A stretch of DNA of 64,000 bases, from positions 1-64,000 of the forward strand of contig LNEJ01000028.1 of NCBI GenBank assembly GCA_001464965.1, given 5' to 3'. Each line of letters starts with the position of its first letter. Positions within the stretch are counted from its first letter, which is position 1. Shown here one piece after another: positions 1 through 64,000 of this stretch. The stretch is from Gammaproteobacteria bacterium Ga0074134 (lineage in GTDB: Bacteria; Pseudomonadota; Gammaproteobacteria; Ga0077554; Ga007554). The translations under genes were made by a program, and so were the position numbers. The notes under the pieces were generated by a model. It was not told the DNA's origin. It did not search any database and saw nothing but the letters and a program-made list of their open reading frames with translations.

Positions 1-128
1 CAGAGATGAGGAGTACCTGAGACTCAAAATTCTCACTTGCATGCTCCCGGTTATATAAATTTCATGCAAAATGACCCACACGATTTCCTGAAGACCCAAA
101 TCTTTCAATGGCATGGAGGCCGGAACTG

Positions 129-134
129 TATAAT
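129..134 (+). promoter_or_regulatory. Putative -10 element before the repeat lipoprotein gene
   Basis: A perfect TATAAT lies 36 nt before the GTG at 170, in an AT-rich stretch. No good -35 hexamer stands at the usual distance; the closest is a TTCAAT-like string at 104-109, with too long a spacer. The rest of 1-169 shows no supported gene. Confidence 0.45.
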
Positions 135-169
135 TTTGTTAAATAAATAAAAATAAATAGGGTGTCGCT

Positions 170-2098
170 GTGGGAGATCATATTCGTTTATACCGGTTGT
201 GGGTAATGTTTTTTGTGGCGTTTGGGATAGGTGCGTGTGGTGGTGGGAGCGAGCCTGATACCACCCCGCCCAGGATCGTATCCGTGAATCCAGCGGACAA
301 GGCGATTAGAGTGAGTGCTACCACGGATATAAAAATTGTTTTTTCCGAACCACTTGATCCCGCAACGGTGACAACATCGACGTTCAGTATCGACGGTATA
401 GTGGGTGCCAGGTTGAGCATTGATGATCGTACTCACACCGTCACTATTAGGCCGAGCGAACCTCTTTTGTTTGATGCCACCTATAAACTTACATGCGCGG
501 GGGTGAAGGATAAGGCGGGGAATGAAATGCAGAAGACCACGCTAACGTTTAGTACATATAAAAAAGCCGTAGCCAAATACGTTGGTTATACGAACGGCTT
601 GGTCAGTAATTACTCGATGGCCACTTACGACATTGATGGTCGGTTGATTCGGTGGGCTGGTTATACAGATCCGGGGCCGGACGGTGCCTGGTTCACTACC
701 GATGATGTGGCCGGAAGGCATGATTCCAATATCTGGGATGAGCGTGGGAATCTTATCCGTCAGGTTTACTATGTTAACAATGGAGCTGATGGTGTTTCGT
801 GGACCGCCGATGATGGAGTGGATGGTTATCTAGTCAAACATTTTGACGAAAATAATAACCTCTTTGAACAGTTGTCTTATTTTGATCCAGGCCCAGATAA
901 TCTGTGGTTTACTTCTGATGACAAAAAAGGATCAGGCTACAAGGCTTTTTATGATGCCAATGGCAAGTTACTTCGTGCGGTTTCTGGAGGTATCGACAGC
1001 AACGGTATTTATGTTGATGATAAGTGGCACGCGTCATATGACTATGAGGTCAAGGGGAATCGCACCAGAGAGACCTTTCATAGGCAGGCTGGAGGTGACG
1101 GTATATGGTTTACTGATGATGACGAAGTCTCACCCTATACGGCGTATGTTTACGACGTAAACGGCAATATCATTCGGGAAATCGACTACACTGGCTCTCA
1201 TGGCCTTGATGGCAAATTGTTTACTCCTGATGATGGCGTTTCTAGCCATACTTCCTTTACTTTCGATGCCAATAATAAAAAGACAAAAGAGATTTATTAT
1301 GCAACGACTGATGGTGTTGATCAGGACAGTAACGACAGAGTAAGGGGGTATTCTTCCTATACCTATAATGGCAATGGCAAGTTGACAAAAATCACACATT
1401 ATGGCGATTTGGGAAATGATGGCGTATGGTTTAACGCAGATGATGGTGTTAGGTCGTACACTGTGAACACGTATGATGATAATGGTAATAGGATTCGTGA
1501 AATTTCTTTCAATGGGGCTGGGAAGGATGGCATTTGGGTAACTGCTGATGATACCGCATACGATTACACGGCAAAAACCTTCGATATCCACGGCAATCAA
1601 CTCCGTACGGTTAGTTATTATGATGCTGGTGCGGATGGTTTGTGGTTGACGCAGGATGACAAGGTGGGTGGTTATATCTTATACGTGAAAGATGCCATGG
1701 GCGCAGATATTCGTATCCCAAAAATGTACATTAACCCTGGTGCTGATGGCATCTGGTTTACCCGTGATGATGTGCCAGCATATTCTTCTGGTTTCAATAA
1801 TGAAACAGGTTTGATTTGCAACGAATACAGTGGCGGCTTGATTGTTCTATGCACTCACTCATCGGACATTACGGATAGCAAAGGAAATATTACCCGGACT
1901 GTCGGGTACAAAAATGCCGGTGCGGATGGCATTAAATATACTCCTGATGACGTAGTGCTCGGTTACATTGAGACCATTTACGATGCGCAAGGTAATCCTG
2001 TTAAAAAGAACCGCTACAACGGCGCAGGTGGTGATGGTGCTTGGTTTACTGGAGATGATGTGCTTTTTTCCGCGTACGAAATAAATCTGGCATATTAA
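170..2098 (+). CDS. Repeat-rich surface lipoprotein with Ig-like domain
   Basis: Probable surface or periplasmic lipoprotein of unknown role, 642 aa. The GTG start is chosen because it gives a signal peptide with an Arg-containing n-region, a hydrophobic core and an IGAC lipobox (Cys23), and an AGGG lies 8 nt upstream. Residues about 30-128 resemble a bacterial Ig-like domain of the SbsA/Big_5 type (PPRIVSVNPAD...IVFSEPLDP). From about residue 155 to the end there are roughly 13 units of about 40 residues, each with a core such as GADGIWFTRDD followed by a Y...YDxxGNxIR segment like YD/RHS repeats. Eleven cores are clear and two are decayed. The Asp-rich cores could bind calcium, but this is inference. 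Base composition is more AT-rich than in the genes that follow, so recent acquisition is possible. It lies just before nagZ, with no clear functional link. Confidence 0.8.
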   Translation: MGDHIRLYRLWVMFFVAFGIGACGGGSEPDTTPPRIVSVNPADKAIRVSATTDIKIVFSEPLDPATVTTSTFSIDGIVGARLSIDDRTHTVTIRPSEPLLFDATYKLTCAGVKDKAGNEMQKTTLTFSTYKKAVAKYVGYTNGLVSNYSMATYDIDGRLIRWAGYTDPGPDGAWFTTDDVAGRHDSNIWDERGNLIRQVYYVNNGADGVSWTADDGVDGYLVKHFDENNNLFEQLSYFDPGPDNLWFTSDDKKGSGYKAFYDANGKLLRAVSGGIDSNGIYVDDKWHASYDYEVKGNRTRETFHRQAGGDGIWFTDDDEVSPYTAYVYDVNGNIIREIDYTGSHGLDGKLFTPDDGVSSHTSFTFDANNKKTKEIYYATTDGVDQDSNDRVRGYSSYTYNGNGKLTKITHYGDLGNDGVWFNADDGVRSYTVNTYDDNGNRIREISFNGAGKDGIWVTADDTAYDYTAKTFDIHGNQLRTVSYYDAGADGLWLTQDDKVGGYILYVKDAMGADIRIPKMYINPGADGIWFTRDDVPAYSSGFNNETGLICNEYSGGLIVLCTHSSDITDSKGNITRTVGYKNAGADGIKYTPDDVVLGYIETIYDAQGNPVKKNRYNGAGGDGAWFTGDDVLFSAYEINLAY

Positions 2099-2123
2099 AA
2101 CAACGAATGGAGTGCTTTTAGTC

Positions 2124-3167
2124 ATGTCGTTAGGCCCCTTAATGCTCGGTGTGTCCGGGCTTGCGCTGACACCCGAAGAACGCGAGATGCTTCAGCATCC
2201 GCTGGTCGGCGGTGTTATTTTATTCACCCGCAATTACACGGACCCTGCGCAGGTGGAGGCGCTGGTTGCGGAGATTCATGCGTTGCGCACGCCACATTTG
2301 TTGGTGGCGGTGGATCACGAAGGTGGGCGGGTGCAGCGATTTCGCAATGGTTTTACGCGCCTGCCGCCAATGCGCGATGTGGGTATGATTTACGAACATG
2401 ATCCCAAGCGCGCCAGAGGGCTGGCCGAGACCATCGGCTGGCTGATGGCGGTGGAGTTGCGTGCGGTGGGGGTGGATTTCAGTTTTGCGCCGGTGTTGGA
2501 TCTTGATCATGGCGTGAGCGGGGTGATCGGTGATCGCGCCTTTCACCGCAACCCTGAAATTGTCGCTGATCTCGCCCATGCCTATATGTCCGGCATGAAC
2601 CGCGCAGGCATGGCGGCAACGGGCAAGCACTTTCCCGGTCATGGGGCGGTGGCGCCGGACTCGCATGTCGATATCGCGGTGGATGAGCGCAGTTACAACG
2701 ACATCTATCTCGACGATATCGTGCCCTTCGAGCGCATGATTCATTATGGCCTGGCGGCGATCATGCCCGCGCATATCATCTACCCGAACGTTGCTCCCGA
2801 GCCAGCGGGTTTTTCGCGTTTCTGGATGCAGGATGTGTTACGCAAACGCCTGGGTTTTCAGGGGGTGATATTCAGTGACGATCTGGAGATGGAGGGCGCG
2901 AGCGTCGCCGGAGATATCGTGGATCGCGCCCATGCGGCATTGGATGCCGGGTGTGACATGGTGCTGGCGTGTAATGATTTCACTGCCATGGCGAAGTTGC
3001 TGGACGGGATGCGCAGCCATGATGATCCTGCGTCCCACTTCCGTCTGGTGCGCATGCACGGACGCAACCCCGTCAGCCGCGCCCACCTGCGTAGCGATCC
3101 TGCCTGGAAGCAGGCGGTGATGGCGATGGAGGAGGGCGTACAGCCGAAGACGCTGGATTTGCTGTGA
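2124..3167 (+). CDS. nagZ: Beta-N-acetylhexosaminidase NagZ
   Basis: Cytoplasmic glycoside hydrolase family 3 enzyme of peptidoglycan recycling. It removes the terminal GlcNAc from GlcNAc-anhydromuropeptides. The protein of 347 aa has the expected family size. Visible signatures are the N-terminal GPLMLGVSG and HPLVGGVILFTRNY, the substrate loop KHFPGHG with its following DSH (the mobile His loop characteristic of NagZ), and the nucleophile region FSDDLEMEGA. ATG 2124 is preferred over the upstream in-frame GTG at 2112 because NagZ proteins begin close to this GP(L/V)ML motif; a GGAG lies about 11 nt upstream. It is followed after 18 nt by queG. Confidence 0.95.
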   Translation: MSLGPLMLGVSGLALTPEEREMLQHPLVGGVILFTRNYTDPAQVEALVAEIHALRTPHLLVAVDHEGGRVQRFRNGFTRLPPMRDVGMIYEHDPKRARGLAETIGWLMAVELRAVGVDFSFAPVLDLDHGVSGVIGDRAFHRNPEIVADLAHAYMSGMNRAGMAATGKHFPGHGAVAPDSHVDIAVDERSYNDIYLDDIVPFERMIHYGLAAIMPAHIIYPNVAPEPAGFSRFWMQDVLRKRLGFQGVIFSDDLEMEGASVAGDIVDRAHAALDAGCDMVLACNDFTAMAKLLDGMRSHDDPASHFRLVRMHGRNPVSRAHLRSDPAWKQAVMAMEEGVQPKTLDLL

Positions 3168-3185
3168 TCCTGAAACGGCCATAGC

Positions 3186-4247
3186 GTGTCAACCGATTTC
3201 ACCAGGCTCGCCGCCGACATCAAGCGCTGGGGACAGGCGCTGGGTTTTCAGCAGGTTGGCATCACGGGCACCCAGCTGGATGAGGCCGAAGCCCATCTGA
3301 TGAATTGGCTGGATGCGGGCCATCATGGCGAGATGGAATATATGGCGCGTCATGGCAGCAAGCGCAGCCGGCCCGAGGAGTTGCAGCCGGGCACGTTGCG
3401 CATCATCTCGGCGCGCATGGATTATCTGCCGCCCTCGGGCGCCGATGCTGAATCTGTCTTGGCAGACGCAAGCCTGGGCTACATTTCACGTTATGCCCTG
3501 GGTCGTGATTATCACAAGGTGTTGCGCAGCCGTCTGCAAAAACTTGCGCAGCGTATTGACGAGGCGGCGGGGCCATTCAACTATCGCGCCTTCGCGGACA
3601 GCGCGCCGGTTCTTGAGAAGGCCCTCGCGCAAAAGGCCGGGTTGGGATGGATTGGTAAACATACCAACCTGATTAATCAGCATGCGGGTTCGTGGTTTTT
3701 TCTCGGTGAGTTATACACCGATCTGCCATTGCCGGTGGATGATGCTCTAACGCAAAATCACTGTGGCACTTGCCGGGCATGCCTGGACGTGTGCCCGACG
3801 CAGGCCATCATTGGCCCCTATCAGCTCGATGCGCGCCGCTGTATTTCTTATCTCACCATTGAGCTGCGCGGCCCTATTCCTGTCGAGTTCCGGCCCTTGA
3901 TCGGAAACAGGATCTATGGATGTGACGATTGCCAGCTTTGCTGCCCGTGGAACCGCTTTGCCCGGCCCGCTGGCGAGAGCGATTTTTCGCCCCGCGCCGG
4001 CCTGGATGCGCCACAGCTGGTAGAATTATTCGCCTGGAGCGAAGAGGAATTTTTGCGGCGCACGGAAGGCTCGGCGATACGCCGCATCGGATACGAATGC
4101 TGGTTGCGCAATATTGCTGTGGCGCTCGGCAACGCGCCTTCCGCCCCCTCCATCATCGCCGCTCTTCAGGCGCGGGCCGATCATGCTTCCGGAATGGTGC
4201 GCGAGCATGTGCGATGGGCATTGGCGCAGCATGTGATTTTATGTTGA
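3186..4247 (+). CDS. queG: Epoxyqueuosine reductase QueG
   Basis: Catalyses the last step of queuosine synthesis, reduction of epoxyqueuosine to queuosine in the tRNA wobble position, using cobalamin and two [4Fe-4S] clusters. The 353-aa product has the ferredoxin-like cysteine sets CGTCRACLDVCP (about residue 195) and CDDCQLCCPWN (about 245), and the family block SAPVLEKALAQKAGLGWIGKH. The C-terminus carries HEAT-like helices (VREHVRWALAQ). The start is GTG 3186, with no strong Shine-Dalgarno visible. The stop overlaps the next gene by 7 nt, so the two are probably translated from one message. Confidence 0.95.
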   Translation: MSTDFTRLAADIKRWGQALGFQQVGITGTQLDEAEAHLMNWLDAGHHGEMEYMARHGSKRSRPEELQPGTLRIISARMDYLPPSGADAESVLADASLGYISRYALGRDYHKVLRSRLQKLAQRIDEAAGPFNYRAFADSAPVLEKALAQKAGLGWIGKHTNLINQHAGSWFFLGELYTDLPLPVDDALTQNHCGTCRACLDVCPTQAIIGPYQLDARRCISYLTIELRGPIPVEFRPLIGNRIYGCDDCQLCCPWNRFARPAGESDFSPRAGLDAPQLVELFAWSEEEFLRRTEGSAIRRIGYECWLRNIAVALGNAPSAPSIIAALQARADHASGMVREHVRWALAQHVILC

Positions 4248-5194
4248 CTGTCTTGCTTGACCGCGGTGCGATGGATTGCGGAGATCTGGATCTTGGCACG
4301 CTTGAGCGTGCCTTGCCTGGTTGGCGTTCATATGAGTCTACCCATGACGCCGAGGTGGCCGGGCGAATCATGGACGCGACGGTAGTGATCAGCAACAAGG
4401 TCCGGCTGGATGAAGCAGCGTTGCGAAATGCGCCACAGTTGCGCCTGATCTGTATCGCCGCCACGGGCACCAATCACGTGGATCTGGAGGCGGCCAAGCG
4501 TCACGGGATTGCCGTGTGCAACGTGCGTGGCTATGCCACGCCCTCCGTGGTGCAGCATGTGTTCGCTTTGGTGCTGGCACTCTCCATCCGTCTGCCGGAG
4601 TATCAAAGGACCCTGCGTGCAGGCCGCTGGCAGGCGAGCGCGCAGTTTTGCCTGCTGGATTATCCGATCCGCGAGATCGCGGGAAAGACGCTGGGCATTA
4701 TCGGTTACGGCGAACTGGGGCGGGCGGTGGCGCGGGTTGCCGAGGCATTTGGAATGACGGTACTGGTGGCGCAACGTGCAGGTGCCCCCGCAGCGCCAGG
4801 ACGGATGCCTCTGCGCGAGATGTTGTCCCGGCTCGATGTGCTCAGCCTGCACTGTCCGCTCACGCCCGAAACGCGCGGCCTGATGGGCGTGCAGGAATTG
4901 GCGCTGATGAAACCCGATGCCTTGCTGATCAACACCGCGCGTGGCGGCATCGTGGACGAGGCAGCGCTGGCGGAGGCGCTGCGTAACGGCAGGCTCGGCG
5001 GGGCAGGGGTGGATGTGCTGCGCGAGGAGCCGCCGGTGCATGGCAATCCGCTGCTGGCGGGCGATGTGCCGAACCTGATTGTTACACCGCATATCGCCTG
5101 GGCGAGCCGTGAATCGCGCCAGCGCCTGGCGAACGAAACAGCTGAAAATATCAAGGCGTTTTTCTCAGGTATCGGGCGCAACAGGGTTGTATAA
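4241..5194 (+). CDS. D-2-hydroxyacid dehydrogenase (HprA/glycerate dehydrogenase-like)
   Basis: NAD(P)-dependent 2-hydroxyacid dehydrogenase of 317 aa; hydroxypyruvate/glycerate is the most likely substrate from overall similarity. The dinucleotide fold is marked by GIIGYGELGRAVA. The catalytic Arg lies in NTARGGIVDEAAL, the Glu in LREEPP and the His in TPHIAWAS. The frame is open upstream into queG, but ATG 4241 is chosen because it gives a normal N-terminus (MLTVLLDRG) and a 7-nt overlap with queG. A second, only distantly similar family member lies at 16144-17178. The substrate cannot be settled from the sequence. Confidence 0.88.
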   Translation: MLTVLLDRGAMDCGDLDLGTLERALPGWRSYESTHDAEVAGRIMDATVVISNKVRLDEAALRNAPQLRLICIAATGTNHVDLEAAKRHGIAVCNVRGYATPSVVQHVFALVLALSIRLPEYQRTLRAGRWQASAQFCLLDYPIREIAGKTLGIIGYGELGRAVARVAEAFGMTVLVAQRAGAPAAPGRMPLREMLSRLDVLSLHCPLTPETRGLMGVQELALMKPDALLINTARGGIVDEAALAEALRNGRLGGAGVDVLREEPPVHGNPLLAGDVPNLIVTPHIAWASRESRQRLANETAENIKAFFSGIGRNRVV

Positions 5195-5345
5195 CATATT
5201 GCTGTTCAATGAAAATCCTTGCGTCCTCCGAGCGGATTGGTATCATGGTAAAAAGTAGGTTTTTTAATGGTTGCTACGTCATTGGTTGAAGCGGAACGAC
5301 GATGCTTTTAAGGAATACAGGACGACGTCGAAGAGGAAACACCAG

Positions 5346-7226
5346 ATGAGAGTTGTGAATCGTCGCCTCGCCATTGCCGTGCATGACCTGTGTATGGTGT
5401 TGCTGGCATGGAGTTCAGCCTATCTTGTCAGGCACAGTTTTTCTTTTCAGGCTGTGGAGGGTGCCGCCTTCATGCAGATGCTGGCGGTGGTTGTGGCCGC
5501 CCAGGGGTTGGTGTTGTGGTGGACCGGTCTGTACCGCGGGCTGTGGCGTTTCGCCAGTGTCCCGGATCTTTGGAATATCTTGCGCGCCGCTGTGATAGGC
5601 GGGTTGGCGGTCAGTCTTGCGCTGTTTCTGTTTAACCGTCTTGATGGCGTGCCGCGTACCACGCTGGCTCTTTATCCCCTGTTTCTTGTGTTCCTGCTGG
5701 GTGCGCCGCGTCTGATCTATCGTGTCTGGAAAGACCGCGGCCTTCATCTGAGTTCCGCGCCCGAGTGCAAACGTGTGTTGATTCTGGGAGCAGGCCGGGC
5801 GGGCGAGATGCTGGTACGTGATATGCGGCGGGACAACGAATGTGTTCCCGTCGGCTTTCTGGATGATAATCCGCAGCTCAAGGGCGCCAAGGTGCATGGC
5901 ATGCCGGTGTTGGGTACTCTCGATCAGGTGGCGCGGGTCGTCGATGATATGGGCGTGGATGTTGTGGTGATCGCCATCCCCTCGGCGAGCAACGCCCAGG
6001 TGCGGCGGGTGGTTGAGTTGTGCGAACAGGCGGGTGTTGTGTTCAGAATCCTGCCGCGCATGCAGGATCTGGTGTCCGGCATGGTAAGCGTGCGGGATTT
6101 GCGCGAGGTGGCCATCGATGACCTGCTGGGCCGTGATCCGGTGTCGCTGGATTGGCCATCGATCAGTGACGGGCTGGCGGGCAAGACCGTCCTGATAAGC
6201 GGTGCGGGAGGTTCCATCGGTTCCGAACTGTGCCGGCAGATCGCACGCCTGGGACCGGCCTCGTTGGTGCTGTTTGAACGTGGCGAATTCAATCTTTACA
6301 GCATCGAAATGGAATTGCGCCGTGAGTATCCGGATCTGGCGCTGCATGCCTGTCTGGGTGATGTCTGTGATAAGGCCGCTGTCGAGTATGTCTTGAGCAA
6401 ACACCGTCCCCAGATGATCTTCCATGCTGCCGCCTATAAGCATGTACCCATGCTGCAGAGCCAGGCGCGCGAGGGTGTGCGCAACAATGTGCTGGGCACC
6501 AAGACGTTGGCTCTGGCGGCGGATAAATACGGTTGTGCCAATTTCGTGATGATTTCCACTGACAAGGCGGTCAACCCCACCAATGTGATGGGCGCCAGCA
6601 AGCGGGTCGCCGAGATTTTCTGCCAGATGCTGGACCGGCGCTCCAGCACCCGCTTCATCACTGTGCGCTTTGGCAATGTATTGGGTTCGGCGGGCAGCGT
6701 CGTCCCCTTGTTCCAAAAGCAGATCGCGGCAGGCGGCCCGGTCACCGTTACCCACGCCGAGATCACCCGCTATTTCATGACTATCCCCGAAGCCTGTCAG
6801 CTCATCATGCAGGCGGGGGTGATGGGGCAGGGTGGAGAGATCTTCGTGCTGGACATGGGTGAGCCGGTCAAAATCGGCTATCTCGCCGAGCAGATGATCC
6901 GCCTGTCGGGCAAGATCCCCGGCGAGGATGTGCAGATTGTGTATACTGGCTTGCGGCCGGGCGAAAAGCTGTACGAGGAGTTGTTTTATGAGCAGGAGGG
7001 GCTCACCGAAACCGGGCATGACAAAATCATGCTCGCGCAGAGCCGCGAAGTCGATTGGCGCGATTTAAATGAGACCATCGATGCGATGGAGCAGGCGAGC
7101 AAGGATTATGACGAGGCGCAATTCATGCCATTGCTAAAGCGGCTGGTGCCTGAAATGGGCGAGTCGTCCGCAACCCCTGTAGTGCCGCCATCCAATGTGG
7201 TTGTACTCAAGCGCGGCAAGAAGTAA
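5346..7226 (+). CDS. Membrane-anchored nucleotide-sugar 4,6-dehydratase/epimerase (CapD/WbpM/PglF family)
   Basis: Polysaccharide or glycan biosynthesis enzyme acting on UDP-N-acetyl sugars. The N-terminal third has about four membrane helices (from about residue 10 to 110), then a CoA-binding-like Rossmann domain (RVLILGAGRAGEMLVRDM). The C-terminal half is the extended SDR catalytic domain with GAGGSIGSELCRQ, the HAAAYKHVP block and the ISTDKAVNPTNVMGASKR region; as in the membrane-bound dehydratases, the usual SDR Tyr is replaced (MGASK). ATG 5346 is preferred over an in-frame TTG at 5271 because AGAGG stands about 10 nt upstream; this gives 626 aa. It is not next to other capsule genes here. 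The nearest related genes are the WcaJ and EpsL-like pair near 44-46.6 kb. Confidence 0.9.
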   Translation: MRVVNRRLAIAVHDLCMVLLAWSSAYLVRHSFSFQAVEGAAFMQMLAVVVAAQGLVLWWTGLYRGLWRFASVPDLWNILRAAVIGGLAVSLALFLFNRLDGVPRTTLALYPLFLVFLLGAPRLIYRVWKDRGLHLSSAPECKRVLILGAGRAGEMLVRDMRRDNECVPVGFLDDNPQLKGAKVHGMPVLGTLDQVARVVDDMGVDVVVIAIPSASNAQVRRVVELCEQAGVVFRILPRMQDLVSGMVSVRDLREVAIDDLLGRDPVSLDWPSISDGLAGKTVLISGAGGSIGSELCRQIARLGPASLVLFERGEFNLYSIEMELRREYPDLALHACLGDVCDKAAVEYVLSKHRPQMIFHAAAYKHVPMLQSQAREGVRNNVLGTKTLALAADKYGCANFVMISTDKAVNPTNVMGASKRVAEIFCQMLDRRSSTRFITVRFGNVLGSAGSVVPLFQKQIAAGGPVTVTHAEITRYFMTIPEACQLIMQAGVMGQGGEIFVLDMGEPVKIGYLAEQMIRLSGKIPGEDVQIVYTGLRPGEKLYEELFYEQEGLTETGHDKIMLAQSREVDWRDLNETIDAMEQASKDYDEAQFMPLLKRLVPEMGESSATPVVPPSNVVVLKRGKK

Positions 7227-9999
7227 GCAAACACGCGATTTCCTTGTTGACCGATTCCACATATACGCGGACTGCGGAAGCGGATGTTAGCCCCGCTTCT
7301 GCTTTTATCGCTTTTTCCAGCCGTGCTACAGCGGCCCGCAATGCGGGGATCCCACACTGGCATGCCGATCCATGCAGCCGATGTGCATGTTCCAGGAGGT
7401 CTTCCATATTCCCGCTGGCATAGGCGTCATTGAGCCTGCTATGCTGTCTGGGCAAATCCTCCAGCAGCATGGCCAGCAGGTCTGCGGCAAGCGCTGCATC
7501 GCCTCCCGCCAGATGTAACCCCAAGGCCTCATCGAACACTATAGTATCGCTCGCCTGACTCATGTCCGTGGCGGACGCTGTTCCCGGTGGCGCGCGGCGC
7601 ACCCATTTTGCAATCATGCGCCACAACTGTTCTCCCTGAACCGGCTTGATCAGAAAATCGTCCATTCCTGCGTCGCCAATGTCACTGCGTTCTGTGATGA
7701 GGGCATCGGCGGTGAGGGCGATAATAGGGGTGCGTTGTTCCGCCGTTTCCCATGCCCGGATACGGGATGATGCCTCAATGCCATTCATCACAGGCATATG
7801 AATATCCATCAGAATGAGGTCGAAGCGTTGCGTGGTTGCCGCGTTGATGGCGTGCTGGCCGTCTTCGGCCTCGGTTGTCTGGGCGCCTTGTTGCCGTAAC
7901 AATGTGATAATGTATTTACGGTTGATTGGGTTATCATCCGCCACCAGTATCGAGAGGCCCTCAAACCGCTGTATGGGAGCCGCAGATGCTGGCAAGGAGA
8001 AAACATCTTCTTCGGCAGGTGTGTTACTGGTGACAAAAAACCGGCATAGCACCCGGTAGAGATCCTTTTGCCGGCACGGCTTGACCAGGCAGGCATCCGC
8101 GCCGCTGGCAGATAGGCGGCTCAGCGTATCTTGCCTGTTGTCGTTTACAAGTACGGCGACCTTGCAGTTGCAATCGGCCTTGATCGCTTTGATCACTGCG
8201 GAAAGCGAGTCTGTTTCGAGAGTATGCCGCGAGGCACCGAGTATCACTATCGGGTCGTGGATACCCCTGGCGGCAGCGTCGCGCAACATCGGATTCAGGG
8301 CCGATGGGTCTTCGGCCTCACTAACTGACATGCCCCACCCCGTCAGGGTGTGATAGACCGCCAACCGTGCCAGTGGATGTGGCTCATACAGTAATACCGT
8401 ATAGCCTGCTAACGGAGTGGCGGCGGGCTGGGCATCGCGTGGGGAGGCGAGCTTTTTTCCGCGCAAGGTGAACCAGAAGGTTGATCCCGTGCCGGGTTCG
8501 CTTTCCAGCCCGATTTCGCCACCCATCTGTTCGACCAATTTCTTGCAGATGGCAAGTCCAAGTCCTGTCCCGCCATATTTTCGTGTGTCCGAGGTGTCTA
8601 TCTGGGCGAAGGCTGAGAATAGCCGCTGTCTATGCTCTGGGGCGATGCCGATGCCGGTATCGGTGACGCTGATGCGCAGTACGGTCTGGTCCGCGTCTTC
8701 CTCTTCGAGCATGACGCGGACCACTACGCTGCCCTCATGGGTGAATTTTATGGCATTGTCCACCAGATTGGTGATGAGCTGTTTTACTCTTAAAGGATCG
8801 CCGCTATAGCGCGATGGTACGTCGGAATAGACAAGCGGCACCAGTTCCAGTCCCTTTTCATGGGCAATGGGCGCGAGCAAGGAGAGTACCTCGTCGAGGC
8901 ATTCACGCAGATCACAGGCGACATTTTGCAGTATCAGCTTACCTGATTCGATTTTTGATAAATCAAGAATGTCATTGATGATGGCAAGAAGATTTTCAGA
9001 GGATTTGCGGATAGTTTCGATGTAGTCACGCTGCTCCTCATCCAGCTTTGTTTTCAGGATAAGGTTTGTGAATCCGGCAATCGCATTCATCGGAGTGCGG
9101 ATTTCATGGCTCATGTTGGCAAGAAATTCGGATTTCACCTTGCTCGCTTCAAGCGCATTGTGTCGCGCGGTATCCAGCTCTGCGTTTTGCAGCTCCATCA
9201 TATCCAGTGTTCTTCGCAAATCCATCGTGGCTTGGGCTATTTTCCCTTGCAGGTCCTCTTGAGCGGCTTTAAGTGCGGAGGCTGTTGAATTGATGCCTGT
9301 TTCAAGGACGCGCAATTCGTCAGTGGATGTAGGTGAAACGTGAATTTCAAGATCGCCCTGTTCCAGTTGTTTCATCGCCCAGGTCACATTCATGATAGGC
9401 CGCGTAACACCTCGCGCCATGCGCAGTGCGATTAATGCGCTTATTGCCAGGCCTGCAAACATTATAAGCAGCGCGGTGGCAAATGCCTGATTTTGTCTTG
9501 CCACTGTGCTTGCCCGTGACAGTGCGATGGTGACATGCCCCAGTAGCTGGCGTTGCGCGCTTCCTGTTGTGTCTGCGTAGTCGTCGACGGTGATGCCTGC
9601 GAGAAGGATCGGCGAGCGGAATACCAGGAATTTTTTGTCAGCTGATAGTGTCGTGGCGGTGTTTGAACTCGTTTCCATAGGCGAGCCTGTGGGCGCTGGG
9701 GGCGAGCCTGATCTGGCCAGTGGCACACCCTGTGCATCGTCAATAACGGCCGAGACGACATCGGATTCCTTGGCCGCAGCATTCACCAGGTCGCGCAGAA
9801 TGTCATGGTTGCCGGAGAATACCGCGTATTCGCTGGCCTGGGTTAAATGTGTTGTTATGGCCTTGCCTCGATTCAGCAGCGTCTGCTCAAGGTCCGCGAT
9901 GCGCATGCTGGTAAAGTAGGCAGTGATTAGCAGGGCGATGATAGTGGCAGGCAGCAGCGCCAGAAGCAGGATTTTATTTTTGATGCTCCAGCGCTTCAT
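7207..9999 (-). CDS. BarA/GacS-type hybrid sensor histidine kinase
   Basis: Inner-membrane hybrid kinase of 930 aa with a multi-step phosphorelay. In order: TM1 (about 8-30), a periplasmic region (about 31-170), TM2 (about 172-194), HAMP, HisKA with MSHEIRTPMN (His298), HATPase with NLVDNAIKF and GGTGLGLAI, and a degenerate receiver at about 530-650 that has VILG where the phospho-acceptor Asp is expected. A true receiver follows (LILMDIHMP, Asp732), then a C-terminal HPt domain with HAHRLHGSA (His876). This is the BarA/GacS layout. It overlaps the upstream binding-protein gene by 4 nt and so is probably co-translated with it. Its 3' end overlaps the convergent dehydratase gene by 20 nt. The cognate response regulator (UvrY/GacA-like) is not in the window. 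Confidence 0.92.
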   Translation of the reverse strand: MKRWSIKNKILLLALLPATIIALLITAYFTSMRIADLEQTLLNRGKAITTHLTQASEYAVFSGNHDILRDLVNAAAKESDVVSAVIDDAQGVPLARSGSPPAPTGSPMETSSNTATTLSADKKFLVFRSPILLAGITVDDYADTTGSAQRQLLGHVTIALSRASTVARQNQAFATALLIMFAGLAISALIALRMARGVTRPIMNVTWAMKQLEQGDLEIHVSPTSTDELRVLETGINSTASALKAAQEDLQGKIAQATMDLRRTLDMMELQNAELDTARHNALEASKVKSEFLANMSHEIRTPMNAIAGFTNLILKTKLDEEQRDYIETIRKSSENLLAIINDILDLSKIESGKLILQNVACDLRECLDEVLSLLAPIAHEKGLELVPLVYSDVPSRYSGDPLRVKQLITNLVDNAIKFTHEGSVVVRVMLEEEDADQTVLRISVTDTGIGIAPEHRQRLFSAFAQIDTSDTRKYGGTGLGLAICKKLVEQMGGEIGLESEPGTGSTFWFTLRGKKLASPRDAQPAATPLAGYTVLLYEPHPLARLAVYHTLTGWGMSVSEAEDPSALNPMLRDAAARGIHDPIVILGASRHTLETDSLSAVIKAIKADCNCKVAVLVNDNRQDTLSRLSASGADACLVKPCRQKDLYRVLCRFFVTSNTPAEEDVFSLPASAAPIQRFEGLSILVADDNPINRKYIITLLRQQGAQTTEAEDGQHAINAATTQRFDLILMDIHMPVMNGIEASSRIRAWETAEQRTPIIALTADALITERSDIGDAGMDDFLIKPVQGEQLWRMIAKWVRRAPPGTASATDMSQASDTIVFDEALGLHLAGGDAALAADLLAMLLEDLPRQHSRLNDAYASGNMEDLLEHAHRLHGSACQCGIPALRAAVARLEKAIKAEAGLTSASAVRVYVESVNKEIACLLTSCRA

Positions 10000-10988
10000 A
10001 AGGATGGGTTGTCTGCTTGTTGCAAACGAAACAGGAGATCGTGCTCATCAGGCAGGCGCAGGCCCAGGGAGCGTGCTACCTGATAGTTGATGGTGATGCT
10101 GTAATTGTGCGGATACTGTGGTGCTGGTAGTTTCCAGCTTTTGGTGGCGGCCAGACGCAGCGCCTCCGCGACTTGCTGGCCGATCTGCGTGGGTGTGGAA
10201 TAAACTGCCATAAGCGCCCCTGCCCGGACATAGGCCTGTGAAAACCCGATGACGGGAATTTTTTGCCGGTAGGTTGTCAATAACAGATTCTGCACTGTGT
10301 AGCGGTTGAATATCAATGGATCAGGAATGGCCAGTATCATGTTACTTTCTGCCAGCACATCGTTGAGCGTTGTTATCAGCGAACTTTCGTTTCTTGCGGT
10401 GCGGCTGTAGAGGCGTAAACCTTCCTTTTCCGCAGCGTTTTCCATGCCTGGCAGAAGTGTTTGCGAGGCCGGACCCAGCACCACCCCCAGCCGCTTGTAC
10501 TGCGGCAGCGCCAGGCGCAACAGGGCGACCTGTCTTGGCAGCGGCTGATCAAGATAGATAGCGGATAAATCGCGCGCAGGATTAGCTTCAGTCCGCCGCC
10601 GCTGGGTGATGCCATCAAAATTTATTTTGGGGATAAGGGCGTGAAGCAATGGAGTTTTGGCGAGCGCCGGGCTATCCAATTGCGCAGTTTGCTGTGCGGC
10701 GGCTGTCCCCACTGTAACGATGAGATCAGCATCCAGAAAGTCCCGTTCTCGAACGCTATTGTTATCCAGTGATGCCAGAGGAACGACGCTGATACTGAAC
10801 CCGTTGTCAGGGTATCGCGCAAGCGCGGCTTTCATGCCCTCTATCAGTTCAGCGTGGGAATCATCCTGCGGGTTGGCGACTACAGTAATATTCGCTGCGG
10901 AGGCAATGGCCGGCGGCATGACGAACAGTAGAAGACCAAGCAGCAGGCGCGTTTTTCCAAGCACACAATTGATCACGAAACGAGACAT
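9996..10988 (-). CDS. Periplasmic ABC-type substrate-binding protein (ABC_sub_bind family)
   Basis: Predicted periplasmic binding protein of 330 aa. A signal peptide is clear: positive n-region, hydrophobic LLLGLLLFVMPP and an AIASA-AN cleavage site near residue 31. The rest resembles the ABC_sub_bind family: NITVVANPQ, ADLIVTVGTAAAQQ, KRLGVVLGPASQ and a C-terminal PTQIGQQVAEAL region that often lines the ligand cleft. No ATPase or permease gene is nearby. Instead the gene sits between a TonB-dependent receptor and a hybrid kinase, overlapping the kinase by 4 nt. The likely role, by inference from position, is to present a ligand to the kinase rather than to a transporter. The ligand is unknown. 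Confidence 0.85.
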   Translation of the reverse strand: MSRFVINCVLGKTRLLLGLLLFVMPPAIASAANITVVANPQDDSHAELIEGMKAALARYPDNGFSISVVPLASLDNNSVRERDFLDADLIVTVGTAAAQQTAQLDSPALAKTPLLHALIPKINFDGITQRRRTEANPARDLSAIYLDQPLPRQVALLRLALPQYKRLGVVLGPASQTLLPGMENAAEKEGLRLYSRTARNESSLITTLNDVLAESNMILAIPDPLIFNRYTVQNLLLTTYRQKIPVIGFSQAYVRAGALMAVYSTPTQIGQQVAEALRLAATKSWKLPAPQYPHNYSITINYQVARSLGLRLPDEHDLLFRLQQADNPSL

Positions 10989-11028
10989 TTCTCTTGCTTC
11001 AGTTCATGGTCACATTCAGGCGCGGCGA

Positions 11029-13023
11029 TCATTGCAGGTCTAAGGTCAGTGTTGCATACCAGCGTGAGTCAAAGATATTCTGATACCGGTATTCCTGATA
11101 GCCGTTCAGAACATTCTGGGCCACCACCGCAAATTCACCGCCACGGAATGGGCGTGCAAGGCGCAGGTCGAGCCGCTTCATTGCGCCGGCACCCTCTGCT
11201 GTAACCATACCTATGTAATAGACCTTGTCGGTTTGATAGTACCCAAGGCTGCCGCGCAAATTGCCCGGTAAATTTTGCATGGCCAGCAGGCTGAACGAGT
11301 TGGCGGGGGCCGTCGTTGAGTAGCGAATCCAGTAGTCGCTACTGTTGATATCGGTATAGGCATAACTCAATATTACTTGCGTGCTTTTTTGCGGTTGGTA
11401 TTTGATCTGGGTTTCCGCGCCACGGATGCTGGCGTTGTCGCCATTCAGGAATTGCCGGGTCTTCCCATCAATATTGTCGCCAGGATAAGGCACCTGGCCC
11501 GCGCTGATAAGGCTCTTTATTTCATCCTGAAAAATCTTGATGTCCAGAGAAAGATACGCCGCTGGGAAGTTGCCGAGATAACCCAGTTCGCGCGAGACAA
11601 TAGTTTCTGGCATCAGTGCCTTGTTGCCCAGGTAGAGGTGATTTAGCAAAGGGCCGAAGCTTGCTTTATAGTTGGCGCGGTCTTCGTAGATCACTGGGGT
11701 ACGCAGCGCTTTTGAAACGCTGGCGCGCAACGAATGGTGTTCGTTGATCAGGTAGTTCAACGCCAGGCGAGGTGCAATATCCGTGTTGGTAATGTCGTTT
11801 TTCTCCAGCATCGCTCCCATGTTCAAGAGCCATGCCGGTGTGATGCGCCATTCGCCATTGACGAACAGTCGATGTAACCTATGATTAAGCGCTTGCGTGG
11901 TCCCCAGAAACGTGGGTGAAGTGACCTGGTCGACGCGGGTGCTCGCGCCCCATACGAAACGCCAATCTTCAAAGGGGCTCAGGTTGTGTTGCAGCTCCAG
12001 TTCGTAACGCTGCGCTGTCACGTCCTCGTTCATGGGGTATTGCGCGCCACCAATGATTTTCAGAGGTGGTGTGAGCCATGCCTCGCTGGCCTTATGGTAA
12101 TTGTGAAAGAATTGAATGCTGATTTCCTGGCCGGCATTCATGCTGCGCTGCCAGCGGAGCTGTTCATAGCGGCTGTTTACGGTTCTTGTGTGTTCGTTAT
12201 TGGTGGGCGTTGGGTTGTCCTGCGTCGGCGGCTCACCCATGCCGCGCGGGCCGGTGTTGAGTCCGAATTGAAACATGATGGTGTCATTCGTGTTGGGACG
12301 GTAATCGGTACGCAGTGTGGCCAGAGAAACACGTTTACTGTCGTTGCGGTTGTCGAAGCCATTATCTTCGCGGTGGCCGACGGTGAAACGGTAGTCGAGG
12401 TTGCCGTTTGTGCCGCCATGGCGCAGAAAGCCTTCCGCCACGCCTTTTGATCCCGCTATCGCCTTGATGCGTGTGCCTGCATCCTGTGAGGCGTGGCGCG
12501 TGATGATGTTGATAACTCCCTGAAAGGCATTGGCGCCATAACTCGCCATGTTCGGGCCGCGTATCACCTCGATGCGCTCGATATCGTCCAGCGCCAGCGG
12601 CAGGTCACTCCATTGCACGCCGCCGAAGGCGGGGGTATATACCGAGCGGCCGTCGATCAGGACTTGCAGGCGCCTTGCAAAGGTATCCGCCAGTCCATGG
12701 TAGGTCACGGTTTGCCAGTGGCCGCTCGCATACCCTACCTGAAAGCCCGGCACCAGTCTGAAGAGGTCGGCCAGCTCGCGCGCTCCCGAGGCGCTGATCA
12801 TGTCGCGGTCGATGACCGTTGTTGCGGCGGGTGCCTCAGCCGGGGGTTGAGAGAGGCGCGATGCGGAGAGTATGACAGGCATTTTTCCAAGAAAATCCTC
12901 ATCCGAGAGCCATTTTGTTGCGGTTTCCTTGCCATTCCCCGCATGTGCTTTGCCTGTTATTAACAGCATTATTTCCGCACACGCGAGTACGGCCATTTTT
13001 AGGGCACGGGTGTTTTTAGACAT
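11029..13023 (-). CDS. TonB-dependent outer-membrane receptor
   Basis: Outer-membrane 22-stranded receptor of 664 aa with an N-terminal signal peptide, then a plug domain (about residues 50-165: TTVIDRDMISASGARELADLFRLVPG, VLIDGRSVYTP, IERIEVIRGPNMASYGANAFQGVINIIT). The rest is the beta-barrel, ending in an aromatic-rich region with the final strand WYATLTLDLQ. The plug style is that of the BtuB/ferric-siderophore/vitamin group, but no substrate signature is clear. It is the first gene of a minus-strand cluster with the binding protein (40 nt downstream) and the hybrid kinase. There is no energising tonB-exbBD in the window. Possible roles are nutrient uptake or ligand delivery for sensing. 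Confidence 0.92.
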   Translation of the reverse strand: MSKNTRALKMAVLACAEIMLLITGKAHAGNGKETATKWLSDEDFLGKMPVILSASRLSQPPAEAPAATTVIDRDMISASGARELADLFRLVPGFQVGYASGHWQTVTYHGLADTFARRLQVLIDGRSVYTPAFGGVQWSDLPLALDDIERIEVIRGPNMASYGANAFQGVINIITRHASQDAGTRIKAIAGSKGVAEGFLRHGGTNGNLDYRFTVGHREDNGFDNRNDSKRVSLATLRTDYRPNTNDTIMFQFGLNTGPRGMGEPPTQDNPTPTNNEHTRTVNSRYEQLRWQRSMNAGQEISIQFFHNYHKASEAWLTPPLKIIGGAQYPMNEDVTAQRYELELQHNLSPFEDWRFVWGASTRVDQVTSPTFLGTTQALNHRLHRLFVNGEWRITPAWLLNMGAMLEKNDITNTDIAPRLALNYLINEHHSLRASVSKALRTPVIYEDRANYKASFGPLLNHLYLGNKALMPETIVSRELGYLGNFPAAYLSLDIKIFQDEIKSLISAGQVPYPGDNIDGKTRQFLNGDNASIRGAETQIKYQPQKSTQVILSYAYTDINSSDYWIRYSTTAPANSFSLLAMQNLPGNLRGSLGYYQTDKVYYIGMVTAEGAGAMKRLDLRLARPFRGGEFAVVAQNVLNGYQEYRYQNIFDSRWYATLTLDLQ

Positions 13024-13164
13024 AGCAAGGTATTCCGGGATTAAAATGTATTTTTCGAGGGGCGTCAGTCAGGGGATAACCACGTATGCTGTAAGAGAAT
13101 AACTACGGGCTTTATTCTAAAGAAAAGGGCGTTTGTCTGCAAAAATTGAGATAAAATTAATATT

Positions 13165-14055
13165 ATGAATTTCCCAACACTTGAAACATTTGCAGGCAAC
13201 ACGCCGCTGGTCAGGTTGCAGCGTTTGCCGGGCGCGACCAGCAACGCCGTGCTGGTGAAGCTGGAGGGTAACAATCCCGCCGGTTCAGTGAAAGACCGGG
13301 CCGCTCTTAGCATGATACGTCATGCCGAGGCGCGCGGTGAGATTATGCCTGGCGATACCCTGATCGAGGCCACCAGCGGCAATACCGGCATCGCCCTGGC
13401 GATGGCCGCCGCCATCAAGGGTTATCGTATGCTGCTGATCATGCCAGAACACATGAGTGTGGAGCGTCGCGCGGTGATGAAGGCCTTTGGCGCGGAGCTG
13501 GTGCTTGTCCCGCGCGAAGGAGGGATGGAAGCGGCCCGTGATTTGGCGGTGCACATGGAGCAGGCGGGGCAGGGTAAGCGGCTCGATCAGTTCGCTAACC
13601 TGGATAATCCTTTGGCTCATTACGAAAGTACCGGCCCGGAGATCTGGCGCGACACCGGCGGCAAGATCACCCACTTTGTCAGCGCCATGGGCACCACCGG
13701 TACCATCATGGGCGTATCGCGCTATCTCAAGGAACAAAACCCCGCCATTCAGATTGTCGGCGTACACCCGGAAGAGGGTGCCAGTATTCCGGGCATCCGC
13801 CGTTGGCCCAAGGAATATCTGCCGAGGATTTATGACGCTTCTCGTGTGGATCGTGTCATGGAAGTGGGGCAGATGGAGGCGGAGGAAACTACGCGGCTGC
13901 TTGCGGCGCGCGAGGGGATTTTTGCGGGTATTTCCTCCGGCGGCGCACTATACGCCGCCTTGCGTCTGTCACAAGAAGTGGAGAACGCCGTGATCGTCAG
14001 CATTGCCTGCGACCGGGGTGACCGCTATTTGTCTACCGGGGTATTTCCTGAGTGA
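13165..14055 (+). CDS. cysM: Cysteine synthase B
   Basis: PLP enzyme that makes cysteine from O-acetylserine and sulfide or thiosulfate. The 296-aa product begins MNFPTLETFAGNTPLVRLQRL, typical of CysM. The PLP Lys lies in NPAGSVKDRAAL, the substrate loop is EATSGNTGIALA, and the phosphate-binding glycine loop is GTTGTIMG. No Shine-Dalgarno is seen before the ATG; the preceding bases are AT-rich with a TAAAAT at 13152-13157, so a very short leader is possible. The stop overlaps the GTG of the next gene (GTGA). Confidence 0.95.
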   Translation: MNFPTLETFAGNTPLVRLQRLPGATSNAVLVKLEGNNPAGSVKDRAALSMIRHAEARGEIMPGDTLIEATSGNTGIALAMAAAIKGYRMLLIMPEHMSVERRAVMKAFGAELVLVPREGGMEAARDLAVHMEQAGQGKRLDQFANLDNPLAHYESTGPEIWRDTGGKITHFVSAMGTTGTIMGVSRYLKEQNPAIQIVGVHPEEGASIPGIRRWPKEYLPRIYDASRVDRVMEVGQMEAEETTRLLAAREGIFAGISSGGALYAALRLSQEVENAVIVSIACDRGDRYLSTGVFPE

Positions 14056-14825
14056 ATGTATTTGTCTTTGATATTGAAACGGTGCCTGATGTCGAGGCAG
14101 GCCGACGGCTCCATGCGCTGGAGGGGCTGAGCGACAAGGACGTTGCTGAAGTGATGTATCATCTGCGCCGCCAGGAGACGGGTGGTTCGGATTTCCTGCG
14201 CCTGCACCTGCAAAAGATCGTTGCAATCTCCGCAGTGCTGCGCACCCGCGATACCGTTAAGGTATGGTCGCTGGGTGAGCCTGATGCGCCCGAACAGGAA
14301 TTGATCCAGCGTTTCTTCGACGGCATCGACAGGTTCACACCCACACTGGTGACATGGAATGGCGGCGCTTTTGATCTGCCTGTGTTGCATTATCGCGCCT
14401 TGCTGCACGGCATCGCCGCACCGCGTTACTGGGATACCGGAGATGATAATCGCGAGTTTCGCTGGAACAATTACCTGAACCGCTATCATGACCGGCATAC
14501 CGATCTGATGGACGTGCTGTCGGGTTTTCAGGCGCGGGCCACCGCACCGCTGGACGATATCGCCATGCTGTTGGGCTTTCCCGGCAAGATGGGCATGCAC
14601 GGCGCCCAGGTGTGGGACAGCTACCAGCGCGGCGATATCATCGGAATCCGCAACTATTGCGAGACGGATGTGCTCAATACCTACCTTGTCTATTTGCGCT
14701 TTGAATTGATCAGGGGGCGCCTTACTGCCGATTCCTACGCTGGGGAATGCCAGCGTTTGCGCGATGCACTGATCAAAGAGAACAAGACCCACCTCAATGA
14801 GTTTCTGCAGGCGTGGCGGCACTAG
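14052..14825 (+). CDS. DEDD-type 3'-5' exonuclease, PolB-like
   Basis: Predicted DnaQ-fold 3'-5' exonuclease of 257 aa, similar to the exonuclease domain of family B DNA polymerases but without a polymerase part. Exo I is FDIETVPD. Exo II is TWNGGAFDLPVL. The Exo III region is NYCETDVLNTYLVYLRF, where an Asp and a Tyr fit a DEDDy arrangement. HTDLMDVLSGFQ lies between them. The GTG start overlaps the cysM stop, indicating translational coupling. The physiological substrate in this family is not established. Confidence 0.88.
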   Translation: MNVFVFDIETVPDVEAGRRLHALEGLSDKDVAEVMYHLRRQETGGSDFLRLHLQKIVAISAVLRTRDTVKVWSLGEPDAPEQELIQRFFDGIDRFTPTLVTWNGGAFDLPVLHYRALLHGIAAPRYWDTGDDNREFRWNNYLNRYHDRHTDLMDVLSGFQARATAPLDDIAMLLGFPGKMGMHGAQVWDSYQRGDIIGIRNYCETDVLNTYLVYLRFELIRGRLTADSYAGECQRLRDALIKENKTHLNEFLQAWRH

Positions 14826-14835
14826 TTTTCTAAGC

Positions 14836-16158
14836 ATGACAAGACGCAATCTCAAAAAAATGCCGGTCGAAACGGCGCGGGCCGATGTTGAATCCCTGGC
14901 ACAGGACGCCCGTGGCGTGGCTCACATTGGCGGCAAGGCGGTGTTTATCGAAGGTGCGCTGCCGGGTGAGGAGGTGATGTTTACCTATACCGCCCAGCGT
15001 CGGCGTTATGATGAAGGCCAGGCGGTACGTATACTCAAGGCCTCACCGCACCGTGTCGAGCCGCGCTGTCCGCATTTCAATGTGTGTGGCGGCTGCAGCC
15101 TGCAACACATGGCGGTCGAGGCGCAGATTCTCGCCAAGCAACAGGTGATGCTCGACAGTCTCGCGCACATCGGCAAGGTAGCCCCTGAATCCCTGCTGCC
15201 CCCACTCACCGGGCGGCACTGGGGATACCGGCGCAAGGCGCGGCTGAGTGCGAAATACGTGATAAAAAAACAGGCAATGCTGGTGGGCTTCCGCGAAAAA
15301 CGCAGCAACCTGCTCGCCGATTTGACGCGCTGTGATGTGCTTGATCCCTCCGTGGGTGAGCGCATTATGGAGCTGCGGGCGTTGCTCGATGGCATGGACG
15401 CGCGTGACTGCATACCACAGATTGAGATTGCAGTAGGTGATCACCATACTGCCTTGGTGTTCCGCACGCTTGCCGATCTTGATGGCGACGATCAGGCCAG
15501 GCTGCGCGGGTTTGGCGAGCATCACGGTTTTCAGATCTATCTGCAACCGGGCGGGCCGGAGGCAGTGACACTGCTATGGCCGGAGTCCGCCACACTTAGC
15601 TACCGCCTGCCGGATTACGATCTCGAGCTGTTTTTCTTGCCCACCGATTTCACCCAGGTGAATGCCGGACTCAACCGCACGATGATCAATCGTGCGCTGG
15701 AGCTATTGGACCCGCAGCCCGGCGACCGGATACTCGATCTGTTTTGTGGCTTGGGCAATTTCACGCTGCCGCTGGCGCGGCACGCGGGCAGCGTGGTGGG
15801 CGTGGAGGGGAGTGAGGAACTGGTGCAACGCGCGCGCGGCAATGCGCAGCGCAACAACATCACCAATGTTGAGTTCCATGCCGCTGATTTGAATCTTGCC
15901 GTGGACTATTCATGGGTCGGCCTCGGTTTTGACAAGATCCTGCTCGACCCGCCCCGCACGGGTGCCTTCGAGGCTGTCAAACACCTGCCTGCCTTTGGCG
16001 CCTCGCGCATGGTGTATGTCTCATGCAACCCTGCCACTTTGGCGCGTGACGCCGCCGAACTGGTACACCATCATGGTTACCGTCTGGTCAGCGCAGGTGT
16101 CATGGATATGTTCCCGCATACTACGCACGTGGAATCCATCGCATTATTCGAGCGGTGA
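14836..16158 (+). CDS. rlmD: 23S rRNA (uracil-1939-C5)-methyltransferase RlmD
   Basis: SAM-dependent methyltransferase that modifies U1939 of 23S rRNA. The 440-aa product has an N-terminal TRAM domain and a [4Fe-4S] cysteine set (CPHFNVCGGCSLQHM plus a later CDVLDPS). The SAM site is DLFCGLGNFTLPLA, the DPPRTGA motif follows, and the catalytic Cys is in YVSCNPATLARD. ATG 14836 is chosen over an in-frame start at 14797, which would overlap the exonuclease gene; MTRRNLKK is a normal basic N-terminus. The 3' end overlaps the convergent dehydrogenase by 15 nt. Confidence 0.95.
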   Translation: MTRRNLKKMPVETARADVESLAQDARGVAHIGGKAVFIEGALPGEEVMFTYTAQRRRYDEGQAVRILKASPHRVEPRCPHFNVCGGCSLQHMAVEAQILAKQQVMLDSLAHIGKVAPESLLPPLTGRHWGYRRKARLSAKYVIKKQAMLVGFREKRSNLLADLTRCDVLDPSVGERIMELRALLDGMDARDCIPQIEIAVGDHHTALVFRTLADLDGDDQARLRGFGEHHGFQIYLQPGGPEAVTLLWPESATLSYRLPDYDLELFFLPTDFTQVNAGLNRTMINRALELLDPQPGDRILDLFCGLGNFTLPLARHAGSVVGVEGSEELVQRARGNAQRNNITNVEFHAADLNLAVDYSWVGLGFDKILLDPPRTGAFEAVKHLPAFGASRMVYVSCNPATLARDAAELVHHHGYRLVSAGVMDMFPHTTHVESIALFER

Positions 16159-17178
16159 CTCACGCTCAAATTTCACGACATTCTGCGGTTGTCCGGCAAA
16201 GAATCCGCCTATGTTTTCAATCGTTGTTGATAGGCTGAGTTCTAACGTCTCGGTAGTATTGAAGGCATTGTGGGGTGTCAGGAGAACATTTTCGCCCAAC
16301 TGTAACTGAAAACTGTGCAGCGCCTGCTCAAACTGCGTTGATGTCAGGTCACGCGGCAGGGGGGCCTGGGCATGGAGCCACACCATTTCTCCCTCGAACC
16401 TGTCCAGCGCCAGGCCGCCAAAATGCCCCTCCGCCTGCAGCCGCGCCAATGCACGGCTGTCGATCAGCCCCCCGCGCGCAGTGTTTACCAGCACCGCTCC
16501 CGCCTTTAGTAATCGCAGCCGCGCTTCATCGAGCAGGTGATGCAGGGGGGTGGTATAAGGCAGGTGGAGGCTAAGCGCATCCACCTGTGGCAACAAGGTG
16601 TCAAGGTCCAGATAATCTACGCCATAATCCTGGCTGAGTTGTGTATTGGGCTGGGGGTCCCAGGCCAGGATGCGCATGCCGAAGGCGTGGGCGAAGCGCG
16701 CCACCCGCATGCCGACCGGGCCGGTGCCGATTATCCCCAATGTCTTGCCGTGCAAATTCTGTCCCGTGAGCCCGATGCGGGAAAAATTGCCATTGAAGCA
16801 TCGCTTCAATGTGGGTGACAGGCGCCGCATCAGGGCGATGAGCAGGCCGAAGGCATATTCCGCTTTTGCGATTTCACCGTAATGTGGCACATTGCACACA
16901 GTTACCCGGTGCTGTGCCGCCGCCAGGTCGATATGATCGACACCGGAAGAACGTGTCGCCACGAGGCGCAACGCCGGAAGCCGTTCGAGTATCCCCAAAG
17001 TGATCGGGCTGTCGGTAAAGATTGAGATTGCTGCGCTCTTTTCCGCAAGCACGGTATTTTTCAGGCTCAGCGGTTCCTCCACCAGCCGGGCGTCCCAAAA
17101 CGGATAATTATTGAGCGCTCTGCGCAGCAGCGGGTGCTGATCTTCCGAGACATCGTAAAAGGTAATATCGGCAACCAT
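16144..17178 (-). CDS. D-2-hydroxyacid dehydrogenase (D-lactate dehydrogenase-like)
   Basis: NAD-dependent 2-hydroxyacid dehydrogenase of 344 aa. The substrate domain has ATRSSGVDHIDLAAA. The Rossmann motif is GIIGTGPVGMRVA, followed by an acidic residue after the second strand that suits NAD. Catalytic Arg is in NTARGGLIDSRAL and His in LLTPHNAF. The general shape fits the fermentative D-lactate dehydrogenase branch, which would use pyruvate, but substrate identity is inferred. It is divergent from the hsp20 gene, and the perfect FNR-type box at 17294-17307 lies 116 nt upstream of its start, so shared oxygen control is possible. Confidence 0.85.
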   Translation of the reverse strand: MVADITFYDVSEDQHPLLRRALNNYPFWDARLVEEPLSLKNTVLAEKSAAISIFTDSPITLGILERLPALRLVATRSSGVDHIDLAAAQHRVTVCNVPHYGEIAKAEYAFGLLIALMRRLSPTLKRCFNGNFSRIGLTGQNLHGKTLGIIGTGPVGMRVARFAHAFGMRILAWDPQPNTQLSQDYGVDYLDLDTLLPQVDALSLHLPYTTPLHHLLDEARLRLLKAGAVLVNTARGGLIDSRALARLQAEGHFGGLALDRFEGEMVWLHAQAPLPRDLTSTQFEQALHSFQLQLGENVLLTPHNAFNTTETLELSLSTTIENIGGFFAGQPQNVVKFERESPLE

Positions 17179-17201
17179 ATACTTTTATCCGCAGTGGAAT
17201 A

Positions 17202-17217
17202 GTAGGGTGCACCCTAC
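17202..17217. repeat. Perfect palindrome GTAGGGTGCACCCTAC
   Basis: A 16-bp perfect palindrome in the dehydrogenase/hsp20 divergent region. It matches the outer arms of the long hairpin at 38442-38504 (GTAGGGTGC...GCACCCTAC), so it looks like an emptied or minimal copy of that repeat rather than an operator. Confidence 0.6.
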
Positions 17218-17293
17218 ATAATTACTGGCGTTTTGAAATAGAATTATTAACCGCCCACACAGCGCAGTATGGGGGGTAATAACTACATTTTCC

Positions 17294-17335
17294 TTGATCT
17301 AGATCAATGTTTTTTGAGTTAGCTGGGTATATATT
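17294..17335 (+). promoter_or_regulatory. FNR/ANR box and class II promoter for hsp20
   Basis: TTGATCTAGATCAA at 17294-17307 is a perfect match to the FNR/ANR consensus TTGAT-N4-ATCAA. A TATATT -10 hexamer follows at 17330-17335. With initiation about 7 nt further on (near 17342), the box centre at 17300.5 falls at -41.5, the standard class II activator position. No -35 hexamer is needed or seen. The leader to the hsp20 ATG would be about 117 nt. Confidence 0.75.
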
Positions 17336-17344
17336 GAGGACGCT

Positions 17345-17374
17345 CTGGATAATTCCATCCTGGAATTTTCAGGG
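17345..17374. repeat. Short hairpin repeat, copy 1 (ATAATTCCATCCTGGAATT type)
   Basis: An imperfect palindrome with the core AATTCCATCCTGGAATT, found again at 43301-43341 and 49905-49946. Here it lies just after the predicted hsp20 transcription start, so it would fold in the 5' leader of the mRNA. Confidence 0.6.
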
Positions 17375-17458
17375 CACGGAGAGCGCCGCTGGGATCTCTG
17401 AATAAAACCAGAAATTCCTTGATTGCGTAGTTCCCACTTAAGGAAAAGGAGACATGCC

Positions 17459-17893
17459 ATGACCAATCTTGTGCGTTTTAATCCCTTTGATATCAGCGCC
17501 TTTGACAATAGGCTTGAAGAGTTGATGCGGGACTTTGTCCGGCCGTTGCGTCATGAAATGCTGGGCAAGCCGCAGGTCACACTCGATATTTCCGAGAATG
17601 ACAAAGCCTACACCGTGCGGGCCGAAATGCCGGGCGTGAACAAAGAGGATATTAATGTAACGATCAATGGCAACCAGGTTGCCATCAGTGCCGAAGTGAA
17701 AAAAGAGAAAGAAGAAAAGGAAGGCGAGAAGGTGCTGCGTAGCGAACGCTATTATGGCAGCATGTACCGCAGCTTTACGCTGGCGCAGGACGTGGATGAG
17801 ACCGAAAGCCAGGCAAAGTATGCTGACGGTGTGTTGACGCTGACGCTGCCGAAAAAGGCGGTGACCGCAGCCAAGAAGCTTGCGATAAGATAA
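17459..17893 (+). CDS. Hsp20 small heat-shock protein
   Basis: ATP-independent holdase chaperone of the alpha-crystallin family, 144 aa. The N-terminal arm MTNLVRFNPFDISAFDNRLEELMRD is typical of proteobacterial Hsp20. The alpha-crystallin domain runs from about residue 38 to 135 (DISENDKAYTVRAEMPGV...YADGVLTLTLPKK). The C-terminal tail KKLAIR holds a weak form of the I-x-I oligomerisation motif. ATG 17459 is preferred over an upstream in-frame ATG because AAGGAAAAGGAG stands just before it. The upstream perfect FNR-type box suggests induction without oxygen. It is convergent with acnA. Confidence 0.92.
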   Translation: MTNLVRFNPFDISAFDNRLEELMRDFVRPLRHEMLGKPQVTLDISENDKAYTVRAEMPGVNKEDINVTINGNQVAISAEVKKEKEEKEGEKVLRSERYYGSMYRSFTLAQDVDETESQAKYADGVLTLTLPKKAVTAAKKLAIR

Positions 17894-17939
17894 GGCTGTT
17901 TTGGCGGGGTTGGATCGGGTTTTGGTTGCTTAAAGTAGA

Positions 17940-17970
17940 TTGGGCCCGGAGCTTGCGCTCCGTGACCCAA
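17940..17970. terminator. Imperfect hairpin between convergent hsp20 and acnA
   Basis: CGGAGC-TTGC-GCTCCG (17947-17962) extended by outer TTGGG/CCCAA arms. There is no T-run on either side, so it may be a palindromic repeat or a transcript-end stabiliser rather than a classical rho-independent terminator. Confidence 0.4.
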
Positions 17971-18017
17971 CCTGTACGCTCCATGCGCGATTGGCAGCCA
18001 CAGCAAGGTGGAGGTTG

Positions 18018-20822
18018 TTATTCCCGCACCGACTGCCGCAGCACGTATGGCAAGATGCCGCCGTGGCGGAAGTATTCCACTTCATTGGCGGTGTCGATGC
18101 GTGACTGGACAGTGAATCGTTTGATACTGCCATCGGCGGCGGTTGCTACGGCTTCGATCTTCTGCCCCGGTGTGAGCGCGGTGAGGCCGGCGATATCGTA
18201 GGTCTCGTGTCCGGTCAGTTCCAGCGTCTGGGCGTTTTCGCCGGGCAGGAATTGCAGCGGCAGGATGCCCATGCCCACCAGGTTGGAGCGGTGGATGCGC
18301 TCGAAACTTTCCGCGATTACGGCGTGAATGCCGAGCAGTTTGGGGCCTTTGGCCGCCCAATCGCGCGACGAGCCGGTGCCGTATTCCTTGCCGGCGATAA
18401 CGATGAGCGATGTGCCCTGTGCCTGGTAGCGCATCGAGGCGTCATAGATCGGCATCTGCTCCCCGCCTGGCAGGTATAGCGTCACGCCGCCTTCCACGCC
18501 TTCGACCAGTTTGTTTTTCAGGCGCACATTGGCGAAGGTGCCGCGTACCATGACCTCATGGTTGCCGCGCCGTGCGCCGTAGGAGTTGAACTCGGTGGCG
18601 GGTACACCCAGGCCGATCAGGTATTTTCCGGCGGGGCTGGCCTTGCCGATGGAGCCGGCAGGGGAGATATGGTCGGTGGTGACGGAGTCTCCCAGCAGCG
18701 CCAGCACGCGCGCCTGTACGATGTCGGTGAGTGGCGCGGGGGTGGTGGTGATGCCGTCAAAGAATGGCGGCTCCTTGATGTAAGTCGAATCATTATTCCA
18801 GTCAAAAAGCTGGCCGCTGGGCACTTCCAGGCTGTTCCATTCGTGATTGCCGCGAAAGATGTCCGAGTAGGTGCGCTTGTACTGGGCGGATACCACGTGG
18901 GTACGGGCCAGATCGGCAATCTCCTCGTTGGAAGGCCAGATGTCCTTGAGGTAGATCATCTCGCCGGTGGGGGTGATGCCGAGGGGATCTACCGTCAGGT
19001 CGATGTTGATGTTGCCTGCCAGGGCATAGGCGACCACCAGCGGCGGCGAGGCCAGATAGTTGGCGCGCACCAGCGGGTTGACGCGCCCCTCGAAATTACG
19101 GTTGCCGGACAGCACCGATGCCACCGCGAGGTCGCCATCGAGAATGGCCTGTGATATGTGGTCGGGCAGCGGGCCGCTATTGCCGATGCAGGTGGTGCAG
19201 CCATAGCCCACAAGATGGAAGCGCAGCGCCTCCATATACGGCATAAGGCCGGACTTGATAAGGTAATCGGTGACCACCCTCGATCCGGGCGCGAGGCTGG
19301 TCTTGACCCAGGGTTTGACTTGCAGGCCGCGCTGCACCGCGTTTTTCGCCAGCAGCGCCGCGGCAATCATTACTGACGGGTTGGAGGTGTTGGTGCAACT
19401 GGTGATGGCGGCGATGACCACCGATCCGTGGCAGAGCTTGTAGGCCAGGCCATCGGGCTGGCGCACCGGCACGCAGGTGCCGAACACATTCAACGCCTCG
19501 TCCGGATGGGCGGGCGCCAGCTCCGGGGTGATAAGGACGGGACTGCCGCCCTCGTTCAGCCAGTGGTTGAGATCTTCTTTGTGCAGGGCGGAGGCTTCTT
19601 CTTTGTACTGATTCGCCAGCAACTTACGAAATGAACCACGCACCTCGCTGAGCGGGGCGCGGTCTTGCGGGCGCGACGGACCGGCCAGACACGGCACCAC
19701 GGAGCCGAGATCGAACACCACGGTCTCCGAGTAGGCTGGTTCGGGCTGATCCGGCGAATACCACAGCCCTTGCGCCTGGTAATAGGCCTCCACCAGCGGT
19801 ATCAGGCGTTCGCGGCCGGTGAGACGCAGGTAGCCGGAGGTTTGGCTGTCCACCGGGAAGATGCCGCAGGTTGCGCCGTATTCCGGGGCCATGTTGGCGA
19901 TGGTGGCGCGGTCGGCCAAGGTTAGGCAGGCAAGGCCAGGGCCGTAAAATTCCACGAATTTGCCCACTACGCCTTTTTTACGCAACACCTGGGTGATGGT
20001 TAGCACCAGATCAGTGGCAGTGGCCCCGGCAGGCAATTTGCCGACGAGCTTGAATCCCACTACCTGCGGGATGAGCATCGAGCTGGGCTGGCCGAGCAAC
20101 GCCGCCTCGGCCTCGATGCCGCCTACGCCCCAACCCAGCACGCCCAGGCCATTGATCATGGTGGTGTGGGAGTCGGTGCCGATCACGGTATCGGGGTAGA
20201 TCCAGGCGCAGCCATCCTGCTCCGCAACCATCGCCACCGGAGCCAGATATTCGAGGTTGATCTGATGGACGATGCCGTTATCCGGCGGCACGACATGGAA
20301 GTTGTTGAAAGCGTTTTGTCCCCAGCGCAGAAACTGGTAGCGCTCGCTGTTGCGTTCGAATTCGCGGGTGGCGTTGGACTGGAAAGCCGTGGAGCTGCCG
20401 TACTGGTCTACCTGTACCGAATGGTCGATCACCAGGTCGGCGGGCGTGAAAGGGTTGATCTTGCGGGGGTCGCCGCCCAGACGCTGCAATGCGGCGCGCA
20501 TCGCTGCCAGATCGGCAACGGCGGGCACGCCAGTGAAGTCCTGGAGCAGCACCCGCGATGGCATGAAAAAGATTTCCCGGTCAGGTTCGGCCGTGGGATC
20601 CCACTGTGTCAGGGCCTCGATATCGGCCTTTTTGACCGCAACGCCATCTTCCTGGCGCAACAGGTTTTCCAGCAGGATTTTGAGCGAAAAGGGCAGCCGC
20701 GCGCTATTGCCGATACCGGCCTGGGCCAGCGCCGGCAGTGAATGGTAGAAGTAATTTTTTCCGTCAACGGTGAGGGTGGACCGGGTGCCAAAACTGTTCA
20801 GATTGTTCTTTTGTGTCGCCAT
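18018..20822 (-). CDS. acnA: Aconitate hydratase A
   Basis: TCA cycle enzyme that interconverts citrate and isocitrate, with a [4Fe-4S] cluster. At 934 aa it is slightly longer than the E. coli enzyme. Cluster cysteines are in [14 protein letters not shown] and [13 protein letters not shown]. The substrate-binding SRDWAAKG block ([20 protein letters not shown]) lies near the C-terminus in the swivel domain. The N-terminal run FYHSLPAL...[15 protein letters not shown] is typical of AcnA/IRP1 and not AcnB. It is a single gene with its own upstream region. AcnA-type aconitases often serve under iron or oxidative stress. Confidence 0.96.
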
Positions 20823-20956
20823 CAGTGTGTCTCAATGCCAAAATCGAAATAGGATATTTTAGATTTTGCCACAGAAGCACAGGTATCGTCTTCCTCAAAA
20901 TGAAATTGAACGCGGGTGCGTGCCTGCTTCTGGCGGGTTATGGCGTCACTTGGGCA

Positions 20957-21079
20957 ATCCTAGAAACGGCAGTTGACCGCTTATCTTGGTAGCTGACAGC
21001 AGCACAGTTCAAATAGGTTTTTTCATAATCCACAGACGCACCTGTCCGGTGAACCACGCTCCACCCCGTCCAACTGCCA
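20957..21079. mobile_element. MITE-like repeat family A, internally deleted copy (reversed)
   Basis: Begins ATCCTAGAAACGGCAGTTG and ends with the reverse complement of the opposite family end (CCCCGTCCAACTGCC). Compared with the 240-bp copies at 52526 and 61370 it lies in the opposite orientation, is about 123 bp and has lost most of its middle and the outermost bases of one end. It has no coding capacity. Confidence 0.7.
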
Positions 21080-21081
21080 TC

Positions 21082-21120
21082 TTTTGCAGCAGATTCGACC
21101 TAAGTCCGACAGGCTCCTAG
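21082..21120. repeat. Repeat D, copy 1 (TTTTGCAGCAGATTCGACCT...)
   Basis: A string also present at 57966-58000 with few changes. It ends at the arsB stop codon. Read on the minus strand it begins TAGGAGCCTGTCGGACTT, resembling the TAAGARCCTGT ends of the other small repeats here. With the neighbouring MITE fragment it fills most of the acnA/arsB gap; nothing else is seen between 20823 and 21121. Confidence 0.55.
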
Positions 21121-21121
21121 G

Positions 21122-22435
21122 TTAACGCAAAAATTGCAGCCATCCAGTGAGTCCAAGCAGAGTGAGGAATAATACCGGTGTTGTCAGCACGACACCGGTG
21201 CGGAAATAATATCCCCAGCCGATGCGCATGCCGCGTTGTGCCAATACGTGCAGCCACAGCAGGGTGGCCAGGCTGCCGATGGGGGTGATTTTGGGGCCGA
21301 GGTCGCAGCCGATGACGTTGGTGTAGATTATGGCTTCACGTACCGCTGGCGAGAGTGTTGCGTCATTGATGGCGAGGCTGCCGATCAGCACTGTCGGCAT
21401 GTTGTTCATCACCGCTGACAAGCCGGCAAACAGAAAGCCTGAGCCGAGCGTGGCAAGCCATATTCCCTGTCCATCCAGCCACTCAAGAATGCGGCTTAGT
21501 TTGGCGGTCAATCCCTGATTGCGCAAGCCAAACACCACCAGATACATCCCCAGCGAAAATAACACCACCTGCCAAGGTGCCTCGCGCAATAGGGTGGGTA
21601 GTGGAATAACGGCCTTGGGCTGTTGTTTCAAAAAATGCTCACGCCCCGCTGCCATTATCAGGATCAGCGCGGCTGATCCGGCAACGGCGGAGACCGGCAA
21701 ATGCAGCGGGTGCGCGGAAAAATATCCAATCAATAGCAATATTAAAACCAGCCAGCCCATCTTGAACACAAAGGGATCGCGAATCGCCTTTGCAGGATCA
21801 TCAAGGACGGAAACATCAAAACGTGGCGGCACGTCCTTGCGGAAAAATAGCCAGAGCACCAGCATCGTCGCTGCCAGCGAAACCAGATTCACCGGGAACA
21901 TGACCTGGGCATAGCGGGTGAATGAAATATCGAAATAATTAGCGGTGACAATATTGACCAGGTTGGAAATCATCAGCGGCAGGCTGGTGGTGTCCACCAC
22001 AAATCCGGTAGCCATGATAAACGCCAGCGAGGCTTTGGGAGTGAAGCGCAAGGCGCGCAGCATCTCAAAGACGATCGGGGTAAGTATCAGCACTCCGCCA
22101 TCATTGGCGAACAATGCTGCCACCGTAGCACCAAGCAGGATGATCAGCAAAAATAGCCAATGCCCGCGGCCATTGCCCCAGCGCGCCATATGCAGCGCCG
22201 CCCATTCAAAAAATCCAGCGGCGTCGAGTATCAGGGAAATGAGGATCAGGGCGATGAAAGTGAAGGTGGCATCCCATACGATGTGCCATACGACAGGCAC
22301 ATCAGCAAGTGAAATGACACCGCTGAATAATGCTACCAGTGCCCCGCTCAGCGCGCTCCAGCCGATGCCGAGTTTTTTAGGTTGCCAGATGACCAATACC
22401 AGTGTGGCGATGAAGATCAGCCCTGCAATCAGCAT
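21122..22435 (-). CDS. arsB: Arsenite efflux permease ArsB
   Basis: Inner-membrane arsenite/antimonite:H+ antiporter, 437 aa, with 11-12 hydrophobic segments. The sequence follows E. coli ArsB closely: [14 protein letters not shown] at the start, [42 protein letters not shown] and [21 protein letters not shown]. It belongs to the ArsB family and not to the Acr3 family. It overlaps the upstream arsC by 7 nt, so the two form a translationally coupled pair. No arsA (ATPase) or arsR repressor is seen in the window. Confidence 0.96.
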
Positions 22436-22836
22436 AAGCGGCGCTTGATTTCCGGCAGCAGTTGGTCGCGGATCTGATCGCGCACGCGCACAAAGCTTTC
22501 CAGCGGCTCGCCGTGCGGATCGTGAAACGGTATGTGGATGGTTGCGATCTTTTTAGGGAAGACCGGGCAGGTCTCTTTGGCGTTATCACACACGGTCACG
22601 ACCAGGTCAACGGATTCGCCCATTACGGAGTCCACCGTCTTGGGGTGTAGTTCTGCGGTGTTGACACCAAGCTGTTGCAACGCGGCAATGGCGCCATCCG
22701 CCACCTTGGGGCTGGTGCCGGCGGAGATGGCGCGGATATGCGGACCCAGGTGATGATTGATCAGGGCCTCGGCCATCTGGCTGCGGCAGGAGTTGCCAGT
22801 GCAGAGAATTAATACGGTTTTCTGGGTATTCATCAT
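22429..22836 (-). CDS. arsC: Arsenate reductase, low-molecular-weight phosphatase type
   Basis: Reduces arsenate to arsenite for export by ArsB. The 135-aa product has the LMW-PTP-like active-site loop [13 protein letters not shown] near the N-terminus, and further cysteines in [12 protein letters not shown] that fit the thioredoxin-coupled relay of this class. Two in-frame ATGs (22836 and 22833) are possible. It is the first gene of arsCB. Upstream, 17-30 nt from the start, lies an FNR-like box; no ArsR gene or operator is recognised, so arsenic control is unclear. Confidence 0.93.
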
Positions 22837-22852
22837 TCTTTTCGCAAGGAAT

Positions 22853-22866
22853 TTGATTTAGGTCAA
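22853..22866. promoter_or_regulatory. FNR-like box between arsC and the P-type ATPase
   Basis: TTGATTTAGGTCAA matches TTGAT-N4-ATCAA except for one base (G for A in the right arm). On the plus strand a TATCAA/TATATC-rich stretch at 22880-22892 gives a possible -10 at roughly the class II distance, pointing towards the P-type ATPase. It lies too close to the arsC start to activate arsC in the usual way. Confidence 0.5.
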
Positions 22867-22952
22867 GGCAGAAGGGCGCTATATCTTATCAAATGCAGGG
22901 TACGTCTCAGAACCTGTTCACAATCTCGCTGAAGGGCGCGGCGCATCCTATG

Positions 22953-23206
22953 AACCTAAAAACCTCAGTTGGAGTCTACTGCGAATGCCTAATGCACCGA
23001 ATCTGCGCGAGAAAATCGTGAAATCTGTCCTCACCGTTTTGCCGGGAGCAAAATGGGACAGCCACAGGCTGCCCAAAGGGCGTGCGCCAGGGATGGCGCA
23101 TGTCACCGTAGCGCTTGGCTACGGCTGCGGAATATTTCACGATTTTCTCGCCCATCTTCAGCACCTTAGTCATTCTCGCTACGACGCCAATTGAGGTTTT
23201 TAGGTT
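22953..23206. mobile_element. MITE-like long inverted repeat before the P-type ATPase
   Basis: A 254-bp ORF-less element. Its 20-bp ends are AACCTAAAAACCTCAGTTGG (22953-22972) and its near-perfect inverse (23187-23206). Inverted similarity continues inward: GCGAGAAAATCGTGAAAT on the left is matched by ATTTCACGATTTTCTCGC on the right. A TGA beside each end could be a 3-bp target duplication. Its ends share CCTAAAAAC..CAGTTGG with family A. With the FNR-like box and an AGAACCTGTTCAC fragment at 22909-22921 it accounts for the 400-bp gap 22837-23236. Confidence 0.75.
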
Positions 23207-23236
23207 GAAATATTGACGGGATAAGATGACAGTATC

Positions 23237-25924
23237 ATGAAAATCCACCACCTCAGCGTTGACGAAGCATTCCACAGCTTGCGCAGTGGCCCTGCCGGGC
23301 TGACTGAAGGTGAGGCGCGGCACAGGCTGGCGGAGTTTGGCCCTAACCGTGTGGAACAGATGCGGCACGAATCGCTGGCTTTGCGCTTTCTGAAGGGATT
23401 TACCCATTTTTTTGCCCTGATCCTGTGGGTGGCGGCGGGCTTGGCCTTTGTCGCTGAATTCAGCGATCCCGGCAAGGGCATGATCACCCTCGGTTTCGCA
23501 ATTCTGGGTGTGATCCTGGTCAATGGCTTGTTCTCCTTCTGGCAGGAATACCGGGCGGAGAGGGCCATTGCTGCGCTGGAAAGGCTGTTGCCCCATCAAG
23601 TGAAGGTGCTGCGGGAGGGCAAGGTGCAGGCGATTTCGGCGCAAGATGTGGTGCCGGGTGATGTGATCCTGCTGGAAGAGGGGGATGATGTCCCCGCCGA
23701 CTGCCGCCTGATCGAGGCCTTTGGGGTGAGAGTGAACAATGCCACTGTTACCGGCGAGTCACTGCCCCAAGCCAGGGATATGAATCCTAGCGGCGAAGAA
23801 GAGTTGATCCGCAGCAAGAATATCCTGCTCGCGGGGACATCATTGGTTTCCGGTGAGGCTCGCGCCCTGGTCTTCGCCACCGCCATGCACACCGAATTTG
23901 GCAAGATCGCTCATTTGACTCAGACCACGGGCGAGATGTTGTCTCCTCTGCAAAAGGAGATCATCCGGCTCAGCCGGCTGGTGGCTTTGCTGGCATCGGG
24001 GCTGGGGGTGGTGTTCTTCTTCATCGGCCAGGCGCTGGGGCTGTCTTTCTGGGAGAACTTCATCTTTGCCATCGGCATCATTGTGGCGAATGTTCCCGAG
24101 GGGCTGTTGCCAACCGTCACCTTGGCTCTGGCGATGGGTTCGCAGCGCATGGCCAAACGCAATGCCCTGATCCGGCACCTGCCCGCAGTTGAGACGCTGG
24201 GCTCGGCGACGGTGATCTGCACCGACAAAACCGGTACGCTCACGCAGAATCGTATGACAGTGAAAAGGGTCTTTTTGCCGGGCCGTTTTTATGACGATGC
24301 CGCTGTGGAGCCGTTATCTGGCTTGAAAGAGACTCATCGCCCTTTTTTCGAAGGGGTGTTGCTGTGCCATAACCTGAAGGAGACTGAAAAGGAGGGGGTG
24401 CGCGAATGGATGGGTGATCCCATGGAGGTGGCGCTGGTGCAAATGGCAAAACAGATCATGCCGGAGGCACTGACCGCACCGCGCCTTGATGAGATACCCT
24501 TTGACGCGGGGCGCAAGCGCATGTCGACGCTCCAGCAGACCTCCCATGGCCTGACACTCTACACCAAGGGGGCGCTGGAGATGGTGCTGCCGCTGTGTCA
24601 GCAAGTACAGGCCGGGGAGGCTGTCCAGCCCCTCACTGCCGAAATGAAGTCGCAATTCTTGCAGGCCCAGGAAGCCATGGCGGAGCAGGGGTTGAGGGTG
24701 CTGGCCTTTGCCCACCGGTCTGTTGCCGAAGGGTATGATAAAGATCATCTGGAACAGAATCTGATTCTCGCCGGGCTGGTGGGGCTGGAAGATCCGCCCC
24801 GGCCCGAGGTGCCCGCCGCCATACGGAAGTGCAAGGAGGCGGGCATCAAGGTGATCATGGTCACCGGCGATCATCCCCATACCGCCCAAGCCATCGCCAG
24901 GGAGATCGGCCTGGTGCAATCGAGCAGCCCTGTCATTATCACCGGCGATCACCTGCGGCGGCTCTCCAATACCCAGCTTCAGTTGGCGCTGGATGCGCCG
25001 GAGATCATCTTCGCGCGTGTTGCCGCCGACCAGAAAATGCGCATCGTCAGCGCTTTGAAACGCAAGAACGAGATCGTGGCTGTGACCGGCGATGGAGTGA
25101 ACGACGCCCCGGCGTTAAAAAAAGCCGACATCGGCATCGCCATGGGGATAGCCGGTACTGATGTCGCCCGGGAAGCCGCCGACATGGTGCTGATGGACGA
25201 CAACTTCGCCAGCATCGTCGCCGCCATCGAGGAGGGACGGGCTGTATTTGATAACATCCGGAAATTTCTCACTTATATTCTGACCTCCAATGTTCCGGAA
25301 CTCATTCCCTATCTGGCTTTTGTCCTGTTCAAGATCCCGCTGCCTCTGACTATCATCCAGATCCTTGCCGTGGACTTGGGCACTGACATGCTGCCCGCAC
25401 TGGGGTTGGGTACGGAAAAGCCCAGTCCCCATATCATGCAGCGCCCGCCGCGTCCGCGCGGCGAACGCCTGCTGAGCGGCTCGTTGATGTTGCGCGCCTA
25501 TCTGTTTTTGGGGGGCATGGAGGCGATAGCGGCGATGGCTGCATTTTTCTATGTCCTGCACGGTGCGGGATGGCAATACGGACAGGTGCTGCCGCACGAT
25601 GATCCGCTCTATCTCCAGGCCACCACCGCGTGCCTCAGTGCCATCATTGTCATGCAGAATGTGAATGTGTTCCTGTGCCGCAGTGATCGGGATTCAGCGT
25701 TTTCCCGCGGTTTTTTAAACAACAAATTGATTCTGTGGGGTATTGCCGCCGAGATTGTACTGATCCTGCTTATCGACTACACCCCCTGGGGCAACCTCGT
25801 CTTCGGCACCGCGCCCATCCCGATTGACGTGTGGCTGTTTGTCATCCCGTTTGCGCTGGGGATGCTGATGCTGGAGGAACTGCGCAAGTGGTGGGTGCGG
25901 AAATTTTTTGGTGTTAAACCATGA
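23237..25924 (+). CDS. Cation-transporting P-type ATPase (type II, Na,K/Ca-ATPase-like)
   Basis: Inner-membrane ion pump of 895 aa. It has an N-terminal cation-ATPase domain, actuator TGES (VTGESLP), the membrane motif NVPEGLLPTVT, phosphorylation site CTDKTGTLTQN (Asp330), a nucleotide-binding domain, and the hinge TGDGVNDAPALKKADIGIAMG. Several C-terminal helices follow, including VDLGTDMLPALGLG. The motif run NVPEGLLPTVTLAL...AVETLGSATVICTDKTGT resembles the Na,K-ATPase/Ca-ATPase group rather than heavy-metal pumps. The transported ion cannot be read directly. It is preceded by the MITE and the FNR-like box; related pumps in pseudomonads are anaerobically induced. The patatin gene follows after 31 nt. 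Confidence 0.93.
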   Translation: MKIHHLSVDEAFHSLRSGPAGLTEGEARHRLAEFGPNRVEQMRHESLALRFLKGFTHFFALILWVAAGLAFVAEFSDPGKGMITLGFAILGVILVNGLFSFWQEYRAERAIAALERLLPHQVKVLREGKVQAISAQDVVPGDVILLEEGDDVPADCRLIEAFGVRVNNATVTGESLPQARDMNPSGEEELIRSKNILLAGTSLVSGEARALVFATAMHTEFGKIAHLTQTTGEMLSPLQKEIIRLSRLVALLASGLGVVFFFIGQALGLSFWENFIFAIGIIVANVPEGLLPTVTLALAMGSQRMAKRNALIRHLPAVETLGSATVICTDKTGTLTQNRMTVKRVFLPGRFYDDAAVEPLSGLKETHRPFFEGVLLCHNLKETEKEGVREWMGDPMEVALVQMAKQIMPEALTAPRLDEIPFDAGRKRMSTLQQTSHGLTLYTKGALEMVLPLCQQVQAGEAVQPLTAEMKSQFLQAQEAMAEQGLRVLAFAHRSVAEGYDKDHLEQNLILAGLVGLEDPPRPEVPAAIRKCKEAGIKVIMVTGDHPHTAQAIAREIGLVQSSSPVIITGDHLRRLSNTQLQLALDAPEIIFARVAADQKMRIVSALKRKNEIVAVTGDGVNDAPALKKADIGIAMGIAGTDVAREAADMVLMDDNFASIVAAIEEGRAVFDNIRKFLTYILTSNVPELIPYLAFVLFKIPLPLTIIQILAVDLGTDMLPALGLGTEKPSPHIMQRPPRPRGERLLSGSLMLRAYLFLGGMEAIAAMAAFFYVLHGAGWQYGQVLPHDDPLYLQATTACLSAIIVMQNVNVFLCRSDRDSAFSRGFLNNKLILWGIAAEIVLILLIDYTPWGNLVFGTAPIPIDVWLFVIPFALGMLMLEELRKWWVRKFFGVKP

Positions 25925-25955
25925 TAAAAATCCTTTACCATCCGATATATAAGGT

Positions 25956-27155
25956 ATGGCTAATGCACCTGTAAAGTTCCCATCTCCTGCCACGCCGAAA
26001 GTGGCTCTGATCATGTCCGGCGGCGGTGCGCGCGCGGCTTATCAGGTGGGGGTGCTCAAGGCGATTGCCGAGTTGCTGCCCGATGGCGCCAAAAATCCCT
26101 TTCCCATCATCTGCGGTACCTCGGCGGGCGCGATTAATGGCGCGGCGCTGGCCATTTATGCGACACACTTTCAGGAAGGCGTGCGGCGGCTCACGATGAT
26201 CTGGCATAACTTCCAGGTACATCAGGTGTACCGTGCCGATGCCCTGGGTATCATGGCGAGTGGCGGGCATTGGCTGGCCGCCTTGTTGTCCGGCGGGCTG
26301 GGCAAGCGCAATCCGCGTTCCCTGCTTGATCGCTCGCCGCTGAGCCATCTGCTGAACCGTTATCTGCCCTGTGAAAAAATTCAGGAATCCATCGACGCTG
26401 GCGCGCTTCATGCTTTCAGCGTGGCTGCGTCTGGCTATACCTCCGGTCAATCGGTGAATTTTTTTCAAGGGGCTAAATCATTGACCCCCTGGAAGCGGGC
26501 GCGGCGCGTGGGCAGCGCGGCTGAAATTACCGTTGAGCATTTGATGGCATCCTCGGCGATACCCTTCATTTTTTCAGCAGTGAAGATCAACAGGGAGTAT
26601 TTCGGCGATGGCTCGATGCGCCAGGTCTCCCCCCTTAGCCCGGCATTGCACCTTGGAGCGGATCGTGTGTTAGTGATAGGTGTGCGTCAGGAGTCTGAAG
26701 AACAGCCGCCGCGTGTTAAGGCGCATGATTATCCTTCGCTGGCTCAGATAGCGGGCCATGTGTTGAACAGCATCTTTCTTGATAGCCTGGAGGTCGACAT
26801 GGAGCGCCTGCAGCGTGTCAATCAAACGCTCAAGGTTATTCCGGCGGAGTATTTGAGTGAGGGTGGCGTTTCATTGCGCCCCGTTGAAGTGATGGCTGTC
26901 TCGCCCAGCGAGGATCTGGCGAAGATCGCCGAACGCCACGCACACCGCTTGCCGCGCCCGGTGCGCTACCTGCTGCGCGGTATTGGCGCCTTTAACCGTA
27001 ACGGTTCAAATCTTGTCAGCTATTTGTTGTTCGATAAGAGCTATTGCCGTGAATTAATGGCGCTTGGTTATGACGACGCCATGAAAAACAAAGAACACCT
27101 TTTGGATTTTCTGAATCTAGAGCCGAAAAAACAGGCCATGAAAGAAACAGCCTAA
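25956..27155 (+). CDS. Patatin-like phospholipase
   Basis: Serine lipid acyl hydrolase of 399 aa. The oxyanion loop is MSGGGARAAYQVGVL (residues about 20-34), the nucleophile elbow GTSAG holds Ser56, and the dyad Asp lies in FGDGSM (Asp218). No signal peptide is seen, so a cytoplasmic or membrane-peripheral place is likely. The C-terminal half, with a basic patch HRLPRPVRYLLRGIG, is typical of larger bacterial patatins. It may be cotranscribed with the P-type ATPase (31-nt gap), which would put it in the same predicted anoxia response. It overlaps the convergent pseudopilin gene by 4 nt. Confidence 0.9.
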   Translation: MANAPVKFPSPATPKVALIMSGGGARAAYQVGVLKAIAELLPDGAKNPFPIICGTSAGAINGAALAIYATHFQEGVRRLTMIWHNFQVHQVYRADALGIMASGGHWLAALLSGGLGKRNPRSLLDRSPLSHLLNRYLPCEKIQESIDAGALHAFSVAASGYTSGQSVNFFQGAKSLTPWKRARRVGSAAEITVEHLMASSAIPFIFSAVKINREYFGDGSMRQVSPLSPALHLGADRVLVIGVRQESEEQPPRVKAHDYPSLAQIAGHVLNSIFLDSLEVDMERLQRVNQTLKVIPAEYLSEGGVSLRPVEVMAVSPSEDLAKIAERHAHRLPRPVRYLLRGIGAFNRNGSNLVSYLLFDKSYCRELMALGYDDAMKNKEHLLDFLNLEPKKQAMKETA

Positions 27156-27736
27156 ACGCAGCTTAAGGATGTTCCGTCACTCTTATGATGCGCAATGCGC
27201 GGACGGCCTGAGTTGGATAACACAATCGCGCGGGCTTTCGCTGGACCGCGCGCATCGCAAAAAATAAATGTGTCGTTCGTGCCGCCCGAACTGCCGTGAG
27301 GCTGAAATACGACGGGTTGGTGCGCTCCCGATTTTATCGTGAAACTATCATTCACGGCGTTTTGCAGCCGCAATACCATCTCGTTGCTCTCATGTTTCCT
27401 GTTTGAGTTGTCATCGACGAAGACGATCCATCCTTCATGCCAGGTTGAGTGCTTGGCGCAATTGTGTTGATCCGTGCTGGGGCAGAGCACCACCCGCGCT
27501 CCACGATGAATCGCCTCGCTACGCGCCAGATTGAGATGCGCCATAAAATCGTTCACCCGCGTCACCATGCGATTGTCCATGAGCAGGTTTTGCAACGAAG
27601 GCGCGGCGGAGACGGCGATGATCCCGGTAATGGCAAGAGTGGACAGCATCTCAATCAGTGTGAAGGCGGATTGCTCTGATTTACGGGCTGTTGCTGCGTG
27701 ACAGGGGGGTAAAGTCAGGTGTTTATTGTTGTGCAT
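27152..27736 (-). CDS. Orphan GspH/FimT-type minor pseudopilin
   Basis: Type IV pilin-like protein of 194 aa. The class III signal contains FTLIEMLSTLAITGIIA (Phe25, Glu29), followed by one membrane helix and a GspH/FimT-like globular domain (LNLARSEAIHRGARVVLCPS and a C-terminal GRPRI block). The residue before the cleavage site is Ala (SAFTLIE) and not the usual Gly, which may slow processing by PilD. ATG 27736 is chosen; the open frame upstream to 28225 runs antisense to the next operon and is not coding. There are no other pilus or type II secretion genes around it, so it must work with a system encoded elsewhere, or is a relic. Confidence 0.85.
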   Translation of the reverse strand: MHNNKHLTLPPCHAATARKSEQSAFTLIEMLSTLAITGIIAVSAAPSLQNLLMDNRMVTRVNDFMAHLNLARSEAIHRGARVVLCPSTDQHNCAKHSTWHEGWIVFVDDNSNRKHESNEMVLRLQNAVNDSFTIKSGAHQPVVFQPHGSSGGTNDTFIFCDARGPAKARAIVLSNSGRPRIAHHKSDGTSLSCV

Positions 27737-27841
27737 ACGATGGCCGGCCAGAAAGTGGTTTATTTGTTGCCCCTTCCCTGGCGGAATTTCAAGGCAATTA
27801 TGGCAAAGCCACCCCGCGAAAGGCAAGTATCTGCGTCTTGT

Positions 27842-27855
27842 TTGATTTAGATCAA
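27842..27855 (+). promoter_or_regulatory. Perfect FNR/ANR box before the DUF6763-DksA-HPF operon
   Basis: TTGATTTAGATCAA fits TTGAT-N4-ATCAA exactly. A second TTGAT half site follows at 27861. A -10-like GATTAT/TATAGT stands at 27895-27903, which would place the full box near -60 (class I) and the half site near -41. The box lies 93 nt before the first ATG of the operon and about 106 nt before the divergent pseudopilin gene. Confidence 0.7.
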
Positions 27856-27947
27856 ACAAGTTGATTAATCGGCTTTCTTCCGCAACGATTTTGTGATTAT
27901 AGTGAATCTGCGCGGAAAACAAGGGAAGAGTGCAGGGGGGTAAATCA

Positions 27948-28289
27948 ATGTCGACCGAGGGCGATCCGATGGTAGGAAACTGGTACCGGCACTTGGATAA
28001 AGGCCAGGAATTCCAGGTAATTGTCGTGGACGAGGCGGATCGTGTTGTCGATATACAGCATTTCGATGGAGACGTGGAATCGCTGGATTTGGACATGTGG
28101 TATGACATGGATGTGGAATTGATTGAAGCCCCGGAAGACTGGACCGGACCCGTGGATGATGTCGAACGGGATGATTTGGGATACGAGGAAACAGATATGG
28201 AAACCAAAGAATGGTCAGAGCCCATGGAGGAGGTGCGAAGTACCGGGGAAGAACGGCAAGGCCAAGGGTCGATAGAAGAGGAGGGCTAA
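27948..28289 (+). CDS. DUF6763-like acidic small protein
   Basis: A small acidic protein of 113 aa of unknown function. The N-terminal part (MVGNWYRHLDKGQEFQVIVVDE...IQHFDGDVESLDLDMWYDM) resembles the short uncharacterised DUF6763 family. The C-terminal third is Glu-rich and looks disordered. ATG 27948 follows a GGGGGG stretch 7 nt upstream; the in-frame GTG at 27930 is less likely, and ATG 27969 is a further option. It has one base between its stop and the DksA-like gene, so the two are one unit. The family is often seen beside DksA/TraR-like genes, but this link is from memory and moderate in certainty. Confidence 0.75.
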   Translation: MSTEGDPMVGNWYRHLDKGQEFQVIVVDEADRVVDIQHFDGDVESLDLDMWYDMDVELIEAPEDWTGPVDDVERDDLGYEETDMETKEWSEPMEEVRSTGEERQGQGSIEEEG

Positions 28290-28290
28290 T

Positions 28291-28686
28291 ATGAATTATT
28301 TATCACAACAACAGCTTGCGGATTTCAGGGCGCGGTTGCGCGCGCAAAAGGCCGCATTGCTGGAGGAAATCCGCCGGGAATTATTGCAATCGGACAATGA
28401 GCATTACATCGACCTTGCCACCACCGTCCACGATGTTGGAGAAGAATCCGTTGCTGATCTTCTGTCGGATCTGGATCTTGCTGTCATCCACCGTCACGTC
28501 AACGAAGTTCGTGATATCGAAGACGCGCTGCAGCGCATCGCCGAAGGCATGTACGGCATGTGCCTGGATTGTGAGGGGGAGGTTGGCTACGAGCGGTTGT
28601 CCGCCTATCCGACGGCAAAGCGCTGTTACGATTGTCAGGATTACCATGAAAAGGGTTTCGCAGAGGAGGGACGTCCCAGATTATAG
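28291..28686 (+). CDS. DksA/TraR-family zinc-finger protein
   Basis: RNA polymerase secondary-channel type regulator of 131 aa. It has an N-terminal coiled-coil (residues about 5-75) and a C-terminal four-cysteine zinc finger (MCLDCEGEVGYERL...KRCYDC). It is shorter than DksA (about 151 aa), and the coiled-coil tip lacks an obvious DxxDxA, so stringent-response activity like that of true DksA is uncertain. It lies between the acidic protein and a hibernation-factor gene in a three-gene unit with a perfect FNR-type box upstream. The role inferred is resetting transcription under anoxia or stress. Confidence 0.88.
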   Translation: MNYLSQQQLADFRARLRAQKAALLEEIRRELLQSDNEHYIDLATTVHDVGEESVADLLSDLDLAVIHRHVNEVRDIEDALQRIAEGMYGMCLDCEGEVGYERLSAYPTAKRCYDCQDYHEKGFAEEGRPRL

Positions 28687-28757
28687 GGCCTGGATTAGAA
28701 GCAACCAGACAGGGAAACCCTACGCTGTTTTCCCAGAAGAACGAAAAGGAGATACAT

Positions 28758-29327
28758 ATGCAACTGCCGCTGCAAGTCACATTTCGCAACATGTCCCCCT
28801 CGGATTTGGTTGAAGCGGATGTCCGCAAGAGGGTTGACAAGCTTGATGAGTTTTATGACCGCATCATGAGATGTCGCGTCATGGTAGAACTAGACAACTC
28901 GCGTCATCATCAGGGCAATCTCTATCATGTGCGGGTTGATCTGACCGTGCCCAACGGAGAGATCGTGGCGAGCCGCGCCTCCCCGGAACACCATGCCCAT
29001 GAGGATGTGTATGTGGCGATCCGGGATGCCTTCGATGCTGTCGAGCGCCAATTGGAAGATTACTCCCGGCGTCAGCGTGCCGACGTCAAAACCCATGAGA
29101 CGCCCTCCCATGGTCGGGTTGCGCAACTGTTTCCAGAGAGAAGCACCGGTATTATCGAGACCGCGGACGGGCGTGAAATCAACTTTTACCGCAATGCCGT
29201 TCTGGAGGACGCCTTTGATAAATTGACCATTGGCAGCGAGGTCCGCTTTACCGAGCAACCGATCGAAGAAGAAGGGCCTTGGGCCAGCACTGTGAGGCTG
29301 ATGGGCAAGCACCATATCCCAGGTTGA
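28758..29327 (+). CDS. HPF/RaiA-type ribosome factor fused to a cold-shock-like domain
   Basis: Protein of 189 aa. Residues 1-105 form an HPF/RaiA domain (beta-alpha-beta-beta-beta-alpha; VRKRVDKLDEFYDRIMRCRV, YHVRVDLTVPNGEIVASR), which in relatives sits in the decoding centre of idle ribosomes. Residues about 115-185 look like a cold-shock/S1-type fold (HGRVAQLFPERSTGIIETADGR...GSEVRFTEQ), with the RNP1-like aromatic positions largely changed. This C-terminal module differs from the dimerising tail of long HPF. AAAGGAG stands 8 nt before the ATG. It is the third gene of the FNR-box operon, 71 nt after the DksA-like gene, which fits ribosome storage in low oxygen. Confidence 0.88.
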   Translation: MQLPLQVTFRNMSPSDLVEADVRKRVDKLDEFYDRIMRCRVMVELDNSRHHQGNLYHVRVDLTVPNGEIVASRASPEHHAHEDVYVAIRDAFDAVERQLEDYSRRQRADVKTHETPSHGRVAQLFPERSTGIIETADGREINFYRNAVLEDAFDKLTIGSEVRFTEQPIEEEGPWASTVRLMGKHHIPG

Positions 29328-29340
29328 ACGTTCTGTCTGG

Positions 29341-30753
29341 TTAGCAGCCTGCCGGGCTAGGTTTGCTGGCTTCAAACCACGCCAGCTTGTCCCTCAATCT
29401 CACAACCTCTCCCACGATCAGTAAAGTGGGCGCATGCACTTCAGTCGCGGCGACTATGTCTGGCAGGGTTTCCAGTGTGCCAACGATGACACGCTGGTGA
29501 GGGGTGGTGCCTTGTTGTATGAGGGCGATGGGTCTGTCTGTGGGCATGCCATGATTAATCAATTCCCTGCACAAAATATCAAGTCCCGCCAGCCCCATAT
29601 AGATCACCACTGTTTGCTGGGGCTGCACGAGATTGGCCCAGTTGAGGTCCATCGAACCATCCTTGAGGTGCCCGGTGACGAATACCACTGATTGCGCGTA
29701 ATCGCGGTGGGTGAGGGGGATGCCGGCGTAGCTGGCGCAGCCGGAAGCGGCGGTGATGCCGGGGACTATCTGGAACTGGATGCCGTTCTCGGCGAGTGTT
29801 TCGATCTCTTCGCCACCGCGCCCGAAGATGAAGGGGTCGCCGCCTTTCAGGCGCAGCACGCGCTTGCCTTGCTTGGCAAGGCGGACTAATTCCTGATTGA
29901 TTTCCTCCTGCCGCAGGGTGTGGTAAGCCCGCTTTTTCCCGACGTAGATACGTTCGGCTTCGCGGCGTACCAGGTCTAATATTTCCGGTGTTACCAGACG
30001 GTCGTAGAGTACGGTATCAGCCTGCTGCATCAGGCGCAGGGCACGGAAGGTGAGCAGGTCGGGATCGCCGGGGCCTGCGCCGACAAGATAGACTTCACCA
30101 CGTTTCAGAGAGTCCGTGCTTGGCGCATCCTCCAAAGCGGCCTGGATGGCGATGCCTGCCTCATTATCACGGCCGTTGTATACCATTTCGGCAACCGGGC
30201 CTTGAAAAATATTTTCCCAAAAACGGCGGCGTTGCGTGGTGTTTTCAAAACGTTGTTTTACCGGATCGCGAAAGCGTGCCGCGAGTTCGGCCAGCCGCCC
30301 ATACGATGCGGGTATCAGCGTCTCCAGTCTTGCGCGCAACAGCCGCGCCAGCACTGGAGACGTACCGCCGGTGGAGATTGCGGCGATGACCGGCGAGCGG
30401 TCGATGATGGAGGGAAGGATGAAGCTGCACAGTTCTGGCTGATCGACCACATTGACGGGAATGCTGCACTGTTTGGCTGATTCGGAAATCCGTTGGTTGA
30501 TGGCGATGTCATCCGTTGCCGCGATAGCCAGCGCTGCACCGGCCAAATCAGATTCTTGAAAATGGGCGGCGCGGTGCCGGATTTTCCCCGCAACGCGCAA
30601 CTCAGACAGCGCATCATTCAACTGCGGCGAGACCACCGTTACCTGTGCTCCGGCGCGCAGCAGCAGGCCAACCTTGCGCGCGGCTATTTCGCCGCCGCCT
30701 ACTACCAGGCACGGCTGGTTTTTTATATTGAGAAATACCGGCAGAAAATCCAC
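29341..30753 (-). CDS. cysG: Siroheme synthase CysG
   Basis: Trifunctional enzyme of 470 aa. The N-terminal module (1-about 210, [20 protein letters not shown]) is the precorrin-2 dehydrogenase/sirohydrochlorin ferrochelatase. The C-terminal module (from about residue 220, [23 protein letters not shown], then DRLV and [15 protein letters not shown]) is uroporphyrinogen III C-methyltransferase. Siroheme serves sulfite and nitrite reductases. It is convergent with the HPF gene and lies 83 nt downstream of serS, the same neighbour order as in many gammaproteobacteria. Confidence 0.96.
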
Positions 30754-30836
30754 GCTAAGGCACCTTATGATTGCTTGGGCTGTGTCTCGCGCCTCATGAA
30801 AACAATGGGTACGCTATACCCTGCAAAATTTTCGGC

Positions 30837-32418
<1,582 letters not shown>

Positions 32419-32422
<4 letters not shown>

Positions 32423-32793
32423 ACCTGTCTCCCGATAATTACGCCGAACCATGTGGCGGTGATGCACACGCCGACACTTAACAGGATATTCAGTAGCGCC
32501 TTTAATGTTTCGCCTGTCTCGAACAGGTTAAGCGTTTCCATGGAAAAGCTGGAGAATGTGGTGAAACCGCCGAGCAATCCCACCAGCAATGCCGCACGCC
32601 ACTCCCCGCTCATATTGAATCTGTCAATCAACAGGACATAAAGCAGCCCCATGATGAAAGACCCCAGTACATTGACCGCCAGCGTGCCATACGGAAAGGC
32701 GCGTCCAAAAATGCCGTGCACTCCGGTGGACATCAAAAAACGCAGCACGGAACCCACGGCACCGCCTGCGGCAATCAGGAAAATCTGGTTCAA
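32419..32793 (-). CDS. crcB: Fluoride channel CrcB/FluC
   Basis: Dual-topology fluoride export channel of 124 aa with four membrane helices. Signatures are AAGGAVGSVLRFLMS, the FPYGTLAVNVLGSFIMG block with the conserved Asn, and GLLGGFTTFSSFSMET with the paired Phe and Thr/Ser pore residues. The start is TTG 32793; no ATG is in frame before it and the Shine-Dalgarno is weak. I looked for a fluoride riboswitch in 32794-32871 and found no match to its conserved bases. Confidence 0.94.
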
Positions 32794-32871
32794 TTTTTCT
32801 GTTTTTTTATGCGATATGATTGATATGGGTTAGGTGCGCTTCGTTTGATCCAATCGCTAGCAGCCCATGTA

Positions 32872-33378
32872 TCATTTTTTGTCCTCAAGTTTTATCGCCT
32901 GGGCGCGAAAGTTGATTGTGTAATAACTGCTGATGGATGTTGTCTGTTGATTGGGGCGTAGCCGTAGCGCTTGCAATTGGGCTTCCGTGACGGGCGCGCC
33001 GGTGAAGACCGTGCCGCCCCAGCCCGACGAGGATATCAAGGTGTCTCCCGCCAGCACCTCGCGTGTGATGTCAATTACGCCATCGGCGCCAGCACTGGCA
33101 GCCTGTTTTTTTAATTCTTCCAGGGCTGCGGCTTCGGCCTGTGCAATGCCATAGTTACCGGACACGGGAACGCTTGAGCTGATCAATGCAATCCTCTTAT
33201 AGGATTGCGTGGGCGGGGCAATAAATATCTGGACTGTTTCAACAGATGCCGGGGTGGCTGGCTTGGCGCCCGACAGCATGACAATGCCACCGCTTGTTCT
33301 AAAGGCGGAGGCGCAGCCACCCAAGGTGAGCGCGAATATCACACCGAGAACAATATGTCTGAGTTGTAGCTGTTTCAT
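32872..33378 (-). CDS. Uncharacterised outer-membrane lipoprotein
   Basis: Lipoprotein of 168 aa with a clear type II signal peptide and LGGC lipobox (Cys22). Residue +2 is Ala, so Lol sorting to the outer membrane is expected. The mature part has a YbjQ-like or DUF4156-like core (KRIALISSSVPVSG...ALEELKKQAASAGADGVIDITREVLAG), which in other lipoproteins forms a small alpha-beta domain. Function unknown. It lies between rarA (26 nt upstream) and crcB in place of the usual direct rarA-crcB junction; lolA, common before rarA, is not present here. Confidence 0.85.
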   Translation of the reverse strand: MKQLQLRHIVLGVIFALTLGGCASAFRTSGGIVMLSGAKPATPASVETVQIFIAPPTQSYKRIALISSSVPVSGNYGIAQAEAAALEELKKQAASAGADGVIDITREVLAGDTLISSSGWGGTVFTGAPVTEAQLQALRLRPNQQTTSISSYYTINFRAQAIKLEDKK

Positions 33379-33404
33379 TTCATTGATCCTCTGAATTTGA
33401 ATCC

Positions 33405-34778
33405 CTACTTTTCGCTGTCTTTATCCAGCTTCCTTAATTGAGACAATTTTTCCGCGATTTTGATCTCCAGGCCGCGTGCCACGGGATGATAGTATCTTTT
33501 CTCACCCATTTCCTCAGGAAAATATTTCTCCCCCGCCGCGTAGCCCTGTGCCTCGTCATGTGCGTAGCGGTAGCCGCCACCATAGCCCATACCTTTCATC
33601 AGCCGGGTCGGGGCGTTGCGCAGGTGCAGTGGCACCTCAAGCGTGCCAAGTTTGCGCGCATCGTCCATGGCGGTGTTGAATGCCGTGTATACGGCGTTGC
33701 TCTTGGCGGCGCAGGCCAGATAAACCACGGCCTGTCCCAGCGCCAGCTCGCCTTCGGGGCTGCCCAGCCGTTCCTGCACGTCCCAGGCATTCACTGCCAG
33801 TTGCAGGGCGCGCGGATCGGCATTGCCGATGTCCTCGCTTGCGATACGGGCGATGCGCCGCGCCAGATACAGCGGGTCGCAGCCGCCATCGAGCATCCGC
33901 GCCAGCCAGTACAGCGCTGCGTCAGGTGAGGAGCCGCGCACCGATTTGTGCAGGGCCGATATTTGATCATAAAAATATTCGCCGCCTTTATCAAAGCGGC
34001 GCACACCGCCCGCCAACACTTCGTCGAGCAGTTCTTCCGTCACTGCCTCGCGCCCATTTTGCGGCTGGGCGAGGTCTGTCACCATCTCCAGAAAATTCAG
34101 GGCGCGGCGCGCATCGCCATCGGCCGCTTCGGCCATGCGGTTGCGTAGATCGCCAGGGATGTCGATCAGGCGGGTGCCCAAGCCACGTTCCGTGTCTGCC
34201 AGGGCGCGGTCGATTATATGGCGGATATCTATGGGTTGCAGGCTTTTGAGCACATAGACGCGCGCACGCGACAGCAATGCGTTATTGAGCTCAAACGAGG
34301 GATTTTCGGTGGTGGCACCAATGAAGATGAACGTGCCGTCCTCAACGTAAGGGAGAAATGCGTCCTGCTGCGCCTTGTTGAAACGATGCACTTCGTCCAC
34401 GAACAATACCGTGCCTTGTCCATGCGCGGCACGCGCCTGTTGCGCTTTGTCCACGGCGGCGCGGATCTCCTTCACGCCCGCAAGTACGGCGGAAACGCTG
34501 ATAAATTGGGCCTGGGCATGCTGTGCAATGAGCCGCGCCAGCGTGGTCTTGCCGGTGCCTGGTGGCCCCCAAAACACCATGGAATGGAGTCTGCCGGTTT
34601 CAATCGCCAGCCGCAGCGGCTTGTTCGGACCGAGCAGGTGCGCCTGGCCGGAAAAGTCCTCCAGACGCGTGGGCCGCATGCGGTCGGCAAGGGGCTGGCC
34701 GGAAAGGAGGGATGAAAGATTGCGAATTTCGGTTTTCACGTTCGGGTTGCTGGAATGCGCGTTGTTTCCAGGGTGCAA
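33405..34778 (-). CDS. rarA: Replication-associated recombination protein RarA (MgsA)
   Basis: AAA+ ATPase of 457 aa acting at stalled replication forks, related to clamp loaders and RuvB. Walker A is [13 protein letters not shown], Walker B is [12 protein letters not shown], and sensor 1 is [19 protein letters not shown]. The C-terminal tetramerisation domain includes [14 protein letters not shown]-like and [22 protein letters not shown] blocks. The first in-frame ATG is used; a GTG near 34739 could also serve. The 5' flank holds a small AGCCTCT/AGAGGCT hairpin at 34804-34819. Confidence 0.95.
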
Positions 34779-34932
34779 CTGAAAAACCGCAGGGTTTATC
34801 GGTAGCCTCTCAAGAGGCTGCTCGGGCGGCTATATGGAATATGTGAAGAAGGTTAAACCAGAATCAGTTCCCATGCAACGGCCCGCCTGTCATTGACGTG
34901 CGTCTAAAGTCCAGCCTTTCCGGGACGCTAAA

Positions 34933-35155
34933 TAAGAGCCTGTCTGTGAATAAATCATCCCTGCGTTGCGCCCCAAAACACGCCAGGCAAGGCGCGAGGA
35001 GAGAAGTTTGGTGATTCCAAATGAACGACGAGCAACGCCGCATGGCGTGTTTTGGGGCGCAACCCGGTGCAACAAGCACACTACGCTCAGCCTTCCTTGC
35101 CCTGCTCAAAACCGGCCTCCGTCGCCGGGATGATTTATTCACAGACAGGCTCTTA
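34933..35155. mobile_element. MITE-like element with perfect 29-bp terminal inverted repeats
   Basis: A 223-bp ORF-less element whose first 29 bases (34933-34961, starting TAAGAGCCTGTCTGTGAATA) are exactly inverted at 35127-35155. The middle has a further palindromic pair around CCCCAAAACACGCC/GGCGTGTTTTGGGG. It explains most of the gap 34779-35220 between rarA and the next gene. The outer TAAGAGCCTGT resembles the TAAGAACCTGT ends of the repeats at 41900-42050 and 50004-50014. Confidence 0.85.
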
Positions 35156-35220
35156 GCTGTCTGGCTTGCCCGTTGGTTCGTCAGAATTTAACTGTGAAAC
35201 CTGTTTCAAGGAGAAATACA

Positions 35221-35532
35221 ATGAAATTCACCTCTTGGAGTGCATTGGCGTTCGTTATGGTGTTTAACAGCCCGTTTGGCCTTGCCGATGAGCAGATATC
35301 AATGCTTACGCCGTTCCCGGTACACATTGCTGCTACCCAGGTTTATAAAGCTCCTCCAGATGCAAAAACTGCATTGATTAAAGAGGAGGATGTCCTGGAA
35401 ATAAATCCGATAGCCAATCTTCTGTCTATTCCCGGCACGATCTATGCCCGGCCGGGCAAAAAAATGGACGTGGTGTTTTACTGCAACGGGCACAACTGCT
35501 TGTACACCACGCCGGAGTTTATCGCGCGCTAA
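35221..35532 (+). CDS. Small secreted protein of unknown function
   Basis: A 103-aa protein with a Sec signal peptide (MKFTSWSALAFVMVFNSPFGLA-DE). The mature part of about 80 residues has one cysteine pair (YCNGHNCLY) that may form a disulfide in the periplasm. AAGGAG lies 8 nt before ATG 35221, which is a strong ribosome site. I do not recognise the family. It stands alone between the MITE and murJ and is more AT-rich than its neighbours. Confidence 0.7.
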   Translation: MKFTSWSALAFVMVFNSPFGLADEQISMLTPFPVHIAATQVYKAPPDAKTALIKEEDVLEINPIANLLSIPGTIYARPGKKMDVVFYCNGHNCLYTTPEFIAR

Positions 35533-35877
35533 GGGGTAATCGAAGAAATCATTGCCTGGTTTTTTTCATTGTCCTGCCAATGGAATCGATTAGGACTTAC
35601 GCATTGACGGCTGCACTTTGTGTGTATTGGGATGATTTTTATCAGGCATAAAGCTGCGGATAAACGCCGCGATCACGTCCGTGTGCGGTTCACGCTTCCA
35701 TTGGTAGGCATTGCTGATGAGATGGGTGATTGCTCTCTGCCGCAAGCATAAATTCCATCCCGTGGTTTTTTTTACCGCCTTTGGCCTCCTTGGCCAGTTT
35801 GAATCGCATCCATGGGCATAGTAAGATAGATGCCTTCGATCGCGCCGCGTATCCTCCCGCTTTTTTAGAAGGTTATT
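35533..35877. other. Gap before murJ with a possible coding relic on the minus strand
   Basis: No intact gene is supported. On the minus strand, ending with a stop at 35590-35592, there is a short open stretch that reads like protein (HLISNAYQWKREPHTDVIAA and onward for about 25 residues). It lacks a good start and is broken upstream, so it may be the tail of a decayed gene. The string AGGACTTACGCATTGAC near its end is of a kind often seen at transposon edges. rpsT, often found near murJ, is not here. Confidence 0.3.
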
Positions 35878-37413
35878 ATGGGTTTGTTGAGATCCACCGC
35901 CACGGTCAGCGCCATGACCATGGTTTCGCGCGTGCTGGGTTTTGTGCGCGACATGGTGATTGCGCGCGTGTTCGGCGCAGGTGCGGGAGCGGATGCCTTT
36001 TTCGTAGCATTCCGTATACCCAATTTTTTACGCCGCCTGTTTGCGGAAGGGTCGTTCTCGCAGGCCTTTGTGCCCGTACTGTCTGAATACAAAACCCAGC
36101 GTAGTCACGACGAAGTGAAAAAGCTGGCCGATGATGTGGCGGGCACGCTGGGGATGTTGCTGTTTCTGATTACGCTCGCCGGCATCATTGCCGCGCCGCT
36201 GTTGATCATGATCTTTGCGCCGGGTTTTTTGGATGAGCCGCACAAATATGATCTGACAGTGGAGATGTTGCGCATCACCTTCCCCTATATACTTTTTATC
36301 TCGCTGACCGCGTTTGCCGGGGGCATACTCAACAGCTACGGACGTTTTGTCGTCCCGGCGTTGACGCCGGTTTTTTTGAACCTGGCGATGATCTGCACGG
36401 CGCTGTGGCTCGCGCCGCACATGGATGAGCCGATAGTGGCGCTGGCGTGGGGGGTATTCATTGCCGGTGTCATACAGCTGCTGTTTCAACTTCCCTTTTT
36501 GTATCGCCTGCGTCTGTTGCCGCGCCCGCGCTGGGCATGGAAACAGGAGGGGGTGCAGCGCATCCTCAAGCTGATGCTGCCCAGCCTGTTTGGCTCATCG
36601 GTGGCGCAGGTCAGCTTGCTGATCGACACGGTGATTGCCTCATTTCTGGTGACAGGCAGCGTGTCGTGGCTCTATTACTCGGATCGCCTGGTGGAGTTTC
36701 CTCTGGGGGTGTTCGGCGTTGCGCTGGCCACGGTTATCCTGCCCAGTCTGTCACTCAAGCATGCGCAGGCATCGAGCGAGGGATTCTCGCACACCATGGA
36801 TTGGGGCCTGCGATGGGTGATACTGGTCGGCACGCCTGCCATGGTCGGCTTGCTGGTGCTGGCGGGTCCCCTGCTTATTTCGTTATTTCAATATGGCAAG
36901 TACGGTGCGCATGACGTGGAAATGTCCTCGCGCAGCCTGATGGCGTATGGCTTGGGTGTGCTCGCCTTTATGCTTATCAAAGTGCTGGCGCCGGGGTTCT
37001 TCGCGCGGCAGGATACCCGCACACCGGTGCGCATTGGCCTGATTGCGCTGGGTGTCGGACTGGCGTTCAAGGCGGTGCTGGTGTTACCGCTCGCTCACGC
37101 GGGACTGGCATTGTCCTCGTCGCTGGCCGCCTATCTGAACGCGTGGTTGCTGTACCGGGCATTGCGGCGCGAAGAGGTCTACCGGCCTGAGCCGGGCTGG
37201 TGGCGCCTGATGCTGCAAGTAGGTTTTGCAAATGCCGTGATGGCGGCCTTGTTATGGTGGGGTGCGGCGGATTGGTCAGTGTGGATGGCCTGGAGAGGCT
37301 CGCAGCGCATCATGTATCTTCTGCTTTTGGTCGGCGCGGGCGCCGCGGCCTATTTTGCCTGTTTGTGGCTGACAGGAGTGCGTTACCACCATTTCCGGCA
37401 GAAGGCCAAGTGA
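35878..37413 (+). CDS. murJ: Lipid II flippase MurJ
   Basis: Inner-membrane flippase of 511 aa with about 14 transmembrane helices, MOP superfamily, which moves lipid II to the periplasmic side for peptidoglycan synthesis. Signatures are MGLLRSTATVSAMTMVSRVLGFVRDMVIARVFG at the N-terminus, NFLRRLFAEGSFSQAFVPVL with conserved Arg residues, and YGLGVLAFMLIKVLAPGFFARQDTRTPVRI in helix 9-10. AAGG precedes the ATG. ribF follows after 70 nt. Confidence 0.96.
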   Translation: MGLLRSTATVSAMTMVSRVLGFVRDMVIARVFGAGAGADAFFVAFRIPNFLRRLFAEGSFSQAFVPVLSEYKTQRSHDEVKKLADDVAGTLGMLLFLITLAGIIAAPLLIMIFAPGFLDEPHKYDLTVEMLRITFPYILFISLTAFAGGILNSYGRFVVPALTPVFLNLAMICTALWLAPHMDEPIVALAWGVFIAGVIQLLFQLPFLYRLRLLPRPRWAWKQEGVQRILKLMLPSLFGSSVAQVSLLIDTVIASFLVTGSVSWLYYSDRLVEFPLGVFGVALATVILPSLSLKHAQASSEGFSHTMDWGLRWVILVGTPAMVGLLVLAGPLLISLFQYGKYGAHDVEMSSRSLMAYGLGVLAFMLIKVLAPGFFARQDTRTPVRIGLIALGVGLAFKAVLVLPLAHAGLALSSSLAAYLNAWLLYRALRREEVYRPEPGWWRLMLQVGFANAVMAALLWWGAADWSVWMAWRGSQRIMYLLLLVGAGAAAYFACLWLTGVRYHHFRQKAK

Positions 37414-37483
37414 GGGTATTAAGCGTGTATAATCCAAAATTTGCCGTCGTGTGCTCTGTGCATAAAGTCGAAATTTCAAACTC

Positions 37484-38419
37484 ATGGAATTAATACGCGG
37501 CCTTTGTAATGTTCGCCCTCGTCATCGCGGTTGCGTGGCGACGATTGGTAATTTTGACGGGGTGCATCTGGGGCATCAGGCGGTTTTGGGGCAACTGGCG
37601 GAAAAGGCAGCGGAGTTGAATCTGCCTTCGGTGGTGATCACCTTCGAGCCATATCCCCAGGAGTTTTTTGCGCATGGTGCGGTGCCGCCGCGCCTGACGC
37701 GATTCCGGGAAAAGATCCAGGCGTTGCGCCGCTATTCGGTTGATCGTGTATTGTGCCTGCCCTTTAACCGCGCGCTATCTGAAACAAGCGCGCAGGATTT
37801 TGTGCGCCGTATTCTGGTGGAGGGGCTGGGTGTGCGCTATCTCGTGGTGGGTGATGATTTCCGTTTCGGCCACCTGCGCCAGGGTGATTTTGCCATGCTC
37901 AAGGCAGCGGGCGCGCAGCACGGTTTTCAGGTGGTGAACCGGCATACCTTCAGTATCGATGGCGCGCGCGTCAGCAGCACGCGTATCCGCGAGGCATTGA
38001 CGCGAGGCGATCTGAATGCCGCCGGGAAGCTGCTCGGGCGGCCCTATCGCATGTGCGGGCGCGTGGCGCGCGGCGATCAGCGGGGACGGACCATCGGTTT
38101 CCCCACCGCCAATATTTATCTGCATCGCAAGGCGTCGCCGGTGCAGGGTGTGTTCGCCGTGGAGGTGTTCGGGCTCGACGCCGAACCGCTTCCCGGCGCG
38201 GCGAATGTCGGCACGCGGCCCACGGTGGACGGTACGCGCGCCCTGCTGGAAGTACACCTGTTCGACTTCGCGCAGGATATTTATGGCCGCTATGTGCAAG
38301 TGGATTTTCTGCACAAGCTGCGTGATGAACAGAAGTTCGCCTCGCTGGATGATCTGAAGCGGCAAATCGCGATGGACGAGCGCCAGGCGCGTGAATTTTT
38401 CGATAGTGGATTGACTTGA
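37484..38419 (+). CDS. ribF: Bifunctional riboflavin kinase/FAD synthetase
   Basis: Makes FMN and FAD from riboflavin. The 311-aa product has the N-terminal FAD synthetase domain (CVATIGNFDGVHLGHQAVL, the HxGH nucleotidyl-transfer motif; ARVSSTRIREAL) and the C-terminal riboflavin kinase domain from about residue 185 (GRTIGFPTANIYL, conserved Thr/Asn; GTRPTVDG). The start MELIRGLCN is the usual one for this family, although no strong Shine-Dalgarno is seen. Confidence 0.96.
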   Translation: MELIRGLCNVRPRHRGCVATIGNFDGVHLGHQAVLGQLAEKAAELNLPSVVITFEPYPQEFFAHGAVPPRLTRFREKIQALRRYSVDRVLCLPFNRALSETSAQDFVRRILVEGLGVRYLVVGDDFRFGHLRQGDFAMLKAAGAQHGFQVVNRHTFSIDGARVSSTRIREALTRGDLNAAGKLLGRPYRMCGRVARGDQRGRTIGFPTANIYLHRKASPVQGVFAVEVFGLDAEPLPGAANVGTRPTVDGTRALLEVHLFDFAQDIYGRYVQVDFLHKLRDEQKFASLDDLKRQIAMDERQAREFFDSGLT

Positions 38420-38441
38420 TTTTATCTCTGTGACAAGTCTT

Positions 38442-38504
38442 TGTAGGGTGCGCTGTGCGCACCATGATGCTTGGCGAGGAATGGTGCGCACAGCGCACCC
38501 TACA
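38442..38504. repeat. Perfect 24-bp-stem hairpin repeat between ribF and ileS
   Basis: A perfect inverted repeat with 24-bp arms (38442-38465 and 38481-38504; arm begins TGTAGGGTGCGCTGTGCGCA) and a 15-nt loop. The outer part equals the palindrome at 17202-17217. It has no T-run and lies inside the presumed murJ-ribF-ileS-lspA unit, so it would form a strong hairpin in the mRNA. Confidence 0.85.
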
Positions 38505-38556
38505 TTTGTAAACCTTTTTGCCCTGGCGATTAAATGAAAAACAAAGTGAGACGGTA

Positions 38557-41427
38557 GTGACTGATTATAAAGACACCTTGAACCTGCCTCAGACAGACTT
38601 CCCGATGAAGGCCAATCTGGCGGGCCGCGAGCCGGAAATGCTCAAGCGCTGGCAGGAGCTGGATCTGTACCGCACGCTGCGCGCGACGCGCGCCGGGCAG
38701 GAGAAGTTTGTGCTTCATGACGGCCCGCCCTATGCCAATGGCGATATTCATATCGGCCACGCGGTGAACAAGGTGCTTAAGGATATCATCGTCAAGGCGC
38801 GCAGCATGAATGGCCTGGATGCGCCTTATGTGCCGGGCTGGGATTGCCATGGCCTGCCTATAGAGCTGATGGTGGAGAAAAAAATCGGCAAGGCAGGCGT
38901 CAAGGTCGATGCCAAGACCTTTCGCAAGGCATGCCGTGATTATGCACACAGCCAGGTGGCGCGGCAGAGCCAGGATTTCCAGCGCCTGGGCGTGATCGGC
39001 GACTGGGAGCGTCCTTATCTGACAATGGATTTCAAAACCGAGGCGGATATCATCCGCGCCCTGGGGCGCATTATCGATAATGGCCATTTGCACAAGGGCG
39101 CAAAGCCCGTGCATTGGTGTACAGATTGTGGATCGGCACTGGCCGAGGCAGAGGTGGAATACGAAGACAAGACCTCGCCCGCCATCGACGTACGCTTTAC
39201 AGTGCTGGACGATGAGTCCTTGAAGGCGCGTCTGCAACATGTGGCTGGGCACGAAGGCCAAGGGCCGGTCTCGGTAGTGATCTGGACCACCACGCCATGG
39301 ACGCTACCCGCCAATCAGGCGGTGGCACTGCATCCTGAGCTGGATTACGCGCTGGTGCAATGCACCACTGAACACGGCGCCGAGAGGCTGCTGCTCGCCG
39401 AAGGTCTGCTCAAGAATACAATGGCGCGTTACGGTATCGAGGAATATCACGTCATCGCCTATGGCCGTGGCGCCGATCTGGAAGGGCTGAAACTGGCGCA
39501 CCCGTTCTATGATCGCGAGGTGCCGGTGATCCTCGGTGAGCATGTCACGCTTGAGGCGGGCACCGGCGCGGTGCATACCGCTCCTGCGCATGGCCAGGAA
39601 GATTATGTGGCAGGCGCGCGTTATGGCCTGCCAGTGGACAACCCGGTGGATGCGGGCGGCAAGTTTCTGCAGGGTGTCGAATTGTTCGCGGGCGAACATG
39701 TGCTGAAGGCAAACGATCATGTGCTCGAAGTGCTCAAGGCCAAAGGCGCACTGCTTCATGCCGAGGCGATCCGCCATAGCTATCCGCATTGCTGGCGGCA
39801 TAAAACACCGATCATCTTCCGCGCCACGCCGCAGTGGTTCATCAATATGGAACAGCGCGGCTTGCGTGAACAGGCGCTTGCCGCCATTCGTGATGTTAAA
39901 TGGATCCCCGGCTGGGGTCAGGCGCGTATCGAGGGCATGGTGCAAAATCGCCCCGACTGGTGTATCTCGCGCCAGCGTACCTGGGGTGTGCCGATTGCGT
40001 TGTTTGTGCATAAAGAGAGCGGCGCTTTGCATCCATGCTCGCAGGAGTTGATCGAGGCGGTGGCGCAGCGTGTCGAGGCGGGTGGCATCGACGCCTGGTT
40101 TGAACTTGATCCCGCTGAACTATTGGGCGCTGAGGCTGCGGATTATGACAAGGTGAGCGATACGCTGGACGTGTGGTTCGACTCCGGTGTGACGCATGCT
40201 GCCGTGCTGGAGCAACGCGGCGAGCTGCAATTCCCGGCGGATATGTATCTGGAAGGTTCTGATCAGCACCGTGGCTGGTTCCAGTCGTCGCTGTTGACTT
40301 CGGTGGCGATGCGCGGCGTTGCCCCCTATAAATCAGTATTGACGCACGGCTTTACCGTGGACGCGCAGGGCATGAAAATGTCCAAGTCCAAGGGCAATGT
40401 CGTCGCGCCGCAGCAGGTGGTGAATGCACTGGGTGCCGATATCCTGCGCCTGTGGGTGGCCGCCACCGATTACAGCGCGGAGATGAGCGTATCCGACGAG
40501 ATTCTCAAGCGTACCGCCGACACGTATCGCCGCTTGCGCAACACATCGCGTTTTCTGCTTGCCAACCTGAATGGCTTTGATCCTGCGCTGCACTGCGTTG
40601 CGCCGGACAAGATGCTGGGCCTTGATGTCTGGGCAGTCGGGCGCGCCCAGCAGTTGCAAAAAGAAATCCGTGCAGCCTACGAGACATGTGAGTTTCATCT
40701 GGTTTATCAGAAAGTACACAACTTTTGTAATGTCGATCTGGGCGGCTTTTATCTCGACATCATCAAGGACCGCCAGTACACCACTCAGAGTGGTAGCCTG
40801 GCGCGGCGATCGGCGCAGACCGCGATGTACCATATCCTCGAAGGGTTGGTGCGCTGGATAGCGCCTATCCTAAGTTTTACTGCCGATGAGATATGGCAGC
40901 ATATGCCAGGACCGCGCAGTGAGTCTGTGTTTTTGGAGACGTGGTATCTTAAATATCCTTGGGGGACTCACTACAAGAGTGAATTCGCTCTCAAGGAAAA
41001 GCATCGGCGGCTATCGGGCGACTTCAATTGGGATGCTCTTGTTGCGGTGCGCGACGAGGTCAAGAAAGAGCTGGAAAAATTGCGCGTCTCGGGTGCAATC
41101 GGCTCATCGCTCGACGCCGAGGTCGATCTGTGGTGTGACGATTGTTTGTTCAATGTGCTGGGCATGTTGGAGGATGAGTTGCGCTTCGTGCTGATTACCT
41201 CTTATGCCCGCATCCATCCTGCCGCGAATCGACCCGCCGATGCAGTATGGGCAGCTGCATTTGACCAAGGCGAATTGTGGATCAAGGTCTCCGCTTCGCA
41301 GCACCAGAAGTGCATCCGCTGCTGGCACCACCGCGCCGATGTCGGCAGCCATCCCGAACATCCCGAAATCTGCGAGCGCTGCGTGGAAAACGTTGCCGGT
41401 CCCGGTGAGCAAAGGTGCTACGCGTGA
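38557..41427 (+). CDS. ileS: Isoleucyl-tRNA synthetase
   Basis: Class I synthetase of 956 aa with proofreading. The HIGH motif is in [15 protein letters not shown], the CP1 editing domain has [14 protein letters not shown], and KMSKS is in [14 protein letters not shown]-terminal zinc finger is [12 protein letters not shown]...CERCVENV. The GTG at 38557 is chosen ([19 protein letters not shown]), because known IleS proteins start near this TLNLP motif; an in-frame TTG upstream at 38518 lies near the hairpin repeat. The stop overlaps the lspA start. Confidence 0.97.
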
Positions 41428-41903
41428 TGCTGAAATGGCTATGGGTGTCAGTGTTGGTTGTCGTGCTTGACCAAGCGGCCAAATTTCTCGCCAGCGGGAT
41501 GCTGATCTTGCACGACCCCGTGGCGGTGCTGCCTTTTTTTAATCTCACCCTTATGCACAACCCCGGCGCGGCGTTCAGTTTTCTCGCCGATGCCTCCGGC
41601 TGGCAGCGCTGGTTCTTCACTGTGCTGGCGGCCATTGTCAGCATAGTGCTGGTAGTGTGGCTGCGCCGTCTTCCGCCCCAGGAGAAGTGGATGGCTGCCG
41701 CCCTTGCGCTGGTGCTGGGCGGCGCCGTGGGCAATCTCATTGATCGTCTTATGTATGGTTACGTAGTCGATTTCATCGAGCTATATTATAAAGACTGGTA
41801 CTACCCGGCATTTAACATTGCCGATGCAGCTATCACTGTGGGTGCAGTGATGCTGGTGGTTGATACACTGCGCAGCAAGGAAAAGCAGGGCAGGCTGAGT
41901 TAG
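41427..41903 (+). CDS. lspA: Lipoprotein signal peptidase (signal peptidase II)
   Basis: Inner-membrane aspartic protease of 158 aa that removes lipoprotein signal peptides. There are four membrane helices, with [40 protein letters not shown] and [11 protein letters not shown]; the two catalytic Asp residues lie in the last two blocks. ATG 41427 overlaps the ileS stop (TGATG), and an in-frame GTG at 41415 is an alternative. The TAG stop at 41901-41903 is also the first part of a repeat element. The window encodes several lipoproteins that would be its substrates. Confidence 0.96.
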
Positions 41904-42050
41904 AACCTGTAGGGCGCATTGCGGCGTTAAAATCGAACTCAAAATGTTCACATACTTCGTGTATGCCCCGCTTTTTCCTTTGATTTTGCCTTGCACTGGG
42001 AACCCTTCGCTGCGCTTCTTCCCTTGATCGAGATCGTGAACAGGTTCTTA
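41900..42050. repeat. Palindromic repeat B, copy 1
   Basis: Starts TTAGAACCTGT at the lspA stop and ends CAGGTTCTTA. Its core of about 110 bp (AAAATCGAACTCAAAATG, then TCACATACTTCGTGTATGCC, then GATTTTGCCTTGCACTG) is repeated at 57813-57945. It has many short internal palindromes and no ORF. Confidence 0.75.
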
Positions 42051-42144
42051 GAGTCCTCGTCGCGGGTCTTGCCCTTTGATCCCCGATACCTCTTTGGCGC
42101 ATAAGTTGCATTGTCTCGGACATCAACACAGCCAATGAGGGAAG

Positions 42145-43197
42145 ATGATGTCTGACATAGTGACAACGCCACAGCCAGTCAATGGCCGTGGACCGCTGCT
42201 GAATACCGGGAACCCTACCGCCCAAGGCGCGGATTCAGGGGGGAAAAGTGTGTTTTATGATGCACTTGCGGCGCTGCTTGGATTGGGCGAGGCTCCGGTT
42301 TCGGCCATGCCGACTTCCCCGCCTCCCATCGATTCGCCACGTCAGGAGCTGCCAGCGGACGGCAATTCCTTGCCATCGGCGGCCGGTGTTGGATTGCCGC
42401 TTGTTCCGCCAGTTTCCATGCCGGTTTCCCTGGTGCCAGGCGGAGAGGCGCTTCCTAATACACATGATGCTTCCCCTGATGTGCTTGCTGGTAAGCTGGC
42501 GCCGCTTATTTCAGCGCCAGGGAATCAGCCGTTGCTATCACCACTCGCTCAAGCTGGGGCTGCCGCGCTTGCAATGCCATCTGCCGCATTGCCCGCGGCA
42601 CTTCCATCGGCGATGGATATGGCTGCCGGACTGTTACAGGGATCTGTGCCAGATAAAGTTGACGCGCGTGATGTGGCGTTACCGCTGAGTGGCGCAGCAG
42701 GCTATGCGGCGGCGCCTTTGTCCAGTCCCCAGGCAAGCTCCCCCGCAACAGCGCCCATCAGCACTGCCATAACTCTCCCCGTCGGCGCCGATGGCTGGGG
42801 TCAGGAGCTGGGCAATCGCGTCCAGTGGCTGGCTCATAATAGTGCACAGGCAGCGGAGCTGAGAATTAACCCGCCCCATCTTGGACCCATCGAAATACGC
42901 ATCAATGTCGATCAGGATCAAGCCAGCGTGTCGTTTAGCTCCCAGCACGTGGTGACGCGCGACGCCATTGAAGCCGCGATCCCGCGTTTGCGCGATATGC
43001 TCAGCGACAACGGCCTTAACCTGGCGAATGTCAATGTCTCATCCCAGTCCTTTTCCGATCAGCGCGGGCAGCAGGCCGGTTCTCCCGATGTTTACCGTGC
43101 ATCCTTGGACAGATCTGCCGAGGAGGTGCCAGACGATGTCTCGTCAGCCAATGTAAGCAGGGATATGGTTATAGGATTGGTGGATTATTACGCTTGA
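42145..43197 (+). CDS. FliK-like flagellar hook-length control protein (orphan)
   Basis: A 350-aa protein whose C-terminal third (from about residue 210: GWGQELGNRVQWLAHNSAQAAELRINPPHLGPIEIRINVD...VTRDAIEAAIPRLRDMLSDNGLNL) is the Flg_hook domain of FliK, which switches export from hook to filament subunits. The N-terminal two thirds is Pro/Ala/Ser/Leu-rich and low in complexity, as expected for the ruler part. AGGGA precedes, with ATG 42145 or the better-spaced ATG 42148 as start. No other flagellar gene is in the window. Confidence 0.75.
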   Translation: MMSDIVTTPQPVNGRGPLLNTGNPTAQGADSGGKSVFYDALAALLGLGEAPVSAMPTSPPPIDSPRQELPADGNSLPSAAGVGLPLVPPVSMPVSLVPGGEALPNTHDASPDVLAGKLAPLISAPGNQPLLSPLAQAGAAALAMPSAALPAALPSAMDMAAGLLQGSVPDKVDARDVALPLSGAAGYAAAPLSSPQASSPATAPISTAITLPVGADGWGQELGNRVQWLAHNSAQAAELRINPPHLGPIEIRINVDQDQASVSFSSQHVVTRDAIEAAIPRLRDMLSDNGLNLANVNVSSQSFSDQRGQQAGSPDVYRASLDRSAEEVPDDVSSANVSRDMVIGLVDYYA

Positions 43198-43300
43198 ACC
43201 TATAAAAGCAGTTAGCCACAGAGCTTGCAGGGAAAAAACAATTTTCCCGTGATACGGTTTTCAGGTTGAATAAGCACTTTGAGGCCCTGGATAGAATTAA

Positions 43301-43341
43301 GGAAGATCTGAATAATTCCATACTGGAATTCGCAGAGCAAG
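43301..43341. repeat. Short hairpin repeat, copy 2
   Basis: GGAAGATCTGAATAATTCCA followed by TACTGGAATTCGCAGAGCAAG: the same layout as copies at 17345 and 49905. The arms AATTCCA/TGGAATT pair, with weaker outer pairing of TCTG and CAGAG. Confidence 0.65.
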
Positions 43342-43818
43342 TTTTTTGATGTTCTTGATGTAATGTTGTTGTCATGTTCCCGTATTAACCTGATTACCAC
43401 GCGCTGCAATATCTCGCCTTTCTTGAGAGCAATAATTTTCTGCTTCAGATTGTTCATGAACTTTTCTGGTTTCTGGCATGGATTGTGTATTGATAAAGCC
43501 ACAACCGTATGCCGTACCGGTGCGGGTGCTTCGGGCTATGATGGCATTCTTGAGGGCGGGAGCGATATCTATGTCCTGAGGGATGGGGTTGGTAATTGCC
43601 GTTGATTAGGGAAGGTTGTCTCTATTCGGAGACGCCCTATTTGCCGGAAATGACAGTGTTTGGATTCTTTAGTGTATTTTTCGTGATATTTTTGATGATA
43701 TTCAATCAATTGTCGCCTATTTTTTGGGCATGAATACCGTGAGGGCGCTGTCTCTTTTTTGATGAGGTATCGTGTTTCTTTTTGCCTTGTGAGTGTCGGG
43801 TGATTGCCAGGGTTGGAT

Positions 43819-43847
43819 TTGATCGTGTGTCAGTTATAGGGTATATT
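43819..43847 (+). promoter_or_regulatory. Sigma-70-like promoter for the wcaJ-like gene
   Basis: TTGATC (43819-43824), a 17-bp spacer and TATATT (43842-43847). Predicted transcription starts near 43854, which lies after the in-frame ATG at 43850 and so favours translation from ATG 43928. Confidence 0.5.
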
Positions 43848-43927
43848 GAATGTCCTCAACGAAAGCTCTTTTTCCGCAAGCAGGCCAACGGTATTTTTGG
43901 CGAACGTCCGACAGTAAGAAAAATACC

Positions 43928-45337
43928 ATGCCTATTGTGCAATCGCGTGTTAATGATAGCGCACCCGCCTTAACTGCAATCTTGCAGCATGTGATTGACC
44001 CTGTGATCACGGTTGCTTCTCTCTTTGTTATCGCCTTCTTGTATGGTGTGCCTTTTGAAAAGCCATATGTAATTCTATCGATCATTGTGTTTTTGTTGTC
44101 GCTGGTTGTGTTCAAGGAGGCGGATCTTTGCCGGTCATGGCGCGATGGAGGGTTGCGCGCGCAAAGCAGCTCGCTACTGATTTCATGGCTGGCGATGCTG
44201 GCTATTTTGCTGTTCATTGGTTATGCCACGAAGTCTTCTGAGGATTTTTCCCGGCGTGTGCTTCTGACGTGGTTTGTGGCTGTGCCCATTCTGATTTTGC
44301 TCGGGCATTCCTGGGCGAGGGCGGGGCTCCGTAAATTTTATGAGACAGAAAAAAATACCCGTTCGGTGGTGATCGCCGGGATGAGCGACATAGGGCAGCG
44401 GTTAGCACGGCGGATCGCTGAAGATGCCCATTTGGGTATGTCTGTAAAGGGTTTTTTCGATGACAGAGCGACTGTGCGTCTGGAGAATGGAGCGCAGGGG
44501 GATTCAATATTGGGGCGGCTGGAAAATTTGGCGCCTTATGTCCAGGAGCACAAAATCGATCAGATTTATATCGCGCTGCCCATGATGCAGGAAGCTCGCA
44601 TTATTAAGTTGTTGGATGACTTGCGTGATACGACGGTCTCCATTTATTTTATACCCGATATCTTTTTTTTCGATCTGATTCAGGCACGCATAAGCGATGT
44701 GAACGGAGTTCCGGTAGTGTCTGTTTGCGAGACGCCGTTCGCTGGCGCGCGGGGCCTGCTCAAGCGCTTGAGCGATGTGGTGGCTGCGGGCGTGATTCTT
44801 GCGCTGTTATCACCATTGCTGCTATTAATCGCTTTGGGGGTGAAGCTGAGTTCCCCTGGCCCTGTGTTATTCAAGCAACGCCGCTACGGTCTGGATGGCG
44901 AAGAGATTGTGGTGTATAAGTTCCGCTCCATGAGTGTCTGCGAGGATGGCGATAGTATCGTCCAGGCGAGCCGGGGAGATGCACGTATTACGCGTTTTGG
45001 CGCATTTTTGCGCCGTACTTCTTTGGATGAGTTGCCGCAGTTCATCAACGTGTTGCAGGGGCGCATGAGCGTGGTTGGCCCCAGACCCCATGCCGTTGCC
45101 CATAATGAAACGTATCGTAAACTGATCAAGGGCTATATGGTGCGCCATAAAGTGCGGCCGGGAATCACGGGCTGGGCGCAGGTGAATGGACTGCGCGGGG
45201 AAACAGAGACGCTGGAGAAAATGCAGGCTCGCATAGATTATGATCTGGACTATCTCAGATATTGGTCTATGGCGCTGGATGTGAAAATCATATGCAAGAC
45301 GATTATTCTGGTATTTCTGGATCGCCGCGCATATTAA
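43928..45337 (+). CDS. Undecaprenyl-phosphate sugar phosphotransferase (WcaJ family)
   Basis: Starts exopolysaccharide repeat-unit assembly by transferring a sugar-1-phosphate, often glucose, to undecaprenyl phosphate in the inner membrane. The 469-aa product has about four N-terminal helices, then a Rossmann-like middle domain (RSVVIAGMSDIGQRLARRIA). One more helix leads into the C-terminal bacterial sugar transferase domain (KRLSDVVAAGVILALLSPLLLL, GPVLFKQRRYG, VYKFRSM, RRTSLDELPQFINVLQGRMSVVGPRPH). Start 43928 is preferred over ATG 43850 because of the promoter placement. The EpsL-like barrel gene follows after 98 nt; no glycosyltransferases, Wzx or Wzy are nearby. Confidence 0.92.
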   Translation: MPIVQSRVNDSAPALTAILQHVIDPVITVASLFVIAFLYGVPFEKPYVILSIIVFLLSLVVFKEADLCRSWRDGGLRAQSSSLLISWLAMLAILLFIGYATKSSEDFSRRVLLTWFVAVPILILLGHSWARAGLRKFYETEKNTRSVVIAGMSDIGQRLARRIAEDAHLGMSVKGFFDDRATVRLENGAQGDSILGRLENLAPYVQEHKIDQIYIALPMMQEARIIKLLDDLRDTTVSIYFIPDIFFFDLIQARISDVNGVPVVSVCETPFAGARGLLKRLSDVVAAGVILALLSPLLLLIALGVKLSSPGPVLFKQRRYGLDGEEIVVYKFRSMSVCEDGDSIVQASRGDARITRFGAFLRRTSLDELPQFINVLQGRMSVVGPRPHAVAHNETYRKLIKGYMVRHKVRPGITGWAQVNGLRGETETLEKMQARIDYDLDYLRYWSMALDVKIICKTIILVFLDRRAY

Positions 45338-45435
45338 TGTCGAGAATGGCTCGTATAGAAATCACACAATTCCGTATGTATTTTCTGATATTTTCTTAAC
45401 CCCAGCAAGAACAAATCCGCCAGCCAGTAAAATTA

Positions 45436-46650
45436 ATGATAAAAAAATTCCTTGGCATGCACAAAGCGCGTGTGCCGGTGTTGTTGTATGGCACGTTCTT
45501 GATATTGTGCCAGGCAAGCGCTGCGCCTGGCGATACCGTTCAACCTTATGTGTCGGCCAGCGTTATCCATGACACTAATTTGTTTCGTCTCTCCAGCAGC
45601 AGAGACCCACGGCTTGTACTTGGAAGCGACAGCAAATCCGACACGATTAAGCGTGTAGAGGCGGGGTTGGCTGTGGATTATGCGGTTGGCCGCCAGCAGA
45701 TTATATTGAAGGGAGGTGTCAATCAGAACTGGTTTGAGCGTTTTAGTTTTCTGAACTATGACGGTAGCGATGCACGTGCCACATGGAATTGGCAGTTTGG
45801 CAATTTGTGGCAGGGTGATCTCGGTTATTCCCATGGACGAACTCTTACATCCTTTACCCAGCTACAGGATCGGTTGCGGGCTATACAGACCCAGCAGTCG
45901 GCTTTTGGCAGCGCTGTCTACAAACTTGACCCTGATTGGCGTATTCGTGCCGGGGCTGGGTGGTCCAGCTTTAACTCGGGATTACCCCAAAGACGATTTT
46001 TTAATCGTGACGAGGCGTATGCTTCTGTGGGCATCATGCATATCAACGAAGCCAATAACTCCCTTGGCGTGGAAGTAAAACGTACTGAGGCTCGCTTCCC
46101 CGAGCGTGAGGTGACGCCCTTAAGTATCTTTGATAATGGCTATACACAAACGGAATTGAGTGCGGTCGCGGACTGGCGGTATACCGGACAATCGCGCTTT
46201 CAGGGTCGTTTAGGGTATACCCAGAGCCGCCATAAGCAGATTTCGACGCGTGACTTTAATGGTGTGACTGGACGGCTGGCATATGATTGGTCTGTCAGCG
46301 GGAAAACCTTGCTTAACATGGCGTTGTGGAGGGAAGTTGGCGCGATAGACAATGTCGCTAGTACCTATGTTGCGACCAAGGGTGCCAGTCTTGGTGTCTC
46401 ATGGTTTCCAGCCAGCAAAATATTCGTTAAAGGTGAAGCGGCTTATAAGTGGCATGATTTCACTGGTGTGGTGAACGCGGGGCCGCACCGCAAAGATGAT
46501 GTCCGTAGCATCAGTGCGTCGCTTGGTTATACCCCAGCGAGCAATGTGCAGCTTTCTCTCGATGGCAAGGTGGAAAAACGCAGTTCAAACATCGCTTTCA
46601 TCGATTACGATTCCAACAATATTGCTGCAAGTGTAAAAATCGTTTTTTAA
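45436..46650 (+). CDS. EpsL-like outer-membrane beta-barrel for exopolysaccharide
   Basis: Predicted outer-membrane barrel of 404 aa with a signal peptide (LLYGTFLILCQASAAPGD). Alternating hydrophobic/aromatic strands run through the protein and it ends in a terminal Phe strand (NNIAASVKIVF), a barrel-assembly signal. The N-terminal VQPYVSASVIHDTNLFRLS is typical of the EpsL family found in exopolysaccharide/exosortase-linked loci, where it is thought to help polymer export. It is the second gene of a two-gene polysaccharide piece with the WcaJ-type transferase. Confidence 0.82.
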   Translation: MIKKFLGMHKARVPVLLYGTFLILCQASAAPGDTVQPYVSASVIHDTNLFRLSSSRDPRLVLGSDSKSDTIKRVEAGLAVDYAVGRQQIILKGGVNQNWFERFSFLNYDGSDARATWNWQFGNLWQGDLGYSHGRTLTSFTQLQDRLRAIQTQQSAFGSAVYKLDPDWRIRAGAGWSSFNSGLPQRRFFNRDEAYASVGIMHINEANNSLGVEVKRTEARFPEREVTPLSIFDNGYTQTELSAVADWRYTGQSRFQGRLGYTQSRHKQISTRDFNGVTGRLAYDWSVSGKTLLNMALWREVGAIDNVASTYVATKGASLGVSWFPASKIFVKGEAAYKWHDFTGVVNAGPHRKDDVRSISASLGYTPASNVQLSLDGKVEKRSSNIAFIDYDSNNIAASVKIVF

Positions 46651-46862
46651 ATGTGCTGATGTTCGTTGGTACTACGCGATACTTGGTGGGTTACGCAAGA
46701 AACGCACTTGTGCCCTTTGGTAGCCGCTCACTCCATTTGGCATAGGTAAGCGCCATTTAGTGTTTGAACTCCAACTGGCTGACCTGCCGTCACGCTGATT
46801 CTCTCTTGTGTCCCCCGCTCATTTGGGGTAATTTTGACTTTTCCCGCATTTAGTTGAATCCA

Positions 46863-47738
46863 ATGAGCATACTGGTCAATAAAAACACTAAAGTCATTTG
46901 CCAAGGTTTTACCGGCAAGCAAGGCACTTTTCATTCCGAGCAGGCCCTTGCCTACGGCACCAATCTGGTGGGAGGGATTACCCCCGGCAAGGGTGGCCAA
47001 ATGCACTTGGATAGGCCGGTATTCAACACCGTGCGCGATGCGGTGCGGGAGACGGGTGCGGATGCCAGCATGATCTATGTGCCCGCAGCTCATGCGGCGG
47101 ATGCGATACTGGAGGCGGCGGATGCTGGTATCAAGGTCATTGCCTGTATCACCGAGGGGATTCCGGTGCAGGATATGCTCAAGGTCAAGGCGGCGCTATG
47201 TGCCTATGATGCGCGTCTGATCGGTCCGAATTGCCCAGGATTGATCACTCCTGGTGAGTGCAAGATCGGCATCATGCCGGGCGCCATCCACATGCCGGGT
47301 GCTATCGGCATCGTGTCGCGCTCCGGTACGCTCACATATGAGGCGGTGCATCAGACCACGCTCAACGGTCTGGGGCAGAGCACATGCGTGGGCATAGGCG
47401 GGGATCCCATTCAGGGTATGAATTTCGTCGATTGCCTCTCATTGTTTGAGCAGGACCCCCAAACCAAGGGCATTATCATGGTGGGTGAGATCGGCGGCAG
47501 CGCCGAGGAAGAGGCGGCGGAGTTTGTCAAACATCACGTTACCAAGCCGGTGGTGGCCTATATCGCTGGCGTCACAGCTCCTCCCGGCAAGCGTATGGGG
47601 CATGCGGGCGCGATCATTTCCGGCGGCAAGGGTACGGCGGCGGAAAAATTCTCGGCATTGGAGGCGGCTGGGGTTGCTGTTGTGCATTCGCCTGCGGAGA
47701 TGGGTGCGCGCATGCTGGCGTGTATTGTCAGTCAGTAA
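46863..47738 (+). CDS. sucD: Succinate-CoA ligase, alpha subunit
   Basis: TCA cycle enzyme subunit of 291 aa that binds CoA and carries the phosphorylated His. Signatures are [22 protein letters not shown] at the N-terminus, [36 protein letters not shown] and the phospho-His loop [20 protein letters not shown] 46863 is preferred to an in-frame TTG at 46854. The beta subunit gene sucC, nearly always directly upstream, is not there; instead comes a 212-bp gap and the EpsL-like gene. The complex needs SucC, so it must be encoded elsewhere. Confidence 0.96.
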
Positions 47739-47826
47739 CGTTGCAGGGTCAGGAGCCTGGCATTAACGATGAACGTCTGGCAACGCCTTGTATAGCAGAT
47801 CTGCGAAGTGTAATTTTTGATAGGCA

Positions 47827-49473
47827 GTGATCGCATTGAACCCATCCTCGATTATCGCCCCCCCCCAGCTTCGTATCGCTATGGCCCAGCTCAATATGCG
47901 GGTTGGCGATGTTGCCGGCAATGCCGCGCAAGTTATTGCCGCTGCATGCCGGGCCCGCGATGAACTGCATGCCGACGCCATCGTGTTCCCCGAATTGACG
48001 TTGACCGGCTATCCGCCCGAGGATCTGTTGTTGCGGCCCGAGCTGCATAAGCGGGTGCTGCGTGGTCTGGAAGAGATCAAGCGTAAAATGTCCGGCATTG
48101 ATGTGATCGTCGGTTACCCTAGCCAGGAGTTGAGCGGGCTGCACAATTCCGCGTCCTTGATCCGTGACGGCAAAATTGTGGCTACCTATCACAAGCAGCA
48201 TCTGCCTAATTACAGCGTGTTTGATGAGAAGCGCTACTTTCAGCCCGGCAGCAAGCCCTGTGTGGTGACTATCAAGGGCGTGCCTGTCGGCATCACCATC
48301 TGCGAGGACATGTGGCATCCCGGGCCGATGAGGCAGGCGTTTGATGCGGGTGCGCGGCTGATGCTCAATCTCAATGCCTCGCCATTTCACATCAGCAAGG
48401 GGCGGGAGCGCGAGGAGGTGCTGCGGCAGCGTATCGGGGAAGGACGCATGCCGGTGATCTATGTGAATCTGGTGGGTGGCCAGGATGAGCTGGTCTTCGA
48501 TGGGGAATCCCTGGTTCTGGATGCTGATGGCGGCGTGGTGATGCGCGGGGCGCCCTTCGTCGAAGGGCTGTATCCAGTGGATTTCCGGGTGGATGAAAAG
48601 GTCACGCCCTTGCCGGGCGTGCATTACGCACCGCTTCCGGTGGAGGAGAGCGTATACAAGGCGCTGGTGCTGGGGGTGCGTGATTATATCGAGAAGAACG
48701 GTTTTCGCGGTGTGGTGATAGGCTCATCGGGCGGCATAGATTCGGCGCTGACCCTGGCGATTGCCGTTGACGCCATCGGCGCGGCGCGGGTGGAGGCGGT
48801 GATGATGCCGTCGCGCTATACCGCGCAAATGAGTCTGGATGACGCGCAGGCGCTGAGCGAGGCTCTGGGTATTGAGCATCACGTGATTTCCATCGAACCG
48901 GTGTTTCAGGGTTTTCTCGATAGCCTCAGGGAGGAGTTCGCGGGTGCCCCGGCCGATACCACAGAGGAAAATATCCAGGCGCGTTGCCGGGGCGTGATAT
49001 TGATGGCGATCTCCAACAAAAAGCGCAAAATCGTGCTGACCACCGGCAACAAGAGCGAGATGGCGGTGGGTTATGCGACGCTTTATGGCGATATGGCGGG
49101 GGGGTTTGCGCCGATCAAGGATGTGCCCAAGACATTGGTTTACCGCTTGGCTGAATACCGCAATTCAATGGCCATGGTGATTCCGCGGCGTATTTTCGAG
49201 CGGCCGCCTACGGCTGAACTCGCGCCCGGCCAGAAAGACGAAGATTCCTTGCCGCCATACCCAATATTGGATACGATTCTGGCAATGTATATCGAACAGG
49301 ATAAATCCTTGGAAGATATCGTTGCGGCAGGGCTTGATGAGGTTGTCGTGCAGCGCGTGATGGCGATGGTGAATCGCAACGAATACAAGCGCCGCCAGGC
49401 CCCGCCGGGCGTGAGGGTGACACGGCGGGCGTTCGGGCGTGACAGGCGTTATCCGATTACTGTGTTTTACTAA
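47827..49473 (+). CDS. nadE: Glutamine-dependent NAD+ synthetase
   Basis: Final step of NAD synthesis: amidates nicotinate adenine dinucleotide with glutamine nitrogen. The 548-aa two-domain form has an N-terminal nitrilase-like glutaminase (Glu in FPELTLTGYPPEDLL, Lys in YHKQHLPNYSVFDEKRYF, Cys in GITICEDMWHPG). The C-terminal synthetase has the P-loop SSGGIDSALTLAIA. The start is uncertain: GTG 47827, TTG 47836 or ATG 47881 are in frame, and families usually begin shortly before LRIAMAQLN. sucD lies upstream and glnB downstream, so an operon is likely. Confidence 0.95.
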   Translation: MIALNPSSIIAPPQLRIAMAQLNMRVGDVAGNAAQVIAAACRARDELHADAIVFPELTLTGYPPEDLLLRPELHKRVLRGLEEIKRKMSGIDVIVGYPSQELSGLHNSASLIRDGKIVATYHKQHLPNYSVFDEKRYFQPGSKPCVVTIKGVPVGITICEDMWHPGPMRQAFDAGARLMLNLNASPFHISKGREREEVLRQRIGEGRMPVIYVNLVGGQDELVFDGESLVLDADGGVVMRGAPFVEGLYPVDFRVDEKVTPLPGVHYAPLPVEESVYKALVLGVRDYIEKNGFRGVVIGSSGGIDSALTLAIAVDAIGAARVEAVMMPSRYTAQMSLDDAQALSEALGIEHHVISIEPVFQGFLDSLREEFAGAPADTTEENIQARCRGVILMAISNKKRKIVLTTGNKSEMAVGYATLYGDMAGGFAPIKDVPKTLVYRLAEYRNSMAMVIPRRIFERPPTAELAPGQKDEDSLPPYPILDTILAMYIEQDKSLEDIVAAGLDEVVVQRVMAMVNRNEYKRRQAPPGVRVTRRAFGRDRRYPITVFY

Positions 49474-49484
49474 CGATTTTATAG

Positions 49485-49838
<354 letters not shown>

Positions 49839-49850
49839 TTTTGGGTGCTT

Positions 49851-49887
49851 GCCTTGAACGATTGCATCCCGTGCAATCGTTCAGGGC
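49851..49887 (+). terminator. Long hairpin after glnB
   Basis: A perfect 12-bp stem TGAACGATTGCA/TGCAATCGTTCA (49855-49883) with loop TCCCG, extended by four further pairs. It lies 12 nt after the glnB stop. There is no T-run, so termination strength is uncertain. Confidence 0.5.
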
Positions 49888-49904
49888 AAAACGGCAGTAT
49901 TTTA

Positions 49905-50014
49905 GGGGAAGCTCTGAATAATTCCATCCGGAATTCTCAGAGCAAGAAAAGAAAAAATGTGATTTTTTCTTTTCTTCATTGTTCAATCACATGCTGTGAT
50001 CGAACAGGTTCTTA
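49905..50014. repeat. Composite of hairpins: short repeat copy 3, A/T hairpin and TAAGAACCTG end
   Basis: 49905-49946 is copy 3 of the AATTCCATCCGGAATT repeat. It is followed by a perfect 15-bp stem, AAGAAAAGAAAAAAT/ATTTTTTCTTTTCTT (49944-49976, loop GTG), with a T-rich tail usable as a terminator. Then comes GAACAGGTTCTTA, the end sequence of repeat B. The last three bases, read on the minus strand, form the TAA stop of the nitroreductase gene. Confidence 0.7.
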
Positions 50015-50533
50015 GCGGTATTTCACGACCTCATTCAGCTGCCGGCGCGGAGTCGGTTCTGGCGCCTCTGCCGGGTAGCCCACGCTGAGCATGGCTACCG
50101 GTTTCTTGCCTGGCTCGATATTCAATATCCTTTTTACTTCATCTTCATCAAAGGCGCCCACCCAGGTTGAACCCATGCCCGCCGCCACGACGGCGAGCTG
50201 GGTGTAGGCGGCGGCGATGGTGGTGTCCTGGAGGGTGTAGAGCGATTTGCCGCGTTCGCCGTAACGCTGCGCGGAGCGTTCGGGGTCGGCACAGAAAATC
50301 AGGCAGATGGGCGCCTCGGAGAGGAATTCCTGGTTCCCGGCGGCACGGCTTAAAGCGTCGCGCTCTTCCTGGCTGCTGACAACAATTATTTGATAGGCCT
50401 GAAGATCACCGGCGGAGGGTGCGGCGCAGGCCATTTCAAGTACCGCGTGGAGCTTTTCGCGTTCCACCGGCATATCCTTCCGGTATTTGCGTACCGAATG
50501 ACGGTGGCGCACCGTCGCAAAGAAATCCCACAT
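50012..50533 (-). CDS. Nitroreductase-family flavoprotein
   Basis: FMN-dependent oxidoreductase of 173 aa. HRHSVRKYRKDMPV near the N-terminus binds FMN phosphate; APSAGDLQAYQIIVV and the AAAYTQLAVVAAGMGSTWVGAF stretch are family hallmarks. The substrate is unknown. It is the last gene of a minus-strand unit after bamD (15-nt gap). Its stop codon is formed by the end of a repeat, so the ancestral C-terminus may have differed. Confidence 0.88.
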   Translation of the reverse strand: MWDFFATVRHRHSVRKYRKDMPVEREKLHAVLEMACAAPSAGDLQAYQIIVVSSQEERDALSRAAGNQEFLSEAPICLIFCADPERSAQRYGERGKSLYTLQDTTIAAAYTQLAVVAAGMGSTWVGAFDEDEVKRILNIEPGKKPVAMLSVGYPAEAPEPTPRRQLNEVVKYR

Positions 50534-50548
50534 AGACAGATCCTCTCT

Positions 50549-51331
50549 TCAGTTTTTGACGACCAGATTTCTGACCTCGGCCAGATATGGATTTTGCGGA
50601 TAATTCAGCGCCAGCACGCGCAGCGCATCGTTTGATAAATCGTTCATGCCGAGCAGCTTGTAGGCCTTGGCCATCACGCCTAGCGCATTTGGGATGACTG
50701 GGGTGGTGGGGTAATTCTCGATCACGTATTTGGTGCGGTTGGCGGCAGCGAGATATGCCCCACGCCGCATGTAATAGTCCGCAACATGCATTTCATACTG
50801 TGCAAGGTTGTTATACAGATATTGCATGCGTTGGGCGGCGTCCTGCGCGTACTTGCTGCTGGGGTAAAGTTTGATAAGTTGCGAGAAGTACTGGAGCGAT
50901 TCGCGCGCGGCACGCGGGTCACGTTCGGAAGGATCTTGGCCGAAGGTGCGTTCTATCGTTCCTATGCCGCGATTGAAGCCGGATAAGCCCTTGACGTAAT
51001 AGGCGTAGTCCACATTTGGATGGCGCGGATAGAGTTTGATGAAGTGATCGGCGGCGGCGACGGAGGAGTCGGGTTCATCGAATTTATAATACGCGTAGGC
51101 GATTTCCAACTGCGCCTGTTGGGCATAGGGGCCGAAGGGATAGCGGGAGATCAGTGTCTCGAAATCCTTGATGGATTTTTCATAGTTGCCGGCCTTGAGT
51201 TTTTCCTTGGCTCTGTCGTACAAGCGGTTAGCGGGCCAGTCCTTGGTCTCATCGTCTTTTTTCGACAGAGAGGTGCAGGCGCTGAAGCAAAAGGCGAAGA
51301 GTAGAAAGAGTAAAAGGTTACGGGAGCGCAT
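50549..51331 (-). CDS. bamD: Outer-membrane assembly lipoprotein BamD
   Basis: Essential lipoprotein of the BAM complex that inserts beta-barrels into the outer membrane. The 260-aa product has a lipobox ending FSAC (Cys19) and five TPR-like repeats, with family blocks LYDRAKEKLKAGNYEKSIKDFETLISRYPFGPYAQQAQLEIAYAYYK, HPNVDYAYYVKGL and RDPRAARESLQYFSQLIKLYP, and ends shortly after the fifth repeat. It is divergent from rluD, as in E. coli, but a paralogue and a MITE copy stand between them. Confidence 0.96.
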   Translation of the reverse strand: MRSRNLLLFLLFAFCFSACTSLSKKDDETKDWPANRLYDRAKEKLKAGNYEKSIKDFETLISRYPFGPYAQQAQLEIAYAYYKFDEPDSSVAAADHFIKLYPRHPNVDYAYYVKGLSGFNRGIGTIERTFGQDPSERDPRAARESLQYFSQLIKLYPSSKYAQDAAQRMQYLYNNLAQYEMHVADYYMRRGAYLAAANRTKYVIENYPTTPVIPNALGVMAKAYKLLGMNDLSNDALRVLALNYPQNPYLAEVRNLVVKN

Positions 51332-51402
51332 AATGTCAGATGTATTTGTATGTCATAGCAGGTTGAGTGGGAAGTGGCATGAGGTGGCGGCGTTGATCCA
51401 TG

Positions 51403-52524
51403 CTATCGCGCCTCGCCGGCCTTTTTAATAGACTCATGGATACCCCTGATGCCGCGTACCCATGGTTTTGCAGTATTCATGTTTTTTGGCAGATCCTTTG
51501 CTGCTTCTTTGGCTGCATCCTCTGTGGAGTAGACTCCGTATAGCAGGGAGTACATGCCGTGGCTGCCCCGGAAATAGGATACCTTGTGCAGGAGATTAGG
51601 GTTTTTTTTGATGAAATTTAACAGCGCGGACTCATCTGTCGTGCTCGATAACTGAATGGTGTAATGTGCCGGATTTTGCGCCAGCAGCCAGGTTTCGCGT
51701 TGTATTGTATCGTCACGATCAGGTGTGACGGCTGCCGTGACAGGTTGAGAAGTGGGGGTGGATACGGTAGGGGCTGGCGCGCTTGGTTGTGCCAATACCG
51801 AAGCCTGTGGCGTTTTGTCGCTTTGGGCCGCATTGGCTCGTGTCATGATTGCGAGTGCATCTGCAATGGCGGGTGATTGCTGGTAGTTGTCGAGTATATA
51901 TTTGGCGCGGGCCGCAGCATTGCCGTTGTCCCCTTGTTCCAGAAAGTATTTGGCCATATTCAACTCGTGCTGGGCCATCGTGTTGCGCAGCAGCAGCATG
52001 CGCTGAGCCGCATCCTTGGCAAACCGGCTGGCCGGGAAGCCTTGCAAGAGTTCCGCGAAATATTGAAATGCGAGACGTGCCTGCGCGGAATCCTGTGGTG
52101 TGGCGCTCGCGGGTTTTACGGCTTCGAGAGTGCTGACCCCTTTCTGAAAGGCAACCAGTCCCCGTTCGTAGTAGGCATAGTCTACATGGGGATGAGTGGG
52201 ATTTTTGGCGATAAACTGCTCTGCCATGCCCACCGCTGCATTGGTCTGGCCGCGCTGGTGGATTCCAGTGGCGGCGTCCAACAGCGCTTGCTGGACATGG
52301 TTGGCCAATGGATAACGTACCGTGAGGGTTTCGAGGCGGTCTGCGGCACGCTCATAATCACCCGCCAGGAGCGCCGCCTTGCCATCGTTATACAGTTGCA
52401 CATCGCTCCAGTCTTTGGCGCTGTCACGCTGGGGAGACTGGCTCGTGACTGTCGCGGGGGCGGCGGCGCAGCCGGTGAGGATAAATAATAGTAAAGCGAA
52501 GTAGTGCAGGTTCATCAGACGCAT
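51403..52524 (-). CDS. BamD paralogue fused to a C-terminal SPOR domain
   Basis: Lipoprotein of 373 aa with lipobox LTGC (Cys19). Residues about 36-230 repeat the BamD TPR pattern (LYNDGKAALLAGDYERAADRLETLTVRYPLANHVQQALLDAA, HPHVDYAYYERGLVAFQKGV, ARLAFQYFAELLQGFP, AQHELNMAKYFLEQGD). A Pro/Thr/Ser-rich linker (about 231-275) leads to a SPOR domain (about 286-362: HYTIQLSSTTDESALLNFI...YSLLYGVYSTEDAAKEAAKDLP, preceded by WLLAQNP as in DamX). SPOR domains bind denuded glycan at division sites. The gene lies 71 nt upstream of bamD on the same strand. The first ATG is 2 nt from an AGGA at the repeat edge; the second ATG (52515) has better spacing. Role unknown; a septal partner of the BAM machinery is an inference. 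Confidence 0.88.
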   Translation of the reverse strand: MRLMNLHYFALLLFILTGCAAAPATVTSQSPQRDSAKDWSDVQLYNDGKAALLAGDYERAADRLETLTVRYPLANHVQQALLDAATGIHQRGQTNAAVGMAEQFIAKNPTHPHVDYAYYERGLVAFQKGVSTLEAVKPASATPQDSAQARLAFQYFAELLQGFPASRFAKDAAQRMLLLRNTMAQHELNMAKYFLEQGDNGNAAARAKYILDNYQQSPAIADALAIMTRANAAQSDKTPQASVLAQPSAPAPTVSTPTSQPVTAAVTPDRDDTIQRETWLLAQNPAHYTIQLSSTTDESALLNFIKKNPNLLHKVSYFRGSHGMYSLLYGVYSTEDAAKEAAKDLPKNMNTAKPWVRGIRGIHESIKKAGEAR

Positions 52525-52525
52525 T

Positions 52526-52765
52526 ATCCTAGAAACGGCAGCTGGACGGTGTGGAGTGTGCGGTTTTCAGGGTGCAGGGCAAGGCGCAACGACGCGGAAT
52601 GGTTGTTCCATTCCAAGGAGTTGCAACGCTGCCATGTGCACTGAAAAGTGTGCAATCCACACCGTAGCGGCCGCACCAAACAGGTGAATCCGCAGAGCAT
52701 GATGAAGCCAGTTGAAAACATATTGCTATCCGTTCAAAGAAGCGGTCAACTGCCGTTTTTAGGAT
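52526..52765. mobile_element. MITE-like repeat family A, full-length copy
   Basis: A 240-bp ORF-less element between divergent bamD-like and rluD genes. Its ends are ATCCTAGAAACGGCAG and CAACTGCCGTTTTTAGGAT. It is collinear with the copy at 61370-61611, sharing the inner GGTGCAGGGCAAGGCGC and CCATTCCAAGGAGTTGCAAC strings. It fills nearly the whole intergenic region, so promoters of both flanking genes must lie in or at the edge of it. Confidence 0.88.
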
Positions 52766-52800
52766 TATACTGGTTATCCACTAGCGAGTCTTTCCAAATT

Positions 52801-53763
52801 ATGTCCAGCACCGAGCATTTATCTTCCAGGATTCCCCATGAAATGGCTGGCATGCGCCTGGATCAGGCGTTGGCCGAGCTGTTTTCAGACTATTCGCGCG
52901 CGCGCCTGCAACAGTGGATACGCGACGGGCAGGTGACGGTCGACGCCCAGCAGTTGCGGGCCAAGGACAAGGTGCTGGGGGGGGAGCGCGTTGATGTGAT
53001 GGCGACGCTGGAGGATGAAGTGTCATCGCAGCCGCAGCGGATTCCTCTGGAGGTGCTCTATGAGGACGAGGCGTTGCTGGTGATCAACAAGCCTGCCGGG
53101 CTGGTGGTCCATCCGGCGGCGGGTAACCCTGATGGCACGATGCTCAATGCGCTGTTGCATCACGCTCCGGAACTGGTCAGCGTGCCGCGCGCGGGGATTG
53201 TGCACCGTCTGGACAAGGAAACCAGCGGCCTGCTGGTGGTGGCGCGTACCCTCAAGGCGCAGACCCATCTGGTGCAGCAGCTTCAGGAGCGTGCTTTCGA
53301 GCGTGAATACGAGGCGGTAGCGGTGGGGGTGATGCTCTCCGGCGGCAGCGTAGACGCCGCAATCGGGCGCCACCCCGTGGACCGCAAGCGCATGGCGGTG
53401 ACCCAGCGCGGCAGGCCGGCGGTGACTCATTACCGTGTCGCGGAGCGTTTCCGCGCCCACACCCATGTCCGGGTGCAACTGGAAACCGGGCGCACCCACC
53501 AGATCCGCGTTCATATGGCGCATATCCGGTATCCGTTGCTTGGCGATCCCGTGTATGGCGGGCGCTTGCGCATCCCGCCGCAGAGCAGCGAACAATTCAC
53601 CGAAGCCCTGCGCAATTTCAGGCGCCAGGCCCTGCACGCCGTGCGTCTGGGGCTGACCCATCCCGAGAGCGGTGAAGCAATGCAGTGGCAGGCGCCGCTG
53701 CCCGCCGACATGGAGTATCTGCTGCATGTTCTGCGAGAAGACAATACCGCTCATGAGCAATGA
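52801..53763 (+). CDS. rluD: 23S rRNA pseudouridine synthase RluD
   Basis: Makes pseudouridines 1911, 1915 and 1917 in helix 69 of 23S rRNA. The 320-aa product has an N-terminal S4 RNA-binding domain (MRLDQALAELFSDYSRARLQQWIRDGQV) and the catalytic motif HRLDKETSGLLVVAR (Asp138). ATG 52801 is the true start; the open frame upstream runs into the MITE. It overlaps pgeF by 11 nt, the usual rluD-pgeF arrangement. Confidence 0.96.
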   Translation: MSSTEHLSSRIPHEMAGMRLDQALAELFSDYSRARLQQWIRDGQVTVDAQQLRAKDKVLGGERVDVMATLEDEVSSQPQRIPLEVLYEDEALLVINKPAGLVVHPAAGNPDGTMLNALLHHAPELVSVPRAGIVHRLDKETSGLLVVARTLKAQTHLVQQLQERAFEREYEAVAVGVMLSGGSVDAAIGRHPVDRKRMAVTQRGRPAVTHYRVAERFRAHTHVRVQLETGRTHQIRVHMAHIRYPLLGDPVYGGRLRIPPQSSEQFTEALRNFRRQALHAVRLGLTHPESGEAMQWQAPLPADMEYLLHVLREDNTAHEQ

Positions 53764-54487
53764 TTGGCTAGTACCGGATTGGCCCGCCCCGCCGCACGTG
53801 CGCGCTCGCACTACCACGCGGTTGGGTGGCATGAGTTCTGCGCCTTATGCCGGCCTCAACCTGGGAGATCATGTAGGTGATGTTCCCCAGGCTGTTGCCG
53901 CCAATCGCATGCAAGTTGTGCGGCAGCTCGATTTGCCGGGGATGCCCCTATGGCTCAACCAGGTGCATGGCATAGGCGTAGTGGATGCAGTTCATGCCAC
54001 CCCAGGCTGCACGGCGGATGCCAGCTTCACGCGTGAGGCCAGTGTGGTATGCGCGGTGTTGACTGCCGACTGCCTGCCGCTGTTGTTGTGCGACAAGGCA
54101 GGGGGTACGGTGGCCGCTGTTCATGCCGGGTGGCGCGGCTTGGCGGCGGGTGTCATTGAGGCCGCGCTGGCCTCCATGCAGGTTGCGCCTGAAGATATTA
54201 TGGTGTGGCTGGGTCCGGCGATTGGCCCGCGCGCCTTCGAGGTTGGCCCGGAAGTGCGCGAGGCATTTACGAGCCACGATCCTGCCACCGCCGAGGCATT
54301 CCAACCTTCGCCCGCAGGCCGCTGGCTGGCGGATATCTATCAACTCGCGCGGCAGCGCCTGGCGCGGCAGGGTGTAACGGCCATTTATGGCGGCGACCGG
54401 TGTACATATACTGAGATGCAGTATTTTTATTCCTATCGCCGCGAGGGCGTTACCGGTCGTATGGCGAGTCTGGTTTGGCTGGAATAA
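53753..54487 (+). CDS. pgeF: Purine nucleoside phosphorylase/laccase-domain protein PgeF (YfiH)
   Basis: Protein of 244 aa in the YfiH/Cu-oxidase_4 family. In E. coli this protein corrects peptidoglycan precursors carrying L-Ser in place of L-Ala, and relatives have purine nucleoside phosphorylase/adenosine deaminase activity. The metal and active-site residues lie in LNQVHG, TADCLPLLL and VHAGWRGLAAG, with GPAIGPRAFEVG further on. ATG 53753 overlaps the rluD end by 11 nt. Confidence 0.93.
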   Translation: MSNDWLVPDWPAPPHVRARTTTRLGGMSSAPYAGLNLGDHVGDVPQAVAANRMQVVRQLDLPGMPLWLNQVHGIGVVDAVHATPGCTADASFTREASVVCAVLTADCLPLLLCDKAGGTVAAVHAGWRGLAAGVIEAALASMQVAPEDIMVWLGPAIGPRAFEVGPEVREAFTSHDPATAEAFQPSPAGRWLADIYQLARQRLARQGVTAIYGGDRCTYTEMQYFYSYRREGVTGRMASLVWLE

Positions 54488-54561
54488 ATGCCGAGTCACG
54501 CCTTCCGATGCCAAGATAAGGTATCATGAGCCGCTAATTTTTCCGGCCAAAAGACCCCATA

Positions 54562-55350
54562 ATGAATCTGCTTACCTGGATTATCCTCTTCAGCCTGCTG
54601 GGCGGTGTGCTCAGTGTGCTGGCGGCATCGGCCTTTTTGATGGTGCCCGAGGCGCTGCGCAGCCGCGCTATGCCGCATCTGGTCAGTTTCGCCGTGGGTG
54701 CACTGCTCGGCGCGGCATTCCTGGGATTGCTGCCCCATGCCCTGGCGGGTCATGGGGTGACCGACTTTCACAACATTACCCTGGCGGTGCTGCTGGGGCT
54801 GCTGGGCTTTTTTGTGCTGGAGAAGATGGTGCTGTGGCGGCATTGTCATGCGGACCACTGCGAGGCCCATGTCCCGGAGCATAAGCACGATCATGGCCAT
54901 GCGGCAGGCACGTTGATCCTGATCGGCGACGGCATCCACAATTTCGTGGACGGCGTGCTGATCGCCGCGGCGTTCATGACGGATATTCACCTGGGCGTTG
55001 TCACCAGCCTGGCGGTGGCGGCGCACGAGATCCCGCAGGAAGTGGGTGATTTTGCCGTGTTGCTGCACAGCGGCTTCAGCCGCCGCAAGGCCTTTTTGTA
55101 TAATATGCTGGCGAGTTTGACAACAGTGCTGGGTGCGCTGCTTGGTTATTATAGCCTGGCGGGGGTGGAACCGATCTTGCCTTATGTGCTGGCGGTGGCG
55201 GCGTCGAGTTTTATCTATATCGCGGTGGCGGATTTGATACCGGGCCTGCACAAACGCTTGCAGCCGATAGCCACGCTTCAGCAGGCGGTGCTGATAGCCG
55301 CGGGGGTGATGGTAATTTATGTCGTGCATTCCACATTACATTCACAATAG
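54562..55350 (+). CDS. ZIP-family divalent metal transporter
   Basis: Inner-membrane transporter of 262 aa with about eight helices. A His-rich cytoplasmic loop (HCHADHCEAHVPEHKHDHGH) suggests zinc or a similar ion. Helices 4 and 5 carry the metal-binding motifs GDGIHNFVDGVLIAAAF and AHEIPQEVGDFAVLLHSG. Its closest general likeness is to bacterial and SLC39A13-type ZIP proteins. It follows pgeF by 74 nt and precedes the GcvR-like gene by 12 nt. Def, two genes on, is a metalloenzyme, but a functional link is speculative. Confidence 0.92.
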   Translation: MNLLTWIILFSLLGGVLSVLAASAFLMVPEALRSRAMPHLVSFAVGALLGAAFLGLLPHALAGHGVTDFHNITLAVLLGLLGFFVLEKMVLWRHCHADHCEAHVPEHKHDHGHAAGTLILIGDGIHNFVDGVLIAAAFMTDIHLGVVTSLAVAAHEIPQEVGDFAVLLHSGFSRRKAFLYNMLASLTTVLGALLGYYSLAGVEPILPYVLAVAASSFIYIAVADLIPGLHKRLQPIATLQQAVLIAAGVMVIYVVHSTLHSQ

Positions 55351-55362
55351 GAGCCCGGTTCG

Positions 55363-55896
55363 ATGAGCAAATCAACTAACCATTGGTTCATGCTGACGGT
55401 GGTGGGCAAGGATCGCCCCGGCATTGTCGCGCGCGTGACCGCCGCGCTCTTCGACGGCGGCTGCAACCTCGGTGAAGCTTCCATGACGCGCCTGGGTGGC
55501 AACTTTACGGTCATGCTCATGGTGCAGCATGAGGGCGATACCGCATCGCTGATGCAGCTCGTTGCCACGGTGACTGAATCCCTTGGCCTGAAACTTCACG
55601 TCGACAGGATTGCGGGCGAGTTGCACCATCACCAAGAACCCGATGTGCGCATCGCGGTATTCGGTGCTGATCGTGCCGGTATTGTGGCGCAGGTGACCGG
55701 GGTGTTGGCCGAGGCGGGTCTGGATATCCTCGATTTGCAATCCAATGTGGCGGGCAGCGAGGACAAGCCCATCTATATCATGCAGATCGAAGGCCGCGCC
55801 CTGGAAGGTATCCCGGCACTGGAATCGGTAGTGGCGGTGCTGGATGGCAAAGGCATACAGGTGCATCTCGAACCTATCGATATTATGATCGGATAG
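55363..55896 (+). CDS. GcvR-like double ACT-domain protein
   Basis: Regulatory protein of 177 aa made of two ACT domains (residues about 8-80: HWFMLTVVGKDRPGIVARVTAALFDGGCNLGEASMTRLGGNF; and about 90-170: VRIAVFGADRAGIVAQVTGVLAEAGLDILDLQS). This is the layout of the glycine cleavage repressor GcvR, which in E. coli acts by binding GcvA when glycine is absent. No gcv genes are in the window, so the target is unknown. It lies 4 nt before def. Confidence 0.88.
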   Translation: MSKSTNHWFMLTVVGKDRPGIVARVTAALFDGGCNLGEASMTRLGGNFTVMLMVQHEGDTASLMQLVATVTESLGLKLHVDRIAGELHHHQEPDVRIAVFGADRAGIVAQVTGVLAEAGLDILDLQSNVAGSEDKPIYIMQIEGRALEGIPALESVVAVLDGKGIQVHLEPIDIMIG

Positions 55897-55900
55897 GCTC

Positions 55901-56407
55901 ATGGCGGTACTGGAAATTCTCACCTATCCCGACGAGCGTCTGGAACGGATTGCACAGCCGGTGGAACACTTCGATGACGCGCTGCGGGCCTTTATCGCCG
56001 ATTTGGAGGAGACCATGCGCGCCGGCCCTGGTGGCGTGGGCATCGCTGCCCCGCAGGCCGGGCGCGCCGAGCGCATCGTCATTGTTGATGTTTCCAGCAA
56101 ACCCAAAATCAAACATCACGGGCGGCTGGTACTGGTCAACCCCGAGATCACTCACTGGGAGGGCTTCGTGGTGGGGCGCGAGGGCTGCATGTCCGTGCCG
56201 GATTATACCGGCAACGTGATTCGCGCCGAGCGTATCACCCTGGAGGCTTTTGACGAATCAGGCGCTGCGCTGCATTATGAATTTGAAGGATATGAGGCGC
56301 GTGCGGTGCAGCACGAGATAGATCACCTCGATGGCTTGTTATTTCTGGATCGTCTGGTTAGCCGCAGAAATGACTTGTTCCGCAGAAAGGTGTATCAGAA
56401 AGCGTAG
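55901..56407 (+). CDS. def: Peptide deformylase
   Basis: Removes the N-formyl group from new proteins. The 168-aa product carries the three family motifs: GGVGIAAPQAG, EGCMSVP (metal-ligand Cys) and QHEIDHLDG (HEXXH). It lies apart from fmt, which usually accompanies the housekeeping def; a second def elsewhere is possible. The GcvR-like gene precedes it by 4 nt. Confidence 0.93.
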   Translation: MAVLEILTYPDERLERIAQPVEHFDDALRAFIADLEETMRAGPGGVGIAAPQAGRAERIVIVDVSSKPKIKHHGRLVLVNPEITHWEGFVVGREGCMSVPDYTGNVIRAERITLEAFDESGAALHYEFEGYEARAVQHEIDHLDGLLFLDRLVSRRNDLFRRKVYQKA

Positions 56408-56433
56408 GATGTGTCCCACGTACCGTATGAACT

Positions 56434-57807
56434 ATGGCCAAAGATAAAATCCTCTATGCCTGCTCCGAATGCGGCGCCCAATCCCCCAAGTGGGCGGGGC
56501 GCTGTGCGGATTGCGGCGGTTGGAATACGCTGGTGGAGACTATCGCCCCTGCCACGGATGGTACGCGCCGCAGCCCGCGTTTCAGCGGCTATGCGGGCGA
56601 GTCCGCGGCACAGTCCATTGCGATGGTCGAGAGCAGCGTGGAGCAGCGCTTCCCCAGTGGTTTTGCCGAACTGGACAGAGTGTTGGGCGGCGGAGTGGTG
56701 CAGGGCTCCGTGATATTGATTGGCGGTGATCCTGGTATTGGAAAATCCACCCTGCTGTTGCAAGCCATAGTGTCGCTGGCGGGTTCGCTCACCACCTTGT
56801 ATGTGACCGGCGAAGAATCGTTGCAGCAGGTGAGTCTGCGCGCGCGGCGGCTGGGCCTGGTGAGCGATAAACTGGCCGACCGGTTGCGCCTCCTGACTGA
56901 GACGCAAGTGGAGCGCATCATCGCTGTAGCACAGCAGGAGCGGCCGCAGGTGATCGTGATCGATTCCATCCAGACCATTTATACCGAGATGCTGCAATCC
57001 GCGCCCGGCGGGGTGGCGCAGGTGCGCGAGAGCGCGGCGCAACTGGTGCGCTTCGCCAAGCAGACCGGCACTGCGCTGTTTCTGGTGGGGCACGTGACCA
57101 AGGAAGGCAGCCTGGCCGGGCCGCGCGTGCTGGAACATATGGTCGATACAGTGCTGTATTTCGAGGGTGACACCGGCAGCCAGTTCCGCGTGATCCGTGC
57201 CATCAAAAACCGCTTCGGTGCGGTCAATGAGCTGGGCGTATTTGCCATGACGGAAAAAGGGCTGCGCGAGGTGACCAATCCTTCCGCGATTTTCCTATCT
57301 CGCCACCAGGAAGAGGTGCCGGGCAGCGTAATCATGGTGACGCGCGAAGGCACGCGGCCACTGCTGGTGGAGGTGCAGGCCCTGGTGGCGGAGAGCCACT
57401 CGCCCAATCCGCGGCGGGTCACCGTCGGCCTGGATCAGAACCGTCTGGCCATGTTGCTCGCCGTGCTGCACCGCCACGGCGGCATCGCCATGTACGATCA
57501 GGATGTGTTCGTCAACGTGGTGGGCGGCGTGCGCGTCACAGAAACCGCCGCCGATTTGCCGCTGCTGCTCGCAGCACTCTCTAGCCTGCGCAACCGCCCG
57601 CTGCCGTCCGATCTGGTGGTGTTCGGCGAAGTCGGGCTGGCGGGCGAGATCCGCCCCGTACAAAGCGGCCCGGACCGTCTGCGCGAGGCCGCCAAGCACG
57701 GCTTCAAACGCGCCATTGTGCCCAAGGCCAACGTGCCCAAACAGGCCATCAAGGATTTCGATGTGATTGGGGTGCAGCGGTTGGCCGAGGCGATTGATAG
57801 CCTGTAA
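56434..57807 (+). CDS. radA: DNA repair protein RadA (Sms)
   Basis: RecA-like ATPase of 457 aa that drives branch migration in recombination. It has an N-terminal zinc finger (CSECGAQSPKWAGRCADC), Walker A GGDPGIGKSTLL, the KNRFGAVNELGVF motif specific to RadA and a C-terminal Lon-protease-like domain (DLPLLLAALSSLRNRPLPSDLVVFGEVGLAGEIRPV). It is the last gene of the rluD-pgeF-ZIP-gcvR-def-radA run; a hairpin repeat follows its stop by 5 nt. Confidence 0.96.
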   Translation: MAKDKILYACSECGAQSPKWAGRCADCGGWNTLVETIAPATDGTRRSPRFSGYAGESAAQSIAMVESSVEQRFPSGFAELDRVLGGGVVQGSVILIGGDPGIGKSTLLLQAIVSLAGSLTTLYVTGEESLQQVSLRARRLGLVSDKLADRLRLLTETQVERIIAVAQQERPQVIVIDSIQTIYTEMLQSAPGGVAQVRESAAQLVRFAKQTGTALFLVGHVTKEGSLAGPRVLEHMVDTVLYFEGDTGSQFRVIRAIKNRFGAVNELGVFAMTEKGLREVTNPSAIFLSRHQEEVPGSVIMVTREGTRPLLVEVQALVAESHSPNPRRVTVGLDQNRLAMLLAVLHRHGGIAMYDQDVFVNVVGGVRVTETAADLPLLLAALSSLRNRPLPSDLVVFGEVGLAGEIRPVQSGPDRLREAAKHGFKRAIVPKANVPKQAIKDFDVIGVQRLAEAIDSL

Positions 57808-57812
57808 TCCTG

Positions 57813-57945
57813 CTGTGTCACAAAACGCTGAAGGGCGCATTGCGGCGTTAAAATCGAGCTCAAAATGCTCACATACTTCATGTATGCTCCGCTTTTTCGC
57901 CCGATTTTGCCTTGCACTGCATCCCTTGATCGCTTTGTGACACAG
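57813..57945. repeat. Palindromic repeat B, copy 2
   Basis: Outer arms CTGTGTCACAAA (57813-57824) and TTTGTGACACAG (57934-57945) are perfectly inverted. The core AAGGGCGCATTGCGGCGTTA and following bases match copy 1 at 41910-42030, with few substitutions. The outer arms differ from those of copy 1, so the core is conserved while the ends vary. Confidence 0.75.
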
Positions 57946-57965
57946 TAGGAGTAGGATCCCGCCGC

Positions 57966-58000
57966 TTTTGCAGCAGATTCGACCTGAGTCCGGCAGACTG
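57966..58000. repeat. Repeat D, copy 2
   Basis: TTTTGCAGCAGATTCGACCT followed by GAGTCCGGCAGACT, nearly the same as 21082-21115. It lies between repeat B and the gshA start. Confidence 0.55.
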
Positions 58001-58042
58001 ATAGAGTATTAGGTAGTTAAAAGCTAAGGACAACCTATCGAT

Positions 58043-59341
58043 ATGGGCATTGAACATTCCTCCGGCGTACCACACCTGACAACGGTGCTTACCGGCCCTC
58101 TCCTCAAACTTGAACGCCACCTGCTGGAGCGCCAGGCCAGTATCGAGTCATGGTTGCGTGCCCAGTGGCTGGAAACACCCGCGCCGTTCTATGCCTCGGT
58201 GGATTTGCGCAACGCCGGGTTCAAGCTGGCGCCGGTGGATACCAATCTGTTTCCGGCGGGTTTCAATAACATGAATCCGGCGTTCATGCCGCTGTGCATC
58301 CAGGCCGCGCAATCCGCCGTGGAGCGTATCTGTCCGCGCGCCAGTAAGCTGCTGTTGATCCCTGAAAGCCATACACGCAACCTGTTTTATCTTGAAAGCC
58401 TGGCAACCCTGCACGAAATTCTCAGTAAAGCGGGTTTTGAGGTGCGCCTCGGCTCCTTGATCGAGGGTCTGGCCTCACCGCTCGATGTGTCGCTGCCTTC
58501 GGGCCGCACTGTATGCCTGGAGCCTTTGCTGCGCAAGGGCGACAGGGTGGGTGTTGCAAACTTTTTCCCTTGCATGGTTCTGCTCAATAACGACCTGTCG
58601 GGTGGCCGTCCCGCCATGCTGGAGGGCCTGGAACAGCCGGTGGTTCCGCCGCTCGATTTAGGCTGGTCGAACCGCCTCAAATCCGATCATTTCAGGCACT
58701 ACCGCCAGGTGGCCCAGGAATGTGCCGAGTTGATCGACATCGACCCGTGGCTGATAGACCCCTTGTTTCGCCAGTGTGGCGAAATCAACTTCATGAAGCG
58801 CGAGGGGGAGGAGTGCCTGGCAACCAATGTCGATGCGCTGCTGAAATCCATCCAGCGTAAATATGATGAATACGGTCTGGATAAAAAACCCTTTGCCATT
58901 GTAAAGGCCGATGCCGGCACCTACGGCATGGGCATCATGACGATACATTCCACCGATGAAATCTATGAGTTGAACCGCAAACAGCGTACCCACATGGCGG
59001 CCACCAAAGGCGGACAGGCTGTGACCCAGGTGATAATTCAGGAAGGTGTTTACACCTTTGAGACGTGGGGAGATGCGCAGGCGGTTGCCGAACCCGTGGT
59101 CTACATGATTGACCGCTTTGTGGTCGGCGGTTTTTACCGTGTGCATACCGCGCGAGGTGTCAATGAAAATCTTAATGCGCCGGGCATGCAGTTTGAACCA
59201 CTGGCCTTCGCCGAACCCTGCAATAACCCCGATCCGAACAAGTCGCCGGACGCCAATGCCAACCGTTTTTATGCCTATGGCGTGATCGCCCGCCTCGCCT
59301 TGCTCGCCGCCGCGCGGGAAATCTCCGGGACGCGCGCATGA
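58043..59341 (+). CDS. gshA: Glutamate-cysteine ligase (T. ferrooxidans-type GshA)
   Basis: First step of glutathione synthesis. The 432-aa protein is unlike E. coli GshA (about 518 aa) and matches the shorter family first described from Acidithiobacillus ferrooxidans: ESWLRAQWLETPAPFYASVDLRNAGFKLAPVDTNLFPAGFNN, NFFPCMVLLNNDLSGG, IVKADAGTYGMGIMTI (ATP-grasp-like) and MIDRFVVGGFYRVHT. AAGGA lies upstream of the ATG. It overlaps gshB by 4 nt, so the two steps are co-translated. Confidence 0.92.
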   Translation: MGIEHSSGVPHLTTVLTGPLLKLERHLLERQASIESWLRAQWLETPAPFYASVDLRNAGFKLAPVDTNLFPAGFNNMNPAFMPLCIQAAQSAVERICPRASKLLLIPESHTRNLFYLESLATLHEILSKAGFEVRLGSLIEGLASPLDVSLPSGRTVCLEPLLRKGDRVGVANFFPCMVLLNNDLSGGRPAMLEGLEQPVVPPLDLGWSNRLKSDHFRHYRQVAQECAELIDIDPWLIDPLFRQCGEINFMKREGEECLATNVDALLKSIQRKYDEYGLDKKPFAIVKADAGTYGMGIMTIHSTDEIYELNRKQRTHMAATKGGQAVTQVIIQEGVYTFETWGDAQAVAEPVVYMIDRFVVGGFYRVHTARGVNENLNAPGMQFEPLAFAEPCNNPDPNKSPDANANRFYAYGVIARLALLAAAREISGTRA

Positions 59342-60300
59342 TTAAGCTGGGAGTGGTGATGGATCCCATGTCCTCCATCAATGCCAAAAAAGACAGCACG
59401 CTGGCGATGCTGCTCGAAGCGCAGTCGCGTGAATGGCAGCTTTTCTATATGGAGCAGGGCGACCTGTTCCTGCGCGACGGCACGGCCTATGCCAGGATGC
59501 ATGCATTGTCGGTGCACGACGACCTGTATCACTGGTTCGATTGCGCGGATGAGCCCCAGATTAAGCCGCTTGCCGATCTCGATGTCATACTGATGCGCAA
59601 AGACCCGCCCTTTGACATGGAGTATATTTACACCACCTACATGCTGGAAAACGCCGAGGCGGAGGGCGTGCTGGTGGTCAACAAGCCGCAAAGCCTGCGT
59701 GATGTGAATGAAAAGGTCTACACCACTTGGTTTCCCCAATGCTGCACGCCTACCCTGGTGAGCCGCAATGCCTACCAGCTGCGGGACTTTTTGTTTGAGC
59801 ATGGCGACATCATTTTCAAGCCGCTGGATGCCATGGGTGGTGCGTCGGTGTTCCGCGTGCGCGAGGATGATCCCAATATCAACGTCATCATCGAGACCTT
59901 GACGCGCCGCGAAACGCGCTTCATCATGGCGCAACGCTATATTCCTGAGATCAGTGCGGGCGACAAGCGCATCCTGCTCATTGATGGCAGGCCCGTGCCG
60001 TTCGCCCTGGCGCGTATCGCTGCCCCCGGAGAGACGCGCGCCAATCTCGCTGCCGGAGGGCGTGGCGAAGGCGTTCCGCTGAGCGAGCGTGATCTTTGGA
60101 TATGTGAGCAGGTAGGCCCGATCCTGCGCGAAAAAGGCATAATTTTCGCCGGTCTGGACGTGATTGGCGACTATCTCACTGAAATCAATGTCACCAGCCC
60201 CACCTGCATCCGTGAGCTTGATGCCATTTATGATCTTAATATCAGCAGTTGGTTGATGGATGGCATCGAGACCCGGCTGGCGGAGCGCAAACATTTATAG
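59338..60300 (+). CDS. gshB: Glutathione synthetase
   Basis: Second step of glutathione synthesis: joins glycine to gamma-glutamylcysteine with ATP. The 320-aa ATP-grasp enzyme begins LGVVMDPMSSINAKKDSTLAMLLEAQSR, with MRKDPPFDMEYIYTTYMLE, KPLDAMGGASVFRV and the C-terminal ITEINVTSPT-like block (LTEINVTSPTCIRE). ATG 59338 overlaps the gshA end. The apbE gene starts 9 nt after its stop. Confidence 0.96.
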   Translation: MIKLGVVMDPMSSINAKKDSTLAMLLEAQSREWQLFYMEQGDLFLRDGTAYARMHALSVHDDLYHWFDCADEPQIKPLADLDVILMRKDPPFDMEYIYTTYMLENAEAEGVLVVNKPQSLRDVNEKVYTTWFPQCCTPTLVSRNAYQLRDFLFEHGDIIFKPLDAMGGASVFRVREDDPNINVIIETLTRRETRFIMAQRYIPEISAGDKRILLIDGRPVPFALARIAAPGETRANLAAGGRGEGVPLSERDLWICEQVGPILREKGIIFAGLDVIGDYLTEINVTSPTCIRELDAIYDLNISSWLMDGIETRLAERKHL

Positions 60301-60308
60301 AAGCCGCA

Positions 60309-61376
60309 GTGCGCCCGCAATTATTCATTCGTAAACGGCCGTTTCCCGCCATCGCTGCCATCATCCTGGTGCTCCTGCTCAGCGCCTGCGCCAAACGGGA
60401 AGAACCGCTGTACCAGCAGCAGCTTCTCACATTCGGCACCCTTTTGGAGATCAGCATCTGGGGGGCGGATAAGCGCCTGGCGCAGCAGGCCAGCAGCCAG
60501 ATCGGCGCAGACCTCCAGCAGATGCACAACGACTGGCACGCCTGGCATGACAGTCCTCTGACGCGTATGAATCAGGCCCTCTCGGCGGGTGCGCCTGTTA
60601 CTGTCCCTGCCTCGATATTGCCGCTGGTGCAAAAATCCGTCGCCTTGTCTCGCGCCAGCGAAGGCCTGTTCAACCCGGCCATAGGCCGGCTGATCAAACT
60701 ATGGGGCTTTGAGCAGGACGATCTGCCCAGCGGCCCGCCACCCAGCCCAGCAGCCATTACTGCCCTGACAAAACAGCAGCCCGGCATGAATGACCTGATC
60801 CTCGACGGGAACCAGTTGCGCAGCACCAACCCCGCCGTGCAACTCGACTTCGGTGCCATCGCCAAAGGATACGGCGTGGATCTGGCTATCGCCCGCTTGC
60901 GTGAACTCGGCATACAAAATGCCATCATCAACGCGGGAGGCAATCTGCGTGCCATCGGCAAGCATGGTGACCGCCCCTGGCGCATCGGCATCCGTAATCC
61001 ACGCGGTGAAGGTGTGCTGGCATCGATCGAGACGCGTGGCGACGAAAGCATTCTCACCTCTGGAGACTACGAGCGCTTTTATGACTACCAGGGCAAGCGC
61101 TATCATCACATCATCGACCCGCGCAGTGGCTACCCCGCAACAGGCGCCATATCTGTAACAGTCATTGCTGATGATGCGGCCACTGCCGATGCGGCATCCA
61201 CGGCATTGTTTGTTGCCGGACCGCAAAGATGGCGCGAAATAGCGAAAAAGCTGGGGATAATGCAGGTGATGCTGATTGATGGCAAAGGCCGGGTGGCGGT
61301 GACGCCCGCCATGGCAAAGCGCGTACGCTACGAAATTGATCTGTCGCCCAAGGTGACGGTGGTGCCGTTATCCTAA
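60309..61376 (+). CDS. apbE: FAD:protein FMN transferase ApbE, lipoprotein
   Basis: Periplasmic enzyme that attaches FMN to Thr of target flavoproteins such as the Rnf/Nqr subunits. The 355-aa product is a lipoprotein (LLLSAC lipobox, Cys23). Family motifs include FGTLLEISIWG, the LDFGAIAKGYGVDLA region, NAGGNLRAIGKHGDRPWRIGIRNP, TSGDYERFY and HHIIDPRSGYPA, and the metal-binding ADAASTALFV. GTG 60309 is chosen because it gives the clean signal peptide; the frame is open further upstream inside gshB. The TAA stop lies within the left end of the MITE copy at 61370, so the native C-terminus may have been replaced by a few residues. Confidence 0.93.
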   Translation: MRPQLFIRKRPFPAIAAIILVLLLSACAKREEPLYQQQLLTFGTLLEISIWGADKRLAQQASSQIGADLQQMHNDWHAWHDSPLTRMNQALSAGAPVTVPASILPLVQKSVALSRASEGLFNPAIGRLIKLWGFEQDDLPSGPPPSPAAITALTKQQPGMNDLILDGNQLRSTNPAVQLDFGAIAKGYGVDLAIARLRELGIQNAIINAGGNLRAIGKHGDRPWRIGIRNPRGEGVLASIETRGDESILTSGDYERFYDYQGKRYHHIIDPRSGYPATGAISVTVIADDAATADAASTALFVAGPQRWREIAKKLGIMQVMLIDGKGRVAVTPAMAKRVRYEIDLSPKVTVVPLS

Positions 61377-61611
61377 AAACGGCAGTTGGACGGGGGGCAG
61401 AGTGTGCGGTTTTCGGGGTGCAGGGCAAGGCGCGACGACGCGGAATAGTTGTTCCATTCCAAGGAGTTGCAACGCTGCCATGCGCACTGAAAACCGTGCG
61501 AGCTACCCCGTAGCGGCCCCACCAAACAGGTAAACTCGCAGAACATGATAAAGTTTATTAAGAACATATTGCTAGCTGTCCAGAGAAGCGGTCAACTGCC
61601 GTTTTTAGGAT
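61370..61611. mobile_element. MITE-like repeat family A, second full-length copy
   Basis: A 242-bp ORF-less element with ends ATCCTAAAAACGGCAGTTG and CAACTGCCGTTTTTAGGAT (perfectly inverted over 19 bp), collinear with 52526-52765. Its left end holds the apbE stop codon. Its right end puts AGGA 5 nt before the ATG of the next gene. Confidence 0.9.
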
Positions 61612-61615
61612 TGTG

Positions 61616-61975
61616 ATGACCCGCGCGGACGCGGTTGTCGTGGCGCTGGCCCTGGCCCTGCTACCCTACCTGTATCTCACTTATTGGGGCTTATCCACGC
61701 AAGGTGAGGAGGTGCGCATCATGGTGGGTGGCAAGGAACAAATGGCAGTTTCATTGCACCAGGACCGCCGCCTGGACATAGAGGGCGAGCTGGGGTCCAG
61801 CATCATCGACATCCATAACGGCAAAGCACGTTTCACCGCCTCACCCTGCCGAGGCAAGCAGTGTATTCATACCGGATGGCTCGGCCATGGTGGCGAATCC
61901 GCCGCCTGCCTGCCCAATCGCGTCAGCATGGTGGTCGTGGGGCGCGAACAGCGCTTTGATAGCGTTGTTTTTTAG
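61616..61975 (+). CDS. NusG domain II-containing small membrane-anchored protein
   Basis: A 119-aa protein with one N-terminal helix (VVVALALALLPYLYLTYW) and a periplasmic NusG_II-like domain (VRIMVGGKEQMAVSLHQDRRLDIEGELGSSIIDIHNGKARFTASPC). The Cys-containing SPCRGKQCIHTGWL and AACLPNRVSMVV follow, a pattern typical of this family, which often lies beside apbE and Rnf-type genes. Its ribosome site (AGGA) is supplied by the MITE end. An upstream in-frame GTG at 61613 is possible. The function is not established. Confidence 0.85.
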   Translation: MTRADAVVVALALALLPYLYLTYWGLSTQGEEVRIMVGGKEQMAVSLHQDRRLDIEGELGSSIIDIHNGKARFTASPCRGKQCIHTGWLGHGGESAACLPNRVSMVVVGREQRFDSVVF

Positions 61976-62176
61976 TTCCGCGTGGCAGGGGAGGGCACTG
62001 TTGTGATAAATTTGCACATTCAAGCAAAAAAACTTTGAATTTATTTCGATTGCTGGTAGTCTAACGCTTGTCTGTGGAATTCAAGCACCAAATTGCGGTA
62101 CTTTAAGTTGGCCCTTTTTTCTTGATTCGATAGATCGGGCATCCGCCCATAATTACTTTTATTAGGAAAATATTCA

Positions 62177-62383
62177 ATGGCAACAGGTACTGTAAAGTGG
62201 TTTAACGACTCTAAAGGTTTTGGTTTCATTACCCCCGATGATGGCGGTGAAGACCTCTTCGCGCATTTTTCCGCGATCCAGGGGTCCGGCGGCTTCAAGA
62301 CGCTCCAGGAAAATCAGCGCGTAACCTTTGATGTAGTGGCTGGCCCCAAGGGCAAGCAAGCCGCAAACATCCAGCCCGGCTAA
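62177..62383 (+). CDS. Cold-shock protein, CspA family
   Basis: RNA-chaperone of 68 aa: a single cold-shock domain with RNP1 KGFGFI and RNP2 DLFAHF. The 5' region of about 200 bp after the previous gene is AT-rich and free of ORFs, in line with the long leaders of csp genes; AGGA stands 8 nt before the ATG. It is monocistronic, closed by the terminator at 62422-62458. Whether it is cold-induced cannot be told from the sequence. Confidence 0.95.
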
Positions 62384-62421
62384 ACTCGCGGTTAACCGCG
62401 GGTAGCACTTGGGCACCAACT

Positions 62422-62458
62422 AAATGCCGTTCACTTGATTCAGGTGAACGGCATTTTT
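62422..62458 (+). terminator. Rho-independent terminator of the cold-shock gene
   Basis: ATGCCGTTCAC/GTGAACGGCAT forms a perfect 11-bp stem with a 9-nt loop, flanked by AA and TTTTT. It begins 39 nt after the stop codon. Confidence 0.9.
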
Positions 62459-62622
62459 GTTGTGCTGGATTTGCTGTCGGCCCTGCTTCTCCTCCCTCAT
62501 CATTATTGGCCTGGCCTTGTAATTAGCCGCTTTGCGCCCATAATCCCTTTATCTTCCATAAGCCTGGCGGCATTTTTTAGGCTTGAGCGGCTGGGAATGG
62601 TTTGGTTTTCCACTTTAATATG

Positions 62623-62628
62623 TATAAT
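62623..62628 (+). promoter_or_regulatory. Putative -10 element of the tRNA-Leu gene
   Basis: A perfect TATAAT stands 36 nt before the tRNA start. The -35 region (TTTGGT near 62601) is weak. The bases from 62459 to 62622 show no gene. Confidence 0.5.
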
Positions 62629-62664
62629 TGGTATCCATGGCCGGTTTTCCGGTGAAGTATCATT

Positions 62665-62749
62665 GCGAAAGTGGCGAAATTGGTAGACGCACTGGTTTTA
62701 GGTACCAGCGGGGCAACCCTTGAGAGTTCGAGTCTCTCCTTTCGCACCA
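62665..62749 (+). tRNA. leuW: tRNA-Leu (anticodon UAG)
   Basis: An 85-nt type II tRNA with a long variable arm. The acceptor arms GCGAAAG/CTTTCGC pair, the anticodon stem CTGGT/ACCAG encloses TTTAGGT with anticodon TAG, and the T-arm is GAGAG-TTCGAGT-CTCTC. CCA is encoded (62747-62749). The D-arm TGGCGAAATTGGTAGACGCA is the usual leucine form. It reads CUN codons and stands just before tig, as in many gammaproteobacteria. Confidence 0.96.
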
Positions 62750-62841
62750 GTTTCCAGGGATGCCGCCGCCCTCCAGGAGCGCGGCGCGTTCCCGTTTTTT
62801 CAACCCAAACTAACCGGCATACATCATTCCCGAGGTAGCAG

Positions 62842-64000
62842 ATGCAAGTTTCAGTTCAATCAAGTGAAGGTCTTGAGCGCCGTTTAACCGTTGTTGTGCC
62901 CGCGGAGCGCGTTGAGACGGCAGTGCAGGAGCGGCTGAAGTCATTGGCTCGCCGGGTGAAAGTGGATGGTTTCCGCCCAGGCAAGGTTCCCTTTAGCCTG
63001 GTGCAGCGCATGTACGGTGAGCAGGTACGGTTCGAAGTGCAGGATGAAGTGGTGCAGTCGAGCTTTCGTGACGCCGTGACCCAGCAGCAGCTGCGCCTGG
63101 CCGGCACCCCCCGTATCGAATCCAGTAGCCTGGAGCCCGATAAGGGATTGGAGTATACCGCGGTGTTTGAGATTTATCCCGAGGTTGAGCAGGTCAATCT
63201 CGATAACATCAAGATCGAAAAGCCGGTTGCCGAAGTTACAGAGGCGGATGTGGCCGTCGTGCTGGAGCGTTTACGCAAGCAGGCCACCGAATGGGTGGCC
63301 GTGGAGCGGCCCGCGCAGGATGGCGATAAGCTTGTGCTTGATTTTACGGGTTCGATTGAGGGTCAATCCTTTGCCGGCAATGAAGGAAAGGAGGTTCCTG
63401 TTGTACTGGGATCAAAGACCTTTATCGCAGGTTTCGAGGACAAACTGACCGGTGCAAAGGCTGGCGAAGAGCGGACACTTGATCTGCAATTTCCCGAGGA
63501 ATATCACGCCGCCGAACTCGCCGGCAAGCCGGTGCAATTTGCCGTTAAAGTGATTTCCGTCTCGGAGCCCAAGCTGCCGGAGGTCGATGACGAGTTCGCC
63601 CAGGCCTACGGCATTACCGAAGGCGGCGCGGCTGCGTTACGTGCTGAGATCCGTGGCAATATGCAGCGCGAGATGGAACAGGCCATTAAACGCAAGGTCA
63701 AACAGCAGGTGCTGGATGGATTGTTGCAAGCCAATCCACTGACATTGCCGCGTGCGCTGATTGACGACGAAATCGGCCAGTTGATGCAGCAGGCAAAGGA
63801 TGATTTGGCCGCGCGTGGCGCTCAGATGGCGAATATCAACCTGCAGCCGGGCATGTTCGAGGAGCATGCCCGCCGCCGGGTTGCTCTGGGGCTGATTCTT
63901 GCGGAAATCATACGCAAGAACGCTTTCAAGGCGCAGCCGGAAAATCTGCGCGCAGCCGTTGAGGCTGCCGCATCCAGCTATGAGTCCCCCACGGAGGTCG
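62842..64000 (+). CDS. tig: Trigger factor (3' end outside the window)
   Basis: Ribosome-bound chaperone and prolyl isomerase. About 386 codons are visible and the frame is still open at the window edge; full length is usually about 430-440 aa. The N-terminal domain has the ribosome-docking signature GFRPGKVP. The FKBP-type domain follows (GDKLVLDFTGSIEGQSFAGNEG...EERTLDLQFPEEYHA), then the helical C-terminal arms. GAGG lies 7 nt before ATG 62842. clpP-clpX-lon are expected beyond the edge from common gene order. Confidence 0.96.
   Translation, partial: MQVSVQSSEGLERRLTVVVPAERVETAVQERLKSLARRVKVDGFRPGKVPFSLVQRMYGEQVRFEVQDEVVQSSFRDAVTQQQLRLAGTPRIESSSLEPDKGLEYTAVFEIYPEVEQVNLDNIKIEKPVAEVTEADVAVVLERLRKQATEWVAVERPAQDGDKLVLDFTGSIEGQSFAGNEGKEVPVVLGSKTFIAGFEDKLTGAKAGEERTLDLQFPEEYHAAELAGKPVQFAVKVISVSEPKLPEVDDEFAQAYGITEGGAAALRAEIRGNMQREMEQAIKRKVKQQVLDGLLQANPLTLPRALIDDEIGQLMQQAKDDLAARGAQMANINLQPGMFEEHARRRVALGLILAEIIRKNAFKAQPENLRAAVEAAASSYESPTEV

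What the first reader, a model, noticed from the sequence alone, without database searches (positions are those of the whole stretch)
170..2098. Lipoprotein with about 13 DGxWFTxDD / YDxxGN composite repeats
The unit mixes an Asp-rich GADGIWFTRDD core with a YD-repeat-like strand. Two units have decayed and the others vary in length. Neither part alone is new, but the tandem combination on a lipid anchor after one Ig-like domain is unusual. It may be a variable surface adhesin or a calcium-dependent structure. The AT-rich composition fits recent gain.
Basis: partly seen in the sequence, partly recalled or inferred. Interest (0 to 1): 0.5.

Follow-up and report, generated by a model that had tools for sequence, protein, structure and literature searches.

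The report
Toxin-free YD-repeat ribbon lipoprotein
A bacterial outer-membrane lipoprotein carries a tandem array of about 13 small beta-hairpins related to those that build toxin-enclosing shells, but here they seem to form an open ribbon with an acidic loop between hairpins and no toxin; similar unnamed proteins occur in many bacterial phyla.

Summary
The repeat is real. ORF 170-2098 encodes a 642-aa lipoprotein: lipobox IGAC, one Big_5 Ig-like domain, then 14 unit positions of about 36 aa (11-12 recognised by profiles, 3 degenerate). A profile made only from other genera finds the units in this ORF alone: 0 of 522 other window frames, 0 of 200 shuffles.

AlphaFold (repeats alone, pLDDT 89.7) makes each unit one beta-hairpin followed by an ordered 12-residue loop, GxDGxWFTxDD. 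In the PDB the 37 best Foldseek rows are all YD-type shells: Rhs, Tc, teneurin, SGS1. Yet there is no Rhs-associated core, no toxin domain and probably too few hairpins to close a shell. So I read it as an open YD-type ribbon.

It belongs to an uncharacterised family: 13 of 369 class genomes, and relatives in several phyla. The gene entered the mltG-nagZ junction in the ancestor of this species and one sister; 5 of 6 relatives read have an empty site. The sister has one extra unit, an unequal-crossover hybrid.

Its ideas (variable number, gain) hold in part; calcium and adhesion remain untested. New variant of a known kind.

The parts
1..100 (.). end of a multi-copy insertion sequence that broke the assembly; it lies upstream of the gene and is not part of it
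   Evidence: window 1-100 recurs at another contig end; mltG begins 104 nt from the start of contig C14, which carries the matching terminal repeat; 8-nt duplication AAATCTTT on both sides
170..2098 (+). whole gene, 642-aa lipoprotein with Big_5 domain and hairpin repeats
170..238 (+). signal peptide with lipobox IGA-C (Cys23)
   Evidence: sequence; sister species has LGA-C
257..556 (+). Big_5 Ig-like domain (aa 30-129)
   Evidence: Pfam PF13205 E 4.8e-20; fold matches CopC, SbsC and L,D-transpeptidase Ig-like domains
599..706 (+). unit 0 (aa 144-179)
   Evidence: hairpin predicted
707..814 (+). unit 1 (aa 180-215)
815..922 (+). unit 2 (aa 216-251)
923..1018 (+). unit 3, degenerate: hairpin without the acidic loop (aa 252-283)
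   Evidence: not recognised by the profiles; strands predicted
1019..1123 (+). unit 4 (aa 284-318)
1124..1234 (+). unit 5 (aa 319-355)
1235..1336 (+). unit 6, degenerate loop (aa 356-389)
   Evidence: weak hit 11.6 bits; low-confidence loop
1337..1444 (+). unit 7 (aa 390-425)
   Evidence: the sister species has a hybrid extra unit after this one
1445..1552 (+). unit 8 (aa 426-461)
1553..1660 (+). unit 9 (aa 462-497)
1661..1771 (+). unit 10 (aa 498-534)
1772..1843 (+). unit 11, degenerate, predicted disordered (aa 535-558)
   Evidence: pLDDT below 50; not recognised
1844..1951 (+). unit 12 (aa 559-594)
1952..2059 (+). unit 13 (aa 595-630)
2060..2095 (+). C-terminal closing strand, 12 aa
   Evidence: strand predicted; 37 of 46 members with a 3' end stop within 25 aa of the last unit

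Best explanation
The gene encodes a lipid-anchored cell-envelope protein. A signal peptide with a lipobox puts it on a membrane. A Big_5 Ig-like domain acts as a short stalk. About 13 YD-type beta-hairpins, joined edge to edge, then form an open antiparallel ribbon. Canonical hairpins are each followed by an ordered 12-residue loop, GxDGxWFTxDD, so acidic loops are arrayed along the ribbon. I infer that the loops stiffen the ribbon, most likely by binding Ca2+, and that the ribbon presents its faces and loops as a binding surface (adhesin or matrix-binding protein). Its length changes by unequal crossover between units. Shown or strongly supported: the repeat, the predicted fold class, absence of an Rhs-associated core and of a C-terminal toxin domain, family distribution, insertion history, strongest purifying selection on the loops. 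Inferred only: outer-membrane sorting, surface exposure, openness of the ribbon, calcium, adhesion.
For: Repeat against controls. High-confidence model of the repeats: 404 aa, pLDDT 89.7, pTM 0.74, one hairpin per unit. Foldseek: the first 25 rows for the full model and the first 37 for the repeats are all Rhs, Tc, teneurin or SGS1 YD-type proteins. VIA-align: RhsP 8h8a Z 8.8 (rmsd 4.1, 194 aligned), YenB/RHS2 5kis Z 8.7 (5.0, 284). RHS_repeat HMM matches 7 of 20 aligned members, best E 1.9e-7; TIGR01643 above its cut-off in relative L079. No Rhs core in the protein or found in its genome. 37 of 46 members with a 3' end stop within 25 aa of the last unit. Loop omega 0.17 against hairpin omega 0.34. 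In 471 units G26, D28, D35 and D36 are 99-100%, and stay so in the 344 units without the exact search motif. Extra unit in the sister species is a hybrid: first 36 nt 83% like unit 8, last 72 nt 83% like unit 7. Three other open frames of this genome with matches to the Big_5 part put other modules after the Ig-like part, as if it were a general stalk (modules read by eye).
Against: The window protein itself falls below the curated YD/RHS cut-offs (TIGR01643 14.0 against 15.8 bits; RHS_repeat 10.2 against 22). TM-scores to solved YD shells are low (0.04-0.34), so overall curvature differs or is poorly predicted. VIA Z of 8-9 is only modest, and DUF3836 proteins score the same. No solved structure matches the loop in sequence, so calcium binding has no direct support. 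No conserved gene neighbourhood points to a function.
Confidence: 0.5

Rival explanations
1. It is a degenerate Rhs/YD toxin: a former shell that lost its Rhs core and toxin domain and is decaying.
For: Same fold class; three degenerate units; two of them evolve with omega 0.81 over 45 codons; Planctomycete Rhs proteins carry the same motif.
Against: Canonical units are under purifying selection (omega 0.27, loops 0.17). Signal peptide, Big_5 and repeats recur as one architecture in many genera. 37 of 46 members end cleanly after the last unit. Both species that share the insertion have this architecture.
Confidence: 0.12
2. It is a periplasmic structural or peptidoglycan-associated lipoprotein, tied to its neighbours mltG and nagZ.
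For: Inserted between two peptidoglycan-related genes, codirectional, 25 nt from nagZ; Big_5 resembles the Ig-like domains of L,D-transpeptidases.
Against: The site is empty in 5 of 6 relatives read. Relatives sit beside unrelated genes such as UbiD, RecG, histidine kinases and S-adenosylmethionine synthetase or a sucC-like gene (read by eye).
Confidence: 0.15
3. It is a receptor decoy or immunity-type protein that binds foreign YD/Rhs toxins through the shared fold.
For: Shared fold class with Rhs and Tc shells; lipid anchor; fast evolution of hairpins.
Against: No Rhs core gene found in its own genome and no consistent toxin neighbour; nothing tests it directly.
Confidence: 0.05

Closest known systems
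YD/RHS-repeat shells (Rhs T6SS effectors, Tc toxin BC component, teneurins)
   Same: Each repeat is a beta-hairpin in an extended sheet; Foldseek and VIA put them first; RHS_repeat HMM recognises 7 of 20 relatives
   Different: No Rhs-associated core, no toxin or cargo, about 13 hairpins instead of a closed shell, and a 12-residue acidic loop GxDGxWFTxDD after each canonical hairpin
Bacterial teneurin-like proteins (PMC13018210, passages read)
   Same: Gram-negative ones are predicted to use a lipoprotein signal and lie at the surface; YD repeats
   Different: They have FN-plug, NHL propeller, closed shell and a variable C-terminal toxin; none was detected here
OspA of Borrelia (lipoprotein with a free single-layer beta-sheet; that description is recalled)
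   Same: Engineered OspA structures come directly after the YD proteins in Foldseek (E 9e-7 and weaker); lipid-anchored open sheet
   Different: No sequence relation detected; no YD turn, no acidic loop; OspA sheet is flanked by globular domains (recalled)
MORN and MORN_2 repeat proteins
   Same: Hairpin repeats; MORN_2 weak hit E 4.6e-5; viral MORN proteins among Foldseek matches
   Different: Below the Pfam cut-off (23.6 against 29.6 bits); unit of 36 aa with acidic loop, while the MORN_2 model is 22 positions
Big_5-type lipoproteins of the same genome (contigs C60, C27, C56)
   Same: Ig-like part after a lipoprotein-like signal
   Different: They carry other modules after it; no YD units

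Membership tests
YD/RHS repeat | match to curated repeat HMMs | tested here: inconclusive
   window protein below cut-offs; 7 of 20 aligned members match RHS_repeat at E 0.1 or better, best 1.9e-7; L079 above TIGR01643 cut-off
YD/RHS repeat | each repeat is a beta-hairpin in one continuous sheet | tested here: met
   predicted models only; PDB matches; not experimental
Rhs/Tc/teneurin-like toxin | Rhs-associated core domain | tested here: not met
   absent from NCBIfam scan to E 10; none found in genome
Rhs/Tc/teneurin-like toxin | C-terminal variable toxin domain | tested here: not met
   protein ends 12 aa after last unit
Rhs/Tc/teneurin-like toxin | closed hollow shell | tested here: inconclusive
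   about 13 hairpins and low TM to shells; model coordinates could not be inspected
Bacterial lipoprotein | signal peptide with lipobox cysteine | tested here: met
   IGA-C at residues 20-23 by pattern; lipidation not tested
Big_5 domain proteins | PF13205 over its cut-off | tested here: met
   72.7 against 23.6 bits
MORN repeat proteins | MORN_2 over its cut-off | tested here: not met
   23.6 against 29.6 bits
Calcium-binding repeat adhesins | calcium bound by the repeat loops | not testable with these tools
   three near-invariant Asp per loop is only suggestive
Calcium-binding repeat adhesins | surface exposure and adhesion | not testable with these tools
   no experiment available

The most novel reading that the evidence does not exclude
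The loop-bearing YD ribbon is a separate, widespread, toxin-free branch of the YD-repeat superfamily used for surface display or adhesion. It would show that YD sheets work as open, calcium-braced ribbons, and could resemble the state from which closed toxin shells and teneurin adhesion receptors arose.
Probability: 0.2. Interest if true: 0.7.

Novelty: new variant of a known kind. Interest (0 to 1): 0.4.

Why it matters
In the passages I read, bacterial YD repeats are described as building closed shells around toxins, and teneurins as an adhesion offshoot. A broad family that keeps the hairpin but drops core and toxin, and adds a nearly invariant acidic loop after each hairpin, would be a simple system for asking what a YD sheet does when it is not a container. 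The 36-aa unit is regular enough for structural work, and orthologues one unit apart in length exist.

Tried and rejected
Whole-protein match to a known family: rejected; only Big_5 passes a cut-off. Known solved relative by sequence: none for the repeats (best profile E 0.026 to an unrelated F-box protein); the S-layer protein 2ra1 matches only the Ig-like part. Plasmid and phage records: no match at 1e-5. One viral contig matched the motif once and was not pursued beyond counting one core motif. Second repeat protein in the same genome: none. Promoter and terminator scan: no clear signal at the gene. Shared gene neighbourhood: 10 flanking proteins from 6 relatives show no common theme; one neighbour (L078) is another RHS_repeat protein and one (L131) a ShlB-type transporter. 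The VIA comparison of the full model was filled by the Big_5 domain, so the repeats were folded alone and compared again. Papers: PMC6425310 and PMC13018210, passages only; others seen as search listings only. Seven motif strings gave no paper.

Weak points of my own counts: the 471-unit frequencies come from proteins selected for at least one exact motif (window and G003 apart) and from a profile that includes window units, which inflates loop columns; one search repeats selected columns without exact-motif units (344). L054 and L149 look like the same protein, and L110, L114 and L166 are the G042, G039 and G006 genes again. Degenerate units are undercounted by the profile. Omega values are simple pairwise estimates from two species; the degenerate class has only 45 codons, and unit 11, which is gapped between the species, was left out of it.

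Full report
WHAT IS THERE. ORF 170-2098 (+) encodes 642 aa from a GTG start. It has a signal peptide with lipobox IGA-C, a Gly-rich linker, a Big_5 domain (aa 30-129, E 4.8e-20), 14 unit positions of about 36 aa (aa 144-630) and a 12-aa closing segment. The mature part is acidic (91 D+E against 57 K+R, pI 4.6). The consensus of the unit is about VxxYxxYxYDxxGNxxRxxxYxxxGxDGxWFTxDD.

IS IT MORE THAN CHANCE. A profile of 16 units taken only from three other genomes (G006, G039, G042) finds 11 units at i-E below 0.01 in this ORF. It finds none in the other 522 open frames of 60 aa or more in the window, and none in 200 shuffles of the protein. A profile that includes window units finds 12. The remaining positions are degenerate: aa 252-283 keeps a hairpin but has a short loop, aa 356-389 has lost its loop, aa 535-558 is predicted disordered. 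The sister species is degenerate at the same places, so this is older than their split. Two of these units show omega 0.81 over 45 codons, against 0.27 in canonical units.

FOLD. AlphaFold with 20 sequences gave pLDDT 80.8, pTM 0.63 for the mature protein. The repeats alone (aa 131-534, 31 sequences) gave pLDDT 89.7, pTM 0.74. Each canonical unit is a strand of about 10, a turn of 5 at DxxGN, a strand of about 9, and a 12-residue loop that is mostly predicted with confidence. In the PDB, ranks 1-25 for the full model and ranks 1-37 for the repeats are Rhs effectors, Tc toxin BC components, teneurins, a bacterial teneurin-like protein and mosquito SGS1. VIA-align puts RhsP (Z 8.8, rmsd 4.1, 194 aligned) and YenB/RHS2 (Z 8.7, rmsd 5.0, 284 aligned) first, but DUF3836 proteins tie with them (8.5), so Z alone is modest. 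TM-scores are low: hairpin order agrees, overall curvature does not. By sequence, RHS_repeat matches 7 of 20 aligned members (best 1.9e-7), and TIGR01643 passes its cut-off in L079; the window protein itself stays below both cut-offs.

WHAT IT IS NOT. Teneurins and TcB-TcC use YD hairpins to build a hollow shell closed by an Rhs-associated core (PMC6425310, passages). Here no Rhs core is found in the protein or in its genome (the control rang in 2 of 14 genomes), and there is no domain after the repeats. Of 50 proteins with 4 or more units, 46 have their 3' end in the locus, and 37 of these 46 stop within 25 aa of the last unit; the nine others are listed. One of the nine, L136, is a true Rhs protein with YD repeats and core. 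Planctomycete loci with a single motif include Rhs-core proteins (L087: core E 3e-17). The motif therefore also occurs inside classical Rhs proteins, which supports common origin.

FAMILY. 5 of 56 relatives-set genomes (own included) and 13 of 369 class genomes (own included) have it. By record titles, members with 4 or more units come from Gamma-, Beta- and Zetaproteobacteria, several deltaproteobacterial lineages, Myxococcota, Spirochaetes, Omnitrophota, Thermodesulfovibrionales, Campylobacterota (Sulfurovum) and a Planctomycete. A Big_5 match is present in 14 of the 20 aligned members; others carry Calx-beta (one member), HYR (L160) or PKD-like modules (L079, by eye), or no such domain. tblastn found none in plasmid or phage records.

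HISTORY. In the sister species G003 the gene sits between mltG and nagZ. In G001, G002 and G005 the mltG stop codon abuts the nagZ start; in G004 and G006 the gap is 133 and 61 nt. So 5 of 6 relatives whose site I read are empty; the site of G007 was not read. G006 has a distant copy elsewhere. The simplest reading is one insertion in the ancestor of the window species and G003. Low GC3 in both (0.44 and 0.47, against 0.70 and 0.67 in nagZ) fits foreign origin. Omega is 0.33 for the repeats, 0.20 for Big_5, 0.04 for nagZ and 0.13 for queG.

LENGTH CHANGE. G003 has exactly one more 36-aa unit. The other units pair one to one at 75-92% DNA identity, except the gapped degenerate unit 11. The extra unit is a hybrid: its first 36 nt are 83% identical to unit 8 and 61% to unit 7, its last 72 nt 83% to unit 7 and 49% to unit 8. 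That is the product expected of unequal crossover in the G003 lineage.

HOW IT MOST LIKELY WORKS. Lipid anchor, Ig-like stalk, open YD-type ribbon with an acidic loop after each hairpin. Between the two species the loop is more constrained than the hairpin (omega 0.17 against 0.34), and G26, D28, D35 and D36 are 99-100% across units. The loop is therefore probably the structural or functional heart of the unit. Calcium bracing is my favoured inference, at about 0.45. Display of a binding surface is likewise inferred. That a lipoprotein can carry a free single-layer sheet is precedented by OspA (Foldseek neighbour; its biology recalled).

VERDICT. A real, uncharacterised, widespread family; a new variant of a known kind. 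Moderate interest, because the function is open and the reading is testable.

Noticed in passing
window 1-100: The window (and its contig) begins inside the end of a multi-copy insertion sequence. It separates mltG (contig C14) from this gene, with an 8-nt duplication AAATCTTT; the terminal repeat resembles ISL3-type ends (recalled). The same end recurs at C27, and shorter matches at C2, C14 and C15.
   Followed up: partly
window 172-181: GGAGATCAT at the start of the lipoprotein gene equals the last bases of mltG in the empty-site relatives G001 and G002 (TTGGGAGATCATTGA), where it probably serves as the nagZ ribosome site. The mltG end of this species and of G003 has changed. The order of insertion events is unexplained.
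   Followed up: partly
L078:1863-3209: A second RHS_repeat protein (E 1.2e-9) lies directly upstream of the ribbon lipoprotein in a Desulfobacteraceae genome.
   Followed up: no
L101:393-965: A Nitrospirae protein with a Big_5-like part and a single repeat unit before a YDTSF end, possibly a minimal member.
   Followed up: no
L083, L113, L108, L076: Long relatives (1345-1630 aa in these loci) in marine Gammaproteobacteria carry 11-14 units in the middle and a 425-449 aa tail of another kind; L083 has a weak CarboxypepD_reg hit.
   Followed up: partly
L087, L136: Planctomycete Rhs-core proteins carry the GxDGxWFTxDD motif shortly before the Rhs core.
   Followed up: partly
C-termini of many members: Many members end about 12 aa after the last unit in a short strand, several with YDTxF/W-like endings; this may be a cap or a sorting signal.
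   Followed up: no

Follow-up and report, generated by a model that had tools for sequence, protein, structure and literature searches.

Hibernation factors and DksA are usually seen as answers to starvation that act through ppGpp. The locus described here raises the question of whether a bacterium could instead tie both ribosome storage and a DksA-like control of transcription directly to oxygen. The window, that is, the whole stretch of 64,000 nt analyzed (positions 1-64000 of contig C28), comes from the genome of an uncultured bacterium (G000; 2.9 Mb in 80 contigs), and it holds three adjoining genes on the plus strand behind an FNR-type box:

27838..27859, perfect 22-bp dyad TTGTTTGAT-TTAG-ATCAAACAA around the FNR box
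27842..27855, perfect FNR-type box TTGATTTAGATCAA, centre at 27848.5
27861..27865, plus strand, extra half-site TTGAT, named in the initial annotation
27898..27903, plus strand, predicted -10 element TATAGT, within the conserved TTTGTGATTATAGTGAA
27948..28289, plus strand, DUF6763 gene (PF20549, E 1.7e-31; 113 aa)
28291..28686, plus strand, DksA/TraR-like gene (zf-dskA_traR, E 2.4e-9; 131 aa)
28758..29327, plus strand, hibernation factor (HPF) gene, assigned by sequence to the HPFcold class (S30AE, E 1.2e-17; 189 aa)

An FNR-type box ahead of a compact three-gene unit

The initial annotation had described a tightly packed unit encoding DUF6763, a DksA/TraR-like protein and an HPF with a cold-shock domain (CSD), and the open reading frames, the Pfam matches and the gaps of 1 nt (DUF6763 to DksA-like) and 71 nt (DksA-like to HPF) bear this out. 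No terminator-like site was found by a scan of positions 27700-29450, and the unit ends after HPF, as cysG converges on the other strand only 13 nt beyond. The perfect FNR-type box reported ahead of the operon was likewise found to be exact, and the source genome carries 18 perfect sites, some of them intragenic, against none for a reversed control pattern.

A gap-free alignment of four promoters from the genus extends from the dyad through TTTGTGATTATAGTGAA, and the dyad is kept in 4/4, central spacer excepted. The centre of the box lies at -61.5 from the predicted start, with +1 placed 7 nt past the TATAGT hexamer; this distance was computed on the DksA-like promoter of a related species (G006), and the spacing in the window promoter is identical. 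At FNR class I promoters the box is centred at -61.5, and a TTGAT-N4-ATCAA box at an activating distance, as expected of a member of the FNR regulon, is found here. A generic promoter scan returned no sigma-70 site on the plus strand at the operon promoter, and the predicted -35 is weak, which is compatible with, but does not prove, an activator-dependent promoter. We infer that FNR binds the dyad and that this promoter is used. The extra half-site, in turn, is TTGAT in the window, but its counterparts in the three remaining promoters of the alignment are TTGTT, CTGTT and TTGTT, so that it is found in one promoter out of four; for this reason it was rejected as a second FNR element, and its presence is probably due to chance.

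The genome encodes an FNR (L329, at C34:79840) that scores 250.3 bits against the NCBIfam Fnr cut-off of 228 and has the N-terminal Cys motif. Perfect boxes also precede a gene for a di-haem cytochrome c peroxidase, a cytochrome c gene followed by a phosphorylase-like gene, hsp20, and a CBS gene that follows a small lysine-rich one; the CBS and hsp20 genes lie at L337 and L338, on contig C8 of the source genome. Within the window, a second perfect box (17294-17307) lies 115 nt ahead of the gene for a D-2-hydroxyacid dehydrogenase of the lactate type (16144-17178, minus strand), and a box with one mismatch (22853-22866) lies between genes for a permease-like protein and a P-type cation ATPase. 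At 32111-32793, on the minus strand, a DUF190 gene overlaps a CrcB-like gene (fluoride channel, judged by eye).

The operon in related genomes

In a second species (G005), the three genes, their order, their spacing and the perfect box are all retained. In G006, a third species of the same genus, the operon is split in two, with a perfect box at both halves. The syntenic locus of G006 holds DUF6763 with its own perfect box, while the DksA-like and HPF genes are absent between DUF6763 and cysG; the promoter followed by these two genes is found at a second locus approximately 397 kb away. Homology of this second locus to the window covers 27825-27960 and then 28255-29340, meaning that DUF6763 has lost 294 bp (98 codons) there. 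The simplest account would be that the three-gene operon was duplicated and that the two copies then underwent complementary losses. The relocated DksA-like copy has a further perfect box close to a divergent gene; the relocated pair (locus L248) also adjoins a CBS gene, with an Hsp20 gene nearby. The proposal that the three families form a single FNR-controlled unit is supported by the conservation in G005, by the boxes at both halves in G006 and by the co-occurrence of the families.

Association of the three families

This co-occurrence, which the initial annotation had asked to be checked, was counted in 369 genomes of the class, where HPF-like proteins (some of them short forms without a cold-shock domain) were found in 86, DUF6763 in 125 and the DksA-like family (E 1e-18 or better) in 70. 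HPF and DUF6763 share 60 genomes (Fisher p 6e-15), DksA-like and DUF6763 share 51 (p 1e-13), and DksA-like and HPF share 42 (p 7e-14), all p values being uncorrected for phylogeny; 36 genomes have all three families. Members of the three families are also neighbours above chance.

At the level of gene neighbourhoods, an HPF-CSD gene lies within 800 nt of 12/72 DksA-like genes, always on the same strand (12/12; 7 downstream and 5 upstream), and DUF6763 lies within 800 nt of 5/72, again always on the same strand (5/5). No other co-directional neighbour of the DksA-like genes stood out as recurrent. DUF6763 is also found within 800 nt of 15 of the 130 HPF genes scoring at least 100, on the same strand in 5 cases and on the opposite strand in 10 (L005-L010, L255, L267, L268 and L288), nine of the latter being divergent. 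The complete three-gene set is rare, being present at 3/72 DksA-like genes (G000, G005 and G086), and the 80 named HPF loci include a DksA-like gene in 3 and DUF6763 in 7. Among 398 genomes of the phylum the DksA-like family has matches in six, all inside the class, which makes an outside test set for this family impossible.

FNR-type boxes among homologues

After de-duplication, and with at least 250 nt of upstream sequence for each gene, 72 DksA-like, 115 HPF-CSD and 106 DUF6763 genes were available. Perfect boxes within 300 nt were found at 6/72, 1/115 and 3/106 genes, respectively, and boxes with at most one mismatch at 9/72, 14/115 and 4/106. Control sites, namely 38 palindromes with permuted half-sites, gave in the same order means of 0.1, 0.1 and 0.0 perfect matches (maxima 1, 1 and 0), and means of 0.6, 1.2 and 0.8 with at most one mismatch (maxima 3, 6 and 3). 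The DksA-like and HPF-CSD genes are therefore enriched in boxes, whereas the DUF6763 count with at most one mismatch is scarcely above the controls and its three perfect sites all fall within the window's genus. A second background of 1413 other upstream regions from the same loci contained 16 perfect boxes and 60 with at most one mismatch, against which the Fisher p values, uncorrected for relatedness, were 0.0004 for DksA-like genes (perfect boxes) and 0.0008 for HPF-CSD genes (at most one mismatch).

Four families (f1, f12, f113 and f144) account for the six perfect boxes of DksA-like genes. In the order of G332, a perfect box stands ahead of all five DksA-like genes for which upstream sequence is available (the sixth, cut at a contig end, was dropped), and in the order of G150 it is present in 3/4 genes, the remaining one having one mismatch. 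Together, 8/9 DksA-like promoters of these two orders carry a perfect box and the ninth differs from it by one mismatch; as both orders were picked because a member had a box, this figure describes conservation within lineages and not a fresh discovery rate. No site with at most one mismatch is present in the 300 nt ahead of 63/72 DksA-like and 101/115 HPF-CSD genes, and oxygen control would therefore be a feature of particular lineages and not a rule of the families.

The DksA-like protein

The DksA-like protein scores below the curated cut-offs for DksA (TIGR02420, 62.7 vs 115.5 bits; NF033459, 61.4 vs 105 bits), for TraR (TIGR02419, 34.1 vs 59.7 bits) and for YteA. Its best solved match is 1tjl (E 1.9e-9), and its predicted model (four sequences, pLDDT 83.5) has the fold of DksA, with Z 11.4 to both 1tjl (DksA) and 4ijj (DksA2) and an rmsd of 3.3 over 107 residues to 1tjl_A. 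It consists of a coiled coil with the tip D48xxE51xS53 and a C4 zinc finger. In the family alignment (73 rows for 72 genes, the window's gene being counted twice), 70 rows have D at the first tip position, 72 have D or E at the second and 71 have S or A at the third; when compared to DxxDxA, the window protein reads DxxExS and the family consensus is Dxx[DE]x[SA]. Between 60 and 73 of the 73 rows retain the zinc cysteines, depending on the position; approximately 8/73 rows (L075, L156, L164 and others) lack zinc-finger cysteines, as in DksA2. Given the altered but retained tip and the C-terminal helix predicted at residues 113-126, the protein is probably active. A standard DksA (L047), whose tip is DPNDRA, is encoded in the source genome as well.

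According to the accessible text of PMC7676912, residues L95, K98, R129 and K139 of E. coli DksA contact ppGpp, and alanine at K98 or R129 abolishes site-2 binding. The window protein has E, D, Y and Q at these positions. Across the 73 rows, L is found in none at L95, K in none at K98 (R in 8), R in one at R129 and K in three at K139, and basic residues never occupy two of the K98, R129 and K139 positions in a single row. The initial annotation had proposed transcription assays of this protein with ppGpp; with the site-2 residues lost family-wide, a partnership with ppGpp was rejected.

The hibernation factor and the DUF6763 protein

The HPF comprises an S30AE domain (residues 5-107) and a cold-shock domain (residues 119-180). 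Taken alone, the window copy matches PF00313 with E 0.003, below the Pfam cut-off, but S30AE and PF00313 are matched in 12/12 homologues of its alignment (A1), with a best PF00313 E of 4.7e-12, so that the cold-shock-like C-terminus put forward previously is real. The usual dimerisation tail is missing, as had also been claimed: the Pfam matches are S30AE and CSD only, and the C-terminal dimerisation domain of long HPF is absent among them. The profile matches PDB 9t0z chain 9 over its positions 1-179 with E 8.2e-58, and by sequence the protein belongs to the already published HPFcold class. The member CBU_0020 of Coxiella burnetii is described, in the available part of PMC13392368, on monomeric 70S ribosomes, where it binds the anti-Shine-Dalgarno sequence. 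From membership in this class, 70S monosomes are expected and dimers are unlikely, and the measurement of ribosome dimers suggested in the initial annotation would not be an appropriate readout. Contig C13 of the source genome carries another S30AE gene.

DUF6763 (PF20549) is recognized with 108.7 bits against a Pfam cut-off of 27. In its model, built from eight sequences, residues 12-59 form five strands and a short helix, modelled with high confidence, and confidence is low for the tail, which is acidic by eye. The protein is predicted to fold into an SH3-like beta-barrel over about residues 10-60, followed by an acidic disordered tail. No solved relative was found by sequence (best hit 6s5z, E 0.47). 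By fold, it resembles common SH3-like barrels of many families, none of them distinct (Foldseek best E 0.052; Z at most 6.9), and kinship with FeoA, Tudor or KOW is therefore not claimed. SH3-like domains that bind RNA polymerase are known, and together with the gene's context they suggest that DUF6763 could serve as an adapter of RNA polymerase or of the ribosome. No paper naming the family was found in the literature search made.

Proposed role and alternative explanations

Taking these results together, we consider it probable that the locus is an FNR-activated growth-arrest operon, in which control of RNA polymerase that is blind to ppGpp is paired with storage of 70S ribosomes. When oxygen falls, FNR would act as a class I activator, binding the dyad at -61.5 and recruiting RNA polymerase to the promoter with the weak -35, and one transcript would give rise to the three proteins. 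The S30AE domain of HPFcold would block the decoding centre of idle 70S ribosomes, while its cold-shock domain would shield the anti-Shine-Dalgarno end of 16S rRNA, such that monosomes and not dimers would be stored. DUF6763, with its barrel and acidic tail, would probably be an accessory that docks on either RNA polymerase or the ribosome.

The box could instead belong to a pilin-like gene on the minus strand, which shares the intergenic region and reads away from the operon beyond the box; the operon would then have another promoter. In G006, however, the box moved with the DksA-like and HPF genes to a pilin-free place, with homology starting from about 27825; as both halves of the split operon kept perfect boxes, the box follows the operon genes and not the pilin-like gene, whose ownership of it we regard as highly improbable. 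The binder could also be another Crp/FNR protein (Dnr-like and responding to NO or nitrite, or of another kind), the signal then being nitrosative or redox stress and not oxygen loss. The genome has four further HTH_Crp_2 matches, three of them above the cut-off, and L330, which passes no family cut-off, has an E-x-x-S-R-like recognition helix. Nevertheless, a canonical FNR with its Cys motif is encoded and the other targets of the box suit an FNR regulon, and we find a different regulator quite unlikely.

What the proteins do once expressed may also be read differently. The DksA-like protein could be Gre-like, acting on backtracked complexes, or an inert competitor that blocks the secondary channel: its D-x-x-E/D-x-S/A tip resembles the DxxExA of GreA/GreB (given as the Gre motif in the accessible text of PMC9239242), and the D74 position is E in 39/73 rows. 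The match to 1tjl, the Z score to DksA and DksA2 and the C4 zinc finger kept in most rows point instead to a DksA-type protein, and a Gre-like or inert one seems unlikely. Generic packing of stress genes would place three proteins with unrelated jobs behind handy FNR boxes, with nothing but expression in common; HPF would store ribosomes, and the other two would serve other targets. CBS genes near 13/80 and Hsp20 genes near 5/80 of the named HPF loci, the perfect boxes that CBS and Hsp20 genes have of their own in the source genome, and the 60/72 DksA-like genes that stand apart from HPF are all in agreement with such packing. On the other hand, the DksA-like genes pair on one strand with HPF and with DUF6763 in every case, in a gene order that varies both ways, and all three pairs of families co-occur strongly across genomes (Fisher p about 1e-13 or lower, uncorrected for phylogeny); we are inclined to doubt that shared expression is the whole explanation.

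If the locus is indeed a growth-arrest operon under FNR, both arms, hibernation and the DksA-like protein, appear tied directly to oxygen via one promoter, and the DksA-like partner seems to be ppGpp-blind. Since the three genes sit behind an oxygen-sensor switch and the pocket for the starvation signal is lost, oxygen loss alone could bring the cell to rest. A broader and more tentative suggestion is that ppGpp-blind DksA paralogues have come under FNR control in several gammaproteobacterial lineages and that here, together with HPFcold and a DUF6763 adapter, they may form an arrest switch free of alarmone, by which the loss of oxygen would by itself stop ribosome synthesis and store the ribosomes already made. 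This would offer sediment and groundwater bacteria a route to pause and restart with oxygen swings, and it places DUF6763, so far a family with no assigned role, in the concrete setting of RNA polymerase or ribosome control.

Comparison with known systems

Literature searches on FNR and hibernation, on Anr with DksA and hibernation, and on FNR-controlled DksA/TraR-like genes found no description of this operon. The accessible part of PMC8510549 mentions neither hibernation nor DksA, and that of PMC5705914 links DksA to limiting carbon and Anr to limiting oxygen without naming the operon.

With FNR class I promoters, the locus shares the position of the box, a -10 element and a weak -35, the start here being predicted. 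RafH of Mycobacterium is under DosR control, and we know of no DksA-like partner for it. As described in the available text of PMC10799931, RafH is an HPF induced by hypoxia, which maintains 70S monosomes and makes contact with the anti-Shine-Dalgarno sequence; its C-terminal domain differs from that of the window HPF. HPFcold (CBU_0020, 9t0z) shares with the window HPF the succession of S30AE and cold-shock domains and a similar length, but the window gene stands behind an FNR box in an operon with a DksA-like gene, and oxygen control is not mentioned in the accessible text of PMC13392368. The DksA-like protein, at 131 aa, is longer than TraR (73 aa, according to the part of PMC9239242 available); with DksA, DksA2 and TraR it shares the coiled coil, the acidic tip, the C4 zinc finger and the fold, while it differs from DksA and TraR in falling under their curated cut-offs and in having lost the residues that contact ppGpp. 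The parts are of known kinds; what is new is their combination, and a ppGpp-blind DksA family under FNR.

Follow-up and report, generated by a model that had tools for sequence, protein, structure and literature searches.

The gene at 51403–52524 on the minus strand of the window (the whole 64,000-nucleotide stretch of DNA that was analysed) encodes a predicted lipoprotein in which a BamD-type TPR domain is followed by a flexible linker and a DamX-type SPOR domain, and it lies next to an ordinary bamD. Comparative analyses place it in a conserved protein family, apparently of single origin, with members in six or more families of Gammaproteobacteria. As the probable explanation we favour a neofunctionalised, septum-tethered TPR adaptor of the outer membrane, which would descend from an old bamD duplicate joined to a SPOR domain and would work beside the BAM complex.

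Anatomy of the fusion gene and its locus

The open reading frame is uninterrupted and begins with ATG, and the N-terminus of its product reads MRLMNLHYFALLLFILTGC-A. Its parts and its neighbours in the window are the following:

51403..52524, minus strand: BamD-SPOR fusion gene, 373 aa; profile and structure-sequence matches, conserved family
52468..52524, minus strand: lipoprotein signal peptide, ending in the lipobox LTG-C19 with Ala at +2
51823..52407, minus strand: BamD/YfiO TPR domain (residues 40–234), four full TPRs and the first helix of a fifth
51697..51822, minus strand: Pro/Ala/Thr/Ser-rich linker (residues 235–276), about 40 residues, read from the sequence
51454..51672, minus strand: DamX-type SPOR domain (residues 285–357), from Pfam and correspondence to DamX residues
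50549..51331, minus strand: true bamD, 260 aa, 71 bp downstream of the fusion (YfiO 8.3e-68; TIGR03302 290.9 bits)
50012..50533, minus strand: gene downstream of bamD which we take to be nitroreductase-like; conserved neighbourhood by synteny
52801..53763, plus strand: presumably an rluD-like gene, oriented divergently to the fusion; it forms a conserved edge of the locus, and its start was placed at the first ATG

The original prediction of a lipidated BamD-type TPR protein with a linker and a DamX-like SPOR domain, encoded upstream of bamD, was borne out; upstream is right in transcription order, with both genes on the minus strand. Both Pfam models scored above their cut-offs, YfiO (PF13525) on residues 40–234 with an E-value of 4.8e-48 (164.1 bits, cut-off 25) and SPOR (PF05036) on the C-terminal residues 285–357 with an E-value of 9.3e-8 (32.7 bits, cut-off 21). 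Among the NCBIfam models, OM_YfiO (TIGR03302) gave 177.8 bits (cut-off 81.4) and a partial DamX match extended across residues 228–364. For the equivalog of E. coli-type BamD (PRK10866, cut-off 363) the fusion scored 116.5 and the true bamD 221.3, both short of it, so that this model does not tell the two apart here; for full-length DamX (PRK10905) the fusion scored 46.9 against a cut-off of 256 bits, over its C-terminal part only, and this cut-off is missed also by the genome's own DamX-like protein. In a sequence search of solved structures, BamD chains matched approximately residues 27–243 and the DamX SPOR domain (2lfv) residues 284–366.

The lipobox Cys aligned with C20 of E. coli BamD in every fusion covering that position, and Asp at +2 was absent from the window's fusion (LTGC-A) and from the relatives in which the lipobox pattern was found. 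Ala at +2 directs lipoproteins to the outer membrane, and the fusion product would be sorted there. An AlphaFold2 model was obtained from an alignment of six sequences, few and close. Its TPR part (helices 41–235, four TPRs and one helix, pLDDT mostly 70–90) matches BamD chains in the PDB with a TM by target of up to 0.83, and also a YbgF/CpoB TPR structure, at rank 33. The linker has a pLDDT <50 across most of its length, and the SPOR part is of low confidence because only few close sequences stood in the alignment.

The order of a divergent rluD, the BamD-SPOR gene and a codirectional bamD was common to all six families. The nitroreductase-like gene then follows bamD in most loci, with glnB, nadE and sucD close by in several, and fusion and bamD overlap in some genomes (G005, G757) but lie up to several hundred bases apart in others. 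An ordinary bamD was present in the hosts whose locus was in view. Four genomes without the fusion have rluD and bamD abutting or overlapping (L083, L084, L085, L086). A scan for promoters and terminators gave nothing scoring above shuffled sequences.

Genes for wall enzymes were not found at the fusion locus, and this missing genomic link counts against the suggestion that the TPR part activates or scaffolds septal wall synthases or hydrolases, in the manner of LpoA, NlpI or CpoB, with the SPOR domain serving for placement. Such a role, which we regard as improbable, would be one concrete form of the adaptor explanation, with no part in OMP assembly. It can draw on the stimulation of PBP1A/1B by DamX and DedD in E. 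coli (PMC7642682), on the resemblance of a YbgF/CpoB TPR structure to the predicted TPR part and on weak matches of some members to CpoB models; any TPR of this class, however, should give matches of the YbgF type. A true CpoB is encoded elsewhere in the genome, so the fusion is no CpoB substitute, and substitution for DamX is ruled out in the same way, by a DamX-like gene.

Distribution and origin of the family

A profile of eight fusions (alignment A1) was run against 369 genomes spread across Gammaproteobacteria. Among the matches listed, down to about E 1e-57, full-length fusions occur in at least six families (f1, f22, f71, f75, f128 and f144), a number to be read as a lower bound. Full-span matches were obtained in 14 of the 20 genomes of f71 and 6 of the 11 of f128, where local profile searches revealed the fusion in two and four more, respectively; in f75 it is present in two of three genomes, the remaining one having a copy without SPOR. 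Within the window's own family, the nearest genomes other than G004 share the gene, and the copies of near relatives are 84–85% identical to that of the window; two near relatives in public databases are known from MAG records, one from groundwater. Outside Gammaproteobacteria, a 398-genome sample of the phylum (E 1e-30), many of whose matching genomes belong to Gammaproteobacteria, gave no full-span fusion match. The class, order and family surveys thus rule out a gene unique to this genome. For the architecture foreseen in the original prediction this means that it is not unique, although no characterised BamD-SPOR protein was found, and the literature searched (subscription papers mostly outside it) holds no description of one or of such a BamD paralog. 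A survey of BAM lipoproteins reports a duplication of BamC and does not contain the term SPOR in its text (PMC3359395); in a 2026 review of BAM (PMC13067283) the sole match to "spor" is a reference title on sporulation.

Several variant arrangements were also observed. In G342, BamD-SPOR and bamD have a 489-aa neighbour (L077:2225-3694) whose BamD-like part is shortened, which carries two SPOR domains and in which no lipobox was seen, and a two-SPOR copy resembling it is present at L142:46-1380. Family f71 has additional SPOR-less BamD-like proteins (L078:2554-3795, L119:2704-3999, L121:1404-2684, L124:7-1179 and L132:701-1945); in those of L078 and L119, the two that were scanned, the C-terminal ~170–190 residues have no Pfam assignment. 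In G150, a BamD-like fragment (L076:5069-5614), possibly a broken third copy, lies directly upstream of BamD-SPOR. G004 (f1, 97% complete) matched neither BamD-SPOR nor BamD. bamD is essential elsewhere, and the locus is therefore probably absent from the G004 assembly, as a gap.

The ancestry of the copy was analysed in a maximum-likelihood tree of TPR domains with non-gammaproteobacterial BamDs as the outgroup. Among its members were 26 fusions, chosen so as to omit some long or partial rows, together with 3 SPOR-less neighbours. Fusions and neighbours alike formed one clade (99/98) nested among the gammaproteobacterial BamDs, every host's own bamD was placed outside it, and the product of 50549–51331 grouped with the other BamDs; in an earlier, unrooted set the split between fusions and BamDs was supported at 100/99. 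A single clade apart from each host's bamD is indicative of one old tandem duplication, and a recent duplication in this lineage is ruled out, as the copies group together and not with the host bamD. It speaks against the adaptor explanation that fast-evolving paralogs could be grouped artificially in such a tree; the rooted analysis was free of long-branch warnings. The simplest history would be one old tandem duplication and a SPOR gain, with SPOR later lost in some copies, and the scattered presence of the gene would then mean many gene losses, or some transfer. Repeated acquisition of SPOR from each host's DamX was considered as well; a single SPOR clade was not rejected (AU p 0.45), the domain being too short to decide between one gain and several.

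Both domains of the fusion are under purifying selection. In comparisons with three close relatives, dN/dS was 0.16–0.18 for the TPR part, 0.20–0.37 for SPOR and 0.29–0.58 for the linker, where purifying selection is the weakest of the protein, and 0.10–0.11 for bamD. The fusion hence evolves faster than bamD and one lineage has the apparent fragment at L076:5069-5614, as might be expected of an annotation or assembly artefact or of a decaying duplicate. Yet the frame is intact in many independent genomes, selection acts on both domains and the SPOR site is conserved residue by residue, which makes such an explanation hardly credible.

Residues kept and lost in the two domains

Residues were counted after clustering at 80% (88 BamDs, 30 fusions) and numbered as in E. 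coli BamD, the sequence of which is identical to PDB chain 5d0o_D. The scaffold positions P63, Y107, Y110 and P155 are kept in 97–100% of the fusions. Conservation falls from BamDs to fusions at G65 (86 to 0%), R135 (91 to 0%), Y185 (100 to 10%), R188 (88 to 10%), A190 (95 to 0%), A193 (93 to 10%), N196 (82 to 0%), L98 (79 to 7%), R97 (K/R, 93 to 30%) and R197 (100 to 47%). N241 is lost too, the lost columns being mostly near-invariant in BamD, and the end of TPR5 (E. coli 230–243) is mostly gaps, leaving four TPRs and one helix instead of five TPRs. Y185 and R197 are found in 100% of eight BamDs from outside the class, and their invariance there and among the other BamDs marks BamD function broadly. 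In E. coli, BamD holds BamA by Y184/Y185, R94/R97 and the salt bridge of R197 (PMC11592675; PMC6529637), the partner of which is BamA E373 (PMC11592675), and Y62 and R197 are important for the handling of substrates (PMC10945584).

The prediction that the fusion would place a BAM-type scaffold at the septum did not hold up as stated, since Y185, R97 and L98 are largely lost in the family, as is about half of R197, and the last TPR helix is gone. At the contact sites the window protein has Y at 184, F at 185, A at 97 and R at 197, and within its own family R197 is kept and position 185 is F, Y, Y or S. As judged from these residues, its loss of the BamA-contact signature is milder than the family average, and residual BamA binding would be possible there; the scaffold claim is thus weakened family-wide and less so in the window's R197-keeping family.

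The same losses bear on whether the protein could be an alternative BamD, replacing BamD in a subset of septal BAM complexes. Its score is far above the NCBIfam cut-off of the BamD subfamily and its predicted TPR fold is BamD-like, but with Y185, R97, L98, N241 and the TPR5 end lost, and a normal bamD kept by the hosts whose locus was in view, this is very unlikely; any second functional BamD is disfavoured by the loss of BamA-contact residues.

A septum-targeted BAM accessory, which would bind BamD, BamC/E or BamA anew and draw BAM to denuded septal glycan, thereby linking OMP insertion to constriction as in the original prediction, seems to us possible but rather unlikely. It would agree with direct descent from bamD, a position next to that gene, lipidation, an intact SPOR domain and the retention in the window's family of R197, the salt-bridge partner of BamA E373. 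Division sites are the preferred places of OMP insertion in E. coli, with wall maturation exerting control (PMC9242858), and BAM is concentrated at midcell (PMC8620860); together these findings keep a BAM-linked role alive as a minority reading. However, BamA-contact residues are largely lost across the family, and the midcell enrichment in E. coli requires neither active septation nor late division proteins (PMC8620860), so that no SPOR-type recruiter is needed in that organism. That a BamD-derived subunit anchors OMP insertion, or some other step of outer-membrane assembly, to amidase-denuded septal glycan is graded by us as a tentative proposal with a limited chance of being right.

Most of the family lacks the BamA-contact signature, and for this reason the fusion most likely works beside BAM, as the adaptor explanation has it, and the residue losses suggest a partner other than BamA bound by the BamD route. 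Against this explanation, a partner newly shared by the family has left no positive sign on the TPR surface, where the only position newly conserved across the family is Leu at E. coli 186.

In the SPOR domain, Q291, S294, W355 and R357 of the fusion correspond to Q351, S354, W416 and K418 of DamX. Across the family the Q351 equivalent is present in 30/30 and the W416 equivalent in 29/29, and the K418 equivalent is R in 27/29. SPOR domains bind septal glycan denuded by amidases. Residues of the Q351/W416/K418 type matter for the septal localisation of DamX, and in the SPOR domain of RlpA a Gln and a basic patch contact the glycan (PMC6895207). With the anatomy intact and the glycan-binding residues kept, both the anatomy and the predicted septal targeting are well supported, and the fusion would be expected to localise to the septum. 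Counting against the favoured explanation, SPOR is not always kept, as one lineage and one genome of f75 have sister copies without it.

Six SPOR proteins are encoded in the genome, and the fusion as query finds only the DamX-like one on G000:C35. The N-terminal part of this protein (G000:C35:19267-20598, L039) gives a sub-threshold match to a PEP-CTERM-associated ATPase model, and its gene is preceded by an exopolyphosphatase-like gene, which we take by eye to be Ppx/GppA. In G006 (f1), no DamX-type SPOR protein was found besides BamD-SPOR; loss of DamX or incompleteness of the genome is possible.

Proposed role, related proteins and meaning

In the adaptor explanation, an old tandem bamD duplicate would have diverged after being joined, within Gammaproteobacteria, to a DamX-type SPOR domain. 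Lipidated at Cys19, the protein would be held at the periplasmic side of the outer membrane, from where the flexible linker would let the SPOR domain reach glycan that amidases have cleared of peptides where the septum constricts. The fusion would thereby bridge outer membrane and septal wall and make its TPR surface available to a partner at that site, and would act beside the BAM complex and not as the BamD within it.

The protein is similar to BamD (YfiO) in its lipidation, YfiO/TPR_18 domain, predicted fold, locus and common descent. It differs in lacking the BamA-contact signature and the TPR5 end, in its additional linker and SPOR domain, and in standing beside bamD, not in place of it. 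With DamX it shares a C-terminal SPOR domain of the same type, with a WLL-Q-P-YTLQ lead-in and equivalents of Q351, W416 and K418, whereas the genome's DamX-like protein, from a separate, coexisting gene, has an N-terminal ATPase-like region, no lipobox and no TPR. CpoB (YbgF) is a periplasmic TPR protein of the Tol-Pal system tied to outer-membrane constriction; the similarity to it lies in the TPR, with weak profile and fold matches, but CpoB is not a lipoprotein with SPOR. RlpA resembles the fusion in its lipid anchor and C-terminal SPOR domain, a predicted bridge from outer membrane to septal glycan (PMC6895207), yet it has a lytic transglycosylase domain where the fusion has TPRs and no enzyme.

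All BamD-SPOR proteins tested score 165–188 bits with TIGR03302 (cut-off 81.4), so automatic annotation probably names the family BamD. Surveys of BamD copies could be misled by this, and BamD counts in databases probably include the BamD-SPOR paralog. As a natural paralog without the BamA-BamD contact signature, it may be useful for work on that contact. The fusion also carries a built-in test, as point mutants of the SPOR domain should delocalise the protein. To our knowledge, no component that couples wall splitting directly to outer-membrane growth is known from model enterobacteria; if the septal-anchor reading is true, BamD-SPOR would be one. In this family, a lipoprotein of BAM ancestry is naturally fused to a reader of the septal wall, which bears on how the growth of the outer membrane is timed with the splitting of the septal wall.
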